NCBI GenBank assembly: GCA_013377005.1
Contig: JACABE010000005.1
Span: forward strand, 62,001-126,000
DNA from: Bacteroidota bacterium
GTDB lineage: Bacteria; Bacteroidota; Bacteroidia; Bacteroidales; JACABE01
DNA: 64,000 bases
Direction: 5' to 3'
Part shown: piece after piece, positions 1-64,000 of the stretch
Layout of the letters: the number at the start of each line of letters is the position of its first letter
How positions within the stretch are numbered: the stretch's first letter is position 1
Translations under genes and position numbers: made by a program
Notes under the pieces: model-generated
Seen by the model: the letters and a program-made list of their open reading frames with translations, nothing else
Told to the model about the DNA's origin: nothing
The model's database searches: none

Positions 1-528
1 ATTATTCTGGATGTGATGATGCCTAAAATGGATGGCATTGAAACCTGCATTGAAATTAAAAAAAATCCAAAACTAATCAATACACTGGTAGTTTTTTTAA
101 CTGCAAGGGGTGAGGATTATTCTCAAATAGCTGGATTTGAAGCTGGAGCTGATGATTATATTACTAAACCCATTAAGCCAAAAATTATTATCAGTCGGGT
201 AAAAGCATTACTACGTAGATATAAAGAAGATGAACAGCCTCATAAAGTTGTTGAGCTGAAAGATATTCTTATTGATAAAGAAAGATATCTTGTTATTAAA
301 GATGAAAAAGAAATAATATTGCCTCGCAAAGAATTTGAACTGCTATCGATTTTATGCTCTAAGCCTAATAAAGTTTTTACTCGTAGCGAAATATTCTCTA
401 AAGTTTGGGGTGATGATGTTATAGTGGGCGACAGAACCATTGATGTACATATCCGTAAAATCAGGGAAAAAATAGGCATTGAGAATCTGAAGACTATAAA
501 AGGGGTTGGTTATAAATACGAAGAATAA
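1..528 (+). CDS. OmpR/PhoB-family response regulator (5' end outside window)
   Basis: The reading frame is open from base 1, so the true start lies upstream of the window. What remains is the second half of a receiver domain and a complete winged-helix DNA-binding domain. The phospho-acceptor is probably the Asp at bases 10-12 in ILDVMMPKMDG. The switch Thr follows in FLTARG, and the conserved Lys is in DDYITKP at about bases 166-168. The C-terminal half (from about base 250) has the OmpR-type signature with RTIDVHIRKIREKIG and an ending of KGVGYKYEE. The histidine kinase 90 bp downstream on the same strand is the likely partner. The output is presumably transcriptional. The family is clear; the regulon is unknown. 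Confidence 0.95.
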   Translation: MILDVMMPKMDGIETCIEIKKNPKLINTLVVFLTARGEDYSQIAGFEAGADDYITKPIKPKIIISRVKALLRRYKEDEQPHKVVELKDILIDKERYLVIKDEKEIILPRKEFELLSILCSKPNKVFTRSEIFSKVWGDDVIVGDRTIDVHIRKIREKIGIENLKTIKGVGYKYEE

Positions 529-618
529 GATTTCTGAACATAACAAAAATGTGGACTCAAAATCAAAAATATAACAATGTCATTTTTCTTTGCAAAAACA
601 GTATAATTACCATCACCC

Positions 619-1668
619 ATGTTTAATTCAAATCCCCGAAATATTGCACTGAATAACGCAACATTAGTTACCTTATTTTTTATGGTAATTTATGTAATAA
701 ATTCATTGTTACTTGCTGAATTTCAATTTGGTATTTTCCTCTTTTTTTCAATATTATTATTTAGTTTTTCCTTTTTCATTATCAGGTATTCTGTTGAGAA
801 GTTTATTTACGAAAAGATAAGGATTATCTATAAAACGATACATAATTTAAAAGTATCAAAACAAAACTTTAGGGATCGACAAAGAGGATCGTCCGATTTA
901 TTAGAAAGCGTAAATCAGGAGGTGCTGGATTGGGTGGAAAATAAAAGTCAGGAGATTGAAGATCTTAAAAAACTTGAAGTTTACCGTAGAGAATACATCG
1001 GAAATGTTTCTCATGAATTAAAAACTCCTATTTTTAATATACAAGGCTATATACTGACATTGCTTGATGGTGGATTGGAAGATACTTCTATCAATAAAGA
1101 GTATTTGCTTCGCACTGAAAAAAGTATCAACAGAATGATTGCTATTATTCAGGATTTGGAAGAAATTTCAAAACTAGAATCAGGTGAGTTAAAACTGGAG
1201 TTTTCTAAATTTGACTTGATTGCACTGGTAAAAGAAGTGATTGAATTTCTGGAAATTAAGGCTAAGAAAAGAAAAGTGAAATTGGTTCTTTCGCCTACTA
1301 ACGAAAAGCAAATCATTGTGCGAGCAGATAAAAAACGCATTCGGCAAGTATTGTCTAATTTAATTGAAAATTCGGTAAAGTATTCTGTGGACGATAAAGC
1401 AATTACCAAAATTAGTTTTTTTGATATGGACGAGCATATATTGGTGGAAGTGACAGATAATGGAATAGGAGTAAGTGAGACAGATATTCCTCGTTTATTT
1501 GAGCGTTTTTATCGCACTGATAAAGGAAGATCCCGGGGAGAAGGTGGTACCGGTTTAGGCTTATCTATCGTAAAGCATATTATCGAAGCCCATGAACAAA
1601 CTATCAATGTCAGAAGTGGGGTAGGCGTGGGAACCACTTTTGGATTTACATTACAGAAGGGGAGTTGA
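619..1668 (+). CDS. PhoR-like membrane sensor histidine kinase
   Basis: This 349-residue protein has two closely spaced N-terminal membrane segments (about residues 12-34 and 36-57) with almost no periplasmic loop. A linker with coiled-coil character follows, then a HisKA dimerisation domain with the phospho-accepting His132 in NVSHELKTPIFN. The HATPase domain shows the N box (NLIENSVKYS), the G1 box (DNGIGVSETD) and the G2 box (GGTGLGLSIVKH). All catalytic motifs look intact. The lack of a sensor loop suggests it senses something within the membrane, or through a partner; that is inference. It lies 90 bp after the response regulator and is probably cotranscribed with it, a PhoR/PhoB-like arrangement. 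Confidence 0.94.
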   Translation: MFNSNPRNIALNNATLVTLFFMVIYVINSLLLAEFQFGIFLFFSILLFSFSFFIIRYSVEKFIYEKIRIIYKTIHNLKVSKQNFRDRQRGSSDLLESVNQEVLDWVENKSQEIEDLKKLEVYRREYIGNVSHELKTPIFNIQGYILTLLDGGLEDTSINKEYLLRTEKSINRMIAIIQDLEEISKLESGELKLEFSKFDLIALVKEVIEFLEIKAKKRKVKLVLSPTNEKQIIVRADKKRIRQVLSNLIENSVKYSVDDKAITKISFFDMDEHILVEVTDNGIGVSETDIPRLFERFYRTDKGRSRGEGGTGLGLSIVKHIIEAHEQTINVRSGVGVGTTFGFTLQKGS

Positions 1669-1771
1669 ATATAGGAGAATAATAAGTTTTAAAATATAAA
1701 TTTCAGGTAATTATTGCGATTCTTTATGTGTTTTTCTGCTATCTTCACTCATTCAAAACATTCAAATTAGC

Positions 1772-2869
1772 TTATCTGGAGTTTTTGACTTTTGTAAACA
1801 ATTCATAATAGGCGTCGATAACTTTTTTCCAATTATATATGGTATCAAGTCTTTCAATGTTTTTTTCAACACAGTATGTTTTTGTATTATCATCTACATT
1901 TCCTTGTATTATCTCTGCAATTTCTTTTTCATCACAAAAGAAAAACCCATTTCCGTTCAAAACAGCACGGTTAAATACATTATCATGCGCACATATCATT
2001 GCCGATGCTGCCATAGCCTCCAGCAGCGAGGGATTAGTGCCTCCCGATGAATGTCCATGAAAATATAATTTCGAGTAATATCTGAGTTGATTAAGCAATT
2101 CTTTGTCGAAAACAGAACCCAAAAACCTTATTTGTTCCGAATTATATGTTCTGTAAAGATAATTGCCAAATTTACTGCTGCTATAGTTTCCGATAACCAA
2201 CAACGGAAGATTGGTTTTAGATAATAATACACCGTTAATAATTTCCTCCACATGATTATCAGGTTGTAGTCTCGAAATAAGTAAGAAATACTTGTCAGCC
2301 GCTACATTAAAACCACCCAACTTTCTTTCATCAAATGCAGTAAATACTTCAGCCCCATAAGGAATAAAAACACTTGCTCTGTTATATGTTTTCAACACAT
2401 AATCCTGAATAGCTTCCGAATCAGCAATCAATAAATCATTGCTTTTCACAGCCGTTTGCTCTGCATATTTCAAAAATTTGCGAACACTATTGCTGTATTT
2501 TGTCCTTATCCATTCCATACCATCCATATTACTCACCCGATAAGGTTTAGCAGGCAGTAAACGATGCCATATCGAACTGCTGGTATTTCCAAGCTGATAG
2601 ATAATATCAAAATTACGTTTTCTACTATCAACAATACAGTTAAAATCATAAACAAACTGACCGGCAGTTCCTATTTTATGCTCAGGATCATAACAATGGA
2701 TAATGCGAACCCCATTCCACACCGCTTTCTGATAAGGATGTTTGTGCGAATTATACACCCATACTTCCATACCACGTTCAACCAATCCTTTTGATAATTG
2801 TTCAGCAAATTCTTCAAACCCTCCATAATGATTAGGGATTCCACGACAGCCTAATATTCCTATTTTCAT
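1772..2869 (-). CDS. DUF1972-type glycosyltransferase (GT4-like fold)
   Basis: The N-terminus MKIGILGCRGIPNHYGGFE is the signature of DUF1972, the N-terminal domain of a group of GT-B rhamnosyltransferase-like enzymes. The C-terminal half has the GT4 donor-binding region, with LLISRLQPDNHVEEII and a later GGTNPSLLEAMAA motif. At 365 residues it has the usual length of the group. It is likely cytoplasmic and adds a sugar to a lipid-linked glycan; donor and acceptor cannot be read from sequence. It lies at the distal end of the polysaccharide locus and is divergent from the APS kinase gene, with a 94 bp gap. Confidence 0.9.
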   Translation of the reverse strand: MKIGILGCRGIPNHYGGFEEFAEQLSKGLVERGMEVWVYNSHKHPYQKAVWNGVRIIHCYDPEHKIGTAGQFVYDFNCIVDSRKRNFDIIYQLGNTSSSIWHRLLPAKPYRVSNMDGMEWIRTKYSNSVRKFLKYAEQTAVKSNDLLIADSEAIQDYVLKTYNRASVFIPYGAEVFTAFDERKLGGFNVAADKYFLLISRLQPDNHVEEIINGVLLSKTNLPLLVIGNYSSSKFGNYLYRTYNSEQIRFLGSVFDKELLNQLRYYSKLYFHGHSSGGTNPSLLEAMAASAMICAHDNVFNRAVLNGNGFFFCDEKEIAEIIQGNVDDNTKTYCVEKNIERLDTIYNWKKVIDAYYELFTKVKNSR

Positions 2870-2931
2870 TTCATGTAGTGTTTCTTACAATATATGTATT
2901 TCAAATTTTATAAGATTTTCAATAAGATTAG

Positions 2932-2939
2932 TATATTTG
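2932..2939 (+). promoter_or_regulatory. Bacteroidota -7 promoter element for cysC
   Basis: TATATTTG matches the Bacteroidota -7 consensus TAnnTTTG and lies 24 bp before the cysC ATG. The -33 region is only a weak match (TTTTA near 2906-2910). Confidence 0.45.
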
Positions 2940-2963
2940 CACTCCTATTAATAAAATGCTGTT

Positions 2964-3548
2964 ATGACTGACCAAAATAATATTTCTCCTATCGACAGAA
3001 GCTCAAAAGAAAAACTATTGCATCAAAAAGCAAAAGTAATTTGGTTCACCGGACTTCCTTGTTCAGGAAAAACAACACTTGCGTTGCATCTTGAAAAAGC
3101 ATTATTTAATAATCAAAAAGCAACCGTTGTAATTGATGGCGATATTGTTCGCAATGGATTAAATAAAGATTTAAACTTTTCGATAGATTCCCGATCTGAA
3201 AACATCCGACGAATAGCTGAAGTATCTAAATTATTATTAAATAACGGTATTATAGTAATTGTAAGCTTAGTAAGTCCCCTTACTGAATTAAGAGAAATGG
3301 CAAAACAAATAATAGGAGCAAACGATTTTATTGAAGTTTATGTAAATGCCCCCTTAGCAATTTGTGAAAAACGTGACGTAAAAGGCATGTACAAAAAAGC
3401 CCGCTTAGGCGAGATAAAAGATTTTACCGGAATTCAATCCGCGTATGAAAAACCACAGCATCCTTTTTTAGAAATATTAACCGCCGACGATTCTATTGAC
3501 GATTCTTTGGAAATATTAGTTCAGAAAATCTTACCTATTTTAAAATAA
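2964..3548 (+). CDS. cysC: Adenylylsulfate (APS) kinase, stand-alone
   Basis: This 194-residue enzyme phosphorylates APS to PAPS using ATP. The P-loop GLPCSGKTT spans residues 30-38. Other APS-kinase motifs follow: DGDIVRNGLN, then SENIRRIAEVSKLL, and later the DVKGMYKKARLGEIKDFTG region. The length is that of a single-domain CysC rather than the CysN-C fusion. No ATP sulfurylase or PAPS reductase gene is visible nearby. It is the only plus-strand gene in a minus-strand polysaccharide locus, and its 3' end overlaps the tail of the convergent GT2 gene by 9 bp. With the sulfotransferase at 9664-10569, its likely job is to supply PAPS for glycan sulfation rather than cysteine synthesis (inference). 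APS must come from enzymes encoded elsewhere. Confidence 0.95.
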   Translation: MTDQNNISPIDRSSKEKLLHQKAKVIWFTGLPCSGKTTLALHLEKALFNNQKATVVIDGDIVRNGLNKDLNFSIDSRSENIRRIAEVSKLLLNNGIIVIVSLVSPLTELREMAKQIIGANDFIEVYVNAPLAICEKRDVKGMYKKARLGEIKDFTGIQSAYEKPQHPFLEILTADDSIDDSLEILVQKILPILK

Positions 3549-4403
3549 AATATTTTTCAACCGCTTAAACAACTTTGCAGGATAAAACATTACTGATAGT
3601 AATAAATGAGAATACTTTAATAAAGTGTTTTCAGTCATCTGATAGCTGCGGTAATGGCTAATATATTGAAAATACATATAAATCCACCAATTCGATGTTT
3701 TGTATCCAAAAATCTCATCTCTAAAAGCAAAAGTCTGTCGAATGGTTTCAATCTTTAAATTCGTTGTTGAACTTCCTGAATGAACTCTAACCAGATAAAG
3801 AGGTTCAGCCATATTATAAAAATAACGACCATCTTTTACCATTCGAGAAAATAATTCATAATCTTCTGCTGGAAATATATTTTTGTAACGATATTGTTTA
3901 AATACTTCAGCTTTTAATATTGTCGTTGCCTGTAATAAACCATGCTCTCCTTTACGATAAGTCTTCTTTATTTCATTATCTGTAAGAGGAAGATTAGATG
4001 CATTAATAATATCATTGTTGCAATCATTAAAATACAATACATTCGACCCAAGAATATCTATCTGATGATGCGTTTCCATATATTGAAATTGTTTTTCAAT
4101 TCGTTCAGGCAATAATTTATCGTCGGGATCGGCACGCATGATGTATTTTCCCTTTGCAATTTCCAACCCTGCATTTACAGCCGTAGGATTACCACTGTTT
4201 TTCTCGAATTTTATCAGTTTTAAAAACTCAATTTCTTTATATGCCTCTAATATTTCCAATGATTTGTCTGTAGAACCGTCATCAATGATAATTAATTCTA
4301 AAGGTAAGACAGTAGAATGTATAATACTCTCAATAAATTCCGGTAAATACTTTCCATTATTGTAATTAGCTGCTATTATCGAAATACTTACTATTTCTTT
4401 CAT
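3540..4403 (-). CDS. GT2 family glycosyltransferase
   Basis: This 287-residue GT-A enzyme begins with the GT2 core SIIAANYNNGKYLPEFI. It has the nucleotide-sugar Asp in IIIDDGSTDKSLEI and a DPD variant of the DXD metal-binding motif in MRADPDDKLLPERI. It has no membrane span except perhaps a hydrophobic stretch near the C-terminus, so it probably acts at the inner face of the inner membrane. It is the last gene of the minus-strand run: its start overlaps the stop of the preceding GT2 gene by 4 bp (translational coupling), and it converges on cysC. Sugar specificity cannot be assigned. Confidence 0.9.
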   Translation of the reverse strand: MKEIVSISIIAANYNNGKYLPEFIESIIHSTVLPLELIIIDDGSTDKSLEILEAYKEIEFLKLIKFEKNSGNPTAVNAGLEIAKGKYIMRADPDDKLLPERIEKQFQYMETHHQIDILGSNVLYFNDCNNDIINASNLPLTDNEIKKTYRKGEHGLLQATTILKAEVFKQYRYKNIFPAEDYELFSRMVKDGRYFYNMAEPLYLVRVHSGSSTTNLKIETIRQTFAFRDEIFGYKTSNWWIYMYFQYISHYRSYQMTENTLLKYSHLLLSVMFYPAKLFKRLKNILF

Positions 4404-5365
4404 ATATTTTTAATATATCTGAACAATAGGGGCGATGTAAGAAACTTTTTAATACTAAACCAATACAAATAACGTGCTTTAAAACAAGATTTTATCCAGC
4501 GATTAAATATCACTTTTGTTAATTGTTTTTGGTCGTATCTGTTGAGTTTATCATTTTGTAGTAAGATATATAGCATAAACCTTTCAATATCTTCCAATTC
4601 TTTTGTTTTTTGAATTCGTGAATTGTTTTTTATAAGGAGGATTACTGAAGCTACATATTCATCGATTTCAATTTCCAGTGTTTTATAAATATATCTAAAT
4701 ACTTTAATATCTTTTTCATCTAAACTTTCAGTGTCTTTTTGAGTTGCACTTAAGCTATGAACTCGATAATTAACTAAATACTCCGGGATATTCCATACCT
4801 TGAATTTTCTTGCAACATCTATCCACATTTTATAATCTTCAACTACATCAAAACCTTCTGAATATCCACCTTCAGGTATCGCTTCCCGACGCAATACAAC
4901 AGAAGACTGAACAAAATAATTCCGAAACAACATAATGGAAGGAATTTGTTTTGGAGAAGCCGTTAATTTCCATTTACTTTTTATCAAATTTCCTTTTTCA
5001 TCTATCATTTTGGTCCAGCTACCTATCATACCGAAATCAGTATTTAGCTTTAAAAAATCAATTTGCTTGCTGAATTTTTCGGGCATTGCAATATCATCCG
5101 AATCAAAAGCTGCTATAAACTGTCCCTTTGCAGCATTCAATCCTTTATTTCTCGAATAAACGATACCTTTATTCTGTTCGTTTTCAATAATCTTAATTCT
5201 TGAATCTTTTAGGGATTTAACAATTTGAAGACTATTATCAGTAGAAGCATCATTTACAATAATCAGCTCAAAATCCCTGTAAGTTTGAAATAGAATACTT
5301 TGGACAGCTTCTTTTACATACTTTTCAGTATTGTATAAAGGCATAATAATGCTAAGTTCCGGCAT
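4400..5365 (-). CDS. GT2 family glycosyltransferase
   Basis: This 321-residue enzyme opens with SIIMPLYNTEKYVKEAVQSI, a typical GT2 start. IIVNDASTDNSLQI and the DXD-type AAFDSDDIAMPEKF follow. The middle has a motif common in O-antigen GT2 enzymes (SSVVLRREAIPEGG, followed by an acidic DVVEDYKMW segment that would hold the catalytic base). A basic C-terminus with aromatic residues may help membrane association. Its ATG overlaps nothing upstream; an 86 bp gap with a 9 bp inverted repeat separates it from the upstream GT2 gene, while its stop overlaps the next start by 4 bp. Confidence 0.9.
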   Translation of the reverse strand: MPELSIIMPLYNTEKYVKEAVQSILFQTYRDFELIIVNDASTDNSLQIVKSLKDSRIKIIENEQNKGIVYSRNKGLNAAKGQFIAAFDSDDIAMPEKFSKQIDFLKLNTDFGMIGSWTKMIDEKGNLIKSKWKLTASPKQIPSIMLFRNYFVQSSVVLRREAIPEGGYSEGFDVVEDYKMWIDVARKFKVWNIPEYLVNYRVHSLSATQKDTESLDEKDIKVFRYIYKTLEIEIDEYVASVILLIKNNSRIQKTKELEDIERFMLYILLQNDKLNRYDQKQLTKVIFNRWIKSCFKARYLYWFSIKKFLTSPLLFRYIKNI

Positions 5366-5378
5366 AATTTAGTTTATA

Positions 5379-5399
5379 AATTGAATTAACAATTCAATT
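5379..5399. repeat. 9 bp perfect inverted repeat between two GT2 genes
   Basis: AATTGAATT, a 3 bp spacer (AAC), then AATTCAATT. It lies in the longest gap inside this stretch of glycosyltransferase genes, 13 bp upstream of the ATG at 5365. It could be an RNA hairpin or operator; no T-run follows, so it is not a classic terminator. Confidence 0.5.
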
Positions 5400-5451
5400 A
5401 AGTAGATTAAAAATCAAATAAATAATAGTTGAGCGTTTTTAGAATTAAAAA

Positions 5452-6492
5452 TCAGGTTTTAAATTTTGCTAAAGGATAAGTATGTTTAATTTTCTTTATC
5501 CAAACAGATGATTCTTTTGCTTTTCTTGTATAAGTGCTAAAGTTTAAGATAAGTTCTTTTATTATATTAAAAAGATATATCTGATTTGGATAGTTGAATG
5601 GTTTTAATAGCGACCAGCAATACCTGAGAGATAATGTTGCAATTGTAATTAAAGTCAACCATTTTGCAGGTATTTTGCTTTTTTTACAATTTTTATTCGC
5701 AAGCAAATACATATAAAGTATAGCGTTTCCTTTTCCATTTAGTGCTTGTTGTTCAATAAATGTTTTTCGATTTATTCTGCCATCTCTAAAATCATGCATA
5801 AACCATAAGCTATCATTAAAATACAGCCTATGTCCGGTAAATGTTATTACCATCGAAAGTTCTGCATCTTCTGTCATAGGTTTTCCTGCTTCAACGCTGT
5901 TATAAAATGAAAACCCATTTGTCAATAAAAAATCCCACATGGTTTTTCTTATTACTGAACCTGCACCCCATATACTGAAATCTGAAGATTGCAAAAATCC
6001 ATTCTTTGAATGATGTTTTCCACAGACATAACAGTTTTCCCATTTATCAAACCAATCTGGTTTTTCGGTTCCATTAAAAACAGCTTTTCCATACCCTCCC
6101 AATAAACCAATATCAGGATATTTTGAAAATATTTCAATAACTGTTTTAAGATAATCAGGTTGTAACCAATTATCATCATCGCACAACAGCATTAATTCAT
6201 ATTTTGCTTCATTATATCCGGTTGTTAATGCATTTGCTTTACCGGGTTTTTGTTCTTCTATTATTTTTAAAGGGAAAGGAGCATTTAAAATATTCCAATA
6301 TTCATTTGCAAAAGAAGCTGTTGAATCGCTTGAAGCATTATCAATTATTAACAGCTCAACCGAAATTCCTAAGGGTAAGTTTTGCTCACTAATAGCTTTT
6401 AAACTTGGAGCTATTCTTAAAGCACCATTATGAACACAAATAATAATACTAATTCCGAAAGACATCATAGTAAAATCCAGATTTCTAATCAA
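5452..6492 (-). CDS. GT2 family glycosyltransferase
   Basis: This 346-residue protein has the GT2 core ISIIICVHNGALRI, then LIIDNASSDSTASF and a DXD-type LLCDDDNWLQPDYL. These match the neighbouring enzyme at 6507-7589 (shared DDDNWL and WFDKW/F motifs), so the two look like diverged paralogues. MTEDAELSM probably carries the catalytic acidic residue. A hydrophobic helix near residues 275-295 suggests membrane contact. The start is uncertain: Met9 or Met10 (ATG near 6468) would sit directly before the GT2 core and fits the family better than the first ATG. Confidence 0.88.
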   Translation of the reverse strand: MIRNLDFTMMSFGISIIICVHNGALRIAPSLKAISEQNLPLGISVELLIIDNASSDSTASFANEYWNILNAPFPLKIIEEQKPGKANALTTGYNEAKYELMLLCDDDNWLQPDYLKTVIEIFSKYPDIGLLGGYGKAVFNGTEKPDWFDKWENCYVCGKHHSKNGFLQSSDFSIWGAGSVIRKTMWDFLLTNGFSFYNSVEAGKPMTEDAELSMVITFTGHRLYFNDSLWFMHDFRDGRINRKTFIEQQALNGKGNAILYMYLLANKNCKKSKIPAKWLTLITIATLSLRYCWSLLKPFNYPNQIYLFNIIKELILNFSTYTRKAKESSVWIKKIKHTYPLAKFKT

Positions 6493-6506
6493 TTAAAGGC
6501 ATACCA

Positions 6507-7589
6507 TTAAGTATTTTCTATATTCAGTCTATAGTTCTTAATTCTGATAAATAGTTGCTGAATTAAAATAAAATTTTGTTTTAATAATTTTCGGTTATTT
6601 ATTAAAAAGAGTAATTTATTTTTTGAAGATAAAAGTTTTCTTTGTATTACGGAACCTGGTTGCTTATGAAAGAATAAATGTATATTAGTGAAAAAAGATA
6701 AAATCCCTTTTATCCCTCTTTCTTCTGGGAAAATCAAGTAAAAAAGATAAAAAAGCATTAACTTATAATACAATTTTACAAATATTTGTTTCTTATTTGA
6801 TTGAGAACAAGAAAAGCAACTCCTATAAATGTCATAAATAATTTCAGGAATAGCATGCCCCTCAGTTGTCATTCTAAGACAATAATCCCAATTTAATCTT
6901 TCTTCAGACATAAAATGAACAAAGCCTAAATTTTCTTCGTAGAAAATTCTGTATCCTAAGTATTTTGCTATTAAACAAAGCTCATAATCCCCACCCGACA
7001 TCAAACTTTTTCCGATACGGTCAGTCAATATTGGTTTGAAACCAACTGCCTGCATGTCTTTAATGAAATCCTTTCTTATAATCATCCCAGCACCTGCAAG
7101 ATATTCCCTGCTTTCAGCCAAATAATTACTTTCAGATAATGGCTTCTCTACTACAAAAGATTGAGAGAATTTATCAAACCAGAAAGGTTTCTCAATTTCG
7201 AAAAATCCGATTGATTGACCACCTACAATACCTGCATCAGGATGAGATTCCATGGTTTCAAATGCTGTATTTACATAATTTTCATTCAGCCAGTTATCAT
7301 CATCACAGAATATTATATATTCAAAAGCTGATACTTCAATTCCTTTTTCACGGGCTGCTGATAAACCGGGTATTGGTTGATCAACTAGTGTAAAATTAGC
7401 AGTACAATTATATTTAATCCATTCTGCATTTGCTATTTCAACTGTATTATCTTTAGAAGCATTATTAACAATTATTACTTCCCAAGGAATATCCGATGCT
7501 ACTTCCTGCAATGCAATATGTCTGAGTGTTTCGGGTATACGACAGGAACTATTATAACAACAAATAACAATACTAACTCCTTGCATCAA
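6507..7589 (-). CDS. GT2 family glycosyltransferase
   Basis: This 360-residue GT2 enzyme begins MMQGVSIVICCYNSSCRI. It carries IIVNNASKDNTVEI and the metal-binding CDDDNWLNENYV, followed by a GGQSIGFFEIEKPFWFDKF segment and SGGDYELCLI around the catalytic region. It is close in motif order to the next gene downstream (5452-6492), consistent with an old duplication. A hydrophobic stretch (KLMLFYLFYLIF) followed by a basic tail suggests membrane attachment. Its start overlaps the end of the upstream GT2 gene by 17 bp. Confidence 0.9.
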   Translation of the reverse strand: MMQGVSIVICCYNSSCRIPETLRHIALQEVASDIPWEVIIVNNASKDNTVEIANAEWIKYNCTANFTLVDQPIPGLSAAREKGIEVSAFEYIIFCDDDNWLNENYVNTAFETMESHPDAGIVGGQSIGFFEIEKPFWFDKFSQSFVVEKPLSESNYLAESREYLAGAGMIIRKDFIKDMQAVGFKPILTDRIGKSLMSGGDYELCLIAKYLGYRIFYEENLGFVHFMSEERLNWDYCLRMTTEGHAIPEIIYDIYRSCFSCSQSNKKQIFVKLYYKLMLFYLFYLIFPEERGIKGILSFFTNIHLFFHKQPGSVIQRKLLSSKNKLLFLINNRKLLKQNFILIQQLFIRIKNYRLNIENT

Positions 7590-8520
7590 AATTTTTTATA
7601 AATATTTTTACAATTAATTTAAATTGAAGAAAACAATATTTTAAATAAACTCCCATTCGATTATATAAAGATAAATTTGTTTTAAAACAATTTGTTATTT
7701 CTCCTTTATTTTTTATACTAATGTTTTTTGAGTTTTCAATATAAAAAAGATATTTAGTCTTAAGCGCTTTAAAAATCAATCTTTGGTCTAATATTTTTAA
7801 ACTTTTCAAATATTTTAATAATATTAATTCTTCAATGTAATTCAATCCCGAAGTATAAAAAAATGTACTTGTATTTTTGGAATGATATCTAAAATAATTT
7901 AAAACTTTTCCTGATATATTTACTTTACCTTGGAATAGAATCAATATCCAGAACAGCCAATCTCCACAAAACTTATATTTTGTATATTCATCGGAAATAC
8001 TATTAAATGCAGATTTTTTAAATATTGCCATTGAAGCATTGAAGATTTTGTTTCCTATTAGCATATTTTCAGAAGTAAATCTTTGTCCATCAACTACTTC
8101 AGACATCTTTGGGTGGGTTGAAGTGTAACGTATACTCATATCTTCATGAATAATTTGAGACTGACAATAAGAAACTACAATCTCTTCATCTTTCAAAGTA
8201 TTGTAAACTAATACCTCTAATAAACTTAACTCGCACCAATCATCACTTTCGGCTATCCAGATATATTCTCCTTTTGCTAACTCAATTCCTTTCTTCCATT
8301 GTTTGAAAGGACTACAACTGTTTATATCATTGATTATAAAATGAGATACTTTCGGATGTATGGAATACTCTTTTAATATTTCAATACTATTATCTGTTGA
8401 ACAATCATCTAGAAGGATTATTTCAAAATCCTGAAAGGTCTGAGAAAAAATACTTTCAAGTCGTTGTTTGAGAAAAGGAGCATGATTATAATTCGGAACA
8501 ATCACAGATACTTTAGGCAT
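7573..8520 (-). CDS. GT2 family glycosyltransferase
   Basis: This 315-residue protein starts VSVIVPNYNHAPFLKQRLES, with ILLDDCSTDNSIEILKEY and an ESDD variant of DXD in WIAESDDWCELSLLEV. The N-terminal catalytic half is well conserved and the C-terminal half is basic and diverged, as is usual for strain-specific glycan enzymes. It lies in a coupled run: 8 bp overlap with the WbsX-type gene upstream and 17 bp overlap with the GT2 gene downstream. Substrates are unknown. Confidence 0.9.
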   Translation of the reverse strand: MPKVSVIVPNYNHAPFLKQRLESIFSQTFQDFEIILLDDCSTDNSIEILKEYSIHPKVSHFIINDINSCSPFKQWKKGIELAKGEYIWIAESDDWCELSLLEVLVYNTLKDEEIVVSYCQSQIIHEDMSIRYTSTHPKMSEVVDGQRFTSENMLIGNKIFNASMAIFKKSAFNSISDEYTKYKFCGDWLFWILILFQGKVNISGKVLNYFRYHSKNTSTFFYTSGLNYIEELILLKYLKSLKILDQRLIFKALKTKYLFYIENSKNISIKNKGEITNCFKTNLSLYNRMGVYLKYCFLQFKLIVKIFIKNFDARS

Positions 8521-9673
8521 TTTGAATTACATTTTTAGTTATTTCAAGGTATTTTCTACCCCATTTTTGCGAAGGTTCTAAATAATTACCTTCTCCCCAC
8601 TCATTCCAGGCATTGATAAATAAAAAATTTTCTTCTGTGGAGGGTGGATTAAATCGTTGCAACTGATATGTCAAGAATTCAGCATATTTTTCCGGAGTTG
8701 AATTTTTAAAAAGAAAATACGCATTTTTACCCAACCTTGCCGTATTATCCCAGGATGGGGTTACTCCAGGGTAAAGTTTATAGTTTTCAGGATATTGAAA
8801 TGTACTGATAAAAAAATCGACATAATTACTATAATCAATAATATTTGATTGATTTTTAAAACCATTATTAAAAAACTTCTCATAAACTTTTTGCATTCCT
8901 ATCTGTGATAATGTTCTTCTTAAAATTGCAAATCTGATTCTCAGGTAAAGATTTTTTCTTAATTGATTTGAAATTATACTACCCCTATACTCTTCCAATG
9001 ACCTATGAAAAGGCTGAAACTCTATGGCCGCATCAAAACCTGGTTTCAAATATTCATTACCATAACATCCAAAAGTTTCTGTTCTGCACAAATACAATTC
9101 CAATCCATTTTTCAAGGCTTCTTCTCTAAATACTTCAATGTATTTTTCCAAATCAGGGATTACCGTACTCCTGTATATAACAAAAACGGGTTTATTATTT
9201 ATACGAATATATCTTCTATCGTTGAAAGCAGGCAATAACGAAAGTAAATGTTCTCTGGCATCTGCTGCTCCGTATTCCTGTTTCATTAAAATCGTTTTAT
9301 CTCCTCCATCCCATCTGCGGGTCCAGTTTTCATTGGCCCAACACAACATAAAGGGAAAATCAGGTTGTCCTGATGATAGTACTTCGTTAAAAGGTTTTTC
9401 CAACAATCGTTTACCATTGAACCAGTAATGGTAATAACAAAATCCATGTATTCCGGCTTCTTTGGCAAGATCGGCTTGTTGTTGCCTGATTTCAGGTACT
9501 CTCAGATCATAAAACCCGAGATCAGCGGGCAATTGAGGCTGGTGATGTCCTTTGAACAAAGGTGTTGCTTTAGCTACATTTGTCCATTCTGTAAATCCTT
9601 TTCCCCACCATTCATCATTTTCAGGAATCGGATGATATTGGGGTAAATAAAATGCAATTGGTCTTATTTCCAT
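8513..9673 (-). CDS. WbsX-type (GH99-like) glycan-locus protein
   Basis: The N-terminus reads IRPIAFYLPQYHPIPENDEW, then WGKGFTEWTNV, the hallmark of the Glyco_tran_WbsX family (PF14307). The aromatic-rich YYHYWFNGKRLLEKP and CWANENWTRRWDG motifs follow, and the end has NAWNEWGEG. At 386 residues it has family length. The fold is related to GH99 TIM-barrel glycosidases. WbsX proteins are common in O-antigen and capsule loci and are annotated as glycosyltransferases, but whether this one transfers or hydrolyses is not settled by sequence. No signal peptide is visible. It is coupled to the sulfotransferase gene upstream by a 10 bp overlap. Confidence 0.9.
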   Translation of the reverse strand: MEIRPIAFYLPQYHPIPENDEWWGKGFTEWTNVAKATPLFKGHHQPQLPADLGFYDLRVPEIRQQQADLAKEAGIHGFCYYHYWFNGKRLLEKPFNEVLSSGQPDFPFMLCWANENWTRRWDGGDKTILMKQEYGAADAREHLLSLLPAFNDRRYIRINNKPVFVIYRSTVIPDLEKYIEVFREEALKNGLELYLCRTETFGCYGNEYLKPGFDAAIEFQPFHRSLEEYRGSIISNQLRKNLYLRIRFAILRRTLSQIGMQKVYEKFFNNGFKNQSNIIDYSNYVDFFISTFQYPENYKLYPGVTPSWDNTARLGKNAYFLFKNSTPEKYAEFLTYQLQRFNPPSTEENFLFINAWNEWGEGNYLEPSQKWGRKYLEITKNVIQNA

Positions 9674-10569
9674 GCTGTTTTGCTTTTCCAGTGTGATAAA
9701 TCTCTCTCAATTAATTTTTCCAGTTTTTCAATATCATTTTCATAATATTTCTTTAAATGTGCAATTAAATCATCAGAATGTAAATTAGCTTTTGTTCTTT
9801 TTTTTAAGTATATGTTATATCGCTCTTTAAGTAGGATTTTTATTTCTTGAGGAAATATTTTTTTTACAAAACCAAGCTTATTAAATACAGAATTTATCAT
9901 AACTCCTTCCGACTTATTATACACTGTTTCAATATTAGCCTTAAATGTGGGATCTACTCCCAAAAACAGATAAATATCTTCCAGTACTTTTTCAGTATTT
10001 TTTACAAAATCCTCAAAAAGATAAACTTTTATGTGATCTGCAGGAAATATTTGCTGATATCTTTCAATGGCATCAGCATATAAGCCCAAAGCCAGATAAT
10101 GCATACCTCCCGTTTTATCCTTCCTTTTACCTTTTAATTCATCATTCACTGCTTTTGCAAAACTATGCTTTTCTATACCCCAATCCACATACATTTTATA
10201 ATTGGATATGGCACGACTGATGGGTTCACGTAAAATAGCAATAATTTTCACATCCGGTATTAATTTATAGATTTTTTCAGGTACTTTAGGATTTGTCAAA
10301 TAAGCAGTGGAAGCTTCACCCCTTGCAATAATGCTTTCGCATTTTTTAAACAAATTTTCGTAATCTTCCTGCGTATAAATTGCTTCCTGCAAACCTTTAT
10401 TCCTACTTGAAGCATTTTCGTTTTTTTTCTTCTCTGAAATATTTATAAATGAAAAATACATAGGTTCCTTTATCTCACTCATAAATATCTCCGGATGTTC
10501 AGATATATATTGGTGCAATGAAGTGGTGCCTCCTTTATTGGCACCAATAATGATAAAATTAGGAAGCAT
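9664..10569 (-). CDS. PAPS-dependent sulfotransferase
   Basis: This 301-residue protein matches the Sulfotransfer family. The 5'-phosphosulfate loop is FIIIGANKGGTTSLHQY (residues 5-21, with Lys12). The 3'-phosphate-binding segment is ILREPISRAISNYKMY (Arg114 and Ser122 in the expected positions). The C-terminal YYENDIEKLEKLIERDLSHW resembles the end of carbohydrate sulfotransferases. No membrane span is seen, so it probably acts in the cytoplasm on a nucleotide- or lipid-linked sugar (inference). It lies inside a run of overlapping glycosyltransferase genes, so the acceptor is most likely the glycan made here. PAPS would come from the CysC encoded at 2964-3548. Confidence 0.93.
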   Translation of the reverse strand: MLPNFIIIGANKGGTTSLHQYISEHPEIFMSEIKEPMYFSFINISEKKKNENASSRNKGLQEAIYTQEDYENLFKKCESIIARGEASTAYLTNPKVPEKIYKLIPDVKIIAILREPISRAISNYKMYVDWGIEKHSFAKAVNDELKGKRKDKTGGMHYLALGLYADAIERYQQIFPADHIKVYLFEDFVKNTEKVLEDIYLFLGVDPTFKANIETVYNKSEGVMINSVFNKLGFVKKIFPQEIKILLKERYNIYLKKRTKANLHSDDLIAHLKKYYENDIEKLEKLIERDLSHWKSKTAWK

Positions 10570-11698
10570 ATTTATATATATTTTTAAATAGTTTTAACAT
10601 AAATCGAAGTGGTTTTGTTATTCGCCATGATTTGGAAGTATAGAGTTGTTTCAATTCTTCCTTCAATGATGCTATTTGATGTTCTTGTTGTTCTAATTGA
10701 TATTCTTGTTGTTCTAATAGTAGATCATTTCTTTGCCAATCCTCAAGTAAATCAATTTGCAAATCAGTCGTTAACTGCTCTAAAGAATTTTTAAACATTG
10801 TTCTGATATTTTCATCCTGTTGCTTTGCTTCAATAGTATATTCATTTCTATTTATTAAATATTCCATTCTTCCTAATGGCGTATCTTCATAAGCTATTTT
10901 CAAGTTATTATATTTGAGACCAAATAATATCTTATTATATCTATTTGCCAAAAGTAAATATTCAATTGAATTTCGAACAAATTTGCTCTTTTGAATTTCA
11001 ATAGCTCGTAAATAACCGATTTTCATAAGAGCCTTATTACTACACATACCTCCAGATTGAATGCGATAGGTTACCAGTTTTAAATTTATATATTTTACTT
11101 CAGGTTTCAATGCAAATATATTCATCCAACATTCCCAATCTTCATGATTAGGTAGCGTTTCGTTGAAAAAAATATTATTTTTTTTAAATAAATCACTTTT
11201 AAATAAAAAACAATGAGGTGGTATAGATAATTTTATTTCCCAATTCGATATTAATTCATTTAAAAAAAAGTTTGTAGAAAAACATGGAGACATATACCTT
11301 TTTGGATGAGGACTAAGTAGATCATTTTCTAATGAAGAGAAATAGTCTGAAATACTAAGTGCATTTTCGGAAGTGCCTTGCAAAGCTTTAATTTGAATTT
11401 CAAATTTTTTGGAATCAATTACATCATCTGAATCAAGAAATTGAATAAAATTTCCTTTAGCTTCTCTAAGTCCAATATTTCTTGCAGATGAAAGTCCGCC
11501 ATTTTCTTTTTTAAGATATTTAAACCTTTTGTCTTTAGATATCCATTCAAGTGCAATTTCTTCTGTATTATCCGGACTACCATCATTCACAATAATACAC
11601 TCCCAATCTGAATATTTTTGATTTAATATACTATTGAGTGTTTCTGGGAGAAAGTGAGCTTGATTGTAACAGGGAATTATTACGGATACTTTTGACAT
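10559..11698 (-). CDS. GT2 family glycosyltransferase with coiled-coil tail
   Basis: This 379-residue enzyme has a standard GT2 N-terminus: VSVIIPCYNQAHFLPETL, CIIVNDGSPDNTEEI and the DXD-type FLDSDDVIDSKKF. NHEDWECWM is probably the catalytic acidic region. After about residue 310 it has a Gln/Glu-rich coiled coil with a seven-residue duplication (YQLEQQE, HQIASLK in register) and a basic end, SKSWRITKPLRFMLKL, seen at the end of many cell-surface glycan GT2 enzymes and likely to bind membrane or partner proteins. The stop overlaps the sulfotransferase start by 11 bp. A 114 bp gap separates it from the pyruvyltransferase-like gene upstream. Confidence 0.9.
   Translation of the reverse strand: MSKVSVIIPCYNQAHFLPETLNSILNQKYSDWECIIVNDGSPDNTEEIALEWISKDKRFKYLKKENGGLSSARNIGLREAKGNFIQFLDSDDVIDSKKFEIQIKALQGTSENALSISDYFSSLENDLLSPHPKRYMSPCFSTNFFLNELISNWEIKLSIPPHCFLFKSDLFKKNNIFFNETLPNHEDWECWMNIFALKPEVKYINLKLVTYRIQSGGMCSNKALMKIGYLRAIEIQKSKFVRNSIEYLLLANRYNKILFGLKYNNLKIAYEDTPLGRMEYLINRNEYTIEAKQQDENIRTMFKNSLEQLTTDLQIDLLEDWQRNDLLLEQQEYQLEQQEHQIASLKEELKQLYTSKSWRITKPLRFMLKLFKNIYKYAS
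10678..10719. repeat. 21 bp tandem duplication inside GT2 coiled coil
   Basis: Two adjacent 21 bp units (10678-10698 and 10699-10719) differ at two bases and encode two heptads of the LEQQE-Q pattern on the minus strand. The length keeps the frame and adds exactly one coiled-coil heptad, so copy number could vary without breaking the gene. Confidence 0.75.
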
Positions 11699-11812
11699 AG
11701 CTTTACTTTTTTTAAATCTTTATAATTAATATAACAGCGAAAATCAATATTTTTAAATTCTATAGGTATATGATTTGTAAATTTGCTTTATTAAGTTTTC
11801 TTATTCATCGTA

Positions 11813-12736
11813 TTATACATTTTTAATAGTTTTAGCTATCAAAGATTTTATATTATTTATAATTTTCTCCTTTTCTTGTTCTATCGAAACAGGTATTGGA
11901 TTCCAGTTAATCGTTGTTACCTTATTAGCAATTTCAGCTTGTTGGTTTATTCTTAATTTATTATAAAGTTTTGATTTAATTCTTTGTGTGAATGAAATTG
12001 GTTTATATACTATTTTCTCAGGTATCGGATATATTGGAATATTAAGATCTTTAATTATTGAGGTTCTATAATCATCAGGATTACCAAAAAACACAACAGG
12101 AATCCCCATTGCAATACAAGGAAGAGCACAATGAAGTTTGGTTGTGACTATCAATTTAGCTTCATCACGATACAGTTCAATTATTTTTTTTGCCATCAGG
12201 TATTTAACTTCTTCATCCCAGAATGAGTAAACATAATGTGAAAGAGATATTGAATCCTTTCTGATAGATTCTGGAATATCTATTCCATCCACATTTACAA
12301 GAAAAACTTTACCATTTTCAGGTTCAATTTCTCTTTTTGGAAATGTTAATGTTAAACATTTACTGTAAAATGCATCTACACCTTTTTCAATCAACATCTC
12401 CATTGTTTTTTTATCCCTGCATCCGATTGGTTCATGATGTTTTAAATAATCAACAGATAATGGTTTTAAAAAATATTCAATACTTTCATTCCAATCGGTT
12501 ATATGAAAACCAAAAAAAACCGGAATGATAGAGTCTGAGGGAGGAAAACATTTTTCTGGTAAATGAGAAAACCAGCCCTGCATAATGAGCAAATGTTTTT
12601 CTTTATTGCTTACTTCGCTTAAATAATCCCTGTCAAATTTAGCATCTATAGAAGGAAGAAACTGTTCTATTGCTATACTTTGAATCTGATCACCTAGGTT
12701 GGAAGAAGTGGTATATATTAAACTTGCGTATTTCAT
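11813..12736 (-). CDS. Polysaccharide pyruvyl transferase family protein
   Basis: This 307-residue protein resembles PF04230. The N-terminus is YASLIYTTSSNLGDQIQSIA, and the later KLIVTTKLHCALPCIAMGIP carries the conserved TxRLH/TTKLH-type motif of the family, followed by VVFFGNPDDYR. The family transfers pyruvyl ketals from PEP to sugars in exopolysaccharides; some members are only predicted. The similarity is clear in the C-terminal half and weaker in the N-terminal half. It lies between the GT61-type gene (20 bp gap) and a GT2 gene (114 bp gap). If functional it would add a second acidic group to the glycan. Confidence 0.8.
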   Translation of the reverse strand: MKYASLIYTTSSNLGDQIQSIAIEQFLPSIDAKFDRDYLSEVSNKEKHLLIMQGWFSHLPEKCFPPSDSIIPVFFGFHITDWNESIEYFLKPLSVDYLKHHEPIGCRDKKTMEMLIEKGVDAFYSKCLTLTFPKREIEPENGKVFLVNVDGIDIPESIRKDSISLSHYVYSFWDEEVKYLMAKKIIELYRDEAKLIVTTKLHCALPCIAMGIPVVFFGNPDDYRTSIIKDLNIPIYPIPEKIVYKPISFTQRIKSKLYNKLRINQQAEIANKVTTINWNPIPVSIEQEKEKIINNIKSLIAKTIKNV

Positions 12737-12756
12737 AATATTAAAACATATATTTT

Positions 12757-13842
12757 TTATAATAAGAGTGCGGATAATGCATTTTCAAACTTATCCATAT
12801 CTATAAAAAAGTCATAGGGACTTGGCCCAAATTTCGGAATAGGTCGTTCATTTTCACTTTTCCCGATTATACAACTATAAATTAAATCTGCTGCAGCTGA
12901 TAATGTATACCAATGAGGAAATACATGGTCAGAAGGAATTAGTTCTAATACTTTAGTTCCGGGATGACAAAAAGCAAGATTAGCCAATGCTGCACCATGA
13001 GCTCCAATTACAATTTCTGCTTCTGAAAAATAGGATGGTGTATTCATATGTTGAATTGGTTCAAATACTTCAAAATCAAGCTTTTCTAAAATCGAGATCA
13101 ATTCTTTTTCGTTGCTTATTTTCCTTGAAGTATTACGAGGAATATAGAGTCTTCTGAATTTTTTCACAGACTTTTCTGTAAACTCACTCCTTAAAAATTC
13201 AATTAGCCATTGCGGATAAACACGTCTGTAACCGGGAAAACTAGGAACAAATAATTTTTCAAACTGATATGCCTTTCCTGCTTCTGGAAGTATACATTTG
13301 TTTATGGGTATTCCTAGTTTTATCAATAAACGTTCTGCAAAAGGACTTGGTATCGGACAATACACATAATCAATATCATTTATTGAAAATCCAGCTTTTC
13401 TGTACAATTCAAACCGACCCAATGTATCCAGCAAAAAATGGCTATAATTTGTATTTGCCCAATCACTGCATAGTGACAAACAACTTCCTTTTAATTTCTT
13501 ATAGTTATTTGTTTGATGTTCTATTTTTACTTCATTAAAATTTTCGCCATACCATGAAAACTCGGGTAACCAATATCCATTTTCATTAATAATCCATCCG
13601 TTTTCTCCAAAAACATAAGCATTTTTCAACGCAAGTATGCCCATTTCAGGAAATTTGTCAGGAATATATTTTTCAAAGCTAATTTTGGGAAATCCTATCT
13701 GTTTTAAACCAGATAGTTGAATCGATTCTGAATCAAACACTTTATGCCAATAATATCCAGATTGATTCATTACATCTTTTACAAAAATCGATTTCTCTTT
13801 ATTAAAATGAATAGATATTGATCTTTTAAAGAAATTGATCAT
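12757..13842 (-). CDS. GT61 (DUF563) family glycosyltransferase
   Basis: This 361-residue protein has the DUF563/GT61 pattern: SHFLLDTLGRFELYRKAG in the middle, RRLYIPRNTSRKISNEKEL as the nucleotide-sugar region, and the family signature VIGAHGAALANLAFCHPGTK, followed by VLELIPSD. Bacterial members occur in capsule and O-antigen clusters. No signal peptide or membrane span is visible, so it should act in the cytoplasm. It lies between a GT2 gene (14 bp gap) and the pyruvyltransferase-like gene (20 bp gap), consistent with one operon. The linkage is unknown. Confidence 0.88.
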   Translation of the reverse strand: MINFFKRSISIHFNKEKSIFVKDVMNQSGYYWHKVFDSESIQLSGLKQIGFPKISFEKYIPDKFPEMGILALKNAYVFGENGWIINENGYWLPEFSWYGENFNEVKIEHQTNNYKKLKGSCLSLCSDWANTNYSHFLLDTLGRFELYRKAGFSINDIDYVYCPIPSPFAERLLIKLGIPINKCILPEAGKAYQFEKLFVPSFPGYRRVYPQWLIEFLRSEFTEKSVKKFRRLYIPRNTSRKISNEKELISILEKLDFEVFEPIQHMNTPSYFSEAEIVIGAHGAALANLAFCHPGTKVLELIPSDHVFPHWYTLSAAADLIYSCIIGKSENERPIPKFGPSPYDFFIDMDKFENALSALLL

Positions 13843-13856
13843 AAAAAATAATTATT

Positions 13857-14801
13857 TTAATCTTTTTTTATTTTATTGCAAATCTTCTTAATTATTATTT
13901 TAATTAGAGACATTATTGAATTTTGTGAAACATCTGGAATTTTACTTTCAGCCTGAATTACTGGCAATTTTAAAGAATTATCTATTTTTAAAACCAAATC
14001 TAACATAATTTTTAAATACGATTGTGCTCTGTTTGTATCACCTATTCTAAAATAATACTGATATATCCAATAAAATGTGGTTATATGTGCAATCGTTTTT
14101 TGTTGATTTGTAATAGCAGACCATATCCCACCACTATGATGTCTATAATTCGCTGGTTGAATATCATTTATGTATTTCCCATTTCCATATTGACCTAAAA
14201 TTGAAAAAAGAAAAGTATCAAAATTTAAAACATATTTAGTTTCTTCAGGCCAAATTATTGAAAGGTTTCTAAAAACAACAGATAATGGCATAATAAATGG
14301 ACGATTATAAGATAATTCTTCACTACTAAAATCTCGTTGATTTTCGTTTCCAATTTTTGATTCCATTATAACACTTCCTTCTTCATTAATTGCTTTTACA
14401 TCATGATAACAAATAACATAATCTGGATTGGCTTCCAAAAAATCTACCTGCTTTTGTAATTTCAATGGATCAGTCCAATAATCATCGCCTTCACAAATCG
14501 CAATGTATTTTCCTTTTGCGCGTGGTAATTGAATGCGGGAAAAAACTTTCTTCTTTTGAGAAAACTGATTTTCAGTCTGATAAATTGGTTTAATTATTTC
14601 TGGATATTGCAACTCAAATTTTTTGATAATGTCAGCGGTATTATCAGTAGAAGCATCATCATGAACTAAAACCTCAAAGGAAAAACTAGTTTCCTGCATC
14701 ATTATCCCTTTCAAACATTGTTCTATAAATTCACCATGATTATAAGCCTGACAAAGTACTGATACTAATGGTGTCATTTTGTTATCTTTTAAATTCTGCA
14801 T
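13857..14801 (-). CDS. GT2 family glycosyltransferase
   Basis: This 314-residue GT2 enzyme has LVSVLCQAYNHGEFIEQCL, VLVHDDASTDNTADII and the DXD-type CEGDDYWTDPLKLQKQ. The GEGDYW-type motif is typical of a Bacteroidota GT2 subgroup in surface-glycan loci. The start is ambiguous: the first ATG adds MQNLKDNK before the core, while Met9 (ATG at 14777) sits just before TPLVSVL. It follows the CapA gene with a 9 bp gap and precedes the GT61 gene with a 14 bp gap. A lysine-rich C-terminus may contact the membrane. Confidence 0.9.
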   Translation of the reverse strand: MQNLKDNKMTPLVSVLCQAYNHGEFIEQCLKGIMMQETSFSFEVLVHDDASTDNTADIIKKFELQYPEIIKPIYQTENQFSQKKKVFSRIQLPRAKGKYIAICEGDDYWTDPLKLQKQVDFLEANPDYVICYHDVKAINEEGSVIMESKIGNENQRDFSSEELSYNRPFIMPLSVVFRNLSIIWPEETKYVLNFDTFLFSILGQYGNGKYINDIQPANYRHHSGGIWSAITNQQKTIAHITTFYWIYQYYFRIGDTNRAQSYLKIMLDLVLKIDNSLKLPVIQAESKIPDVSQNSIMSLIKIIIKKICNKIKKD

Positions 14802-14810
14802 TTTCTGTTT

Positions 14811-16094
14811 TTAAATAGCAATACTTACAATTCCAACTCCTTCTACGATCTGTATTTCAGTACCGTAAAGTGTTGAAAGTTCTTTTATTTTCTCAAGAAT
14901 TTGCAAATTGTCAGACAATCTAGGCAGACCTTTTTTATAACGAGGCAATTCAAATCCTAATTCAACAGGGTAAAGTTTTACCTGTATATTACTATCTATT
15001 TCTATACTTGCAACTACACTTTTCCATGCATTTTCATCAACGTTAAGCCCAATTGTCCCATTGTTTGTTCTTTTGTCCATAGCAGTGCCTATCCCATCAT
15101 CATTCTGCAGTAAATATTTCTCATAAAAATCAGCAGGTAAATGAGATACTGTTTCATTCTGGAAAATAAAATTCCCCAAACCATAAAAAATTACTCCACT
15201 GTTATAAACTTCAATACCACGAAGAACATGTGGTCCATGTCCAACTATAATAGATGCTCCGGAATCAATACATGATTTTGAAAACCGTTTAATAAACTCT
15301 GCTGGATGTTTCTTGTCACCGTAAGAAAACTGATGAGAATGAATGCTGACAATTACATAATCCGATTGCTTCTTTGCTTCTATAATTGCTTTTTTAATTC
15401 TTTCCATATCTTTTTCCAATGGAAAAGTATGCAATTGATTTTTCTCTCCCTTAACAAATTCAACATCCGCAAAATTCAAATTCTCTTTTGGTAAAAGATA
15501 ACCTTCTCTGATAGCTTGGTTATGATAGCTGTTAATTCCGCTTGCTTCTGCAATTCTTTGCAGATTTTGGAAATTATTTTCAGTAAGCTCATAGATAGAT
15601 TTATGTCTTAAAGGATTGACACCAGGCCTGCCTCTCATATCTGATCGTTGATGACCTGCAGCATCAGAATCATGAAATGAGCTTGTAGCTCCAATTATTG
15701 CGATACGACCATTTGAGCACTCGATATATGTTGGAGCAGATGCATCTGCTAAATTTTCACCTGAACCGGCATACAAAATATCATTACTCCTAAGATTTTT
15801 TAATGTGGCCAGCATTCCACCATGCGAATAATCCATTGAATGATTATTTGCTGTATTTACTATATTAAAACCAAGTCTTTTAATATTTTTTGTGCACCTT
15901 GGATCAGCCATTGCCCAGGTTCCTCCTGGGAATGCAGAAGGATAGCCTTCTCTATTATGGATTGTAGTTTCGAGATTAGCAAATTTTACTTCATGTTCAT
16001 TTATCAATCTAACTATTTCATCAAGGCCTTTATATCCCTTGTCCGGTAGGTTGCGTGAAATAAAAACATCTCCTACCAATGCAATCTTAATCAT
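14811..16094 (-). CDS. CapA-family (PGA_cap) metallophosphatase-like protein
   Basis: This 427-residue protein belongs to the CapA/PgsA calcineurin-like family. It shows IALVGDVFISRNLPD for the first metal Asp, KFANLETTIHN, the strongly conserved VNTANNHSMDYSHGGM, and later SIHSHQFSYG and IIVGHGPHVLRG. CapA is named from poly-gamma-glutamate capsule synthesis, but most Bacteroidota homologues lie in polysaccharide loci without PGA synthase genes, as here. No signal peptide is obvious, so it may work in the cytoplasm. Its start overlaps the NeuD-type gene by 4 bp, and that gene overlaps the CapK-type gene by 13 bp; the three look like one functional unit. Confidence 0.9.
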   Translation of the reverse strand: MIKIALVGDVFISRNLPDKGYKGLDEIVRLINEHEVKFANLETTIHNREGYPSAFPGGTWAMADPRCTKNIKRLGFNIVNTANNHSMDYSHGGMLATLKNLRSNDILYAGSGENLADASAPTYIECSNGRIAIIGATSSFHDSDAAGHQRSDMRGRPGVNPLRHKSIYELTENNFQNLQRIAEASGINSYHNQAIREGYLLPKENLNFADVEFVKGEKNQLHTFPLEKDMERIKKAIIEAKKQSDYVIVSIHSHQFSYGDKKHPAEFIKRFSKSCIDSGASIIVGHGPHVLRGIEVYNSGVIFYGLGNFIFQNETVSHLPADFYEKYLLQNDDGIGTAMDKRTNNGTIGLNVDENAWKSVVASIEIDSNIQVKLYPVELGFELPRYKKGLPRLSDNLQILEKIKELSTLYGTEIQIVEGVGIVSIAI

Positions 16095-16744
16095 AAGTTT
16101 TCTTTTTGTATACTCTTTGCAGGTCTTCCTGCGACAACATCATTTTGTAAAACAGATTTTGTTACTAACGAACCAGCACAAATATATGCATAGTCCCCAA
16201 TTCTTTCAACTTTTAAAGAAATTGTCAAAACCCCCTGTCCGATAAATACGAAATCCCCAATTATTGTACTTGCACCTATAGTACTTCCTCCGGCAATAAA
16301 ACAAGCTTTACCGATTGTGTTATTATGAGAGATATTTACACCAGATAATATTACTGTATCCTGATATAGGTGAGAATCAGCCTGAATATTTGAGAATGCT
16401 CCGATACATACTCCATCTTCAATTATTGAGAATCTTGAAATAATTGCGGTGGGATGTATTAATGAAGGTAAAAAACCTTTTTTCATTCGAATTTTTTCTG
16501 AAAGTTCAGCCCTAATTTTAATATCTCCCATTGTTGCCAGAAAGTTTAATCCTTGTAGGCTTTCCCTTGAAAATAAATCATGAAAAGATCCTATAATTAA
16601 TACTCCATGCTCTGTTTCACCTGTTCGTTCTTCATTAAAGTGATACAATCCCATTATTTTATAACCGCATTGTTCCGCCAAATCCATAAAAACAGGAGTA
16701 CTTTTACCAACTCCCAGCAAATAAATTTCTTTCATAGTTTCCAT
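16091..16744 (-). CDS. NeuD/PglD-type left-handed beta-helix acyltransferase
   Basis: This 217-residue protein has an N-terminal nucleotide-sugar-binding-like subdomain starting EIYLLGVGKSTPVFMDLAEQ. A hexapeptide-repeat beta-helix follows (VCIGAFSNIQADSHLYQDTV, then SHNNTIGKACFIAGGSTIGA and GDFVFIGQGVLTISLKV). SHNNTIG would hold the catalytic His. This is the layout of NeuD/PglD/FdtC sugar N- or O-acetyltransferases. It could acetylate the 4-amino sugar made by the aminotransferase at 21800-22915, or use an acyl group activated by the adjacent CapK-like enzyme; both are inference. It overlaps both flanking genes. Confidence 0.9.
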   Translation of the reverse strand: METMKEIYLLGVGKSTPVFMDLAEQCGYKIMGLYHFNEERTGETEHGVLIIGSFHDLFSRESLQGLNFLATMGDIKIRAELSEKIRMKKGFLPSLIHPTAIISRFSIIEDGVCIGAFSNIQADSHLYQDTVILSGVNISHNNTIGKACFIAGGSTIGASTIIGDFVFIGQGVLTISLKVERIGDYAYICAGSLVTKSVLQNDVVAGRPAKSIQKENL

Positions 16745-18021
16745 ACATTTAAAACAGGTTTCCGTTTACCTGAAGCTAAAACTGGTATATCATCTATTAA
16801 TTTCACTTCAATTTGTGCATTTTGACCAAAAATTTCTTTCAGTTGAGTTATACAATCAGCTAAATCCATTTCAGTAGATAATTTTAATTTTAGTTCATAT
16901 TTATCCATATCTTTCTGAATAAATTGCCATAATTCTATTTCATCATAGTTTTTCAAAATTCTTGCTAGTACCATTGGATGAACGGCTACCTGATTTGTAT
17001 CAAAAACCAGATCCAATAGCCTTCCATAAATTTTATTAAGAATAATCGTAGAATTATTTTTTTCTTTTATAAAAACGCCTGTATCACCAGTATCATACCT
17101 AATCATTGGAAAAGCATAGTTAAATAAATCTGTAACCACAATTCTGCACAAATCCCCGGGATTAGCATTTTCATTACTATCTAATTTTAAAAATTCAAAA
17201 TAATAACTGGCATGATTCAGATAATATCTCTCATCATTTACCCTATCCTGTCCAAGAATTCCTTGTTCTTCATTTGAATATCTTGATACAACATTACAGT
17301 TAAGTAACTTAGTTAATTTTCGTCGGGTAGCAGGGTTCAACATTTCAGAACCTGCAATTACAGTCTTTAAACCAAATAATTGAATTGAGTATTTCTCGAT
17401 AAAATCCACAAGTCTGTCATACCAACTTGCATATCCCCATAAAGCAACTATTCTTTTCTGCTTAATCAATTGAGTCAATTCCAGCAACATTTTATCATCA
17501 ATTTTACTACAATCTATTGCATAAATATTTTCATAAAATGTTTGAATTTTTGATTTGCTTTGCCATTTTGTCCAAATTCTCAGCTGTGCTAGCTTTTCAT
17601 GGGATTTATAACCTGCTAAATTCCCAAAGTATTTCAATTCAGCAATTCTTCTGTTACGTTTTCTAAAATCCTGTGGAATTGCTAGAGGAGTACCAGTGGA
17701 ACCACTGGTTCTTTGTATATGCATTTTCCCCTGATGAAATGGGACATGAACAATATCAACACAGATGTTGTCATAATTTTTACGCAGGAGTTCCTTATTC
17801 ATAACGGGAAACATTTGTAATTTCTCCCCTTGAAATGCTGAATAAAATTTAGAATACTTTGTGGAATAATCTAACAAGTTTTGTAAATGCTTTCTTTGTT
17901 TTGCAACATCATTGTTTTTCAATATTTGCTTAATATCTTTGTAATGTTGCAAAACTGGACTGCCTTTTAGTCTATCTATTGTCCAATAAATATTTCTCCT
18001 AATAAAACCACCTATGCTCAT
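16732..18021 (-). CDS. CapK/PaaK-like adenylate-forming enzyme
   Basis: This 429-residue protein resembles phenylacetate-CoA ligase and the capsular protein CapK. The ATP-binding P-loop of this superfamily is visible as RTSGSTGTPLAIP. VSRYSNEEQGILGQ and the hinge-region Asp in MIRYDTGDTGVFI follow, with a small C-terminal domain ending SGKRKPVLNVWKL, in which the Lys is in the expected catalytic place. Homologues in capsule and O-antigen loci are called CapK; their substrates are mostly unknown. It heads a coupled set with the NeuD-type acyltransferase (13 bp overlap) and CapA. A 153 bp gap upstream may carry a promoter, although no good TAnnTTTG was found there. Confidence 0.87.
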   Translation of the reverse strand: MSIGGFIRRNIYWTIDRLKGSPVLQHYKDIKQILKNNDVAKQRKHLQNLLDYSTKYSKFYSAFQGEKLQMFPVMNKELLRKNYDNICVDIVHVPFHQGKMHIQRTSGSTGTPLAIPQDFRKRNRRIAELKYFGNLAGYKSHEKLAQLRIWTKWQSKSKIQTFYENIYAIDCSKIDDKMLLELTQLIKQKRIVALWGYASWYDRLVDFIEKYSIQLFGLKTVIAGSEMLNPATRRKLTKLLNCNVVSRYSNEEQGILGQDRVNDERYYLNHASYYFEFLKLDSNENANPGDLCRIVVTDLFNYAFPMIRYDTGDTGVFIKEKNNSTIILNKIYGRLLDLVFDTNQVAVHPMVLARILKNYDEIELWQFIQKDMDKYELKLKLSTEMDLADCITQLKEIFGQNAQIEVKLIDDIPVLASGKRKPVLNVWKL

Positions 18022-18174
18022 TGTATCAAATTTTATTAATCAAAATTTCGAACTATTTTACAAATTTGCGAATTATTAAAATTCAAATAACAACATTTTT
18101 TACTTTTTTTTAAAATTCACAACGGGCTATATAATATTCAGGATTGAATTTCAATAACTATTTTCTAAAACTTT

Positions 18175-19893
18175 TTAATTTCTATATATTACAAATGCTT
18201 TATCTGAAATAATTTCTGAATATTTATTTTCATTCAGCATTTGAATGAGTACTTTTGCTTTTTCAATATCCTTTTTAGCGTCATTATTTTCGAGGTTATA
18301 TAAACATTGAGGCCAGTTGGGATTATTTGGATCTCCAAAAATAATAATAATTAAAGGATAATACTGCTCGTTTTTAATTTTTGTTTCTAATTGAGCAATC
18401 ACATTTTTATCATCCGTTTCCAGGTAAAAGAGTTGCTTAGAAAGACTTTGCTTATCATACAAATAATAGAACATCTGACCTGCGGCACCAAAAAACAACA
18501 TATCTTTTTGTGTTGGGCTTAATCTGTTAATTTCAGCAATAATTTTTTCAGTCAGTTCTTTTCTGTAAATAGTTGTATTAATGTTTTTTAGTTTAGGATG
18601 ATTAACGCTGTATTTTAATTCACTTAAATTATTGGTATCCCCCCAAACCCAATTCTTCGGATAATTTATATCAAAAACAAATATTGCTAAAAGGATTATA
18701 GCAATAAAATGAGTTTGAACTCTTGATTTGTTTTTTATTCTCATAAACCAATATAATAAAAACACAGAAGAAAATCTGGCAAAAGCGATACATCTCAACA
18801 TACCGGTATTGGAACCAACGGAAGGAATAAACAGGAGTACAAGAATAGTAAGAAACAGGAATAAATGTAAAATTTTTCTTTTTTTAAATGCATCAGAAAG
18901 TAAAACCAAAAGTAGAAAAAATACTAGAGCAGTAATATGCAAGCGACGCCAGATAAAAAAACCAGTATTGCTGATAGTAAGGAAATAAAAAGAAACTATA
19001 AAAACCAGAATACTTATCAGCCATTTATTTATTTTAAGACTATTTACAGTATAATTATAGGCAATACTCATTAAATAAAATAAAATGACATATTTCGAAA
19101 TTGCATATATATCTCTAATATAACTGTTTATCAGAGATTGAAGTGAATGATATCTTTCTGTATTTGCCAAAGCATAAAGGTTTTCGAAAACAGAATTAAA
19201 ATATGTATAAGGAGAAACAAATATTGAAAATAAAGCCATTGTTAACAAACATGATGACCCATAAAATAGCCATAATTTGCTTAATATCAGCCATCTTTTT
19301 TTAGAGTATGGTATTGAATTTGAATGTCTAATAAATGAATAGATAGCCAATAAAACAAAAGTAGCTGGAATAATAACAATATTTGGGAAACGCGCCAGCA
19401 TTGCCATTGTACTAATAAATCCACATAGGATAATGTAAAAAAAATTCTCAGTTATGGTAAATTTCAGTAAACCAACGAATAGGATTGAAACACATAATAA
19501 AGTTGCTAGATCATACTGGAAATTACTGGAATTGGGTAAATTTAAAACAACAATGGATACAAAAGCATATCTTGAAAACTGAAGTAGGTTTTTATTATAA
19601 AAAAAAACAAGATAAAATATCAATATAATAAACTCTTTAGATATATATCCTAATAATCTAAAAGATAAAATACTGTCACCAAAAAAATTAGCCCATAATT
19701 GGCTAATTGCTGCAGTCAGCCAATAGGGCATTAAAGTTTCAGGGGATTGAGCCATTCTCATATTCCAGGGTCCATCTGTAAAGTCCATTCCATAGGTTAT
19801 AAGAATCAAAGGATAGCCCAATATAAATATAAAATTTATAAGGATTTCTTTTGATTTAATAAATGTTATGGTTTTTGCTAATATGCTATTCAT
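18175..19893 (-). CDS. Polytopic GT-C-like membrane protein (GT39/ArnT-type candidate)
   Basis: This 572-residue protein, counted from the ATG at 19893, has 10 or more membrane segments and a C-terminal soluble domain of about 140 residues. The first loop has an acidic segment, ITYGMDFTDGPWNMRMAQ, in the place where GT-C enzymes keep their catalytic Asp. The sequence is otherwise poorly conserved. An ATG 63 bp further upstream would overlap the methyltransferase gene by 41 bp; the chosen start gives a 22 bp gap and begins just before the first hydrophobic helix. It follows a GtrB-like GT2 and a methyltransferase, an arrangement that fits a polyprenyl-phosphate-sugar-dependent transferase acting on the periplasmic side. 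The function is inferred. Confidence 0.75.
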   Translation of the reverse strand: MNSILAKTITFIKSKEILINFIFILGYPLILITYGMDFTDGPWNMRMAQSPETLMPYWLTAAISQLWANFFGDSILSFRLLGYISKEFIILIFYLVFFYNKNLLQFSRYAFVSIVVLNLPNSSNFQYDLATLLCVSILFVGLLKFTITENFFYIILCGFISTMAMLARFPNIVIIPATFVLLAIYSFIRHSNSIPYSKKRWLILSKLWLFYGSSCLLTMALFSIFVSPYTYFNSVFENLYALANTERYHSLQSLINSYIRDIYAISKYVILFYLMSIAYNYTVNSLKINKWLISILVFIVSFYFLTISNTGFFIWRRLHITALVFFLLLVLLSDAFKKRKILHLFLFLTILVLLFIPSVGSNTGMLRCIAFARFSSVFLLYWFMRIKNKSRVQTHFIAIILLAIFVFDINYPKNWVWGDTNNLSELKYSVNHPKLKNINTTIYRKELTEKIIAEINRLSPTQKDMLFFGAAGQMFYYLYDKQSLSKQLFYLETDDKNVIAQLETKIKNEQYYPLIIIIFGDPNNPNWPQCLYNLENNDAKKDIEKAKVLIQMLNENKYSEIISDKAFVIYRN

Positions 19894-19915
19894 TTCAATA
19901 AAAATGAAATTATTT

Positions 19916-20713
19916 CTAAATATTTTGATTTTTAATATTATACTTTCCAATTGCAATCAAAGATGAACCAATAGGCGGTTTCTTACATAAAAATACCTCA
20001 ATTTTCATCAACGTTTTAAAAATCAAATTAGTGAACTTTCCAGGCAATTTAAATCCTGAATCGACAATATTCTCATCTTTAATAAACAATAAAAAGAATT
20101 TACGGATGAAAACTACAGGCAACAACGAAAATCCCCAATATTCCATGCTGAGTACTTCAATATTATTCTCTTTGAGTAGTTTACGCAGCATTTTTTTATC
20201 ATACCTTCTAATATGTCCCATTTTTCTGTCATATTTACTAAAGAGCAAATTTAAAGCAGGAACATTAATAATTACAAGTCCTTCATTTTGAAGATATTTA
20301 CAACTTATATGTAAAAAATCAGTATCGTTTTCAATATGTTCCAGCACATCCATTAAAAGTATCCCATCATATTTCTGAAGTAATTGAGGTGGTTCATCAT
20401 AAATATTCAATAGATAGACATCGCCTTTCCTTTTTTCAACTAATTTTAAAGCATTAGGATTCAGATCACAACCATCAACAACAATGTTATGAAGTGATTC
20501 AAATTGTTTCATCACCATACCGTGACCACAACCAATTTCAAACAATCTTTTATCTGATAAATTCCTGAGCGTTTTGTTAAGAATGAGAGCCTGAAAACGC
20601 CACTGTATCCAGAAATGCTCCAGAGGAGCTATATCAAACCATTCATCATCCATTCTTACTCCTTCCGATTTCGAAAGTTCAATAACATTACTCATCTGCG
20701 ACATCTTTTCCAT
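19916..20713 (-). CDS. Class I SAM-dependent methyltransferase
   Basis: This 265-residue protein has the Rossmann motif I KRLFEIGCGHGMVMKQFE (GCGHG), the acidic end of beta-2 in VVDGCDLNPNALKLV, and motif IV in GILLMDVLEHIENDTDFL. That places it in the Methyltransf_11/23 group. A C-terminal hydrophobic stretch (LLPVVFIRKFFLLFI) might touch the membrane. It sits between the GtrB-like GT2 (26 bp overlap) and the GT-C-like protein (22 bp gap). Likely substrates are a lipid-linked sugar or nucleotide sugar (inference). Met4 or Met7 could also be the start; the first ATG gives the overlap seen here. Confidence 0.88.
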   Translation of the reverse strand: MEKMSQMSNVIELSKSEGVRMDDEWFDIAPLEHFWIQWRFQALILNKTLRNLSDKRLFEIGCGHGMVMKQFESLHNIVVDGCDLNPNALKLVEKRKGDVYLLNIYDEPPQLLQKYDGILLMDVLEHIENDTDFLHISCKYLQNEGLVIINVPALNLLFSKYDRKMGHIRRYDKKMLRKLLKENNIEVLSMEYWGFSLLPVVFIRKFFLLFIKDENIVDSGFKLPGKFTNLIFKTLMKIEVFLCKKPPIGSSLIAIGKYNIKNQNI

Positions 20714-21644
20714 TTACTACTCTTTTTGAAATTAAATACAAGGGTCTGTTTTTAACCTGAGAAAAAATTCTTTGTACATATTCACCTATTACACCTATTG
20801 ACAACAGTTGAATTCCTCCAAATAAAATGATTACGAAAAGCAAAGCAGGAAACCCTACCGGAACATCGTTGTAAAACATCTTTCTGTATAAAGTATATAG
20901 AAAATATATCACTGAAGACATCATGCAACACACACCTAAAATGGTGAAAAATTTTATAGGAAAAGTGCTGAAATTAAAAACTCCATCACTCCCGAGTTTT
21001 AAAAGTTGCCTGAAAGAATATTTTGAATCACCGGCGCCACGTGCATCGCGTTCATATTCAATACCAATTTGTTTAAAACCGACCCAACTCCTCATCCCTC
21101 TCAGAAATCTGCTTTGTTCAGGCATTTTAACAATAATCTTAGCAACTCTTTTTGTTATCATCGCAAAATCGCCTGAATCTAGGGGAATTGAATATGCCGA
21201 AATGCTTTTTAGTATTCGGTAAAACAAATAGTAAGTTGCTCTTTTTAAAACACCTTCTTTCCTCTTTTTCCTGATTCCATAAACAACATCATAACCTTCT
21301 GATAACTTTTTATAAAATTCAAAAAACAATTCTGGTGGATCCTGAAGATCACCATCTAAAACCATAATATATTCACCCATTGCAAATTCCAAACCTGCAC
21401 TCACTGCAAACTGATGTCCAAAATTTCTCGACAAAAAGATGCAATGGTATTTTTTATCAGCATAAGCAAGTTCCTGCATCAACAATGCTGTATTATCCTT
21501 GCTACCATCATCAATGAAGATAATTTCACAAGGATCTGTTATTCTATCAATTAGCTTCCGTAGCCTTGATATTAATTCTGTAAAAATTTCACTTTCGTTA
21601 TACAAAGGAATGACAAAGGAAATTTTTGGATGTTCTGCTACCAT
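20688..21644 (-). CDS. GtrB/DPM1-like polyprenyl-phosphate glycosyltransferase
   Basis: This 318-residue protein has a GT2 catalytic domain (SFVIPLYNESEIFTELISRL, IIFIDDGSKDNTALLM, MVLDGDLQDPPELFFEFY) and two C-terminal membrane helices. The helices follow the amphipathic region with FSTFPIKFFTILG. DGDLQDPPE and the YGIRKKRKEG segment are typical of GtrB/ArnC enzymes, which make undecaprenyl-phosphate sugars for a periplasmic GT-C partner. That partner may be the protein encoded at 18175-19893, with the overlapping methyltransferase gene in between. The transferred sugar cannot be read from the sequence. Confidence 0.9.
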   Translation of the reverse strand: MVAEHPKISFVIPLYNESEIFTELISRLRKLIDRITDPCEIIFIDDGSKDNTALLMQELAYADKKYHCIFLSRNFGHQFAVSAGLEFAMGEYIMVLDGDLQDPPELFFEFYKKLSEGYDVVYGIRKKRKEGVLKRATYYLFYRILKSISAYSIPLDSGDFAMITKRVAKIIVKMPEQSRFLRGMRSWVGFKQIGIEYERDARGAGDSKYSFRQLLKLGSDGVFNFSTFPIKFFTILGVCCMMSSVIYFLYTLYRKMFYNDVPVGFPALLFVIILFGGIQLLSIGVIGEYVQRIFSQVKNRPLYLISKRVVNGKDVADE

Positions 21645-21799
21645 GATTTTCTAGTTAATTTAAACTGAGTTGAAATCAGTATCAAGTTTGTGTATTATGA
21701 TTAAGTGTTAATTTTTAAGTGATTAGGTTTTAAGTGATGAGCAGTTAGAGCTAGTTCTATTTACTTAAAACTGAAGACTTTCTTGTCTTAAAACTTTCT

Positions 21800-22915
21800 T
21801 TACTTTATCAGTATATTACAAATATTTATTATCGTATCTTTATCCAAATCAGGATAGATGGGCAAACATATTACTTCTTCCGTTATCTTTTCAGCTATTG
21901 GCAGGTTTTCAGGTTTTGCAGATTCTAAGCTTCTATAGGTAGGAAACTGGCTAATCAATGGATAAAAATAGCGGCGACCATATATATTCTGTTGTTTTAG
22001 CATTTCATAAACCTCGTCACGGGTTTTCCCATATTTTTCTTTATTGATTAAAATGGGGAAGTAAGAATAGCAGTGTTTTACAGCAGGAATATCTTCAAGA
22101 AACCCCAAACCTTCTATTCCCTGCAATTCCGAACGATAGGTAATAGCTATCTTTTTTCGTTTGTCAATGGCTGCATCTATGTTTTTCAGTTGTAATAAGC
22201 CCATAGCAGATTGTACTTCGTTCATCTTCGCATTAATTCCTGGAGCGACTACAGTAGTTTCTCCGGCAAAACCGAAATTTTTGAGGTTATCAATGCGTTT
22301 CTTCATATTAGCATCATGGCTCACAATAGCTCCCCCTTCGAATGTATTGAAAACTTTGGTGGCATGAAAACTCATGACGGAAAGATCGCCAAAATTCAAT
22401 ACAGGAATATTGTTTTGCTTGACACCAAAAGTATGACAGGCATCATAAATTACTTTTAAACCATAAGTATCTGCTATTTTTTTAATTTCTTCCACTTTAC
22501 AGGGATTGCCATAAACATGCACCGGTAATATTGCCGTGGTATTGGGTGTGATGGCTGCTTCAATTTTTGCCGGATCAAGGGTAAAATAATCCGCTTCTAT
22601 ATCTACAAAAACCGGTTTAATATTGTTCCACCATAAGGCATGGGTGGAAGCTACAAAACTATAAGGTGTGGTTATAACTTCACCTGTAATTTTCAATGCC
22701 TGTAATGCGGTAATCAGCGCGATGGTTCCATTGCAAAAAAGCGAAATATGTTTTACACCCAGGTAATTGCAAAGCTCAGCTTCCAGTTGCTGATGAAAAG
22801 GACCATTATTGGTTAGTATTTTATTCTTCCATATTTTTTCAAGGTAGGGAATAAACTCCTCCAGAGGTGGAAGCAGGGGCTGGGTTACAAATGTTTTTTT
22901 AGCGGAAGTATTCAT
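21800..22915 (-). CDS. DegT/DnrJ/EryC1-family sugar aminotransferase (VioA-like)
   Basis: This 371-residue PLP enzyme has the N-terminal FVTQPLLPPLEEFIPYLEKI typical of dTDP-4-keto-6-deoxyglucose 4-transaminases such as VioA. It has IYDACHTFGVK for the PLP-ring contact and the lysine-bearing MSFHATKVFNTFEGGAI, where Lys forms the Schiff base. The likely product is an NDP-4-amino-4,6-dideoxyhexose. No rmlA or rmlB gene is present in the window, so the substrate must be made elsewhere. The NeuD-type acyltransferase at 16091-16744 is a candidate for the next step. Its start lies 11 bp after the wzt stop; a 155 bp gap follows before the GtrB-like gene. Confidence 0.92.
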   Translation of the reverse strand: MNTSAKKTFVTQPLLPPLEEFIPYLEKIWKNKILTNNGPFHQQLEAELCNYLGVKHISLFCNGTIALITALQALKITGEVITTPYSFVASTHALWWNNIKPVFVDIEADYFTLDPAKIEAAITPNTTAILPVHVYGNPCKVEEIKKIADTYGLKVIYDACHTFGVKQNNIPVLNFGDLSVMSFHATKVFNTFEGGAIVSHDANMKKRIDNLKNFGFAGETTVVAPGINAKMNEVQSAMGLLQLKNIDAAIDKRKKIAITYRSELQGIEGLGFLEDIPAVKHCYSYFPILINKEKYGKTRDEVYEMLKQQNIYGRRYFYPLISQFPTYRSLESAKPENLPIAEKITEEVICLPIYPDLDKDTIINICNILIK

Positions 22916-22926
22916 TTTAAATTGAA

Positions 22927-24150
22927 TTATTGTTCATTTTCTATTTTCCATTCAGGTGTAAATTGCATAGGAGCCCATCCATGTTTGGCTGAGGTAACCC
23001 TGAAATAAATGACGGATTGCATACGAAAAATACTTTTTCTTGTGCCCCCTGTAAAATCGGTAAGTCCTACTGTAATGGAAAATACACCCTGTCCCATTTG
23101 AATTTCTTTAAAATGTGCGGTAAAACTATAGCTACCTTTTACTTTATCGAGTACTATTTCATCTTTAAAATTAAACACTTCTCCGAAATTGCGCTGTTCC
23201 TTGTCATAAAACATCAATCCAACAGATGGAGACTGCAGTTCTTCGTTGAACTTTATATTTAAATGTACTGTAAGTTCATCGCCATGTTCAATTTCAAGTG
23301 AAGTAAGATTGCGGGAGTCTTTCTCACCTGAGGTAAGGTAAATGGATTTGATTTCAGCTTGGCCGGTTCCGGTTACATTCCCAGCTAATTGCGGAAATTT
23401 CTCATAATAAATGCTGATTCCTTTGGAAACTTCATTCGATTGATAAATAGCTTCACCTTTGCCTAATACAATAAGCTCAGTACATATTCTTGAAACCTGA
23501 GGCATACTGTGGGATACAAAAATAAGAGCGGTATTGTTGAGTAACTGATCCATCTTATTGAAACATTTGAGTACAAAACCCATATCTCCCACTGCCAACA
23601 CTTCATCTATCAATAGAATATCCGGTTCCATCTGGGCTGCCACTGCAAAACCTAATCTTACCTTCATACCTGAACTGTAATTCTGCACAGGGGTATCAAT
23701 AAAATCCGTGATTTCAGAAAAATCTATGATTGATTGCAGTTTCTGCTGGGTTTCTTCTTTGGTAAATCCTAATACAGCAGCATTGTTAAAGATATTTTCG
23801 CGCCCGGTAAGTATAGGATTAAACCCAGCTCCTAATTCAATTAAAGCACCAACCCTTCCATGCATTTCAATACGTCCTTCGTCGGGTTTTATAATGCCGT
23901 TCAGTATTTTAAGCAAGGTACTCTTCCCTGCACCGTTGCGTCCGATTAAACCAAGACATTCGCCCCGTTTTACTTCAAAGCTGATGTCTTTTACTGCCCA
24001 GAATTCTTTTTCGCGCAATACATCATGAAACTGGTTTTTTTTGCCAATCATTTCACTGCCAATATCCTTTAATCCATACCATAGGCTGGTCTTTAAATCG
24101 AGACAAAATTTCTTAGAAATATTTTCAGCTTTAATAAGGGTTTCGGACAT
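22927..24150 (-). CDS. wzt: ABC-type polysaccharide exporter ATPase with carbohydrate-binding domain
   Basis: This 407-residue protein has an ABC domain with Walker A GLIGRNGAGKSTLLKILNGI, signature VQNYSSGMKVRLGFAVAAQ, Walker B DILLIDEVLAVGD and the H-loop in FVSHSMPQVSR. A beta-rich domain of about 150 residues follows (from about residue 255), like the Wzt C-terminal domain that recognises the capped non-reducing end of the O-chain. With the permease at 26012-26854 it should export the finished lipid-linked glycan across the inner membrane. It is separated from the permease gene by a GT-C-like gene and by a broken copy of its own 5' region, an arrangement that is not the usual wzm-wzt pair. 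Confidence 0.93.
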   Translation of the reverse strand: MSETLIKAENISKKFCLDLKTSLWYGLKDIGSEMIGKKNQFHDVLREKEFWAVKDISFEVKRGECLGLIGRNGAGKSTLLKILNGIIKPDEGRIEMHGRVGALIELGAGFNPILTGRENIFNNAAVLGFTKEETQQKLQSIIDFSEITDFIDTPVQNYSSGMKVRLGFAVAAQMEPDILLIDEVLAVGDMGFVLKCFNKMDQLLNNTALIFVSHSMPQVSRICTELIVLGKGEAIYQSNEVSKGISIYYEKFPQLAGNVTGTGQAEIKSIYLTSGEKDSRNLTSLEIEHGDELTVHLNIKFNEELQSPSVGLMFYDKEQRNFGEVFNFKDEIVLDKVKGSYSFTAHFKEIQMGQGVFSITVGLTDFTGGTRKSIFRMQSVIYFRVTSAKHGWAPMQFTPEWKIENEQ

Positions 24151-24229
24151 GGAAAATTGTATTGTTAAATTCTAAAGTTATAAAATATTTATTATCAGTT
24201 TTTAAAAAGCAGTCTAGTTGAAACTGGCG

Positions 24230-25777
24230 TTACGGTTTAATTAGAAATCGTGTACTATCGAGCTGGACAACTTCCGTAGATTGATACAATAGCTGTAATT
24301 TAGCTTTACGACCATAGACAATAATACGGGAATTTATTTTCCTGAGACTATCAGCTTCAATACTTTTATCCCAGGTATTATAAGTGTTTTTCCATTGATT
24401 ATAGAAATAACATTCCGGATATATGCTATTTAACATTTCAGCCCATTCCATTTTAGCATAACCATTTCCAAAAAAGAAAGCTTCTCTTTGGTCAGCACTT
24501 GAATAACTAAAAATATTTAATGCATTTTTTTCTGTTTCAATGGGTTTAGTATTATAAGGTTTTGATATGTGATAGTTAAAATTCAATAGTACACTTATGC
24601 AAATAAAGAACAATATCATTGGTTTTTCCCATTGAGCTCTATTGATAAGTTTAAAAATCAGGTATATATTCAACATACTCATCGGAATAATTGAAATCAG
24701 ATAATGCATTTTGTATTGTTTACTGATAAGTAAAATGGCAAAAATCTCCACCATAAAAATAGCCAACAGGTATTTATATTGCAGATTTTTCCCCCTTTTG
24801 AAAAACGGTACAATTAACACTAAAAAAGAAGCAAGCATTATTCCGGTAAAAATGGGTTGGGTTTTAAAAATACCAATCAGGTTTACAAAATACATAGTTT
24901 TATCCACTATATCTGCCGGACCTTTACCATAACGACCAGAATGTAAAAAAAGTTCATAAATCCAGGTAAACATCTTGGGATAACTCACCCATATAGGTAT
25001 CGTAAAAAAAAGAAAAGAAAGCAGTGTTGTTACACTGTACAAAATCTTATTTCTTACAGATTGAATCATTAGAAATGGAAAGAAAAATAAAGGGAAAGAA
25101 TGGATCTTGGTCGTAAGACAAAATCCGATAAGCACTGCATAAACAATTATTTTCCATTGAATTCCATCAATTATTTTATCACTTAGTCCCCATTTTGCTG
25201 TATTTATTTTCCCCTTAAGGCCTATCCCAGTGGTTTCAATCAGAAAAACAGATATCAATATCATTTGTACTGAAAAAAGAATAGGTTCCGGTTTTACTTC
25301 ATAAAATAATTGATGTCTAAGATACGTATTAAACAGGAAAGGTAGGGATTGAAATAAGAGTCCGTAGATAATTTCGCCCGTAGCCTTGAAAGCAATAAAA
25401 CCAAGTAAAACTAACAGCAGAATATTCCCAAAAGTAAAGCATAATGCAATTACTCTCAGGTAAAACTCAGGATTTCTCAATACATCTTCAGCCATGGGTA
25501 TGCTTTTATTCCTGAACTGATAAGTGACTTTGATAATAAATGCCGCCATTACCTGAACTGTCGTACCTGGATGATCGATATGTCCTACATTTCCATGGGT
25601 TAGCGATAAATTCAATCCATTCAGCAAATAAGCATAGCTTGGATCATAACGATTATCCCAGAAATAAGGTTGTTTTTCTGATGTAAATTCAATGAGTAAT
25701 ACACAGGGAATAATCAACAGCAACAGCCACTTAATTTTTTCAGTAAATAAAATGAATGCTTTTCTTCCTTTCATCAT
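24230..25777 (-). CDS. Polytopic GT-C-like membrane protein
   Basis: This 515-residue protein, counted from the ATG at 25777, is predicted to have 10 or more membrane helices. The first periplasmic loop has YFWDNRYDPSYAYLLNGLNL and then HIDHPGTTVQVM; acidic and His residues in this loop resemble the catalytic loop of GT39/GT-C enzymes. The C-terminus is a soluble domain of about 110 residues. A longer frame begins at 25864, but those extra 29 codons are the wzt remnant read in another frame, so the start is at 25777 or 25774. It lies between wzm and wzt, apparently inserted there. Its function is probably glycan transfer in the periplasm; that is inference from topology. Confidence 0.72.
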   Translation of the reverse strand: MMKGRKAFILFTEKIKWLLLLIIPCVLLIEFTSEKQPYFWDNRYDPSYAYLLNGLNLSLTHGNVGHIDHPGTTVQVMAAFIIKVTYQFRNKSIPMAEDVLRNPEFYLRVIALCFTFGNILLLVLLGFIAFKATGEIIYGLLFQSLPFLFNTYLRHQLFYEVKPEPILFSVQMILISVFLIETTGIGLKGKINTAKWGLSDKIIDGIQWKIIVYAVLIGFCLTTKIHSFPLFFFPFLMIQSVRNKILYSVTTLLSFLFFTIPIWVSYPKMFTWIYELFLHSGRYGKGPADIVDKTMYFVNLIGIFKTQPIFTGIMLASFLVLIVPFFKRGKNLQYKYLLAIFMVEIFAILLISKQYKMHYLISIIPMSMLNIYLIFKLINRAQWEKPMILFFICISVLLNFNYHISKPYNTKPIETEKNALNIFSYSSADQREAFFFGNGYAKMEWAEMLNSIYPECYFYNQWKNTYNTWDKSIEADSLRKINSRIIVYGRKAKLQLLYQSTEVVQLDSTRFLIKP

Positions 25778-25819
25778 AAATATCAATTTTTTTACTCTAA
25801 TAGGCTTATATATAATCTT

Positions 25820-25970
25820 AATATACTCCGTCCTGTACCATTTCGCCCGATTAAACCAAGACATTTGCCCCGTTTTGCTTCAATACTAATATCTTTTACC
25901 GCCCAAAATTCTTTATCGCGTAGCTTATCATGGTTTTTAAATCGAGACAAAACTTTTTGGAAACGTTTTC
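25820..25970 (-). pseudogene. Broken 5' fragment of wzt
   Basis: Read on the minus strand, 25970-25932 encodes ENVSKKFCLDLKT, almost identical to residues 9-21 of the intact Wzt (ENISKKFCLDLKT). After a one-base frame shift it continues HDKLRDKEFWAVKDIS and KRGKCLGLIGRNGTGRS, matching the intact protein through Walker A. About 61 bp (20 codons plus one base) are missing at the junction, and the Walker A Lys reads Arg. A stop follows soon after. The fragment lies immediately downstream of wzm, where an intact wzt would be expected, and 1.7 kb from the intact copy. It cannot make a working ATPase. Confidence 0.9.
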
Positions 25971-26011
25971 TACTTTTTACTTTATCCCTTCTACTTTAAC
26001 CTTTATCCTTT
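25970..26011. repeat. 21 bp imperfect tandem repeat at the wzm/wzt-remnant junction
   Basis: Two units, 25970-25990 and 25991-26011, share CTACTTT and CTTTATCC blocks at the same offsets and differ at about four positions. A third partial unit begins at 26012, inside the wzm stop. The repeat fills the gap between the wzm stop and the broken wzt copy, so it may mark the rearrangement junction. Confidence 0.65.
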
Positions 26012-26854
26012 CTACGCACTCATCCTTTCAATAATTACCGGCATAGTAATTCTGTATATCATCCAACTGAAAAACAAAACAATCAACATACTAAAACTAA
26101 CGATTACAAAACCCGGCAGAAAATTCCCTGAATACCCTGTGAGACATTGTCGTGCAATCATAATCAGTGGAGTAATCGGATTATACATAAAAGGAATTCT
26201 TACCCAACCCGATATGGGAATAGGAAATACAACAGGAGAAACATACATTACAAATTGCATTCCCAACGAAATAGCTCTTCCGATATCGTTATACAACATA
26301 CCAATAGGCGTTAAAAACAGCCCGATTGAAATTCCGGTAAGTATCAATATCAATAATGCAAAAGGAAATAATAACAGCATCCAACCTGCTGAAAATCCCA
26401 TAATGATAACTGCAATAACCAACATCAGCATTTTGATGCCCGAATTAAACAACAATTGGTAAAATGCGGAAAGTATAATAGCTTCACGAGGAAAATTTAT
26501 TTTCGAAAGCATAGATTTTGCCGCATTGGTTTGATTTAAAGGAGCCAGTAAACTATCCATAAAGATTGACCAAATCAGTGTACCGCTAAATACGTATAAA
26601 GGGTAGGGGATATCTGTAGATTTTACCGAAATAATACCGCTCATATTCAAAAAAATCCATGTTACAGTAGTTGCCAATGGCATGATAAACGCCCATAAAA
26701 TCCCCAATTTGCTCTGTCGGTATTGTGCATTTATATCCCTGACAGATAATCGCCAAGCCAGCTCATGACTATGACTTAAATCTGTAAACATATCTTTTAT
26801 TAGCTTTCGAGGCGATCTAACGGAAGATTCAGGTGTATATATGGTTATTTTCAT
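26012..26854 (-). CDS. wzm: ABC-type polysaccharide exporter permease
   Basis: This 280-residue ABC-2 type permease has a cytoplasmic N-terminus (ELAWRLSVRDINAQYRQS, then LGILWAFIMPL, the signature of O-antigen and teichoic acid exporters) and six predicted membrane helices. The last exported loop has a GYSGNFLPGF segment. It pairs with the Wzt ATPase encoded at 22927-24150 to flip the lipid-linked polysaccharide to the periplasm. Use of this route implies that the chain is completed in the cytoplasm, which fits the many cytoplasmic glycosyltransferases and the sulfotransferase. It is the first gene after a 404 bp gap and may head the operon. Confidence 0.93.
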   Translation of the reverse strand: MKITIYTPESSVRSPRKLIKDMFTDLSHSHELAWRLSVRDINAQYRQSKLGILWAFIMPLATTVTWIFLNMSGIISVKSTDIPYPLYVFSGTLIWSIFMDSLLAPLNQTNAAKSMLSKINFPREAIILSAFYQLLFNSGIKMLMLVIAVIIMGFSAGWMLLLFPFALLILILTGISIGLFLTPIGMLYNDIGRAISLGMQFVMYVSPVVFPIPISGWVRIPFMYNPITPLIMIARQCLTGYSGNFLPGFVIVSFSMLIVLFFSWMIYRITMPVIIERMSA

Positions 26855-27258
26855 GTGTTATTATTTTTATAATTATTTAATTGTCACATGGAATAAGCCA
26901 TATAATATCATTCTCGGTTTGTATGAATATTATACTTATGGCTATTTCATCTGTTTATATCATATTTATTTGTTGACAATCTGTTTTTTAAATTTATTAA
27001 AAAAACACTAAAAAGTTTAACTGATACTCATGCTCTTTTGGAACGCAGATAATGCGGATACGTTCCGTAAACGCGGATTAAAACTGATTTTAAATCCGAT
27101 TTATCTGTGTTTCCTTTAAGAATCAGCGTCATCAGCGTTCTATTTTTTAATATTTAGTTACCAAAGTTTTTCAACTACATTGCTAAAAACAGTTCCGTTA
27201 AAAACGAAAGTATGGTAAAAATTTGTTTTTTATTATAGGCGGTGTTAGTAATGATTCT
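26855..27258. other. 404 bp intergenic region upstream of wzm
   Basis: No gene is seen. The region is very AT-rich and holds a palindromic element at 27041-27140. No clear TAnnTTTG element was found near the wzm start on the minus strand. Confidence 0.6.
27041..27140. repeat. About 100 bp palindromic intergenic element
   Basis: The left arm GAACGCAGATAATGCGGATA (27041-27060) is an imperfect inverted copy of the right arm AATCAGCGTCATCAGCGTTC (27121-27140). The interior has a second imperfect palindrome around AAAACTGATTTTAAATCC. It is less AT-rich than its surroundings. From memory, similar GAACGC-type palindromes occur between genes in many Bacteroidota genomes; that could not be tested here. 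Confidence 0.65.
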
Positions 27259-28392
27259 TTAACGGACATATTTATTGTAAATTTTAAAAAATCCTTCCAT
27301 AGCTTTAGGTAAAGGATCTTTTTTGAAATAATCAATAGTTGAATGGTCAAAATATCCTCCAGCATGCTTAGTGTTGAAGATACGTTTGATCATTATTTTA
27401 AAGGCAACTTTAGCTTGTACAAAACGTATGGGTTTTGCTTTTACAATTGGCAATTCTCTGTTTAATCCTAAAATGCAGGACATATAGGGAAAGTTAATAC
27501 CTGTGGCTAAAGAACCCAATAAACTTGCCCAGTAACGCGGATTCATTTCAAGTACAATTAGTTGATTCTTTTTTTCATCATATCTTAAATCGAAATTTAC
27601 GATGCCTGTCCATTTTAGTTTTGCAATCACTTTGTTTACAACTTGGAGGACATTTTCATCTTCGTAAAAATCTAAATTTGAACAACTGCAAAAGGGACGA
27701 TCAGCTTTAATAAAGCCTTTTTGGATGGTATGTGCAAGTATTTTTCCATCCTTACATAATACATTGCAACCAATATCGTAGCCATCAATAAAAGATTGTA
27801 CGATGTGTTTTTCTCGATCATTGAAGTCCTTGCAAAAATTATTTAGCTCAGCAGCATTTTCAAAAAGTCTTATTCCAATACCACCTCCTCCATATACTGG
27901 TTTTAGCAATACTGGAAATGTTAAGAGAGAAAGGCTAGCAGAAAATGAAGCATTATTTTGAAATAAAATAGTAGGTGGTGTAGGTAGTTGTTCCTTTTTG
28001 AGCCATTCTGCAAGAAGCCACTTATCTTGGGCAATCTCAAGAACTTTTGTATTGGGTATGGGAGCTATTGGAATATCTTTTTCCAATTGTTTGCTATGCT
28101 CCGATAACAAATGTATTAAAGATTCATCAACAGGCAGTATGATATCAATCTTTTTCTTTCGAATAATCTTATTTATTTCATTTAAACGTCCTTTTTCTCC
28201 GCTAAGTTTTGAAAAACTAAAGAATTGAGTGGTATATCTGGAAAACCGACTTGCAGCATAAAATTGATTAGCAAGTACATATATGCTGACATTTTTCAGC
28301 TGTCCCAAACATCTCAGAACAAGAATAGTATAAATGCTTTCACCATCAGGTATTAATACAGAAAAATGTTCATTATTTAATTGATTTTTCAC
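27259..28392 (-). CDS. ATP-grasp family enzyme
   Basis: This 377-residue protein has an N-terminal Rossmann-like region beginning FSVLIPDGESIYTILVLRCL. An ATP-grasp core follows, with FPVLLKPVYGGGGIGIRLFE (ATP-binding Lys and Gly-rich loop), HIVQSFIDGYDIGCNVL and LIVLEMNPRYWASLLGS (metal-binding Glu and Asn). It belongs with carbamoyl-phosphate-synthase-like ligases of unknown substrate that are common in Bacteroidota surface-glycan loci. Such enzymes couple a carboxylate to an amine, so attaching an amino acid to a sugar or lipid carrier is plausible but unproven. It shares strand with the wzm cluster but is 404 bp away. Confidence 0.85.
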   Translation of the reverse strand: MKNQLNNEHFSVLIPDGESIYTILVLRCLGQLKNVSIYVLANQFYAASRFSRYTTQFFSFSKLSGEKGRLNEINKIIRKKKIDIILPVDESLIHLLSEHSKQLEKDIPIAPIPNTKVLEIAQDKWLLAEWLKKEQLPTPPTILFQNNASFSASLSLLTFPVLLKPVYGGGGIGIRLFENAAELNNFCKDFNDREKHIVQSFIDGYDIGCNVLCKDGKILAHTIQKGFIKADRPFCSCSNLDFYEDENVLQVVNKVIAKLKWTGIVNFDLRYDEKKNQLIVLEMNPRYWASLLGSLATGINFPYMSCILGLNRELPIVKAKPIRFVQAKVAFKIMIKRIFNTKHAGGYFDHSTIDYFKKDPLPKAMEGFFKIYNKYVR

Positions 28393-28454
28393 ATATAAGG
28401 ATTAGTATGAACATTCAAATTGTATATAATCTATTGGGTTGTAATAAATAATTG

Positions 28455-28485
28455 ATTGTCATTTTGAACGAAGTGAAAAATCTCA
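28455..28485. repeat. REP-like intergenic repeat with GAACGAAGTGAAAAATCT core
   Basis: The core TTGTCATTTTGAACGAAGTG followed by AAAAATCTC matches, from memory, a short repeat scattered between genes in many Bacteroidota. Only one copy is present in this window, so its repeat nature rests on recall rather than on sequence seen here. Confidence 0.5.
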
Positions 28486-28595
28486 ATTATATTTATGTTT
28501 AAAAGTTTATCGGACAATAGTGTTTTAAAATAATAAAAAGTAGTCTTGATATTCAGTTTCTTAAAAAACAAAAATTTAACTGCCTTACACAGCTT

Positions 28596-28630
28596 CGCCC
28601 CGTCAGTTACATCCGACAAGGCGTTTTTTT
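28596..28630 (+). terminator. Hairpin followed by seven T (orphan terminator-like)
   Basis: CGCC-CC-GTC pairs with GAC-AA-GGCG across a 10 nt loop and is followed by TTTTTTT. It reads as a terminator on the plus strand, but no plus-strand gene lies upstream. It may be part of a decayed repeat. Confidence 0.35.
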
Positions 28631-28875
28631 GTGAAAATTTAAGATAATATATTACAAAATTAAAAAAAAAAACAAGTTTTGCAAATTATTAAAGTGAGAG
28701 TATCTTATTTATAATTAGTATTATTAAGAGGATAAAGTATTAAGGTAATATTTAACAACCTGATTTAATGATATAAAAATAAAATTAGTTGCCTCTCGAA
28801 TTGCTTGATTCTGTGCAATTTTGTCATTTTAAATAAATTTCAGAGAGTTTTTTTAGTTTATTGCAAAAAAACTAT

Positions 28876-28883
28876 TAGGTTTG
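28876..28883 (+). promoter_or_regulatory. -7 promoter element for the DppC-type permease
   Basis: TAGGTTTG fits TAnnTTTG and lies 37 bp before the ATG at 28921. The -33 position has only TTTTAG, a weak match. Confidence 0.45.
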
Positions 28884-28920
28884 TACCCATTAATTAACTG
28901 ATTCAATAATCAAAATACGA

Positions 28921-30150
28921 ATGTTTTATCGAAAGGAAAAATATAATGCTTCTGCTTCGTTGTCGTCTATAGCATTAAAGCGATTTTTGAAAAACAAATT
29001 ATCACTTTGTTCTTTAATTATCATTGCTTTATTTACTTTGATTGCAATACTTGGCTATTTAATTACACCGGATCAAACTCCTTTTTCAAACGAACAATAT
29101 TTGGAACTAACTACAAAGAAACCGGGTTATAGTATTCAAATGCTACGTATTAAGAAAAATGAAAAGGAAGAAAAGACAAATTTCTTTTCCAAAATGCTCT
29201 ATGGTGAAAGAAGTTCATATCTGAGTATCCCTGTTTATCAGTATAAGTTTGAAAAAGATTACATAGAAGTTGAAATTTATTCAGGGACAGAACCAAACGA
29301 TGGAGAAGTAAAAAAAATAAATCTTGCAAATGTAGTTTTCCCTTTAGATAATAGTCGAGCTGTCATTCAAAAAGATAGTCTGTTACAATTTCATGATGTT
29401 TATGGAAAGTTACATAATGAATCTATTGCATCGCTAAGAAATACAATAATTAATGAAAATTTTTATACAAAACATTTTTGGTTGGGTTCCGATAGATATG
29501 GAAGAGATGTATTAAGCCAACTAATTATAGGAACCCGTGTAAGTTTATCTGTAGGTTTTATTTCAGTGATAATATCTTTAATAATTGGAATTTTATTGGG
29601 TGCTTTAGCCGGATTTTTCAAAGGTTGGGTTGACAGTTTGATTGTGTGGTTTATTAATGTAATTTGGTCAATTCCAACTTTATTGCTTGTTATTGCTATT
29701 ACGTTTGCATTGGGCAAAGGATTTTGGCAGGTTTTTATTGCCGTCGGACTTACAATGTGGGTTGAAGTTGCACGTGTTGTGAGAGGTCAAATTCTCAGTA
29801 TCCGCGAAAAGGAATTTGTAGAAGCGGGAAGAGCATTGGGATTTAGAAATGGAAGAATCATTTTTCGACATATACTTCCCAATGTTATGAGTGCAGTTAT
29901 TGTGATATCTGCTGCTAATTTTGCCTCAGCTATCCTTATGGAAGCCGGCTTGAGTTTTTTAGGCATCGGAGTGCAGCCACCTATGCCATCATGGGGAAGC
30001 ATGATAAAAGAAAACTATGGTTATATAATACTTGATGCAGCCTATCTTGCAGTATTACCAGGAGTGGCAATAATGATTGTGGTTCTTGCTTTTATGATAA
30101 TAGGCAATGGTTTACGTGATGCATTAGATGTGAAATTTACTGAAAAATAA
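28921..30150 (+). CDS. DppC/OppC-type ABC transporter permease
   Basis: This 409-residue protein has an N-terminal membrane helix (about residues 31-51). An extracytoplasmic region of about 130 residues follows, much longer than in Escherichia coli DppC. The permease domain starts near HFWLGSDRYGRDVLSQLIIG, with five further helices. The coupling (EAA-type) motif is AGRALGFRNGRIIFRHILPN, and GLSFLGIGVQPPMPSWGSM is typical of the family. The long insert is a usual Bacteroidota variant as I recall it. No partner permease, ATPase or binding protein is encoded next to it, so it must pair with products of distant genes. The substrate is probably peptides but cannot be fixed. Confidence 0.9.
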   Translation: MFYRKEKYNASASLSSIALKRFLKNKLSLCSLIIIALFTLIAILGYLITPDQTPFSNEQYLELTTKKPGYSIQMLRIKKNEKEEKTNFFSKMLYGERSSYLSIPVYQYKFEKDYIEVEIYSGTEPNDGEVKKINLANVVFPLDNSRAVIQKDSLLQFHDVYGKLHNESIASLRNTIINENFYTKHFWLGSDRYGRDVLSQLIIGTRVSLSVGFISVIISLIIGILLGALAGFFKGWVDSLIVWFINVIWSIPTLLLVIAITFALGKGFWQVFIAVGLTMWVEVARVVRGQILSIREKEFVEAGRALGFRNGRIIFRHILPNVMSAVIVISAANFASAILMEAGLSFLGIGVQPPMPSWGSMIKENYGYIILDAAYLAVLPGVAIMIVVLAFMIIGNGLRDALDVKFTEK

Positions 30151-30159
30151 TAGAAATAT

Positions 30160-30200
30160 CTTGAATACCTAAAGTACTCCAAGTACTCCAAGTATTCAAG
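30160..30200. repeat. Inverted repeat with internal AGTACTCCA direct repeats
   Basis: CTTGAATAC (30160-30168) and GTATTCAAG (30192-30200) form a perfect 9 bp inverted repeat. Inside, AAGTACTCC occurs twice in tandem. It lies in the 70 bp between the permease and the MmcQ-type gene and could be a hairpin in their shared transcript. Confidence 0.6.
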
Positions 30201-30220
30201 GAACTTATAAACTTAATAAA

Positions 30221-30568
30221 ATGAATATTGAAGAATTGCGTGAGTATTGCTTGACGAAAAAAGCAGTCATAGAATGTTTTCCTTTTGATGAGGTTACACT
30301 TGTTTTTAAAGTGGGAGGTAAAATGTTTGCTTTAACTAATTTGGATGGCGATTTGAGTATCAATTTAAAATGTGATCCCGAAAAAGCCATTGAACTTAGA
30401 GAACAATACCCTTCAGTAAAACCAGGCTATCACATGAATAAAAAACTATGGAATACTGTAGAAATAGATGGTTCGATTGGGGATAATCTGATAAAAAGCT
30501 GGATTGATGATTCATACAATTTGGTAATATTATCGCTGACAAAAAAACAAAGAGAAGGAATAGAATAA
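30221..30568 (+). CDS. MmcQ/YjbR family protein
   Basis: This 115-residue protein matches the MmcQ/YjbR family (PF04237). It has the N-terminal ECFPFDEVTLVFKVGGKMFA, the core INLKCDPEKAIELREQYP, then SVKPGYHMNKKLWNTVEIDG, ending with the helical DDSYNLVILSL. The family has a double-wing CyaY-like fold; DNA binding has been proposed, but the cellular role is unclear. It is full length. It follows the permease by 70 bp, including the inverted repeat, and may be cotranscribed. Confidence 0.9.
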   Translation: MNIEELREYCLTKKAVIECFPFDEVTLVFKVGGKMFALTNLDGDLSINLKCDPEKAIELREQYPSVKPGYHMNKKLWNTVEIDGSIGDNLIKSWIDDSYNLVILSLTKKQREGIE

Positions 30569-30572
30569 AAAA

Positions 30573-30608
30573 AGCAGGAATCTTAGATTACATAATTTCA
30601 GATTCCTG
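30573..30608. terminator. Hairpin between convergent genes
   Basis: GCAGGAATCT (30573-30582) and AGATTCCTGC (30599-30608) are perfect 10 bp arms around a 16 nt loop, placed just after the MmcQ-type stop. An A-run before the left arm gives a T-run on the minus strand. A second small hairpin (CTAACG/CGTTAG, 30640-30659) follows. Confidence 0.6.
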
Positions 30609-30678
30609 CAAATTAAACTTAACTAAAAATGAGAAAAAAACTAACGCTAAATAACGTTAGCTTGCTTCTCGAAAAATT

Positions 30679-31026
30679 TTACAATAGTTTGAAATCAAAT
30701 TTAATAGCTTGTGTTTTTCCAACGCTGATGTCATCTTTTCCAACAACAACTTTGCCTAAACATTCTTTTACATATTCACCTAATTCTACATCAAGATAAT
30801 TCATTTCCTTGATTACAATTTTACCTTCTTCGTTTACAGTAAACTGAACTAAAACTGTTCCTTCTTTTAAGTTTTCACTGGCAAATGATGGATATTGAAC
30901 TTTTTTTGACAGAATAGATTTTAATTCATTTTTCTGAGCAATTTTAGAATTATCTTTTGCGAAAGTTGTAAATCCTGATATCATTGTAATGATGATTGCG
31001 ATGCTAATTATTTTTATTGTTTTCAT
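30679..31026 (-). CDS. Small secreted TonB-C-like protein
   Basis: This 115-residue protein has a signal peptide (KTIKIISIAIIITMISGF, cleavage probably after TFA). A single domain follows with the TonB C-terminal pattern: VQYPSFASENLKEGTVLVQF, then TVNEEGKIVIKEMN and a closing strand. It has no membrane anchor or proline-rich spacer, so it is not a full TonB. Small periplasmic proteins with this fold are common in Bacteroidota and their role is unknown to me. It is divergent from the LytS-type kinase gene with a 254 bp gap and could be one of its targets (inference). Confidence 0.75.
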   Translation of the reverse strand: MKTIKIISIAIIITMISGFTTFAKDNSKIAQKNELKSILSKKVQYPSFASENLKEGTVLVQFTVNEEGKIVIKEMNYLDVELGEYVKECLGKVVVGKDDISVGKTQAIKFDFKLL

Positions 31027-31226
31027 ATTTTTAATTATTAAATGATTATTATTAATTATTTTGATGATGCAATATTAATATCATAATTAGGTGCCAGCAA
31101 GTTTATTAGATGTAGATAGTATTTAACTGCTTAAAATGAAATATTTGACAGATAAATTTAAAAACAGTAATAAAACGGTTACAGATCTAATTTCAACTTG
31201 TATTTTTTAGTGTTCATCTTATAAAA

Positions 31227-31257
31227 TTGTAATATCGGCTATATTTTTATACTTTTG
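31227..31257 (+). promoter_or_regulatory. Bacteroidota-type promoter for the LytS/LytTR operon
   Basis: TTG (31227-31229), a 20 bp spacer, then TACTTTTG (31250-31257) matches the phylum consensus in both boxes. The ATG follows 23 bp later at 31281. Confidence 0.7.
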
Positions 31258-31280
31258 ACATCTCATTTTAAACTATCTTT

Positions 31281-32348
31281 ATGAAGCAACTATCAAAAAA
31301 AATCTCTCAGAGCATTTTATTCCAACACTTTGTTTTTTGGGCTGTTTTAATTTTTAGTATATTTTTATTATTCTTTGGATTAGGTGGATTTTCATTTGCT
31401 AGTTTTAGTTCAATTCGTATTTTAAGTATCTTTATTACTATCTTTTATATTGCTGTTGCTGTTTATATAAATTTATTTTTCTTAATACCCAGATTTTTAA
31501 AGAGGAAAAAATATATTAGTTTTGGGTTGCTGCAATTGTTAAATATTATCGTTTTTTTTCTACTCAATTTTATTACTTCACTTTTACTTGAATATAAGGT
31601 AGGTAGAATTAATGCCACTTTCTTCAAATTAATATTAATTGAATTTATTTATGAGTTTGTATTAATCAGTCTATTTTTAAGCATCACTTCCTTTTTTAAA
31701 TTTTTACGAGATTGGATTGATTACCAGGAGGATTCAATTAAGTTTAAAGAAACTCAACGTCAAAAGCTGGAAGCTGAATTAAAATTATTGAGAGGTCAAA
31801 TCAATCCTCATTTTTTGTTCAATACTTTAAATAATCTATATGCATTATCATTAGATAAATCTGAGAAAACACCTTCAATGATTTTGCATCTTTCTGATCT
31901 GATGCGCTATATGCTATACGAATGCCGTGATAATTATGTATTGATTGACAAAGAGATAGGGTTTATAAAAAATTACATTGAACTTGAAAAAATAAGAATA
32001 GGCGAAAAAACGAGTATCGAAATACAAGTATTGGGAAGTACAGGTTTGCAGCAAATTACACCTTTTCTTTTTATTCCTTTTATAGAAAATGCATTTAAGC
32101 ATGGTGTAAATAAGCAATTGAATGATTCATTTATCAGAATTGTTTTCGATTTAGAAAAGCAAGGTGTTATTAAATTTACCATAGAAAATACGAAAGATAA
32201 TAAAGAACAATTTGTAGATAAAAAGTATTCCGGAATTGGAATTGAGAACGTTAAAAAAAGATTATCTTTGCTTTACCCTGAAAAATATTCTTTAAAAATA
32301 ACAGATAATCATAATATCTTCAGAGTTGAATTAATTATTGAACCATGA
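31281..32348 (+). CDS. LytS-type sensor histidine kinase
   Basis: This 355-residue protein has four N-terminal membrane helices (about residues 12-150) and a coiled-coil linker. The His_kinase domain (PF06580) contains LLRGQINPHFLFNTLNNLYA, in which the His of NPHFLFN is the phosphorylation site. The ATPase part has PFIENAFKHGVNK as N box and YSGIGIENVKKRLSLLYP as G box. The four-helix 5TM-free layout with no sensor domain is common in Bacteroidota. The gene overlaps the LytTR regulator by 4 bp, so they form a translationally coupled pair. The signal is unknown. Confidence 0.93.
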   Translation: MKQLSKKISQSILFQHFVFWAVLIFSIFLLFFGLGGFSFASFSSIRILSIFITIFYIAVAVYINLFFLIPRFLKRKKYISFGLLQLLNIIVFFLLNFITSLLLEYKVGRINATFFKLILIEFIYEFVLISLFLSITSFFKFLRDWIDYQEDSIKFKETQRQKLEAELKLLRGQINPHFLFNTLNNLYALSLDKSEKTPSMILHLSDLMRYMLYECRDNYVLIDKEIGFIKNYIELEKIRIGEKTSIEIQVLGSTGLQQITPFLFIPFIENAFKHGVNKQLNDSFIRIVFDLEKQGVIKFTIENTKDNKEQFVDKKYSGIGIENVKKRLSLLYPEKYSLKITDNHNIFRVELIIEP

Positions 32349-33082
32349 GCCAAAAAATAAAATGCCTGATAGTTGATGATGAGCCACTTGCTCAACGTAT
32401 TATCGAAAAATATGCAGAGGATATTTCTACCATTGAAATTGTATGCAAATGTAATAATGCTTTTGAAGCCATGCAAGCATTGAATGATAATGAAATAGAT
32501 CTTATTTTTCTGGATATCAATATGCCGAAGTTAAGTGGTATTAATTTTTTAAAAACCTTAAAAAACCCACCCTTAGTTATTATTACGACTGCATATTCTG
32601 AATATGCACTGGAAAGTTACGAATTGGATGTAATTGATTATTTGAAGAAGCCATTTTCTTTTGAGCGTTTTTGGAAAGCAGTTCAAAAAGTACAGGAAAG
32701 AATTAAAGAACTTTCAAAAGAAAACGTTGTTCATGAAATAGTTACTTCGCACAATCATGACGAAGACTTTATTTTTGTAAAATCGAACAAAAAAACTTAC
32801 AAAGTTAATATATCAGATGTTTTTTATATAGAAGCATTGGGCGATTACGTTAAAATTCACACTACCGATAAAGTAATAATTACTTATCAATCAATGAAAA
32901 AGATAGAAGCATTATTACCAACTGCTACTTTTACAAGAATTCACAAATCATTCATTGTTTCTATACCCAAAATAAAATCAATTGAAGGAAATATGGTTGA
33001 GATAAAGGATGAAAAACTACCTATAGGAAGTAATTATAAACAAGAATTTCAACATATTATCGACAAATCTTCTGTGTCTTAA
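32345..33082 (+). CDS. LytTR-family response regulator
   Basis: This 245-residue protein has a receiver domain with KCLIVDDEPLAQRIIEKYA (acidic pocket), the phospho-acceptor Asp in DLIFLDINMPKLSG, a conserved Thr in VIITTAYSEYAL and the Lys in YLKKPFSFERF. A LytTR DNA-binding domain follows (DFIFVKSNKKTYKVNISDV, then YIEALGDYVKIHT and FTRIHKSFIVSIPKI). Such regulators bind direct repeats near their target promoters. It is coupled to the kinase gene and converges on the fibronectin-III-like gene with a 63 bp gap. Confidence 0.95.
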   Translation: MSQKIKCLIVDDEPLAQRIIEKYAEDISTIEIVCKCNNAFEAMQALNDNEIDLIFLDINMPKLSGINFLKTLKNPPLVIITTAYSEYALESYELDVIDYLKKPFSFERFWKAVQKVQERIKELSKENVVHEIVTSHNHDEDFIFVKSNKKTYKVNISDVFYIEALGDYVKIHTTDKVIITYQSMKKIEALLPTATFTRIHKSFIVSIPKIKSIEGNMVEIKDEKLPIGSNYKQEFQHIIDKSSVS

Positions 33083-33145
33083 GTATTTTCGGATATTGAT
33101 TCAAATAAAAACAAACAGAATCCAATACCTTTTTATTCGTTATAG

Positions 33146-35149
33146 TTATTCTTTTGATCTTATACCAATTGAAGCTGGATATTTGCATTTTTTCCCACTT
33201 TTACTTTCTGTTATTATTGTATAAAAATAAGTGGTCTTAGCTTGAACTGTTTTATCAGAATAACTTATACTTTCAGGACTAATTTCTTTTAATAATACAT
33301 TCTCTTTTTCTAGTTCAGCTCTGTAAATCATTATTTTATCTAATGATTTGTCTAAAATCTGGTCCCACTCAATCAGTATTTCAGAATTTAAAGCCATTGC
33401 CTTAACATTGGGAGGAGATATCGGTAAAATTTCAGGGATTAAAATATCAATCTCAGGACTTTTGGTTCCTGTTTCATTTTCGTAAATCCCAACTGCTTCA
33501 ATGGCATATAAATAACGCATTCCTTCATTTACGGTATTGTCTCTAAAACTGTTGATTCCGTAATTTGTGAAAGAAATTTTCTTCCAATCCTCTACTAATT
33601 TATTATCATCATTTAAGGTTTTTCTATAAATATTAAAACCGATTAAAGCAGGATAATCTGCAAAATAATCTTTCCATAAAAGCAGAACTTTCTCATCAAT
33701 TAACTTAGTTTCCAATGGATAAGCTACAGGAAGTGTCTTTGCAATTCCTTCAATTGCAACTTTCTCTGAAAGCGGACTTTGGTTGTATGATAAATTTTCA
33801 TCCGTAACAGCGTACATAATAACCGCAGCATCCGTTATGTTTTTCAGGCTATCGGTATAGGTAATAATACTATCTCTGGAATTGGGAATAAAGGTAGAAA
33901 TTTGCATTGGAGTATCAGTGTATTGGAAGGAACGATAAACATAATAACCTTTTGTTTCTCTACCACTATTTTCCCAGCTAAGTTTAGCAACGCCATTAAT
34001 TTTCTCAACTGTCAGATTTTTTGGTGGAAAGAAATTTGCTTTGTTTGCATTCAACATTCCATTAGCTCTCATTGAAGGATAAGTTCTACCATAAGAAGTG
34101 TTGATAACCAATGAATAATAATAAGTTTTCATTGCATTTACTGACTTATCCAAGAAAAAAGATTCATTGGGTAAAGCACTGCCAATTTTTGCATAATAAC
34201 CGTCATAAATACCACCACGATAGATATCTATAGATATAACATCATATTTATCAATTAAATTCCAACTTAGTTTTATAGCATTTTCATTATCAATGCCCTG
34301 AACGTCAAAATTGCTGATTTTTGTAGTAAGACTGTATTTTGTAGCATTATAAATATCAATTATTTCTGAAGGAAGTCCTTCATTCCCAAAATAATCAAAA
34401 GGAATAATTTTATAACTATACTGAGCCTTATCTGTAACGCTATTGTCTTGAATGATAAGATGTTTGCCTTCATTTGAATTTGTATAACCAATTTCTGGAA
34501 ATATTTCCATGAAATCATTTTGTAAATAGCTGCTTCTAAATACTTTGAATCCGAATATTTTCTGATAGTTTTCAAGTAAGAAATCTAAACTTATCTCATT
34601 AAAATTGCTTTCTTTTTTTGAAAGCTTTAATCTGTAATAGGGTGCTTTTCCCGGAAAACGAATATCAGGAATTAATGACTCGTTATAAGATTGATTGCTT
34701 TTCAGTTTTTGAATTCTGTACTGATAATTTGAGGAAGAATCTATTGATAAATCCCAAAATCCAATCCCAATAGCAGATAAGTACAATGTATTAACGGAGT
34801 TTTCTTTAAGAGTACTTGCTGTTGTCCCATTTTGAATTTCAGTCCATTTTTTTTTCAGTTGCTCATCAGTTTCTGTATGATAGGCAATACCACCATTGTT
34901 GTCATTTAAAACTCTTGATTTAAACTCAGTATAATTTTTGGGAAAACTACAAGCCGCAATTTTCTCCCAACTATCTGAACTATTTTTTTTTCTATCAATT
35001 TGATAAGTAAAGCTTTTGGGAATACTATCACCACAATTAATAAAAATGCCATTTTTACCTGCAAAAGCATTGGCTGTATTTTGTGAGAAACAATATGAAT
35101 CCACAAAAACTAATAAACTGATTATTATATATATATTTATTGTTTTCAT
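33146..35149 (-). CDS. Secreted fibronectin-III-like repeat protein
   Basis: This 667-residue protein has a signal peptide (INIYIIISLLVFVDSYCFSQ). The body consists of four or more beta-sandwich repeats of about 90-100 residues with Fn3-like motifs, such as KLSWNLIDKYDVISIDIYRG, then AKLSWENSGRETKGYYVYRS and LIEWDQILDKSLDKIMIYRA, each followed by a Tyr-rich strand like TTYYYSLVIN. There is no T9SS tail and no catalytic motif. It starts 37 bp after the stop of the giant-protein gene and ends the cassette. A binding or scaffold role at the outer membrane or surface is plausible, but I do not recognise the protein. Confidence 0.82.
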   Translation of the reverse strand: MKTINIYIIISLLVFVDSYCFSQNTANAFAGKNGIFINCGDSIPKSFTYQIDRKKNSSDSWEKIAACSFPKNYTEFKSRVLNDNNGGIAYHTETDEQLKKKWTEIQNGTTASTLKENSVNTLYLSAIGIGFWDLSIDSSSNYQYRIQKLKSNQSYNESLIPDIRFPGKAPYYRLKLSKKESNFNEISLDFLLENYQKIFGFKVFRSSYLQNDFMEIFPEIGYTNSNEGKHLIIQDNSVTDKAQYSYKIIPFDYFGNEGLPSEIIDIYNATKYSLTTKISNFDVQGIDNENAIKLSWNLIDKYDVISIDIYRGGIYDGYYAKIGSALPNESFFLDKSVNAMKTYYYSLVINTSYGRTYPSMRANGMLNANKANFFPPKNLTVEKINGVAKLSWENSGRETKGYYVYRSFQYTDTPMQISTFIPNSRDSIITYTDSLKNITDAAVIMYAVTDENLSYNQSPLSEKVAIEGIAKTLPVAYPLETKLIDEKVLLLWKDYFADYPALIGFNIYRKTLNDDNKLVEDWKKISFTNYGINSFRDNTVNEGMRYLYAIEAVGIYENETGTKSPEIDILIPEILPISPPNVKAMALNSEILIEWDQILDKSLDKIMIYRAELEKENVLLKEISPESISYSDKTVQAKTTYFYTIITESKSGKKCKYPASIGIRSKE

Positions 35150-35186
35150 TTTAATATTTTTAAACTAATTCTTTATTTACTTAGAA

Positions 35187-38100
35187 TTATTCACCACAAT
35201 TTTTAGGGCTACAATCACCACTTAATGAGAACTTAAATCCATTATCTGAAGATAATTTAATTTCAGAAGCAACGCATGAACTAAAAATTGTGGTATTCAA
35301 TTTACAACCATCAATAAATGTAGGTATGCCCTGTGTAATATCAACTCCAAAACCAGTTGAAACAGAACCTGCAATTTTAACTGTACCATTTTCTATTCCA
35401 CCTTTAATACGCCCCCTAACATCCACAAAACCATTAATATTAGTACAAGTAATAGTTGACATTTCTGCTTTAACGATACCATATATACCTGCACCCAATA
35501 AAATCTTTTTATCTTTAAAATCCATCAAAAAGTCAGCTTCCAGGCCAATGTCAGCTTTAAGGGAGAAGGCTACAGGACCACCTCCAAATGATTCATTTAT
35601 ATTAAGTATTGGCTTTCCTGCTAATAAATAGAAACCACTTATTCCGTTTTTAAAATCACAAATATCCGCTGTAGGAGAATATTGTTTAAGCATTTCAATT
35701 AGAGGTTTTGTAAACGTTGGATAATTACCGATAATTATTCCAGCTTTTGCATTTAACAAAGGGAAAGCAGGGACTATAATATTACCGGCAGCACCTAAAT
35801 ACCAACCTTTGGTATCAAATAGCATTTCTGCATCCATTGCAACACTTACTGCACCAAAATCAGTTTGAGGAATATGCATACTTCCAGTTAATCTTTTATT
35901 TGGCAAATCATAAGTCATCTTAAAGCCTGGGAAGCTACTTAAATTACTTACTTCCATTCCACTTCCACTAACCTGAATGTCACCATAAACAGTAAATTTC
36001 ATTCGGTTTTCACCTATATTATCGCTGGAAGTTTTGTTCAACATTTTACCGCTGAATGAAAGTAAATCCCAATCCTTAATAGTATTATTTATAACAATTC
36101 CACCGGAATCTATTTTAAATTTATAATCAGGTGTTTGTCCGCTTTGGAACATATTAATAGATTGGTCTTTTACCAGTATAATTTCATATTTTTTATTTGG
36201 ATTATTGGCATAACCATAAAATGTACAGTTTATTTTTGGTAAAGCATCTTTTTCTTCAACTGTTCCTTTTATAATAATAGAATCTTTTGAGATAAAGGGT
36301 AATAAATCTGTTTTTGACTTATACTCGACAAACCCCCTACCTTCAAAATTCATATAAGTTGGTTGAACTTCCGGTATAAGATTATTTCCCATCCCTTTAC
36401 TGAAATTTATTGTCAAAGGAAAAGATGTAATTCTCGGTGCATTTAGGAGTGTTACGTCTCCATAAAGTGCAAAATAAGTATCTCCACTTGTAATACCGGT
36501 TGGTTTAAATTGAGTCAATGCATTTCTGTTGACCTTATAATTCATACCTTGTCTGAGACTAAGAATGTTCTCATTATTGCTTAACAGCTGAACATATTCC
36601 AGATCAATGGTATCATTATCAAGATAATTTTTCATGCCTAAAATTCTGGCTGCCGGGAGGTAGGTTTTTCCGCTAATATTTACTCGCCAATGTCCGCTCA
36701 TATCACTACCAACCCTAGTATCAAAAAGAATATTTACATTGTTTTTATCAATTCCGCTTAAATTAATTACACCTTTCCCAAGGCTAATGTTTGTAACCAG
36801 AAAAGAATCAATGACTAACATGTCATTTCTTAAATTAAACAAACGAACAGGAATATCTACCTGACCCGTTCGCAAATATGAATCCTGAGAATAAAATCCA
36901 CCCTTAACAGGATTTAATGACCAATTATTTACTTCAAGTGTCCATTTTTCTAACTCTAATTTTAATGGTTTGTTGATTGCCCCTGAAGAAATTGAATTGT
37001 TGTCTAATATCATTTCAGGAATATCAATTGAAAATTTACTGGGTTTGGCATTGGCTATTTCACATTTCACTTTCACAGCAAAATATATTTTACCATCAAC
37101 ACTTACATAAGATTTATAAGGATCCGCCACAGCATCAAACATAACCAATTTCATCTGAATAGAATCCAGTAATGAATTACAAAGATTAAATTGTTTGATT
37201 GGAGTAAAAACAAAAGGACCAAAGAGGTTTGAGGTTCCTGATGCATTAGTGCCTGTGGATGCCTGCAATTGACCGCTATTATTCGGTTTGTAAACCTGAG
37301 TATTTATCATTTCGGTGGGCGTAACACCAAATGTGGGTACAGAAGAATAATTATTTTCGCTGTTCCATTTTGCTGCACTTTCAGATGGTTTATTATTGTT
37401 CATTTGATCTAAAGCTTCTGTTTCGCTCCATTGAGATGAAATAGCTTTTACAATATTATTAATTTTATTATTAGTAATATTACACAAATAAAATTCTTGA
37501 TTATCATTGAATTTCAAATAAGAAGAAGGGAAATTAAAAGAATTATCTACAATATGAATCTTACCTTGAATATAGCCTTTGTTGTTCTCATCTCTTCTGA
37601 TTTTAAGTAATTGATGATTAAAAACTGTACTATTTAACATTTTTTCTTCTAATAATACATTGTATTTATTCGTGTATTTAAATTTCATATCAAAAGCAGC
37701 TTCAACCTCAACAGCACTTCCATTTGCTATTCCGATGCGCTTTCCGTTTACCAACGTGCCTGTAAAAAGTACATCATTCACTCTTGCCATATCTGCACCC
37801 TGAAGGAAAGTGAAAGAAGATTGACTGTATCTTAAATCGACAATTCCAGTTACTTTAACAACATTACTATCGGAAGTAAGCTCTAGTTTTTCTATTTTAA
37901 TAGGGAATCCATACAAAGAAGGAATTTTCATGTAATTGTACTGTGTCAGATTAAAATCTAACTTAGCTGTTTGACCCGATGTAATTGATGAATTTTTTGA
38001 ATCACCGATAACAGTAAAAGTAGTATCTAACGTTGCTTTAAATTCCAAAGCAGATGAAGAAGCCGGTATTCCGTGTAATGTATAATTTCCATTATGGTCA

Positions 38101-41100
38101 GTATAGGTTTCCAGTAAGGGCAAAATTCCATTTGTCAAATTTTGAGTTGTATCCATAATATTTTGTAAACCAAATCCAAAATTAAGACTGAACGGTTGCT
38201 GATTCGATTGTTGCTGAGCCAGATATATTCTGGCACCGGAAATTGAGTTTCCATTCATCTTTACTTTACCTGCAAGCGCTCCTCCTTTTTTTAATTTAAT
38301 GGTAAAAGTCTCAGTGTTTTTAGATTCATTGTTTGTAAAACTGATTAACTGAGGTATATAATCTGAGTTATAAGGTCCTAAGACTTTTACGGTAAAATTT
38401 TGATATGAAATATTCTCAAATTCAAACTTTGCTTCACCTTGCTGTGAGGTTGTTACAATATCAGAGTTGTTTATTGACAATCGAGCTTTGTAAATTACCT
38501 TTTGAGTGGAATTATCAATCACAATAAATTTTATTCTGTGTAATCGTTTGAATATTTTTGTGTCATTTAACTTATTATTGCCTTTAGCTAAAAAAAGAAT
38601 AAGTGAATCATTAAAATAAGCAACATCTTTAGGGATGAAATATAGCTTTTGAAGTCCACAGGGAATACTAATATTAAATTCACCTTTGTTTGTACTTTCA
38701 TAACTGCTATCCTGCCTCATAACATAAGCATCTACGGGTTCATTTTTCTCGTTTACCAGTTTACCTTTTACTGTTGAATTTGGGTAAAGCAACAAAGGAT
38801 TTTTGATAAACTGCTGACCTTCTTTTAATAAAGCACCTGTTCTTACTATTGTATCGTTAGAATATCCATAATATTCTGCTTTTAAAAAGAAACTATCTTT
38901 ATCGTTTTTTACTCTATCTAAAAATTGTACATATCCATCAGCATCTGTTTTTTTTCTTATGAAATTTCTTGAGTTTGCAGCATTTGTTAATGTAACTATT
39001 GCGTTTGCTATAGGTTTTCCATTACTTTGGTCAAAAACTCTAGCCCCAATTCTGGTTGCAAAAGGATCTAGACTCAACTCTACTGTTTTTAAAGGAATAT
39101 TTTCTTTTCTTGTATCATAATAAAAGCCATAAGCTGTATTTGATTCATTTATCAGTGAGTAATTTGGGTAATCACCAAATCCCGGATTAAAGTACTGTTT
39201 ATCTTGTGAGGGATCAGAAGATGCTTCAACTTTATATCCTGAATATAACATCAACAAATGATCAAAATAAGCGTTATCTTCATTTACTTTTCCATCTTTT
39301 GGTTGTGTGGTGGTGTCTTTTACCCATTCAAAATCTGTAGTATATTCTGGTAATGAAGGAATTGCAAAATTAGAATAGAGTAGTTTTTTCATTCTTGCTT
39401 TTCCATCACCTTCTCCTGTAGGTAAATTCGTTTTGTTTGCATTTGGTTCTCTATATACAATAACTTTTATTCCACCTTTGACATTTGCGGAATTTCCTTT
39501 TATTGTTTTTTTAATTTTAACATTCATTATCATTTCCCTGACATAAACATCAATAATTCCTGCTTCTTTTTGCTCAAAAGCCTGACATTCTAAATTTGCA
39601 TCAGGATTATAGTAGAATTTCTTCGTAAGTTCATCAGTAAATACAACACGGAATACTCTTTTTATAGCTGCATCTTTTATTGTTGTATCTACTTTATATT
39701 CAGTTGCAGTTTCTGTTTCAGGAATTTCTTCATAATTAGTTTCATCAAAAAGAAAAGGACCTTGAAAATTTAGTTGATTTTTTAAACCAGAACTTCCATT
39801 ATTAATAGTTCCTGTTCCTGAACCAAGGGTTTTGATTAAACCATTGCTAGTACCGCCTCCATCTTTAAAATTCAAAAATCCTGTTTGACCAAGCATACCA
39901 TTCAAATAGTCAGGCTGGGTTATCTTATCTAAAATTCCATCAGCATATTCATTGATACCAAAATCACCGAATGGGTCTTTAGTTGTGGTGTTTGAATGGG
40001 AAGAACTTGAAGCTACTTCATAAGTTCCTGTTCCCAAGTCTCCTTTTTTATTTATATTTATAGCGTTTACGGTAAATTGACCATCATTATCTGTTTTCCC
40101 ACTGGCAACTACCATTCTTGAGTCTGCTGTGGGTAATTCATTTTCAACTCCATTTTTATCTTTTTGTGATATGTTAGCTCCATTAAATGTTTTAGTAACT
40201 CCGTCAAAGTTTCCGGAATTATAAATGGGCATTGGTTTACCATTAACAAGATATTCTACTACTATATCGAATTTAGTATTCGCCATAGGTCTTTTTACTT
40301 TATTATCACTTCCCCAAACATATACCAATTGTCCGTGGATTTTTGAAGTTGGCGGACTAACTGATTTTACAAGATAATCAGCAGTAGCATTAAAATTAAT
40401 TGTATCATTAACTAAATTTTTATTTTTTGATTTAGGAGTATAAGTATATAACTTTTCATCTGCAGTGAATGTAGAATCTTTATATGGATTTAACTTTATT
40501 TCATTATTTTCAAGTTGCCCGTTTTCAGAAGATTCAGGATTTTCGCTGGCAAGTATATAATATTTGTCATCCAGATTCTCAGGATTGTTGCATATTAACT
40601 TATTAAAAACCACATAAGAAAATGGTTTTCCGTTAATCATTTCTAATTGTGTTTTGGCAGTTGCTACCTTTATAAAACCTTTATTAATAGAATTATCTTT
40701 AATGAGTCTTGAACTTGATTTCATATCTCCTTCAATGGGAGGAAGAACTTCAGGTTTCGCTTTGCGATAAATAATTATAGGAATTCCTGTTTTTAATGGT
40801 ACTGTTGTGGAATCAATTTCAAGTGATTGCTGGAGACTTAAACCTCCTACAACGCCCTCGTTATTATTAGATACATTTACCTTATAATTACTTGCAAAGA
40901 CTTTAACTACATTTAGTTTCAAAGAAAAGCTAATAACTTTTGTAGTAATTTGCCCAATATTTTGGATTAAACCTATAGAATCTAAAATTATTAGCGAATC
41001 AGGTTGTTTGTAATACTTGCTTTGAATGAGCATTTTATACACTTCTTTGTGTTTTTCTTGTAAGTCAGATTTTAATATTTCAACTGTAAAACTTCCATCT

Positions 41101-42659
41101 TCTTTGGTTTCACCATAATATTCTGTTTGAGATAAAATATTTTCACCTTTTAGTTTAATTCCTCTTTTTATGATGTTATTATCTTCAACTTTTACTAATT
41201 TGAAGATTGTTTTTGGAATAGGATAAGTATCTGAATATCCATCAAAACTATACATTAATGTCCCCTTAACTTTAACCGATAAATTAGATTTTAGTTGAGT
41301 TCTTGAATATTTAAAGATTCTGTCAGCTTCTTCTACTTTATTTCCGTCTTTATCTAAAGCTACAATCTTAACCTGATAGGTATTTCCATTAATGAATCCT
41401 ATAGAGTCACATTTTTCTAGACTCATTTTTAAGCCAATGAGGGGTAATAGTGTATCGGTATTATAAAATGTTGGGGGCAATTGTTCTGTTATGTAAGAAA
41501 AATTTGTATTGGAATTCAAATTATCTTTTGACTTTTTTATTGAAAAAGTCCATTTGTATTTTTCAATTCCTTTATTTTTAATCTGATTGGATTGTAAAAA
41601 ATTATTCGTAGAATTTCCAAACCTGTTTTTTATAGACTCCTCCTTATTAAACCATGCTGCATTTACAAAAAAATCAGTAGTATCATTTACAAAAACAGTA
41701 TCATTATCTTTTTCAGGACTTACCATTTCAAATGAAGAAAAATCGAGTGTTAAATTTCCAATATTTGTATCTTTTATCCATGTAAAAGTTCTTATTTCGC
41801 TTCTTCCATTGTTTTTAAATTGAAAACCGGAAGTTGCCGGGTTGCCTGAATTTGAATATTGATTCGTAATGGTAACTGCCCAAGCGTATTTTCTGCCTTC
41901 AACTAACTGAGGTTGAGAAGAACTATAAGGGAAAATATTAGTATTTATAGTTGTTTCAAAAAAGGGAGGCAGAATCCCTGAAATAAAAATATCATTTTTA
42001 TCCCTGTTGGGATCCAACATTTCAATGATTGTTAATTTATAATTAGAGGAAGGTTCAGCCCCCGGAGGCATTGACCATGAAAACGGTATAAATTGGGATG
42101 GATTTTTTATAATTTCAGCTTCATCATAAGGTTGCTGTAATATCGGAGGTTCAATGGCATTAATAAATAATGTAGCACAATTGGTTTCAAGAGACAAAAC
42201 CTGTCCCGGATTACTATAGCTGAATGCTTGTACACAAAAAGTATAAATTCCTTCAGGTACGCCATTCATTCTTAACAAATCCTGTTCTGTAATTCCCTGC
42301 ATATTTATTGAACTTTTGTCGAAAAATTCTTTTACAGTTTGATAATCTACCACTCTTGATTCATTGATATTCATGGTAATTTTCTTACCTAAAACATTGT
42401 TTTGATTGGCGATAAGTAATATCCCCCGGCTTTCTTCTGCCAATTTAGCTTGTAAATAAAACTCCTGAACCTGACCTGAAATATTGGTTAAAGTAACTGA
42501 TACTTTTCCAGGGTTATCAGCATAATCACTTAAATTGGTTGTGAACGGTGGCAACACATTTACGGTTACCATTATTTGATTTTGAGAAATTAAATCATTG
42601 ATTGAGAATGTAAAAAATACAATAATCAATAAAATTCTTTGTAAAAGTTTTCTTTTCAT
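35187..42659 (-). CDS. Giant secreted protein (about 2490 residues), function unknown
   Basis: Counted from the ATG at 42659 this protein has 2490 residues. A start 78 bp upstream would overlap the barrel gene and hide the signal peptide (MKRKLLQRILLIIVFFTFSI). Residues about 27-170 are a beta domain beginning VTVNVLPPFTTNLSDYADNP; I recall similar N-termini in large Bacteroidota proteins labelled TANFOR, not verified. A Fn3-like domain follows (about 170-310). The middle has carboxypeptidase-regulatory-like beta-sandwiches near 1200-1500 (RIGARVFDQSNGKPIANAIV, TVKGKLVNEKNEPVDAYV, ALAGKVKMNGNSISGARIYL). From about 1600 to the end are many short beta strands of amphipathic type, with six Cys in roughly the last 170 residues. 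There is no T9SS tail or catalytic motif. Confidence 0.85.
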   Translation of the reverse strand: MKRKLLQRILLIIVFFTFSINDLISQNQIMVTVNVLPPFTTNLSDYADNPGKVSVTLTNISGQVQEFYLQAKLAEESRGILLIANQNNVLGKKITMNINESRVVDYQTVKEFFDKSSINMQGITEQDLLRMNGVPEGIYTFCVQAFSYSNPGQVLSLETNCATLFINAIEPPILQQPYDEAEIIKNPSQFIPFSWSMPPGAEPSSNYKLTIIEMLDPNRDKNDIFISGILPPFFETTINTNIFPYSSSQPQLVEGRKYAWAVTITNQYSNSGNPATSGFQFKNNGRSEIRTFTWIKDTNIGNLTLDFSSFEMVSPEKDNDTVFVNDTTDFFVNAAWFNKEESIKNRFGNSTNNFLQSNQIKNKGIEKYKWTFSIKKSKDNLNSNTNFSYITEQLPPTFYNTDTLLPLIGLKMSLEKCDSIGFINGNTYQVKIVALDKDGNKVEEADRIFKYSRTQLKSNLSVKVKGTLMYSFDGYSDTYPIPKTIFKLVKVEDNNIIKRGIKLKGENILSQTEYYGETKEDGSFTVEILKSDLQEKHKEVYKMLIQSKYYKQPDSLIILDSIGLIQNIGQITTKVISFSLKLNVVKVFASNYKVNVSNNNEGVVGGLSLQQSLEIDSTTVPLKTGIPIIIYRKAKPEVLPPIEGDMKSSSRLIKDNSINKGFIKVATAKTQLEMINGKPFSYVVFNKLICNNPENLDDKYYILASENPESSENGQLENNEIKLNPYKDSTFTADEKLYTYTPKSKNKNLVNDTINFNATADYLVKSVSPPTSKIHGQLVYVWGSDNKVKRPMANTKFDIVVEYLVNGKPMPIYNSGNFDGVTKTFNGANISQKDKNGVENELPTADSRMVVASGKTDNDGQFTVNAININKKGDLGTGTYEVASSSSHSNTTTKDPFGDFGINEYADGILDKITQPDYLNGMLGQTGFLNFKDGGGTSNGLIKTLGSGTGTINNGSSGLKNQLNFQGPFLFDETNYEEIPETETATEYKVDTTIKDAAIKRVFRVVFTDELTKKFYYNPDANLECQAFEQKEAGIIDVYVREMIMNVKIKKTIKGNSANVKGGIKVIVYREPNANKTNLPTGEGDGKARMKKLLYSNFAIPSLPEYTTDFEWVKDTTTQPKDGKVNEDNAYFDHLLMLYSGYKVEASSDPSQDKQYFNPGFGDYPNYSLINESNTAYGFYYDTRKENIPLKTVELSLDPFATRIGARVFDQSNGKPIANAIVTLTNAANSRNFIRKKTDADGYVQFLDRVKNDKDSFFLKAEYYGYSNDTIVRTGALLKEGQQFIKNPLLLYPNSTVKGKLVNEKNEPVDAYVMRQDSSYESTNKGEFNISIPCGLQKLYFIPKDVAYFNDSLILFLAKGNNKLNDTKIFKRLHRIKFIVIDNSTQKVIYKARLSINNSDIVTTSQQGEAKFEFENISYQNFTVKVLGPYNSDYIPQLISFTNNESKNTETFTIKLKKGGALAGKVKMNGNSISGARIYLAQQQSNQQPFSLNFGFGLQNIMDTTQNLTNGILPLLETYTDHNGNYTLHGIPASSSALEFKATLDTTFTVIGDSKNSSITSGQTAKLDFNLTQYNYMKIPSLYGFPIKIEKLELTSDSNVVKVTGIVDLRYSQSSFTFLQGADMARVNDVLFTGTLVNGKRIGIANGSAVEVEAAFDMKFKYTNKYNVLLEEKMLNSTVFNHQLLKIRRDENNKGYIQGKIHIVDNSFNFPSSYLKFNDNQEFYLCNITNNKINNIVKAISSQWSETEALDQMNNNKPSESAAKWNSENNYSSVPTFGVTPTEMINTQVYKPNNSGQLQASTGTNASGTSNLFGPFVFTPIKQFNLCNSLLDSIQMKLVMFDAVADPYKSYVSVDGKIYFAVKVKCEIANAKPSKFSIDIPEMILDNNSISSGAINKPLKLELEKWTLEVNNWSLNPVKGGFYSQDSYLRTGQVDIPVRLFNLRNDMLVIDSFLVTNISLGKGVINLSGIDKNNVNILFDTRVGSDMSGHWRVNISGKTYLPAARILGMKNYLDNDTIDLEYVQLLSNNENILSLRQGMNYKVNRNALTQFKPTGITSGDTYFALYGDVTLLNAPRITSFPLTINFSKGMGNNLIPEVQPTYMNFEGRGFVEYKSKTDLLPFISKDSIIIKGTVEEKDALPKINCTFYGYANNPNKKYEIILVKDQSINMFQSGQTPDYKFKIDSGGIVINNTIKDWDLLSFSGKMLNKTSSDNIGENRMKFTVYGDIQVSGSGMEVSNLSSFPGFKMTYDLPNKRLTGSMHIPQTDFGAVSVAMDAEMLFDTKGWYLGAAGNIIVPAFPLLNAKAGIIIGNYPTFTKPLIEMLKQYSPTADICDFKNGISGFYLLAGKPILNINESFGGGPVAFSLKADIGLEADFLMDFKDKKILLGAGIYGIVKAEMSTITCTNINGFVDVRGRIKGGIENGTVKIAGSVSTGFGVDITQGIPTFIDGCKLNTTIFSSCVASEIKLSSDNGFKFSLSGDCSPKNCGE

Positions 42660-42669
42660 GAGTTCAAAT

Positions 42670-44334
42670 TTATAATGAAAAAGAATATCCAAATTCTCCG
42701 GTATTTTCTGTAAATGAAGGAATAGACCCTGCTTCAATAGGCTTATTAAGAAGCATCAACCATCTTATATAAATTCTGTTATGTTTTGAGATATTATACT
42801 GACAGTTTAAACCAAGATTTAATACATTACTGCTTGTTTTTGACTGGCTTAGTGTATAGGACACATTTGTACCAAGTTGTATTTTGTTTTTAAAAACACC
42901 TTTATTTATTCCCGCATTTAAACCATAATTTTTAGTGTCTTCAGACTTTATGGTGTTGATTATAAAATTTACTGAAGTATTCAAACTTAAATTTGTTTTT
43001 AAAAAATTCAAGCTATAGGAAACAAATGCCATTTTGGTTTCAATCTCATTAATACTTTGAGTTGTTGTATTAGCATCTATTAGTTGAGATAACGTAAAAT
43101 TTCCATTAATCATTTGACTAATATTTTGTTTAGCAATAATATAACGTGGACTGAAAGAATAACTTCTTGAAGTGTTGGTTAGTAAATACTTCCTATTTAC
43201 CAATGAAACCTGTGGAGTTGAATTCATTGAATAATTTGAAATAGAAATATCCAATCCCATTTTTTTTGTAAAGTCAATGTTTAATCCTCCAGAAAATACG
43301 GTTCTATTAGTTGTTGCTGTTTTTTGTTTTCTTACATTATCTCTTTGTAAGCCAATATTTCCCGAAAACCTCAGCCTGTTTTTTAGAACCTGAAAAGCAG
43401 GTGCTATGCTGATTTGTTCTAAATCGCTATTGAAGAAATAACTCCCCATACTTTTAAAACCGGGTTCTACCCATTTGTAAGCCAGTTTTAATGAGAAATA
43501 CTTTTGCTTATATCCAAATGCAGCTGAATAAGCTATATATTTTTGTGTAGATAAATTAACAGGAAGTATAAAATTATATTTTTCTAATTCAGGTAATTTT
43601 AAACTCGAATTTACATTGTTGGTATAAATACTTAACCCTAAATCTCCATCAAAAAACAGGTGAGATGATAAAGTAATATGTGTAACAATGGATCCAACAA
43701 TATTTGCTTCCGGTTTCACTCTCTTTGACGAATCTATATTGACCTGATTAATACTCGTTGTGTCATCACTGGCTTTTAAAAAGCTTATATCTAAGTAATT
43801 TTTTTGACTTCCATAACCGATTTTAGCAGCATATCCATATCTGGTAAAGCTTGCTGCTTGAAAATATCCAGTAGTTGAATCAACCTCAATCCCCTTGTTC
43901 AATCGACCATACATAAAACCAAACCTGAAATTGCCTGGTTTTAATTCAACACCAGCTCCATAAATAGTATGACCAGCAAGGGTATAAGGGGAAAAATTAA
44001 TGTTTCTGTAGCCCAAATGAATAGTTATCCATTTATAATGAGGACTTAGCCCAAACTGATTGAAAGGTTGACTAAATGTTTTCTCCTGATCACTTAGCGA
44101 AAACGAAAGCGGAACGGAGAAACCGTAAAAAGTAAAGGTTGGTGATCCGAAAATATACCAAGCAAATGGTTTTCTTCTGCTGTCCATCCCCTGCATGTTA
44201 TATGCAATACCTCTAATATCTAGATTTCCGGAAAACGTGAAAGGCTTTTGTTGTTTGATAGTTGAAATATCCTGAGCTTCGGAAAAAAAACAAAGTAAAA
44301 TAAGAAAACTTAGTAAAAGTAATTGTTTAATCAT
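42670..44334 (-). CDS. Outer-membrane beta-barrel-like protein
   Basis: This 554-residue protein has a signal peptide (IKQLLLLSFLILLCFFSEAQ). The rest is alternating amphipathic strands with aromatic girdle residues (for example FGLSPHYKWITIHLGYRNIN and KYFSLKLAYKWVEPGF), typical of an outer-membrane barrel of about 20 or more strands. It ends GEFGYSFSL, a plausible final strand. No TonB box, plug or enzyme motif was seen. It is 10 bp upstream of the giant-protein gene and heads the three-gene cassette, so the barrel may anchor or export the giant protein (inference). Confidence 0.82.
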   Translation of the reverse strand: MIKQLLLLSFLILLCFFSEAQDISTIKQQKPFTFSGNLDIRGIAYNMQGMDSRRKPFAWYIFGSPTFTFYGFSVPLSFSLSDQEKTFSQPFNQFGLSPHYKWITIHLGYRNINFSPYTLAGHTIYGAGVELKPGNFRFGFMYGRLNKGIEVDSTTGYFQAASFTRYGYAAKIGYGSQKNYLDISFLKASDDTTSINQVNIDSSKRVKPEANIVGSIVTHITLSSHLFFDGDLGLSIYTNNVNSSLKLPELEKYNFILPVNLSTQKYIAYSAAFGYKQKYFSLKLAYKWVEPGFKSMGSYFFNSDLEQISIAPAFQVLKNRLRFSGNIGLQRDNVRKQKTATTNRTVFSGGLNIDFTKKMGLDISISNYSMNSTPQVSLVNRKYLLTNTSRSYSFSPRYIIAKQNISQMINGNFTLSQLIDANTTTQSINEIETKMAFVSYSLNFLKTNLSLNTSVNFIINTIKSEDTKNYGLNAGINKGVFKNKIQLGTNVSYTLSQSKTSSNVLNLGLNCQYNISKHNRIYIRWLMLLNKPIEAGSIPSFTENTGEFGYSFSL

Positions 44335-44355
44335 TTTTTGTTCAGTTTAGACGAA

Positions 44356-44363
44356 CAAAGATA
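44356..44363 (-). promoter_or_regulatory. -7 promoter element for the barrel/giant/Fn3 cassette
   Basis: On the minus strand this reads TATCTTTG, matching TAnnTTTG, 21 bp before the ATG at 44334. No good -33 TTG is found at the expected distance. Confidence 0.4.
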
Positions 44364-44444
44364 CAATTTAATAATAAACTAATTAAAAATTAATTAATAA
44401 CACAAAGCTTATTTTTTAGTATAAAATTGAATAATGCATTTTAT

Positions 44445-44963
44445 TTAAATAGGCTTTTGCATGGTTTTTTTTAGTTTGTCAGGATCTAAACCTTTGTCTT
44501 TAATCAGTTGTATTACTTTTTTGTAAACACTTTCATCCATTACAGGAGTTCTGGAAAGTATCCATAAATATTTCCGATTGGGATGCGATACCACAGCCCA
44601 AGAGTAATCATCCGCCAAACCTATTATCCAATAGTCTCCTTTAAATGGCCAAAAAAATTGTACTTTTAGTTTAGAATTATTGCTATTTTCTACAACAAAC
44701 GCTTTGCCTTCAATAGATTTTGCAATACCATCAACACTATCTTTATTACAGCGATTAATCACTTTTACATAGCCTTTATCCGTAAGTTGATATTCAGCAG
44801 AAGTATTGGTACATCCTTTCTGAAAAATAGTAGGGTAGGAAGCAATTTCATACCAGACTCCAGCATATTTTTGCAAATCAACACTATTTACTGTTTCCAT
44901 TTTCTGATAGTTTTTACATCCAAACATAATTGTAATGATTAATATGAATTTATAAGGTTTCAT
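44445..44963 (-). CDS. Blc-like bacterial lipocalin lipoprotein
   Basis: This protein has 172 residues from the ATG at 44963. That start gives a lipoprotein signal peptide, MKPYKFILIITIMFGC, with Cys16 as the lipidated residue; an ATG 54 bp upstream would bury it. The lipocalin signature is YAGVWYEIASYPTIFQKGC, followed by the strands VKVQFFWPFKGDYWII-like and the final YLWILSRTPVMDESVYKKVI helix region. Blc-type lipocalins bind lysophospholipids or fatty acids at the outer membrane. The gene is divergent from polA with a 91 bp gap and convergent with nothing; it appears to be a single-gene unit. Confidence 0.92.
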   Translation of the reverse strand: MKPYKFILIITIMFGCKNYQKMETVNSVDLQKYAGVWYEIASYPTIFQKGCTNTSAEYQLTDKGYVKVINRCNKDSVDGIAKSIEGKAFVVENSNNSKLKVQFFWPFKGDYWIIGLADDYSWAVVSHPNRKYLWILSRTPVMDESVYKKVIQLIKDKGLDPDKLKKTMQKPI

Positions 44964-45054
44964 TTGCTTTTTATTTACAATATTAACAATAAATTGCAAA
45001 GAACGTTCGATTTCCATAAAAATTTAACTAATTTTATCCCCAAATTACAATATT

Positions 45055-47850
45055 ATGGCTGAACAGAAAAAACTATATTTATTAGATGCAATGGCACTCA
45101 TTTATCGTGCTTTCTATGCATTGAATAAAAATCCACGTATCACTTCCAAAGGATTGAATACATCTGCAATTTTAGGCTTTGCTAATTCATTATATGATAT
45201 TTTAAAAAATGATAAACCAACGCATATTGGCGTTGCATTTGATACCCATGCACCTACTGTTCGCCATATTGATTTTGTGGAATACAAAGCTAACAGACAA
45301 GAAACCCCCGAAGACTTATTAAAATCAATTCCATACATTATGCAATTGATTGAAACTTTTGGCATTCCAATTTTATTTTCAGAGGGTTATGAAGCTGATG
45401 ATGTGATTGGTACACTTGCCAAAAAAGCTGAAGCTTCGGGTTATACAACTTATATGGTAACTCCTGATAAAGATTTCGGACAATTAGTCAGCGAGAAAAC
45501 CTTAATTTACAAACCTGGTAGAATGGGGGAGAAAGCAGAAATAATGGGTATTGCCGAAGTTTGCAAAAAATTCGGAATCAAAAGAACTTCTCAGGTAATT
45601 GATATGCTGGGCCTTTGGGGTGATGCTTCTGATAATATTCCAGGTATTCCTGGAGTGGGTGAAGTTACAGCTCGTAGATTATTAGAAGAATTTGATAATA
45701 TTGATAACTTAATTGCCAATGCCGATAAAATCAGCAATCCTAAACTTAAAGAAAAAGTAATCACTTTCGCAAAGCAAGCAATTGTTTCAAGGGATTTAGC
45801 AACAATTATTCTGGATGTTCCTATTGAATTTCATGAAGAAAATTTAAAGCTTGAAAAACCTGATAAAGATGCCCTAACAAAACTTTTGGATGAACTCGAA
45901 TTCAAGGCTTTTGCCAAAAGAGTCTTCACCGATTTGTCATTGACAGACGGTACTCCACCAACCAATTCATCAGTCCCAGACCTTTTTTCCTCCTTGGAAG
46001 AGAATCAAACGACAGAAATTCAAGAAATTGAAACAAAATCTACAATACAAAATTCGCCTCACCATTATTTTTTGATTAATAGCGAATTACAACGAATTAA
46101 TTTGATTGAAAAGCTCTTACAACAAAAAAGTATTTGTTTTGATACCGAAACAACAGGACTTGATCCGAACAATAGCGAACTGGTCGGTTTTTCTTTTAGT
46201 TATAAGGCCGGAGAAGCTTATTATATTCCGCTTCCGGAAGCCTATAGTGAAGCATTGGAAATTGTAAGCCAGTTTAAACATGTTTTTGAAAACGAAAACA
46301 TTGAAAAAATCGGACAAAATATAAAATTTGACATTGCTATTCTTAAATGGTACGATATTGATGTTAAAGGGAAAATATTTGATACCATGATTGCTCATTA
46401 TCTATTACAACCGGATATGCGTCATAACATGGATCTATTGGCTGAAACTTATTTGAATTATACTCCTGTTCCTATCGAAAATCTGATTGGTAAAAAAGGT
46501 AAAAATCAATTGAGTATGCGCAATATTGAAATGGATACTATTAAAGAATATGCAGCAGAAGATGCAGATATTACTTTTCAACTCAAGCAGATTTTCGAAC
46601 CCATGTTATTGGAATTTAATGTTTTTTCTTTATTCCATGATGTGGAAATTCCTTTAATTCCTGTATTGGCGGCAATGGAAGCAGAAGGTGTTAAAGTAGA
46701 TATCAATGTGTTGAATAATTATTCTGCTGAACTTTTAACAGAAATTCTACATACTGAGAAAGATATTTTTGAATTGGCTGGAACTACTTTTAACATTGCA
46801 TCTCCCAAACAATTAGGCGAAATTTTATTTGAACATTTAAAAATTGTTGATAATCCAAAACATACTAAGACTAAACAATATTCTACTGGAGAAGATGTTT
46901 TACAGAAATTACTTAATAAACACCCGATAATTCAAAAAATTTTAGATTATCGTTCGTTGACCAAATTAAAATCAACTTATGTGGATAGTTTGCCAACGAT
47001 GTTTAACCCACGAACCGGCAGAATACATACATCTTACAATCAGGCAGTAGCTGCAACAGGAAGGTTGAGTTCCAACAACCCGAATTTGCAAAACATCCCT
47101 ATTAGAACTGCGAAAGGAAGGGAAATTCGCAAAGCTTTTGTTCCTCGTAATGAGGATTATGTAATCCTTTCGGCGGATTATTCACAAATTGAATTACGCA
47201 TCATTGCCAGTTTGAGTGAGGATGAGAATATGATAAATGCATTTATTAATAATCTTGATATACACTCTGCTACAGCTGCTAATGTTTATAGTCTAAAGTT
47301 AGAAGATGTTACACCTGACATGAGGCGAAATGCTAAGACGGTTAACTTTGGTATTATTTATGGTATTTCTGCCTTTGGTTTATCCGAAAGACTTAGTATT
47401 CCTCGGAAAGAAGCTGCTCAGATTATTGAACAGTACTTTCTGAAATATCCAAAAGTAAAGGAATATATGGATAAGAGTATCTTCTTTGCAAAACAGAATG
47501 GTTTTGTTGAAACCATTTTAGGCAGACGCAGATACATCAGAGATATTAACTCAAGTAATTTTACACTCAGAGGCTTTGCTGAGAGAAATGCCATTAATGC
47601 TCCTATTCAGGGTTCTTCTGCAGATATGATAAAAGTTGCCATGATTCGTATTTATAATGAACTCGCCAAAATGAATCTACAAACGAAAATGATAATGCAA
47701 GTTCATGATGAGTTGGTTTTTGATGTTCACAAAGCTGAGATTGAAATTGTGAAACCCATCATTTACAATGAAATGAAAAATGCCATGCTTTTAAAGGTTC
47801 CAGTTGAGATTGAATTAAATACAGGTGAGAATTGGTTGTTAGCACATTAG
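45055..47850 (+). CDS. polA: DNA polymerase I
   Basis: This 931-residue enzyme has all three domains. The 5'-3' exonuclease (about 1-290) begins LYLLDAMALIYRAFYALNKN and has SEGYEADDVIGTLAKKAE and MLGLWGDASDNIPGIPGVGE. The 3'-5' proofreading domain (about 335-520) keeps its acidic residues: CFDTETTGLDP, IGQNIKFDIAIL and EYAAEDADITFQL. The polymerase domain has ILSADYSQIELRIIASLSED (motif A), MRRNAKTVNFGIIYGIS (O helix) and KMIMQVHDELVFDVHKA (motif C). It is full length and looks functional. It acts in Okazaki-fragment processing and repair. Confidence 0.98.
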   Translation: MAEQKKLYLLDAMALIYRAFYALNKNPRITSKGLNTSAILGFANSLYDILKNDKPTHIGVAFDTHAPTVRHIDFVEYKANRQETPEDLLKSIPYIMQLIETFGIPILFSEGYEADDVIGTLAKKAEASGYTTYMVTPDKDFGQLVSEKTLIYKPGRMGEKAEIMGIAEVCKKFGIKRTSQVIDMLGLWGDASDNIPGIPGVGEVTARRLLEEFDNIDNLIANADKISNPKLKEKVITFAKQAIVSRDLATIILDVPIEFHEENLKLEKPDKDALTKLLDELEFKAFAKRVFTDLSLTDGTPPTNSSVPDLFSSLEENQTTEIQEIETKSTIQNSPHHYFLINSELQRINLIEKLLQQKSICFDTETTGLDPNNSELVGFSFSYKAGEAYYIPLPEAYSEALEIVSQFKHVFENENIEKIGQNIKFDIAILKWYDIDVKGKIFDTMIAHYLLQPDMRHNMDLLAETYLNYTPVPIENLIGKKGKNQLSMRNIEMDTIKEYAAEDADITFQLKQIFEPMLLEFNVFSLFHDVEIPLIPVLAAMEAEGVKVDINVLNNYSAELLTEILHTEKDIFELAGTTFNIASPKQLGEILFEHLKIVDNPKHTKTKQYSTGEDVLQKLLNKHPIIQKILDYRSLTKLKSTYVDSLPTMFNPRTGRIHTSYNQAVAATGRLSSNNPNLQNIPIRTAKGREIRKAFVPRNEDYVILSADYSQIELRIIASLSEDENMINAFINNLDIHSATAANVYSLKLEDVTPDMRRNAKTVNFGIIYGISAFGLSERLSIPRKEAAQIIEQYFLKYPKVKEYMDKSIFFAKQNGFVETILGRRRYIRDINSSNFTLRGFAERNAINAPIQGSSADMIKVAMIRIYNELAKMNLQTKMIMQVHDELVFDVHKAEIEIVKPIIYNEMKNAMLLKVPVEIELNTGENWLLAH

Positions 47851-48022
47851 TGATATGTTTACTTAAAATAGTTTGATAAACCATAAATTAATATTAACTT
47901 TACACTGGAATTATTAATGATGAATTATAAATAAAATATATCAGAAGCTTGATTAATAAATATTTTTTAAGTAACCAAATCTAAAAAGCGAGTATATTAA
48001 TTACAAATTTTAATACTTTTGA

Positions 48023-50176
48023 ATGATGGGAACTGATAAAAAACATACAACAAAGCACGATGCAATGAAGAAGAGCAAAGATATTCCAAAGAATATAATT
48101 TTTACTTTTTCATTTTTTGTTTTTTTCGTACTTATAGCAATTATTCCTAATTTTTATTATTCATTGGCAATGGATCAACAGTTAGAAATTAGAATTCTTG
48201 CCCTTTCTATTTTTCTCATAATATTGTTTTTACCATTAATATTTATCAAAAAAAGTGGAATTTTAAAGCAAAAAGAAATCAAAATAATAAAAAATCCGGC
48301 TGTTATTATTTATGCTTCTTTAATTGTTTTAATTGGTATTTCTATTTTTTGGTCAACTAACAAATCAGAAGCTACTTATGAATTTTTAAAACGAGCTACG
48401 TTTTTTATACTTTTTATATATTTGATTATATATATATTACCTAAAGAAAATAGCAGATTAATCCTCATTAGATCTTTTGTTTTATTTTCTTTAATAATTT
48501 CTGTAACTGGCATTCTTCAAATTTTAGAAGTTTTCTCAGTAACGAAATATAATCTTGATGCTCTTTATCTAATCACTGGAAATTTTGCTCAAAAAAATAT
48601 TTTTTCTGAAGTGCTTTTTATCACGTTTGCTTTTAGTATTTACGGTGCAGCTATTTTTGATAAAATATGGAAAAAATTAGCGATTATTGGAACGCTGTTG
48701 GATCTTTTATTAATAGCATTTATTATGACCCGTGCAATTTGGGCTGCTTTTTTTGTTGCCTTGGCTTTTTCTTTTATACTTTATATATTCATAGCCAGCA
48801 AAAGTATTTTGGCAAATAAATTAAAATTGGCGTTACGTTATTTTGTAATTATCTTTTGTGTAGTTATTATTGCGGTTATAGCTGTTTCAACGATAGATAA
48901 AAATAAGACCCTTCAATCTCAAATAACCAATGCGTTTGATTTTAAAAAAGGAAACACATTTCATAGATTGAATTTGTGGAAAAAATCTTTATCATTGGCA
49001 GAAAAAAATCCTATTTTAGGAGTTGGTGCAGGCAATTGGAGAATTGAAATTTTACAATATGATTTACAGGTTACCACAGACAAAGGTCGGGTAATGCCGG
49101 ATCGTACCCATAACGATTATCTTCAGCTTTTAGTAGAAAACGGTATTATTGGCCTGATTTTATTTATCTTAATGTTTGCTATATTATTGTATTATTGTAT
49201 AAGGATCCTCAAGAAAGCGGAGAAATTTGAAGACAGTTTTTTTATCTTAATTCTATTTTTTGCTTTGGTTGGCTATATGGTTGATTCATGTTTTGCTTTT
49301 CCACGCGAAAGAATTGAATTACAGATATTTTTAAATATTATATTTGCTTATATCGTTTTTGGATATTATAAAACCTTTGAAAAGGAAAAGGACAGTAAAT
49401 CTCAAATTTCGGTAAAAGCAATTGCAGCTATTTTGCTCTGTTTATTAAGTATTAGTTCTTATGCAGCCTATAAAAGATTGCAATCTGAAGCTGGAGTAAA
49501 GAAAATTTACCAGTACAGTAAGTTTGGCAACCACCAACAAATTATCAAGACTTGTAATGAGATATATTCATCTTTCTCTACTATTTCACCATTTTGCGAT
49601 CCAATTATGCAGATAAAAGCAATATCCATGTACCAAAATAAAAATGACTTAAATTTAGTTTTAGAAACATTTGATAAATCATTGAAGGATAGTCCATATC
49701 ATTTAGAAACACTGAATGGATTGGCAGTTGTTTATAAGAATGAAAAGGAATATTCTAAGGCATTAGAATATTGCAATACAGCTTTAAAATATGCTCCTAC
49801 CGATAATCGAACAAAGATTTTAAAAGCAGATATTTTGCTTTCTGAAAACAAAAATGAAGAAGCTTATATTATTCTCAGAACAATTGATCCTCAAATTAAT
49901 AGATCGGATTATAAAAACGCTATAAATTATATTTTATTTGGAAAAGTTAGAAATATTGTATCTCAAACTAAAAATGAATATTTTATTTCAGAATTAGGAA
50001 AAGTTTCACAGGATAACCCAGATTTATTTTATAAAATGTATGTACAATCAATAAACAAAAATCAGGACTTTGAGCAAACCTTACTTGAAAAAATATTTTC
50101 TATTTGTAATCAGGATAAAATATTAAAAGATAAATCATTAGAACAACTTAAAATAAAGTATAAGGTAAAAGAGTAA
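48023..50176 (+). CDS. O-antigen ligase family protein with TPR tail
   Basis: This 717-residue protein has about 11-12 membrane helices in the first 480 residues. The large periplasmic loop carries NPILGVGAGNWRIEI and then PDRTHNDYLQLLVENGIIGL, the H-x-x-Y/L-x-x-x-x-E-x-G pattern of the WaaL/Wzy superfamily. The C-terminal 230 residues contain TPR-like repeats (KEYSKALEYCNTALKYAPTD). The gene may use the ATG at 48065 instead of 48023: a TACTTTTG element at 48014-48021 would put the transcription start after the first ATG. It is 6 bp from the sugar-phosphate transferase gene. Ligase is favoured over polymerase because the locus exports by Wzm/Wzt. Confidence 0.88.
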   Translation: MMGTDKKHTTKHDAMKKSKDIPKNIIFTFSFFVFFVLIAIIPNFYYSLAMDQQLEIRILALSIFLIILFLPLIFIKKSGILKQKEIKIIKNPAVIIYASLIVLIGISIFWSTNKSEATYEFLKRATFFILFIYLIIYILPKENSRLILIRSFVLFSLIISVTGILQILEVFSVTKYNLDALYLITGNFAQKNIFSEVLFITFAFSIYGAAIFDKIWKKLAIIGTLLDLLLIAFIMTRAIWAAFFVALAFSFILYIFIASKSILANKLKLALRYFVIIFCVVIIAVIAVSTIDKNKTLQSQITNAFDFKKGNTFHRLNLWKKSLSLAEKNPILGVGAGNWRIEILQYDLQVTTDKGRVMPDRTHNDYLQLLVENGIIGLILFILMFAILLYYCIRILKKAEKFEDSFFILILFFALVGYMVDSCFAFPRERIELQIFLNIIFAYIVFGYYKTFEKEKDSKSQISVKAIAAILLCLLSISSYAAYKRLQSEAGVKKIYQYSKFGNHQQIIKTCNEIYSSFSTISPFCDPIMQIKAISMYQNKNDLNLVLETFDKSLKDSPYHLETLNGLAVVYKNEKEYSKALEYCNTALKYAPTDNRTKILKADILLSENKNEEAYIILRTIDPQINRSDYKNAINYILFGKVRNIVSQTKNEYFISELGKVSQDNPDLFYKMYVQSINKNQDFEQTLLEKIFSICNQDKILKDKSLEQLKIKYKVKE

Positions 50177-50182
50177 TTATTT

Positions 50183-51586
50183 ATGCTAAAAGACAATGAA
50201 AGACTGTTTAATAATGCACTTGCAATTTTAGATATTTCTCTAACTTTAATTGCATTTTATTTAGCTTATACTATTCGCGTTTACATAGTTGCAAAACATG
50301 CTTTATATTCAGACCAATATATTTTATTAGGTGCTTTTATTATTCCCATCTGGTTTATTTTACTTAAAATAGTTAATGTTCAATCTTCACAAAGAATTAA
50401 ACCTTATTCAATTGTGTTTATTGAATATAGCTTGGTAATTTTAATTGGAGTCATCATCTTATTTCTTTTCATTTTTATTTTTAAGCTTGATTTTATCAGC
50501 CGTGTTGCAATTTTAATTTTTGGATTAACAGACTTATTTTTATTGTTTGTAAGTAAAATTTTGATTCTTAGTCATTTTAAAAAATTACTTATAAAAGGAA
50601 AAAATGTTAAGCAGGTAGTTTTAGTTGCCGATGAAAATTCAATTTCTTTTATTGAAAAAATTATTTCTGAAAAATATTGGGGTTTTATTATCTTGGGCAT
50701 TGTTTCGGATTCAGAAGTAATAATAAAAAGATATGCTGATAAATATAAGATAATCAACAATGAAGAAAATATTGATGCGATTATAAAAGAATTTATTGTA
50801 GATGAAGTCATTTATTGTAAAGATGAAATAAACAGTCAACAAATAAAGCATTTAATATACTCCTGTGCAGAAATTGGTGTAACTCTTAAATTGCAGTCGG
50901 AGTTGTTCAACATTATTGCTTCAAAATCTCGATTGAATTATTTTGAAGAGTTACCAATGATGAGTTTTAATGTTACTTCAGCTGATTATTTTGCATTATC
51001 TATAAAATTTGTGTTTGAATACCTGCTGTCAACTATTGCAGTATTGGTTTTTCTGCCTTTTTTTTTAATTATTGCTTTACTGATAAAAATAGAATCAAAA
51101 GGACCAGCTTTATTTAAACAACAGCGAGTTGGTGTTCATGGGCGGCTTTTTACAATGTATAAATTCAGGACAATGTATCATAATTCTGATGAACAAAAGA
51201 AAGATTTAGAAAGTCAAAATGAAGCCGATGGTCCTGTTTTTAAAATTAAAAATGACCCTCGCATTACAAAAATTGGATCTTTTTTACGGAAAACAAGTTT
51301 AGATGAATTTCCTCAGTTTTTCAACGTTTTACGTGGAGAAATGTCTGTTGTTGGGCCTCGTCCTCCTGTACCAGAAGAAGTTGCATTGTATGAACGTATG
51401 CAATTACGTCGTCTTTCTGTAAAGCCTGGAATTACATGTATTTGGCAAGTTTCAGGGCGAAACAAAATTGGTTTTGAAGAATGGATGAAACTTGACTTAC
51501 AATATATTGATAATTGGTCTCTTAAACTTGATTTTATTCTGATATTAAAAACAATAAATGCTATTTATCGAAGAACTGGATATTAA
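50183..51586 (+). CDS. Polyprenyl-phosphate hexose-1-phosphate transferase (WbaP/WcaJ type)
   Basis: This 467-residue protein has four N-terminal membrane helices (to about residue 130), a Rossmann-like cytosolic domain (about 135-245), a fifth helix near 280-300, and the bacterial sugar transferase domain. The catalytic part shows IKIESKGPALFKQQRVGVHG, MYKFRTMYHNSDE, KTSLDEFPQFFNVLRGEMSV and VGPRPPVPEE. It starts glycan synthesis by moving a sugar phosphate from UDP-sugar to undecaprenyl phosphate. It follows the ligase-like gene by 6 bp. It likely begins the lipid-linked glycan that Wzm/Wzt exports, although it lies 24 kb from that pair. Confidence 0.95.
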   Translation: MLKDNERLFNNALAILDISLTLIAFYLAYTIRVYIVAKHALYSDQYILLGAFIIPIWFILLKIVNVQSSQRIKPYSIVFIEYSLVILIGVIILFLFIFIFKLDFISRVAILIFGLTDLFLLFVSKILILSHFKKLLIKGKNVKQVVLVADENSISFIEKIISEKYWGFIILGIVSDSEVIIKRYADKYKIINNEENIDAIIKEFIVDEVIYCKDEINSQQIKHLIYSCAEIGVTLKLQSELFNIIASKSRLNYFEELPMMSFNVTSADYFALSIKFVFEYLLSTIAVLVFLPFFLIIALLIKIESKGPALFKQQRVGVHGRLFTMYKFRTMYHNSDEQKKDLESQNEADGPVFKIKNDPRITKIGSFLRKTSLDEFPQFFNVLRGEMSVVGPRPPVPEEVALYERMQLRRLSVKPGITCIWQVSGRNKIGFEEWMKLDLQYIDNWSLKLDFILILKTINAIYRRTGY

Positions 51587-51668
51587 AGCTAAATGACAAT
51601 CTAATAATTATCATCATTTTTATTCTATTAAATAGATGTTAGTTACATACTTTTTTCTTTGAAAATGA

Positions 51669-51698
51669 TTGTTATTTAAAAAAAATCATGTAGGTTTG
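51669..51698 (+). promoter_or_regulatory. Bacteroidota-type promoter for the PASTA operon
   Basis: TTG (51669-51671), a 19 bp spacer, then TAGGTTTG (51691-51698) fits both consensus boxes. An 82 bp leader precedes the ATG at 51781. Confidence 0.7.
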
Positions 51699-51780
51699 CA
51701 AAAATACACACCACAATAAAATTACAAAAAAACAGTTAGTATTTATTAAGTGTTTAATTAATTAGGTATAAAACAATACA

Positions 51781-52611
51781 ATGCGTTGGATAGATTTTCT
51801 AAAAAGTCGTTTGTTTTTTAAACATTTATTATTTTCAATAGTAATTACTTTTGGAATAATATATTTAATTATTCTTTCCTTGGGTTCTTATACTCATCAT
51901 GGTGAATCTTATACTGTACCTGATTTTAGAGGAAAGCAACCAAGCGAATTAACTCAGTATGCAGATGAGAATGGTTTTGGTTTTTTGGTTGTTGATTCAC
52001 TTTATGATGCAAAATTACCTAAGGGAAGCATTCTCCTTCAGGATCCGCTGCCAAATTCAAAAGTAAAACACAGTCGAACTATTTATTTAACAGTAGTATC
52101 AGCTGAGCCGGAAAAGGTAAGTATGCCCAATTTAGTAGATTTATCAATTCGTCAGGCAATATCTTTGCTCGAAACATACAATTTACAGGTAGGTTCGCTT
52201 GAATACATACCTGATATGGCTAAAAATGCCGTATTATATCAAAAATATAAAGGAGCTGAAATAGAACCAGGGAAACCTATAAAGAAAGGTTCTCGTATTG
52301 ATTTAGTTTTGGGACAGGGAACTGGAGGCGGAAAAATACAAATCCCTTTTTTGTTAGGCAAAAAGCAGAGTGAAGTAATGAAAATTTTAAGAGCATCTTC
52401 TTTAAATATTGGTAATGAGGTTTTTGAAGATGGTAAAGATACTGTTCATGCCCGAGTCTTTCGTCAAAGTCCGGCTTATGGTTCAGGTGTAATGATAAAT
52501 ATGGGACATAGTATTGATATTTGGTATCAATCCGATAAAAAAGTAAATTTTAATGAACTAATCAGAAATTATAAATACGATTCTACAGCCAATGAATCTA
52601 ATGATTTCTAA
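51781..52611 (+). CDS. Membrane-anchored PASTA-domain protein
   Basis: This 276-residue protein has a short cytoplasmic N-terminus, one membrane helix (about residues 17-39) and three PASTA repeats outside the cytoplasm. These begin at YTVPDFRGKQPSELTQYADE, VSMPNLVDLSIRQAISLLET and IQIPFLLGKKQSEVMKILRA. There is no kinase or transpeptidase domain. PASTA repeats bind peptidoglycan or muropeptides in Firmicutes and Actinobacteria. Stand-alone forms next to an RluA-type gene are a Bacteroidota pattern I recall. It starts an operon with the T9SS cargo gene (19 bp gap) and the pseudouridine synthase gene. Confidence 0.92.
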   Translation: MRWIDFLKSRLFFKHLLFSIVITFGIIYLIILSLGSYTHHGESYTVPDFRGKQPSELTQYADENGFGFLVVDSLYDAKLPKGSILLQDPLPNSKVKHSRTIYLTVVSAEPEKVSMPNLVDLSIRQAISLLETYNLQVGSLEYIPDMAKNAVLYQKYKGAEIEPGKPIKKGSRIDLVLGQGTGGGKIQIPFLLGKKQSEVMKILRASSLNIGNEVFEDGKDTVHARVFRQSPAYGSGVMINMGHSIDIWYQSDKKVNFNELIRNYKYDSTANESNDF

Positions 52612-52630
52612 GTCTTTCTAAAGCATAACA

Positions 52631-54577
52631 ATGAAAAAAATATTTCTAATTTTAGGCTTAATATTGATAAATATTTCTTGTATATATTCTCAGGAAATTA
52701 TCACAGAACTAAGTACAAATTCACAAATCACCGGTCAATATAAAGCTAAACATAAGTTTAAAGCGAGCAATATTTCAATCAAATTACCATTTATTGACGA
52801 TTTCTCTAACTATACAGGATATCCAGATTCTGGTTTATGGATGGATAATTATGTATATATCAATACTCAATTTGCTATTTTTCCTATTACTATCGGAGTA
52901 GCAACATTTGATGCATTAAATGATAGTGGTGTAATATATCCGCAAGCAATGGCATCTCAATTTCCTGCAGATACTCTCACTTCACGTCCTATTCGATTGG
53001 ATTCAATATTCCAACCATCCTTAAAGGCGTTAAAATTATCCGATTCTCTTTATTTTAGTTTTTATTTTCAGCCAGCTGGTGGGCGTGGTAATGCTTGGGA
53101 ACGTATCGGTGATGCTCCTGAGCCCCAAGATTCTTTGGTGTTAGAATTTTACAGTCCTGTTTTGCATACTTGGAGCTATGCATGGAGTACTAAAGGGATT
53201 CCGCTTGACTCAATATATTTGAAAAATAACAGATATTTTAAATATGTTATTATTCCTGTAAACGATTCGGCTAATTATTATAAAGATGGTTTCCAGTTTC
53301 GTTTCAGAAACTATTGCAGTTTGGGAAGTAGTACTACACCAAGTATGATTAGTAATTGTGACCAATGGAATATTGATTATGTGTATTTAGGGGTTAACCG
53401 ATCTATTTACGATACTACTTTCCATGATTTAACATTTATTGAAAAAGCACCCTCTTTTTTGAAAAAATATCAAGCAATGCCTGCAAGGCAGTTTCAATTA
53501 ATTGATGTTAAAGATAATCTTAATATGTTGTTGAGTAATATTGATAGTATAAGTCATTCATCAACTTATAAATATGAAGTACGAGACCAAAATGGCTCAT
53601 TAGTTCATACTCAAAATTGTGGTATAGAAAATATTTCTTCATTTTGGACGACCGGATATCAAACATTACCCGGACATGCCAATCCTCCAGTTACATATAA
53701 CTTTGCACCAGTTATAGGTGGTAATAAATCATGGTATGAAATCCGGCATCTTTTCCAGGAAATTGGTTCAAATCCATTTCTTTTTCATCGTTTTGAAAAC
53801 GATACCAATAGCTTCATTCAACGTTTTGAAGATTATTATGCTTATGATGATGGTTCAGCGGAAAATGGTTATGGTTTATCGCCTGCAGGTTCTATGCTTG
53901 CCTATAAATTTACGTTGTTTCAGCCCGATACCTTGGTAGCTGTGGAGATGTTTTTTAATCCTACTTATAATAATTCCAATCAGATACCTTTTTTCATTAC
54001 GGTATGGAATGACAACGGTGCAGGATTACCTGGAGATACAATTTTTCAAAGTAGTTTATTAACGCCTGTTTTTGAAAATGGGTTGAATAAATTTCACAGT
54101 TATATACTTGATCGACAGATTAAAGTGAGTGGAACTTTTTATGTAGGTTGGACACAAACCACTGATGATAACTTGAATATTGGGTTTGATAGAAATACCG
54201 CATCTCAGGATAATATTTATTATAATTCTTTTGGTGTGTGGGAAAATTCTTTCAAAAAAGGTTCTTTAATGATACGGCCTGTTTTTGGTACTCAATATTT
54301 AGGCGTTAATGATTTTGAGAAAGAAGCTGTTATTTTTGATGTATTTCCAAATCCGTTAAGAGATGGAAATATAACAATATCATTGCAATCTAATGGAAAA
54401 ACTAAAGAAAAGGATTATAGTTTACAGATATTCGATATGCTGGGTAGAAAAGTGTATCAATCAGAATTTAAATTACTTATTGATGCAAGCCTACTGCAAA
54501 ATGGTGTTTATTTAATAACTATTAGCAATACTAAAACAAAACAACAACAAGTAAGAAAGCTTATCATATCAAGATAA
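52631..54577 (+). CDS. T9SS type A sorting-domain protein
   Basis: This 648-residue protein has a signal peptide (KKIFLILGLILINISCIYSQ). The large central region is beta-rich with no enzyme motif I recognise; segments such as FIDDFSNYTGYPDSGLWMDN and DQWNIDYVYLG resemble MAM/jelly-roll-like folds. The last 90 residues are a type A T9SS sorting domain: FDVFPNPLRDGNITISLQSN, then LQIFDMLGRKVYQSEF and LQNGVYLITISNTKTKQ. It should cross the outer membrane through T9SS and be released or anchored to A-type LPS. It is second in the PASTA operon. Confidence 0.9.
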   Translation: MKKIFLILGLILINISCIYSQEIITELSTNSQITGQYKAKHKFKASNISIKLPFIDDFSNYTGYPDSGLWMDNYVYINTQFAIFPITIGVATFDALNDSGVIYPQAMASQFPADTLTSRPIRLDSIFQPSLKALKLSDSLYFSFYFQPAGGRGNAWERIGDAPEPQDSLVLEFYSPVLHTWSYAWSTKGIPLDSIYLKNNRYFKYVIIPVNDSANYYKDGFQFRFRNYCSLGSSTTPSMISNCDQWNIDYVYLGVNRSIYDTTFHDLTFIEKAPSFLKKYQAMPARQFQLIDVKDNLNMLLSNIDSISHSSTYKYEVRDQNGSLVHTQNCGIENISSFWTTGYQTLPGHANPPVTYNFAPVIGGNKSWYEIRHLFQEIGSNPFLFHRFENDTNSFIQRFEDYYAYDDGSAENGYGLSPAGSMLAYKFTLFQPDTLVAVEMFFNPTYNNSNQIPFFITVWNDNGAGLPGDTIFQSSLLTPVFENGLNKFHSYILDRQIKVSGTFYVGWTQTTDDNLNIGFDRNTASQDNIYYNSFGVWENSFKKGSLMIRPVFGTQYLGVNDFEKEAVIFDVFPNPLRDGNITISLQSNGKTKEKDYSLQIFDMLGRKVYQSEFKLLIDASLLQNGVYLITISNTKTKQQQVRKLIISR

Positions 54578-54601
54578 TCTTTATAGTTTAAGGTGTGAAT
54601 T

Positions 54602-55666
54602 ATGACCGAAGAAAACAACTTTGAGGAAGAGAAAAATTTTAATTTAGAGGAAGAAGAACAAGATTTATTTGAGCATTATCGCTTTATTGTTGATAAGGGG
54701 CAAAGTTTATTGCGTATTGATAAGTATTTGATGATACGTATTGAAAACGCAACGCGTAACAAAATACAGAATGCAGCTCATGCCGGCAATATATTGGTGA
54801 ATGAAAGACCAATAAAACCTAATTATAAAGTAAAACCATTAGATGTCATTAGTATTGTAATGGCATATCCACCTCGTGAAACTGAAATATTACCCGAAAA
54901 TATTCCTTTAAATATAATTTATGAGGATAATGACTTATTATTGATAAACAAAACTCCAGAGATGGTAGTGCATCCTGGATATGGAAATTATACAGGAACT
55001 TTGGTAAATGCTCTTACTTTTTATCTTTGCAAGGATGGTAAGGAATTAAGTGATTCTAATCGACCATATTTAGTGCATCGAATTGATAAAAATACTTCAG
55101 GGATATTATTGGTGGCTAAAAACGAACTTACACAAAATCATCTTGCCCGTCAGTTTTTTGATCACAGTATTGAACGAAAATATTTTGCTTTGGTATGGGG
55201 CGACTTTAATGAAGAAGAAGGAACAATAGAAGGCAATATTGGTCGACATCCTCGAGATAGAAAAGTTATGACAGTATTTCCCGATGGAAGTACTGGAAAA
55301 ACGGCCATTACTCATTATAAAGTAGTTGAAAGGTTTGGATATATTACAATGATTGAATGTGAGTTGGAAACAGGTCGTACTCATCAGATAAGAACGCATT
55401 TAAAATATATCGGACATCCTGTTTTTAATGATCAAACCTATGGAGGTAGTCATATACTTAAAGGAACAACATTTACTAAATACAAACAGTTTGTTGAAAA
55501 TTGTTTTAAAATTATTCCTCGTCACGCATTGCATGCTAAGTCTTTAGGATTTATACATCCCACAACAGGTAAGTTCATCTTTTTTGATTCAGAACTTCCA
55601 CAAGATATGCTTGAAGTAACAGAAAAATGGAGAAGGTATTCTTCATTTAATTTAAATGAAGAATAG
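54602..55666 (+). CDS. RluA/RluD-family pseudouridine synthase
   Basis: This 354-residue enzyme has an acidic N-terminal extension, an S4 RNA-binding domain (about 35-100; LRIDKYLMIRIENATRNKI) and the catalytic domain. The catalytic motif is PYLVHRIDKNTSGILLVAKN, where the Asp in HRID is the nucleophile. IECELETGRTHQIRTHLKYI follows. The layout matches RluD, which modifies 23S rRNA helix 69, but RluC-like paralogues cannot be excluded. The last gene of the PASTA operon (24 bp after the T9SS gene). The 3' end of the coding region carries a palindrome that probably terminates transcription. Confidence 0.95.
   Translation: MTEENNFEEEKNFNLEEEEQDLFEHYRFIVDKGQSLLRIDKYLMIRIENATRNKIQNAAHAGNILVNERPIKPNYKVKPLDVISIVMAYPPRETEILPENIPLNIIYEDNDLLLINKTPEMVVHPGYGNYTGTLVNALTFYLCKDGKELSDSNRPYLVHRIDKNTSGILLVAKNELTQNHLARQFFDHSIERKYFALVWGDFNEEEGTIEGNIGRHPRDRKVMTVFPDGSTGKTAITHYKVVERFGYITMIECELETGRTHQIRTHLKYIGHPVFNDQTYGGSHILKGTTFTKYKQFVENCFKIIPRHALHAKSLGFIHPTTGKFIFFDSELPQDMLEVTEKWRRYSSFNLNEE
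55639..55663. terminator. 25 bp palindrome at the end of the RluA-family gene
   Basis: TTCTTCATTTAA and TTAAATGAAGAA are perfect arms around one base. The palindrome sits in the last codons of the gene and just before the stop of the convergent DUF2271 gene, so it may serve both. Confidence 0.6.
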
Positions 55667-55675
55667 AAATAATAC

Positions 55676-56482
55676 TTATTTATTCAACAATAACTTAGAT
55701 TTAATTTTTTTATCCTTGCTTTGTAAGATCACAAAATAAACACCATTTGCCAACTTGCTTAAATCAATAGTTTTAATTCCCTTACTTGGTTCGCTTAGTT
55801 GTTCGTCATAAACAATTTCACCAATAGAATTTTCAACTTTAATAGCACTAGCATCTTTATATTGTATTTTTATAATTCCATCAATTGAAGGATTTGGGAA
55901 TATATTTATTTCTGAATTATCGGTGATATTTTCAACAGAAGTTGTGCTTGGCACCCAATCAAGTGTAATACCACTAAAGTTTGTTGGTCCTGTAGGTGTC
56001 TGATGGTCTGCATTAGCTCCTTTTGTGAAAGAGAAATTAGTAATAATCCAGTGTTGGTTAGCTGCAGGCTCAGGAGTGCAGTAGGAGCTTTCTACAAATA
56101 CATTATATACTCCATCAGGAACTAAAACACCGCTTGTATTTGTTCCATCCCATGTAATTGTTTTTGCTCCAAAAGCAGTAGGGGATGTGCTTGCCGTTCT
56201 GGTTGCACCTGTATTAGCATCTGTAAGGTTTTGTGCTGATTTAGCTTTCCAACTGGGTAAATGATCGGTAGTACTGCTTCCCCAATAGCGCATTTTTGTT
56301 TTAATAAAACTTCCTGTACTACTTTCAATCCAAACAGCCATAACATTTTTAGTGGCAGAACTTGTTGGAGCAGTTTGTGTGTAAGTAAACGTTAAGGTTC
56401 CGTTAGTTTGAGCCTTTACATTATCTGATAATCCAATAATTATCAAAATAATAAAAACAACTGTAAATAAAAGCTTTTTCAT
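55676..56482 (-). CDS. DUF2271 protein with T9SS tail and FMN-attachment-like motif
   Basis: This 268-residue protein has a signal peptide (FTVVFIILIIIGLSDNVKAQ) and a DUF2271 domain (about 26-180) with GTLTFTYTQTAPTSSATKN and NVMAVWIESSTGSFIKTKMR. At residues 88-94 it reads DANTGAT, which matches the D-x-x-[ST]-G-A-[ST] site that ApbE flavinylates; Thr94 would carry FMN. The C-terminus is a type A T9SS sorting domain (INIFPNPSIDGIIKIQYKDA, LANGVYFVILQSKDKKIKSK). It should be a surface or secreted flavoprotein. It is divergent from a longer paralogue at 56923-58485, and an apbE gene lies 2 kb away. The fold and T9SS tail are clear; flavinylation is inferred. Confidence 0.88.
   Translation of the reverse strand: MKKLLFTVVFIILIIIGLSDNVKAQTNGTLTFTYTQTAPTSSATKNVMAVWIESSTGSFIKTKMRYWGSSTTDHLPSWKAKSAQNLTDANTGATRTASTSPTAFGAKTITWDGTNTSGVLVPDGVYNVFVESSYCTPEPAANQHWIITNFSFTKGANADHQTPTGPTNFSGITLDWVPSTTSVENITDNSEINIFPNPSIDGIIKIQYKDASAIKVENSIGEIVYDEQLSEPSKGIKTIDLSKLANGVYFVILQSKDKKIKSKLLLNK
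56201..56221 (-). other. Predicted ApbE flavinylation site (DANTGAT)
   Basis: These bases encode residues 88-94 of the short DUF2271 protein. The pattern is D-x-x-T-G-A-T, with the last Thr as the presumed phosphoester-linked FMN acceptor. The paralogue has DATTGAT at the same aligned position. Confidence 0.65.
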
Positions 56483-56922
56483 TTTTGTACAATATTTAAA
56501 TTATAATATTGTAACAGCATTTATATATTTATGTTCGATTTTATTAATTGATTAACATTTTTTAACAACAAATAGTTTTTATATCTGGCTCTTTTTTGTG
56601 TTTCAACTCCTGAATTTTTTGCAAATTTCTTTGTATTGTGAATAGGAGCTTTTAAAGTTAACTTACTAATTATTTTAATTACCTAAAATTTGACTGATAG
56701 CTTTCTAAGATAGCGATTGAATATGTTTTTTGTTGAGTTGATATAGAAAACCAATAGATTAAATAATTGCTTGTATCATTCACACATAAGCCAAATTTGT
56801 CTATAGATTAATATAAATCAAATCAATGACATATATCAATTTTGGAAATTTTAACATACTACTTAAAAGATATATTCATATTTTTGCTTTAAATATCATA
56901 TAAATTTAAAATACAGTTTTTT
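56483..56922. other. 440 bp divergent intergenic region between DUF2271 paralogues
   Basis: No gene is seen. It contains the inverted repeat at 56488-56513 and a TATTTTTG -7-like element at 56879-56886 for the plus-strand gene, without a matching -33 box. The remainder is AT-rich with nothing recognisable. Confidence 0.6.
56488..56513. promoter_or_regulatory. 9 bp inverted repeat directly upstream of the short DUF2271 gene
   Basis: TACAATATT (56488-56496), 8 bp, then AATATTGTA (56505-56513). It begins 6 bp upstream of the ATG at 56482, so it covers the ribosome-binding region and could be an operator or a translation-blocking hairpin. Confidence 0.5.
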
Positions 56923-58485
56923 ATGAAAAACAAATTATTTTTTAGCTTTATTATCTTCTTTATTTTATTAATTACTGTTTCAAAATTTAACAGTATTCAG
57001 GCTCAAACAGCAGGAAAGTTAACTTTTACTTACACACAAGCAGTTTCTCCAGCTACTGCAACCCTAAATGTTATGGCTGTATGGATTGAAAGCAGCACTG
57101 GAACATTTATTAAAACCAAAATGCGATACTGGTCTTCAGGTACAAACGATCATTTACCCAGCTGGGTTTCTAAATCAGCACAAAATACAACAGATGCTAC
57201 CACGGGTGCAACCCTAAAAGCAAGTACAACTCCCACGGCTTTTGGATCAAAAACGATAACTTGGAATGGCACTAATACAAGTAGTGCGCTTGTTGCAGAT
57301 GGTAGTTATAATGTATGGGTTGAAAGTGCGATTGCTAATCCACAGCCTAGTGGTGGACAACATACTTTTATCACCAGTTTTTCTTTTACAAAAGGCTCTT
57401 CTGTTAGTCATTTAACACCGACTTCAAGCCTCTCCAATTTTACTGGTATTACATTAGATTGGGTACCAGCTACACCTATAACCATAACAACATCAGCTTT
57501 ATCTTCAAATACTGTTTGCGTTAATTCAACGGTAAATGTACCTTTTACCAAAGGAGCAACAGATACCATTTATAACAATAATGTATGGACTGCGCAATTA
57601 TCTGATGCTACAGGAAGTTTTGCAAGTCCTGTTAGTATAGGAACTCTTAGTGGAATAGCGGTAGGTACAATTACAGCAACCATACCTGCAGGAACTGTTG
57701 CAGGAAGTGGCTACAGAATTAGAGTAGTAGGCTCTCAACCTGCTTGTACAGGAACTGACAACGGAACTAATATTACTATTACAACCGCACCATCAGCTCC
57801 TAGTGTAGGAAATATTACACAAACTACCTGTACCGTTGCAACCGGAAGTGTTGTATTAAACGGATTACCTTCCACTGGAAGCTGGACGATTAATCCAGGT
57901 AACATATCTGGCTCAGGAATAACAACAACTCTTTCGGGTCTTACTATCGGAACTCATAATTATACTGTAACCAGTGGTTGTACTTCTGTGGCATCTGCTA
58001 ATGTTGTTATTAATCCTCAACCCATTCCAGTAACTCCTATCATAACATTATCTACAAATATTTTACATTCGGATGCAACTACCGGAAATCAATGGTATGA
58101 CCAAAACGGATTTATCAATGGAGCAACCAATCAAAACTATACTGCAACAGCCAACGGAAATTATTTTGTAATTGTAACTGTAAACGGTTGCAGTTCTGAT
58201 TCATCCAACATTATTCAATATTCTAATGTTGGTATAAAATCTGTTGAAAACAATAATTCATTCAACATTTATCCAAATCCGGTTTCTAATGAGTTGATCA
58301 TCGAAAGTGATGTAAATAATAATGGAATAGCTTTTGAAATATTGAATTCTATAGGTCAGGTTGTTTATAAAGGAAGGTTGTTGGATAAGACGGTGGTGCA
58401 AACGACAGGTTTTGCTCCCGGAATATATATATTAAAACTTGAGAACGGAAAATCTTTTGAGTTTAAGAAAATTATTAAAGAATAG
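56923..58485 (+). CDS. DUF2271 protein with Ig-like region, T9SS tail and FMN-attachment-like motif
   Basis: This 520-residue protein has a signal peptide (FSFIIFFILLITVSKFNSIQ) and a DUF2271 domain (about 28-190) closely similar to the divergent neighbour: NVMAVWIESSTGTFIKTKMR and QHTFITSFSFTKGSS. Residues 91-97 read DATTGAT, a candidate ApbE flavinylation site with Thr97 as acceptor. Thr/Ser/Gly-rich Ig-like repeats follow (about 195-420; TTAPSAPSVGNITQTTC, TSGCTSVASANVVINPQP). A type A T9SS sorting domain ends the protein (FNIYPNPVSNELIIESDVNN, APGIYILKLENGKSFEFKK). It is probably displayed on the cell surface, with the repeats as a stalk. It looks like an elongated paralogue of the 268-residue protein. 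Confidence 0.9.
   Translation: MKNKLFFSFIIFFILLITVSKFNSIQAQTAGKLTFTYTQAVSPATATLNVMAVWIESSTGTFIKTKMRYWSSGTNDHLPSWVSKSAQNTTDATTGATLKASTTPTAFGSKTITWNGTNTSSALVADGSYNVWVESAIANPQPSGGQHTFITSFSFTKGSSVSHLTPTSSLSNFTGITLDWVPATPITITTSALSSNTVCVNSTVNVPFTKGATDTIYNNNVWTAQLSDATGSFASPVSIGTLSGIAVGTITATIPAGTVAGSGYRIRVVGSQPACTGTDNGTNITITTAPSAPSVGNITQTTCTVATGSVVLNGLPSTGSWTINPGNISGSGITTTLSGLTIGTHNYTVTSGCTSVASANVVINPQPIPVTPIITLSTNILHSDATTGNQWYDQNGFINGATNQNYTATANGNYFVIVTVNGCSSDSSNIIQYSNVGIKSVENNNSFNIYPNPVSNELIIESDVNNNGIAFEILNSIGQVVYKGRLLDKTVVQTTGFAPGIYILKLENGKSFEFKKIIKE
57193..57213 (+). other. Predicted ApbE flavinylation site (DATTGAT)
   Basis: Encodes residues 91-97 of the longer DUF2271 protein, aligned with DANTGAT of the divergent paralogue. 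Both keep D, T, G, A and T although the bases in between differ. Confidence 0.65.
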
Positions 58486-58521
58486 TCAATATTTTATTAT
58501 TTATTTGATTGTTCGTTGAAG

Positions 58522-58564
58522 AATAAAGAAAAGAGACTGCATTTAGTAGTCTCTTTTCTTTATT
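58522..58564. terminator. Bidirectional terminator with 17 bp perfect stem
   Basis: AATAAAGAAAAGAGACT (58522-58538) pairs perfectly with AGTCTCTTTTCTTTATT (58548-58564) around a 9 nt loop. It lies between the convergent DUF2271 and apbE genes and has A-rich and T-rich flanks, so it can end both transcripts. Confidence 0.85.
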
Positions 58565-58572
58565 GGTAAAAT

Positions 58573-59577
58573 TTATTCCGCTTCTGTTACAATATCTTTT
58601 AACCCTTCAGATTCAAAAATTTTATAAACGCCACTTTCTTCAGCATAAATTAAATAGGCTGATAATTCTTTATGCGCTGCTAAAAATGCTATTGATTTTT
58701 CAAGTCCCATAACCATAAATGCAGTTGCATAAGCATCAGCGGTCATACAGTCGTCTGCCAATACAGTTGCACTTAATACATTATTATGAGCAGGGTAGCC
58801 TGTTTTTGGATTGATTTCATGAGAATAGCGGATACCGTTTTCAATATAAAATTTTCTATAGTTTCCTGATGTATTGAGGGCTTTATTTTCAATCTTTACA
58901 ATGGCTTTTAGCGGATTATCTCCTTCTGTATTATCAATGGGTTTTTCTATGCCCACTTTCCAATGATCTCCATTTGGTTTATGTCCTTTTGCATACACTT
59001 CACCTCCAATTTCTACTATATAATTTGCAATCTTCTTAGTGTTTAATAGTTTTGAAACAAGATCGACCGAATAACCCTGTGCCAATGCATTAAAATCAAG
59101 TTTTATTCTCTCATCTTTTTTAATAACTTTTCCGTCTTTTAAAGAAACCAATTGATAACCAACAAACTTCAATAGGCTGTCAACCATAGAACTATCCATT
59201 TTGGCTTTTTTCTTAAAACTAAATCCCCACCCGCTTACCAATGGTCCTACTGTGGCATCAAATGCACCTTCCGAAGCTTTTGATACCTCCATACATTTAT
59301 TAAAGCAAGTAATGAAATATTTATCTAGAACAACATTTTGATCATTTCTATTTACTTTTGAAATAATTGATATAGAATCATAAAGTGATACAGATTTATT
59401 AAAGTCTGCTAGAAGTGTATCAATTTCAGACTGAAAATTGCGGTTTTTCTTATCGTAATAAGTTATATGATAAGTGGTTCCCTGAGCAAATCCACTTATT
59501 TTTATGGGTTCAATCTGAGAATATAAACAAAATGTAGTTAAAAAAAATAAACTGAACAATGAGATAGATTTTTGCAT
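58573..59577 (-). CDS. apbE: FAD:protein FMN transferase
   Basis: This 334-residue enzyme moves FMN from FAD to a Thr or Ser of a target protein outside the cytoplasm. It has a signal peptide (ISLFSLFFLTTFCLYSQ). The ApbE core is ISGFAQGTTYHITYYDKKNR, FDATVGPLVSGWGFSFKKK, LDFNALAQGYSVDLVSKLL and YIVEIGGEVYAKGHKP. The FAD/Mg site near the C-terminus is EINPKTGYPAHNNVLSATVL and DDCMTADAYATAFMVMG. All key motifs are intact. It ends a minus-strand set with an unknown secreted protein (30 bp gap) and a T9SS cargo. The two DUF2271 proteins just beyond are its most likely targets in this window. Confidence 0.95.
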   Translation of the reverse strand: MQKSISLFSLFFLTTFCLYSQIEPIKISGFAQGTTYHITYYDKKNRNFQSEIDTLLADFNKSVSLYDSISIISKVNRNDQNVVLDKYFITCFNKCMEVSKASEGAFDATVGPLVSGWGFSFKKKAKMDSSMVDSLLKFVGYQLVSLKDGKVIKKDERIKLDFNALAQGYSVDLVSKLLNTKKIANYIVEIGGEVYAKGHKPNGDHWKVGIEKPIDNTEGDNPLKAIVKIENKALNTSGNYRKFYIENGIRYSHEINPKTGYPAHNNVLSATVLADDCMTADAYATAFMVMGLEKSIAFLAAHKELSAYLIYAEESGVYKIFESEGLKDIVTEAE

Positions 59578-59607
59578 AAGCTTGATTTAATATTATTTAA
59601 AAATAAA

Positions 59608-60438
59608 TTATTTGTATTTAAGTTTTGTAAAATCTTCAGCAGTAAAAGCATCAATATGTTTTTTATCTATTATATACTGATCGAAATAAAGTGGTTCACC
59701 GTTCTCAATATTTATTAATACTTTCCAGCAAATATTTCCTCTGATTTTGTTTCCGATTTTATGCAGGAAGACAATATTGGACTTTTTATATGCTATAGCA
59801 TCTTCTATTTCTTCTGTAGTTGCAAGTTTTACAATTCCTTGATAGTAATTTTTAATTTTTTCCTTAGTATCTATCTCTGCATCCACTTCAGTTTTTAGTA
59901 ACCAAATTTCTTTGTTTCCGATATAAGAATCAATGTTTTTAATAAGATTAATAAAGCTAGTGTTTGTATGATTCATATTATAACGAACAAAAAATTGCAT
60001 AAACTGAAGCATGCCTCCGATTTTGTATAAAAAATCATCTTTATCCTGATCTGAGTAACATATTGGAAATGAACCCAAATCAGGCATATCGTTTAAAGAT
60101 GCTACTTTCCTACCCAAAATAAGATTTAGAATATTGTATTGCATCATGCTTCCTTTGACTTCTAATGTGGCATCTGAAAGCAGTAGAAAAGAATAGTTTT
60201 TGTTGTGTTTTTTTATTTCGAATTCTTTGTCTGTTATAAATTCATAAGGAGTAATTGTCCATATTTGTTCAACAACTTTTCTGATAGTTTCGTTGTAGGA
60301 AGAAAGAAGTTTATTTTCAAGTACAACCAGCGTTTTTGTTTTTAAAAATGCTTTATAATCAGCTTCTTTTGCATAATTTGTTTGTCCTGAGAGTATGATT
60401 GAATATAAAAGGAAAAATATAATTGAAAAACTTCTCAT
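59608..60438 (-). CDS. Secreted protein of unknown function
   Basis: From the ATG at 60438 the protein has 276 residues and a signal peptide (RSFSIIFFLLYSIILSGQ). A start 75 bp further upstream overlaps the previous gene and would hide the signal, so it is rejected. The mature part is mixed alpha/beta with NYAKEADYKAFLKTKTLVVL near the start and VFLHKIGNKIRGNICWKVLI towards the end. I recognise no domain and no T9SS tail. It lies between a T9SS cargo gene (10 bp gap) and apbE (30 bp gap), so it is probably made with them. Confidence 0.8.
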   Translation of the reverse strand: MRSFSIIFFLLYSIILSGQTNYAKEADYKAFLKTKTLVVLENKLLSSYNETIRKVVEQIWTITPYEFITDKEFEIKKHNKNYSFLLLSDATLEVKGSMMQYNILNLILGRKVASLNDMPDLGSFPICYSDQDKDDFLYKIGGMLQFMQFFVRYNMNHTNTSFINLIKNIDSYIGNKEIWLLKTEVDAEIDTKEKIKNYYQGIVKLATTEEIEDAIAYKKSNIVFLHKIGNKIRGNICWKVLINIENGEPLYFDQYIIDKKHIDAFTAEDFTKLKYK

Positions 60439-60448
60439 TTTAGCTTCT

Positions 60449-61654
60449 TTATTTTTTAGCTGTTGTCTTGATAAATTTGGTCTTATATGTACTGTTTTCA
60501 AACTGTATTTCAAGAAAGTACATACCTTCAGATAGTTTACTGATATCTATTTTTCGCTGGCTTATTTGCTTATTGATACTCTTTACCAATTGATTCCCAT
60601 TGATAGCTGTAATTCGGATTTCTTTAACTGTTTCTTCGTAGGGGAGCATAATATTTATTTCACTCTCAGCCGGATTAGGATAAATAGTGACTGGATTTAA
60701 AATATCTTTTTGATGCGACAAGGCAACTATTCCTTCATTGAAATAAGCTGATTTATTGATATATGTGGGAACAGATACATCAGAGCTAGATGAAGAATTA
60801 TTGTAATAACTTACTTTAAAATTAGATGGGTTATATAAAAAAATGCTATTGCTAACAGCATCTGCACATAAAGTAAAAGGCATAGTATTGTTCTGGAAAT
60901 TAAAAAAAGTATCTGCAGCAACGTCGTAATAAGAAGGAAAATTCGACAGATATATTTTATTTCCTGCCAGTACTGGTTCAAAAGGAGTATCCACAAATTC
61001 CTTAAATAATTCCAGTTTGATTTGCTGCGTAGTTTTATCGAGGCTAAAGATTGAAAAACGTGGTGCTCCGGTTGCAATTTCTGCATCAATATATATATTA
61101 TTGCCTTTGTTTATAAGATATTGACCATAAGCCGGGAATGCAAAGTTTGAAAAAATTGTTTTGGTTGCAAGAGTATCTTGTAAATTTAAATCAATAATTT
61201 GAATAGAAGTATCAAAAAGCAAATAAGCTTTTCCCATATCAAGCAATATATCAACAGGCTGTGATTTTACTTTGTTTATATCCAAAGAAAAAATCAGATT
61301 CTTTGTAGTAAAATCATAGACTTCGAAATAGGGTGGTTGCGATCTGGTAACTGCAAGTTTATTATTATCATAAGCGAGCAGATAAGCATTGGAAGTATTG
61401 ATAGAATCGGTTTTACCAAGGGTATAAGTATCATAATAAAACACTTTATCGTTGGTAATTAAAACTTTGTTATTTGCGACTATAATATCATCAAGATCAA
61501 TTGTGTCGATAATATGATATTGATTTTGTGGATATTGTATATAACCTAAAGTATTGTCTGAAACAAACCCGGTATGTAAAAATAACTTACCTTGTGGTTG
61601 TCCAATAAAAATAAAAGGAAATAGAAATATGACTAAAATCCACAGACGTTTCAT
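60449..61654 (-). CDS. T9SS type A sorting-domain protein
   Basis: This 401-residue protein has a signal peptide (RLWILVIFLFPFIFIGQPQ). A beta-propeller-like region follows (about 20-310) with repeated short strands, such as LAYDNNKLAVTRSQPPYFEV and GKAYLLFDTSIQIIDLNLQD. The end is a type A T9SS sorting domain: VTIYPNPAESEINIMLPYEE, EIRITAINGNQLVKSINK and LSEGMYFLEIQFENSTYKTK. The propeller reading is from strand pattern only. It heads the set with the unknown secreted protein and apbE. A DAEIATGAP stretch resembles a flavinylation site but lacks the final Thr/Ser. Confidence 0.88.
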   Translation of the reverse strand: MKRLWILVIFLFPFIFIGQPQGKLFLHTGFVSDNTLGYIQYPQNQYHIIDTIDLDDIIVANNKVLITNDKVFYYDTYTLGKTDSINTSNAYLLAYDNNKLAVTRSQPPYFEVYDFTTKNLIFSLDINKVKSQPVDILLDMGKAYLLFDTSIQIIDLNLQDTLATKTIFSNFAFPAYGQYLINKGNNIYIDAEIATGAPRFSIFSLDKTTQQIKLELFKEFVDTPFEPVLAGNKIYLSNFPSYYDVAADTFFNFQNNTMPFTLCADAVSNSIFLYNPSNFKVSYYNNSSSSSDVSVPTYINKSAYFNEGIVALSHQKDILNPVTIYPNPAESEINIMLPYEETVKEIRITAINGNQLVKSINKQISQRKIDISKLSEGMYFLEIQFENSTYKTKFIKTTAKK

Positions 61655-61678
61655 TGATATACCTTATTTATATTCAAC

Positions 61679-61693
61679 GTAAGCTTAGCTTAC
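61679..61693. repeat. Small palindrome GTAAGC-TTA-GCTTAC
   Basis: Perfect 6 bp arms around 3 bp, 25 bp upstream of the T9SS cargo gene start at 61654. On the minus strand TATCTTTG (61705-61712) lies just before it, so the palindrome falls near the expected transcription start. Confidence 0.4.
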
Positions 61694-61873
61694 AAATTGC
61701 TAACCAAAGATAATAAAAAAAGGCAAAATAGTAATAGATTTCACCGTCTTTTATAACTATTTAAGAAAATAAACGTAAGTAAATGATTTAAAGCAAATTA
61801 TTCTATTTTTCGTTTATCATAAAATAAGATTAAATCAAATATTTATTAGAATAACTTCAGGGTCTTATAAAAA

Positions 61874-63550
61874 TTATGCCATCAACTTTTTGTATCTGAT
61901 GCGTTTAGGTGCTTCATCGCCTAATCGTTTTTTCCGGTTTTCTTCGTATTCAGAATAAGAACCTTCGAAGAAATATACTTGTGAATTACCTTCAAAAGCT
62001 AAAATATGTGTTGCTACACGATCTAAAAACCAGCGATCGTGGGAAATAATAACCGCACATCCTGCAAAGTTTTCCAAGCCTTCTTCCAGTGCTCTTAGTG
62101 TATTGATATCAATATCATTGGTAGGTTCATCAAGCAGTAATACATTGGCTTCCGATTTCAGTGTTAATGCCAGATGCAAGCGATTGCGTTCACCACCGGA
62201 TAATACGCCTGTTTTTTTGCCCTGATCGGAACCACTGAAGTTAAATCTTGATACATAAGCCCTGGAATTAATCAATCTGCCTCCCATCTGTATTTGCTCA
62301 TTTCCTTCAGAAATTACTTCCCACACATTTTTTTCGGGATCAATATCCGTATGCTGTTGGTCAACATAGCCAATTTTTACGGTTTCGCCTACGTCGAATT
62401 GTCCATTTTCAGGAGTTTCATTGCCCATAATCAAGCGAAACAGGGTAGTTTTGCCGGCTCCGTTGGGTCCGATTACACCTACAATTCCTGCAGGAGGCAA
62501 TGAAAAGTTGAGATCTTCAAATAAGATTTTATCGCCAAAAGCTTTAGATACATTGTTTACTTCTATTACTTTGTTTCCTAAACGAGGTCCATTGGGAATA
62601 AAAATTTCTAATTTATCTTCTTTTTCTTTAACATCTTCGCCCATCATCTTTTCGTAAGCCGATAACCTTGCTTTTCCTTTAGCATGGCGTGCTTTAGGAC
62701 TCATGCGTACCCATTCAAGCTCTCTATCCAGTGTTTTCTTTCTTTTGCTTTCGGTTTTTTCTTCCATTTCCAATCGTTTCGACTTTTGGTCTAACCAGGA
62801 AGAATAATTACCTTGCCAGGGAATGCCTTCGCCTCTATCTAATTCAAGTATCCATCCTGCAACATTATCAAGGAAATAACGGTCGTGGGTTACGGCAATT
62901 ACGGTGCCTTTATACTGTTTTAGATGTAGCTCCAGCCATTCAATAGATTCCGCATCTAAGTGGTTGGTAGGCTCATCTAATAGTAATATTTCGGGTTCTT
63001 GCAACAGCAAACGGCACAAAGCAACGCGACGTCGTTCACCTCCGGATAGATTTTTTACTGCTGCATCGCCTTCGGGACAACGCAATGCATCCATAGCACG
63101 CTCTAACTTAGCATCCAGCTCCCACGCATCATGATGTTCGAGCAATTCAGTAACTTCGCCTTGGCGGTCGATGAGTTTTGTCATTTCATCATCGCTCATG
63201 GGTTCCGAAAACTTATTGTTAATCGCTTCGTATTCTTTTAATAAATCAACTACTTCCTGAACGCCTTCTTCTATGATTTCTCTTACCGTTTTATTGTCAT
63301 CCAATATTGGTTCTTGTGCCAAATAGCCAACTTTGTAACCCGGCGAAAAGGATACATCGCCCAAAAATGACTTTTCTAAGCCTGCAATAATTTTGAGCAA
63401 AGTTGATTTTCCTGAGCCGTTTAAACCGATTACGCCTATTTTAGCACCGTAATAAAATGAAAGGTAAATATCTTTTAATACTTGTTTGCTGGGAGGAAAT
63501 ATTTTGCCAACACCAGCCATGGAAAAAATGATTTTTTTATCGTCAGCCAT
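61874..63550 (-). CDS. ettA: Energy-dependent translational throttle protein (ABC-F)
   Basis: This 558-residue protein has two ABC domains and no membrane part. The first has GVIGLNGSGKSTLLKIIAGL, signature VKNLSGGERRRVALCRLLLQ and Walker B EILLLDEPTNHLD. The second has VGVIGPNGAGKTTLFRLIMG, TGVLSGGERNRLHLALTLKS and VLLLDEPTNDID. The arm insert in the first domain and the linker RELEWVRMSPKARHAKGKAR match EttA, which binds the ribosomal E site and gates the first peptide bond according to ADP/ATP ratio. It is full length. It is divergent from the gene at 63632 with an 81 bp gap. Confidence 0.95.
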   Translation of the reverse strand: MADDKKIIFSMAGVGKIFPPSKQVLKDIYLSFYYGAKIGVIGLNGSGKSTLLKIIAGLEKSFLGDVSFSPGYKVGYLAQEPILDDNKTVREIIEEGVQEVVDLLKEYEAINNKFSEPMSDDEMTKLIDRQGEVTELLEHHDAWELDAKLERAMDALRCPEGDAAVKNLSGGERRRVALCRLLLQEPEILLLDEPTNHLDAESIEWLELHLKQYKGTVIAVTHDRYFLDNVAGWILELDRGEGIPWQGNYSSWLDQKSKRLEMEEKTESKRKKTLDRELEWVRMSPKARHAKGKARLSAYEKMMGEDVKEKEDKLEIFIPNGPRLGNKVIEVNNVSKAFGDKILFEDLNFSLPPAGIVGVIGPNGAGKTTLFRLIMGNETPENGQFDVGETVKIGYVDQQHTDIDPEKNVWEVISEGNEQIQMGGRLINSRAYVSRFNFSGSDQGKKTGVLSGGERNRLHLALTLKSEANVLLLDEPTNDIDINTLRALEEGLENFAGCAVIISHDRWFLDRVATHILAFEGNSQVYFFEGSYSEYEENRKKRLGDEAPKRIRYKKLMA

Positions 63551-63560
63551 AATTTGTTTT

Positions 63561-63591
63561 TTTGCAAAATTAAGAAAAATATGTAAGTTTG
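63561..63591 (+). promoter_or_regulatory. Bacteroidota-type promoter for the gene at 63632
   Basis: TTTG (63561-63564), a 19 bp spacer, then TAAGTTTG (63584-63591), a near-perfect fit. CAAAATTA at 63565-63572 reads TAATTTTG on the other strand, 15 bp from the ettA start, so divergent promoters overlap here. Confidence 0.7.
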
Positions 63592-63631
63592 TAGAAAATA
63601 GTATTCAACTGAAATATACTAAAACCTAAAA

Positions 63632-64000
63632 ATGAATCAATTTCAAAAGACAATAATTTTTACAAAGACACCTTTAAAAGGATATTTTTTGTATCCTAAT
63701 AAATTTCAAATATATCCTGCTGACTTAATTGGAATGCCTAAATCTTCACTAGAAGAACATTTTCCTATTGTGCTTGAATATTTTATTGGAAAAGATGAAA
63801 TTATTTTGCCTCCGACTGAATTTGAATTTGACGGATTGAAAGATTTAGGAACATTAACGGCAACAACTTTAACGAAACAAGATGAAATTTTAAATTTACT
63901 AACTCTATTTACAAATCATTTATTCTTTAGGTATTCAGATTTAACTGGAACTTGGGGAATACCTATGTTAAAAGAAAATCCTGGAGAAGAAGCAAATAAA
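63632..64000 (+). CDS. Unrecognised protein, 3' end outside window
   Basis: The frame is open from the ATG at 63632 to the window end (123 codons, no stop). It begins MNQFQKTIIFTKTPLKGYFL and continues IYPADLIGMPKSSLEEHFPI. There is no signal peptide, membrane segment or motif I recognise. Good promoter boxes upstream at 63561-63591 and a coding-like composition support it as real. No function is proposed. Confidence 0.75.
   Translation, partial: MNQFQKTIIFTKTPLKGYFLYPNKFQIYPADLIGMPKSSLEEHFPIVLEYFIGKDEIILPPTEFEFDGLKDLGTLTATTLTKQDEILNLLTLFTNHLFFRYSDLTGTWGIPMLKENPGEEANK

Follow-up and report, generated by a model that had tools for sequence, protein, structure and literature searches.

Predicted exported flavoproteins in the Bacteroidota: DUF2271 proteins with type IX secretion tails and a conserved ApbE-type site, paired with apbE

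Covalent flavins that act outside the cell are known in few systems and, to our knowledge, few routes of extracellular electron transfer have been described in the Bacteroidota. The locus described here raises the question of whether such flavins could be carried by proteins of the type IX secretion system (T9SS). Within a 64,000-nucleotide stretch of DNA from a Bacteroidota bacterium (the window; contig JACABE010000005.1, positions 62,001 to 126,000), two genes for DUF2271 proteins with T9SS sorting tails lie beside apbE, the gene for an FAD:protein FMN transferase. Our analysis suggests that these two proteins, as well as a third paralogue encoded elsewhere in this genome, are probably exported flavoproteins that obtain FMN from ApbE and act as electron carriers at the cell surface or after release.

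The genes of protein 1 (268 aa; 55676..56482, minus strand) and protein 2 (520 aa; 56923..58485, plus strand) are divergent and 440 bp apart. Protein 1 consists of a putative hydrophobic N-terminal signal, a DUF2271 domain and a T9SS type A tail at residues 194-266, and protein 2 of a putative signal, a DUF2271 domain, a low-confidence middle region (approximately residues 186-443) and a T9SS type A tail at residues 449-520. The DUF2271 scores of proteins 1 and 2 (PF10029; 30.8 and 28.7 bits) exceed the Pfam cut-off of 27.3 bits by little, and the curated cut-offs for the tail families are also passed (Por_Secre_tail PF18962, 42.6 and 38.2 bits; TIGR04183, 33 and 45.2 bits), so the description of both genes in a first-pass annotation, as DUF2271 joined to a T9SS tail, holds at every Pfam and NCBIfam threshold. 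The intact, secreted ApbE reported there near one of the two genes is likewise present: apbE (58573..59577, minus strand) has an N-terminal export signal, matches PF02424 with 278 bits (E 8e-83), is convergent with the protein 2 gene with 87 bp between them, and occurs as a single copy in the genome.

Between the convergent genes, at 58523-58563, a long inverted repeat (ATAAAGAAAAGAGACT, a 9-base loop, AGTCTCTTTTCTTTAT) was recognized by eye and looks like a two-way terminator; the hairpin scan, which covers loops of up to 8 bases, lists none at this position, and the promoter scan returned about as many sites as expected by chance. The gene upstream of apbE, in the same orientation, encodes a protein of approximately 300 aa with no Pfam match (59608-60513), and beyond it lies a gene for a 401-aa T9SS-tailed protein that has no flavinylation motif and stands outside the conserved pair (60449-61654). 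Membership of these two genes in the system is unsupported, the one having no family match and the other encoding a different T9SS-tailed protein, and the genes past apbE vary among relatives. No cytochrome, barrel or PepSY gene adjoins the window locus.

The predicted flavinylation sites are DANTGAT in protein 1 (residues 88-94, acceptor Thr94; 56201..56221, minus strand) and DATTGAT in protein 2 (residues 91-97, acceptor Thr97; 57193..57213, plus strand), exactly where they had first been placed (56221-56201 and 57193-57213). Among the window's 58 stop-to-stop frames of 100 aa or more, no other match to D-x-x-[ST]-G-A-[ST] occurs; this pattern arises in 0.3% and 0.5% of shuffles of proteins 1 and 2, respectively. 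The bare [ST]GA[ST] arises in 5% and 20% of the same shuffles and is not rare in these proteins, because they are rich in Thr, Ser, Gly and Ala; the strong evidence against chance is therefore conservation, and not the rarity of the motif. Conservation of the Thr in T9SS-tailed homologues, which the first-pass annotation had put forward as a check, is close to complete: among 84 aligned DUF2271 domains from 76 loci, our three counted, the acceptor is Thr in 83 and Ser in one, a column that rules out a chance motif. The complete [ST]GA[ST] is found in 76 of the 84; two of the eight domains that deviate from it adjoin apbE (TGST in L064 and AGAT in L072). The leading position of the motif is Asp in 53 domains, Gly in 23, Ser in seven and Asn in one. 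The conserved core of the family is [ST]-G-A-T, and the leading Asp is not part of it. The proposal of a D-x-x-T-G-A-T motif thus stands as regards the shared aligned site and the acceptor Thr, whereas the Asp is not required by the family.

A link between DUF2271 and ApbE gene clusters has been noted in comparative genomics, and the published evidence is stronger than that: DUF2271 is an experimentally shown ApbE substrate (eLife 2021, PMC8238504). In another DUF2271 protein, [ST]GA[ST] was established as the flavinylated site by mutation, and the Thr-to-Ala mutant loses flavinylation (PMC8238504), so this half of the proposal is already known. A profile-profile alignment places the TGAT of the T9SS-tailed proteins on the [ST]GA[ST] of canonical Bacteroidia DUF2271 (E 5e-7, 85 columns). 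In the AlphaFold2 model of protein 1 (mean pLDDT 90.5), Thr94 sits in a short loop with strands 90-92 and 95-96 on either side. Flavinylation of the window proteins is predicted from their homology to an experimentally examined substrate, from conservation and from the gene association.

The T9SS sorting domains assigned to the ends of both proteins are supported by fold as well as by family scores. The modelled tail of protein 1 matches the tails of T9SS substrates solved with the translocon (8glk_D, TMt 0.81; 8gl6_D, 0.74), the sole clear match in a fold search with this protein, and the model also contains a hydrophobic helix at residues 3-21, with an AQ-type signal end judged by eye. The model of protein 2 (mean pLDDT 55) is of low confidence, with an unreliable middle region, and was set aside. 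A search of PDB sequences with the DUF2271 domain gave no solved homologue; its second half alone was matched, by FlgD-like and C5a-peptidase proteins. Among 58 aligned members, TIGR04183 and PF18962 each match 54; the remaining four would be explained by three tailless sequences (L102-L104) and one window sequence trimmed before its tail. SprA, the T9SS machinery marker that was searched for, is present once in the genome (2682 bits), and together with the tails it underlies the prediction of export.

The association with apbE extends well beyond the window. A profile built from nine T9SS-tailed DUF2271 domains found 76 related loci in public genomes, labelled Bacteroidota almost throughout, and 47 of 58 relatives match PF10029 at E <= 0.01. 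Cultured carriers include Kaistella gelatinilytica, Flavobacterium paronense, F. gelidilacus and F. alvei. One locus labelled Polynucleobacter (Pseudomonadota; L085) clusters in the tree with Crocinitomicaceae and is probably a mis-binned contig. The co-occurrence with apbE suggested as a further check is found: apbE is present in 55 of the 76 loci and is the immediate convergent neighbour in 50, mostly 7-79 bp away, an arrangement like that of protein 2 and apbE, and ApbE is encoded in 47 of 48 carrier genomes, a set in which many are metagenome-assembled and closely related. FMN_bind is absent from 40 of these 48 genomes. In an even sample of 395 genomes of the class, ApbE occurs in all 12 strong carriers versus 210 of 395 genomes overall (53%; hypergeometric p 4e-4, relatedness ignored). 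Within one genus of this sample (g31), two genomes have both genes (G218 and G372) and one has neither (G019). ApbE has other uses in the group, since G059 and G133 (genera g27 and g32) possess it with the carrier gene absent.

Several variants of the gene pair were seen. In Flavobacterium alvei, apbE is flanked on its opposite side by a second DUF2271-T9SS gene, which is very divergent (L098:9935-12966). Long DUF2271-T9SS proteins of approximately 670-1255 aa (L036, L040, L041, L042, L053, L091 and L100) resemble the 520-aa window protein in having extra regions between domain and tail, and proteins of approximately 510 aa in L015, L016, L018, L021 and L023 look like ApbE-DUF2271 fusions, a form that has already been noted (PMC8238504).

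The genome itself (3.69 Mb assembly, 97% complete) contains three DUF2271 genes, each of which encodes a TGAT site as well as a T9SS tail. Preceding the third gene (contig C14, L113:17322-18212) are those for a fusion of ResB and CcsA, a protein like cytochrome c554 and a multiheme cytochrome of the NapC type, and this position in a c-type cytochrome operon is the best local support for a redox role; a PepSY_TM_like_2 gene lies upstream on the opposite strand, 7 kb off. The third copy belongs to a second clade, made up of Bacteroidales sequences, in which apbE is absent nearby. Another member of that clade (L102) neighbours a large membrane protein that by eye is ResB/CcsA-like; a 20-haem protein is encoded farther along. 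Family searches of the genome found no FMN_bind, NqrB/RnfD or DUF3570, which rules out service of ApbE to Nqr/Rnf or another known substrate and leaves the three DUF2271-T9SS proteins as the only recognizable ApbE substrates of this bacterium.

Our data are consistent with a model in which proteins 1 and 2 and the third paralogue would pass the inner membrane via Sec, and the neighbouring ApbE would then, in the periplasm, use FAD as donor to place FMN on the final Thr of [ST]GAT, Thr94 in protein 1 and Thr97 in protein 2. Once folded and flavinylated, the protein would be delivered by its C-terminal tail to the type IX translocon and become surface-attached or released. Its FMN could receive electrons from the quinol pool, directly or via c-type cytochromes, and hand them to an extracellular acceptor, for example ferric iron, or to a partner at the surface. 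Since flavinylation genes co-localize with iron transport genes (PMC8238504), iron reduction is a sensible first candidate. We infer that flavinylation occurs, that it precedes T9SS export and that the protein ends up at the surface, and, on the same footing, which partners would donate and accept the electrons and in which direction these would flow; electron transfer as such is predicted from gene neighbourhood.

Other readings of the same genes have to be weighed against this model. The proteins could be flavinylated by ApbE as we propose, with the flavin acting in the periplasm or outer membrane, for example in assimilatory iron reduction or in feeding a cytochrome lipoprotein; the tail would then mainly set location, and little redox work would be done outside the cell. 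Canonical DUF2271 proteins are indeed periplasmic and tied to PepSY and iron uptake (PMC8238504), the tailless L102-L104 belong to the second clade, and the third copy has its PepSY_TM_like_2 gene not far away. Retention of a curated T9SS tail in 54 of the 58 aligned members, and the likeness of its fold to solved T9SS cargo, nevertheless make this reading unlikely in our judgement. 

Two further explanations dispense with flavinylation of these proteins altogether. Given the likeness of the domain's second half to FlgD Ig-like domains, and since a bare [ST]GA[ST] is not rare in proteins of this composition, they might be structural or adhesive surface proteins in which TGAT is a conserved, unflavinylated turn and apbE is nearby for some other reason. 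We give this little credence, because the acceptor Thr is near-invariant, a convergent apbE is conserved and ApbE co-occurs with the carrier gene, and the genome lacks the other known ApbE substrates. It would also be conceivable that the window ApbE mainly splits FAD or serves an unrecognized substrate, with the DUF2271 genes as mere neighbours. Some ApbE homologues, of the Treponema Ftp type, hydrolyse FAD; chains of the FAD-hydrolysing type are among the weaker PDB matches, and ApbE occurs in about half of the class. The best matches, however, are transferases (6nxi is aligned over nearly the full length, E 2e-51), and the window ApbE retains the transferase motifs, RYSH with its His among them; the aligned 6nxj chain has Gly in place of this His. 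With a conserved ApbE target motif in the neighbouring protein and a pair kept across many genomes, this last explanation appears very improbable. Exported flavoproteins loaded by ApbE thus remain our preferred reading.

The neighbourhoods of the relatives suggest how electrons might reach such proteins. Among the 76 loci, a DUF5777 beta-barrel gene lies near the DUF2271 gene in 30 and YceI in 31; in 27 loci, DUF5777 and YceI are joined by a small protein that bears the haem motif CXXCH and mostly has a lipoprotein-like start. The label 'apbE and DUF5777' requires 12 changes on a quick tree, which shows a linkage distributed across the tree, although many of those loci are close relatives. In the genome studied here, DUF5777 occurs in two further electron-transfer clusters, with YceI or cytochromes, that lie on other contigs and are unlinked to DUF2271: one combines DUF5777 and YceI with OB-like and haem lipoproteins (contig C38, L114:6010-9139), and the other combines DUF5777 with cytochromes and a pair of very large multihaem proteins that have membrane parts (contig C1, L115:5875-13076). 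The contig C1 cluster adjoins a Crp/Fnr-type regulator. The idea that DUF5777 is, like DUF3570, a further flavinylated barrel was rejected, as none of the 30 neighbours contains [ST]GA[ST]. A tentative and rather doubtful extension of our model is that the DUF5777 barrel, a one-haem lipoprotein cytochrome and YceI form a conduit through the outer membrane that hands electrons to a flavinylated, T9SS-displayed DUF2271 protein, which would there replace or join outer-surface multihaem cytochromes. If true, the conduit would be an undescribed outer-membrane electron route of the Bacteroidota.

The window proteins share with known DUF2271 substrates, such as WP_053936890 of Amantichitinum ursilacus, the PF10029 domain, the [ST]GA[ST] position and a nearby apbE. 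Known substrates are periplasmic and mostly occur with PepSY, whereas the window proteins have a T9SS tail, a divergent domain of approximately 155 residues and a convergent apbE, and their relatives have DUF5777, YceI and cytochrome neighbours. PepSY-like flavinylation systems (PMC8238504) have DUF2271 and ApbE in common with the window, which unlike them has no PepSY gene; the one PepSY_TM_like_2 gene is that near the third copy. NqrC and RnfG (FMN_bind) are likewise ApbE substrates with this kind of target motif, but their domain is different and is missing from this genome, as is NqrB/RnfD. Like T9SS type A cargo (the NucA and RemA tails, 8glk and 8gl6), the proteins have a beta-sandwich tail and, putatively, a hydrophobic N-terminal signal, in a genome with SprA, but we found no such cargo described as covalently flavinylated in the open-licence literature. 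The resemblance to Mtr-type porin-cytochrome conduits and DUF3570 flavinylated barrels lies in 27 of the related loci, where genes for a barrel, a redox protein and a haem lipoprotein are neighbours; DUF5777 differs in having no [ST]GA[ST], the haem proteins are small, and the clusters of this genome are unlinked to DUF2271.

The combination of DUF2271 with a T9SS tail, which had looked new from the outset, is not mentioned in the open-licence literature searched. Nor did that literature yield a link of flavinylation or ApbE with T9SS cargo (the eLife supplementary tables may list T9SS-tailed members uncommented), any mention of DUF5777, or anything relevant on multiheme cytochromes with type IX secretion.

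Overall, a phylum-wide family that joins an ApbE-target domain to a T9SS tail would put covalent flavins on the surface of the Bacteroidota, and it offers a likely function for apbE in genomes without an FMN_bind partner. Cultured Flavobacterium and Kaistella contain this gene pair, whose simplicity suits it to asking whether the T9SS exports cofactor-loaded redox proteins.
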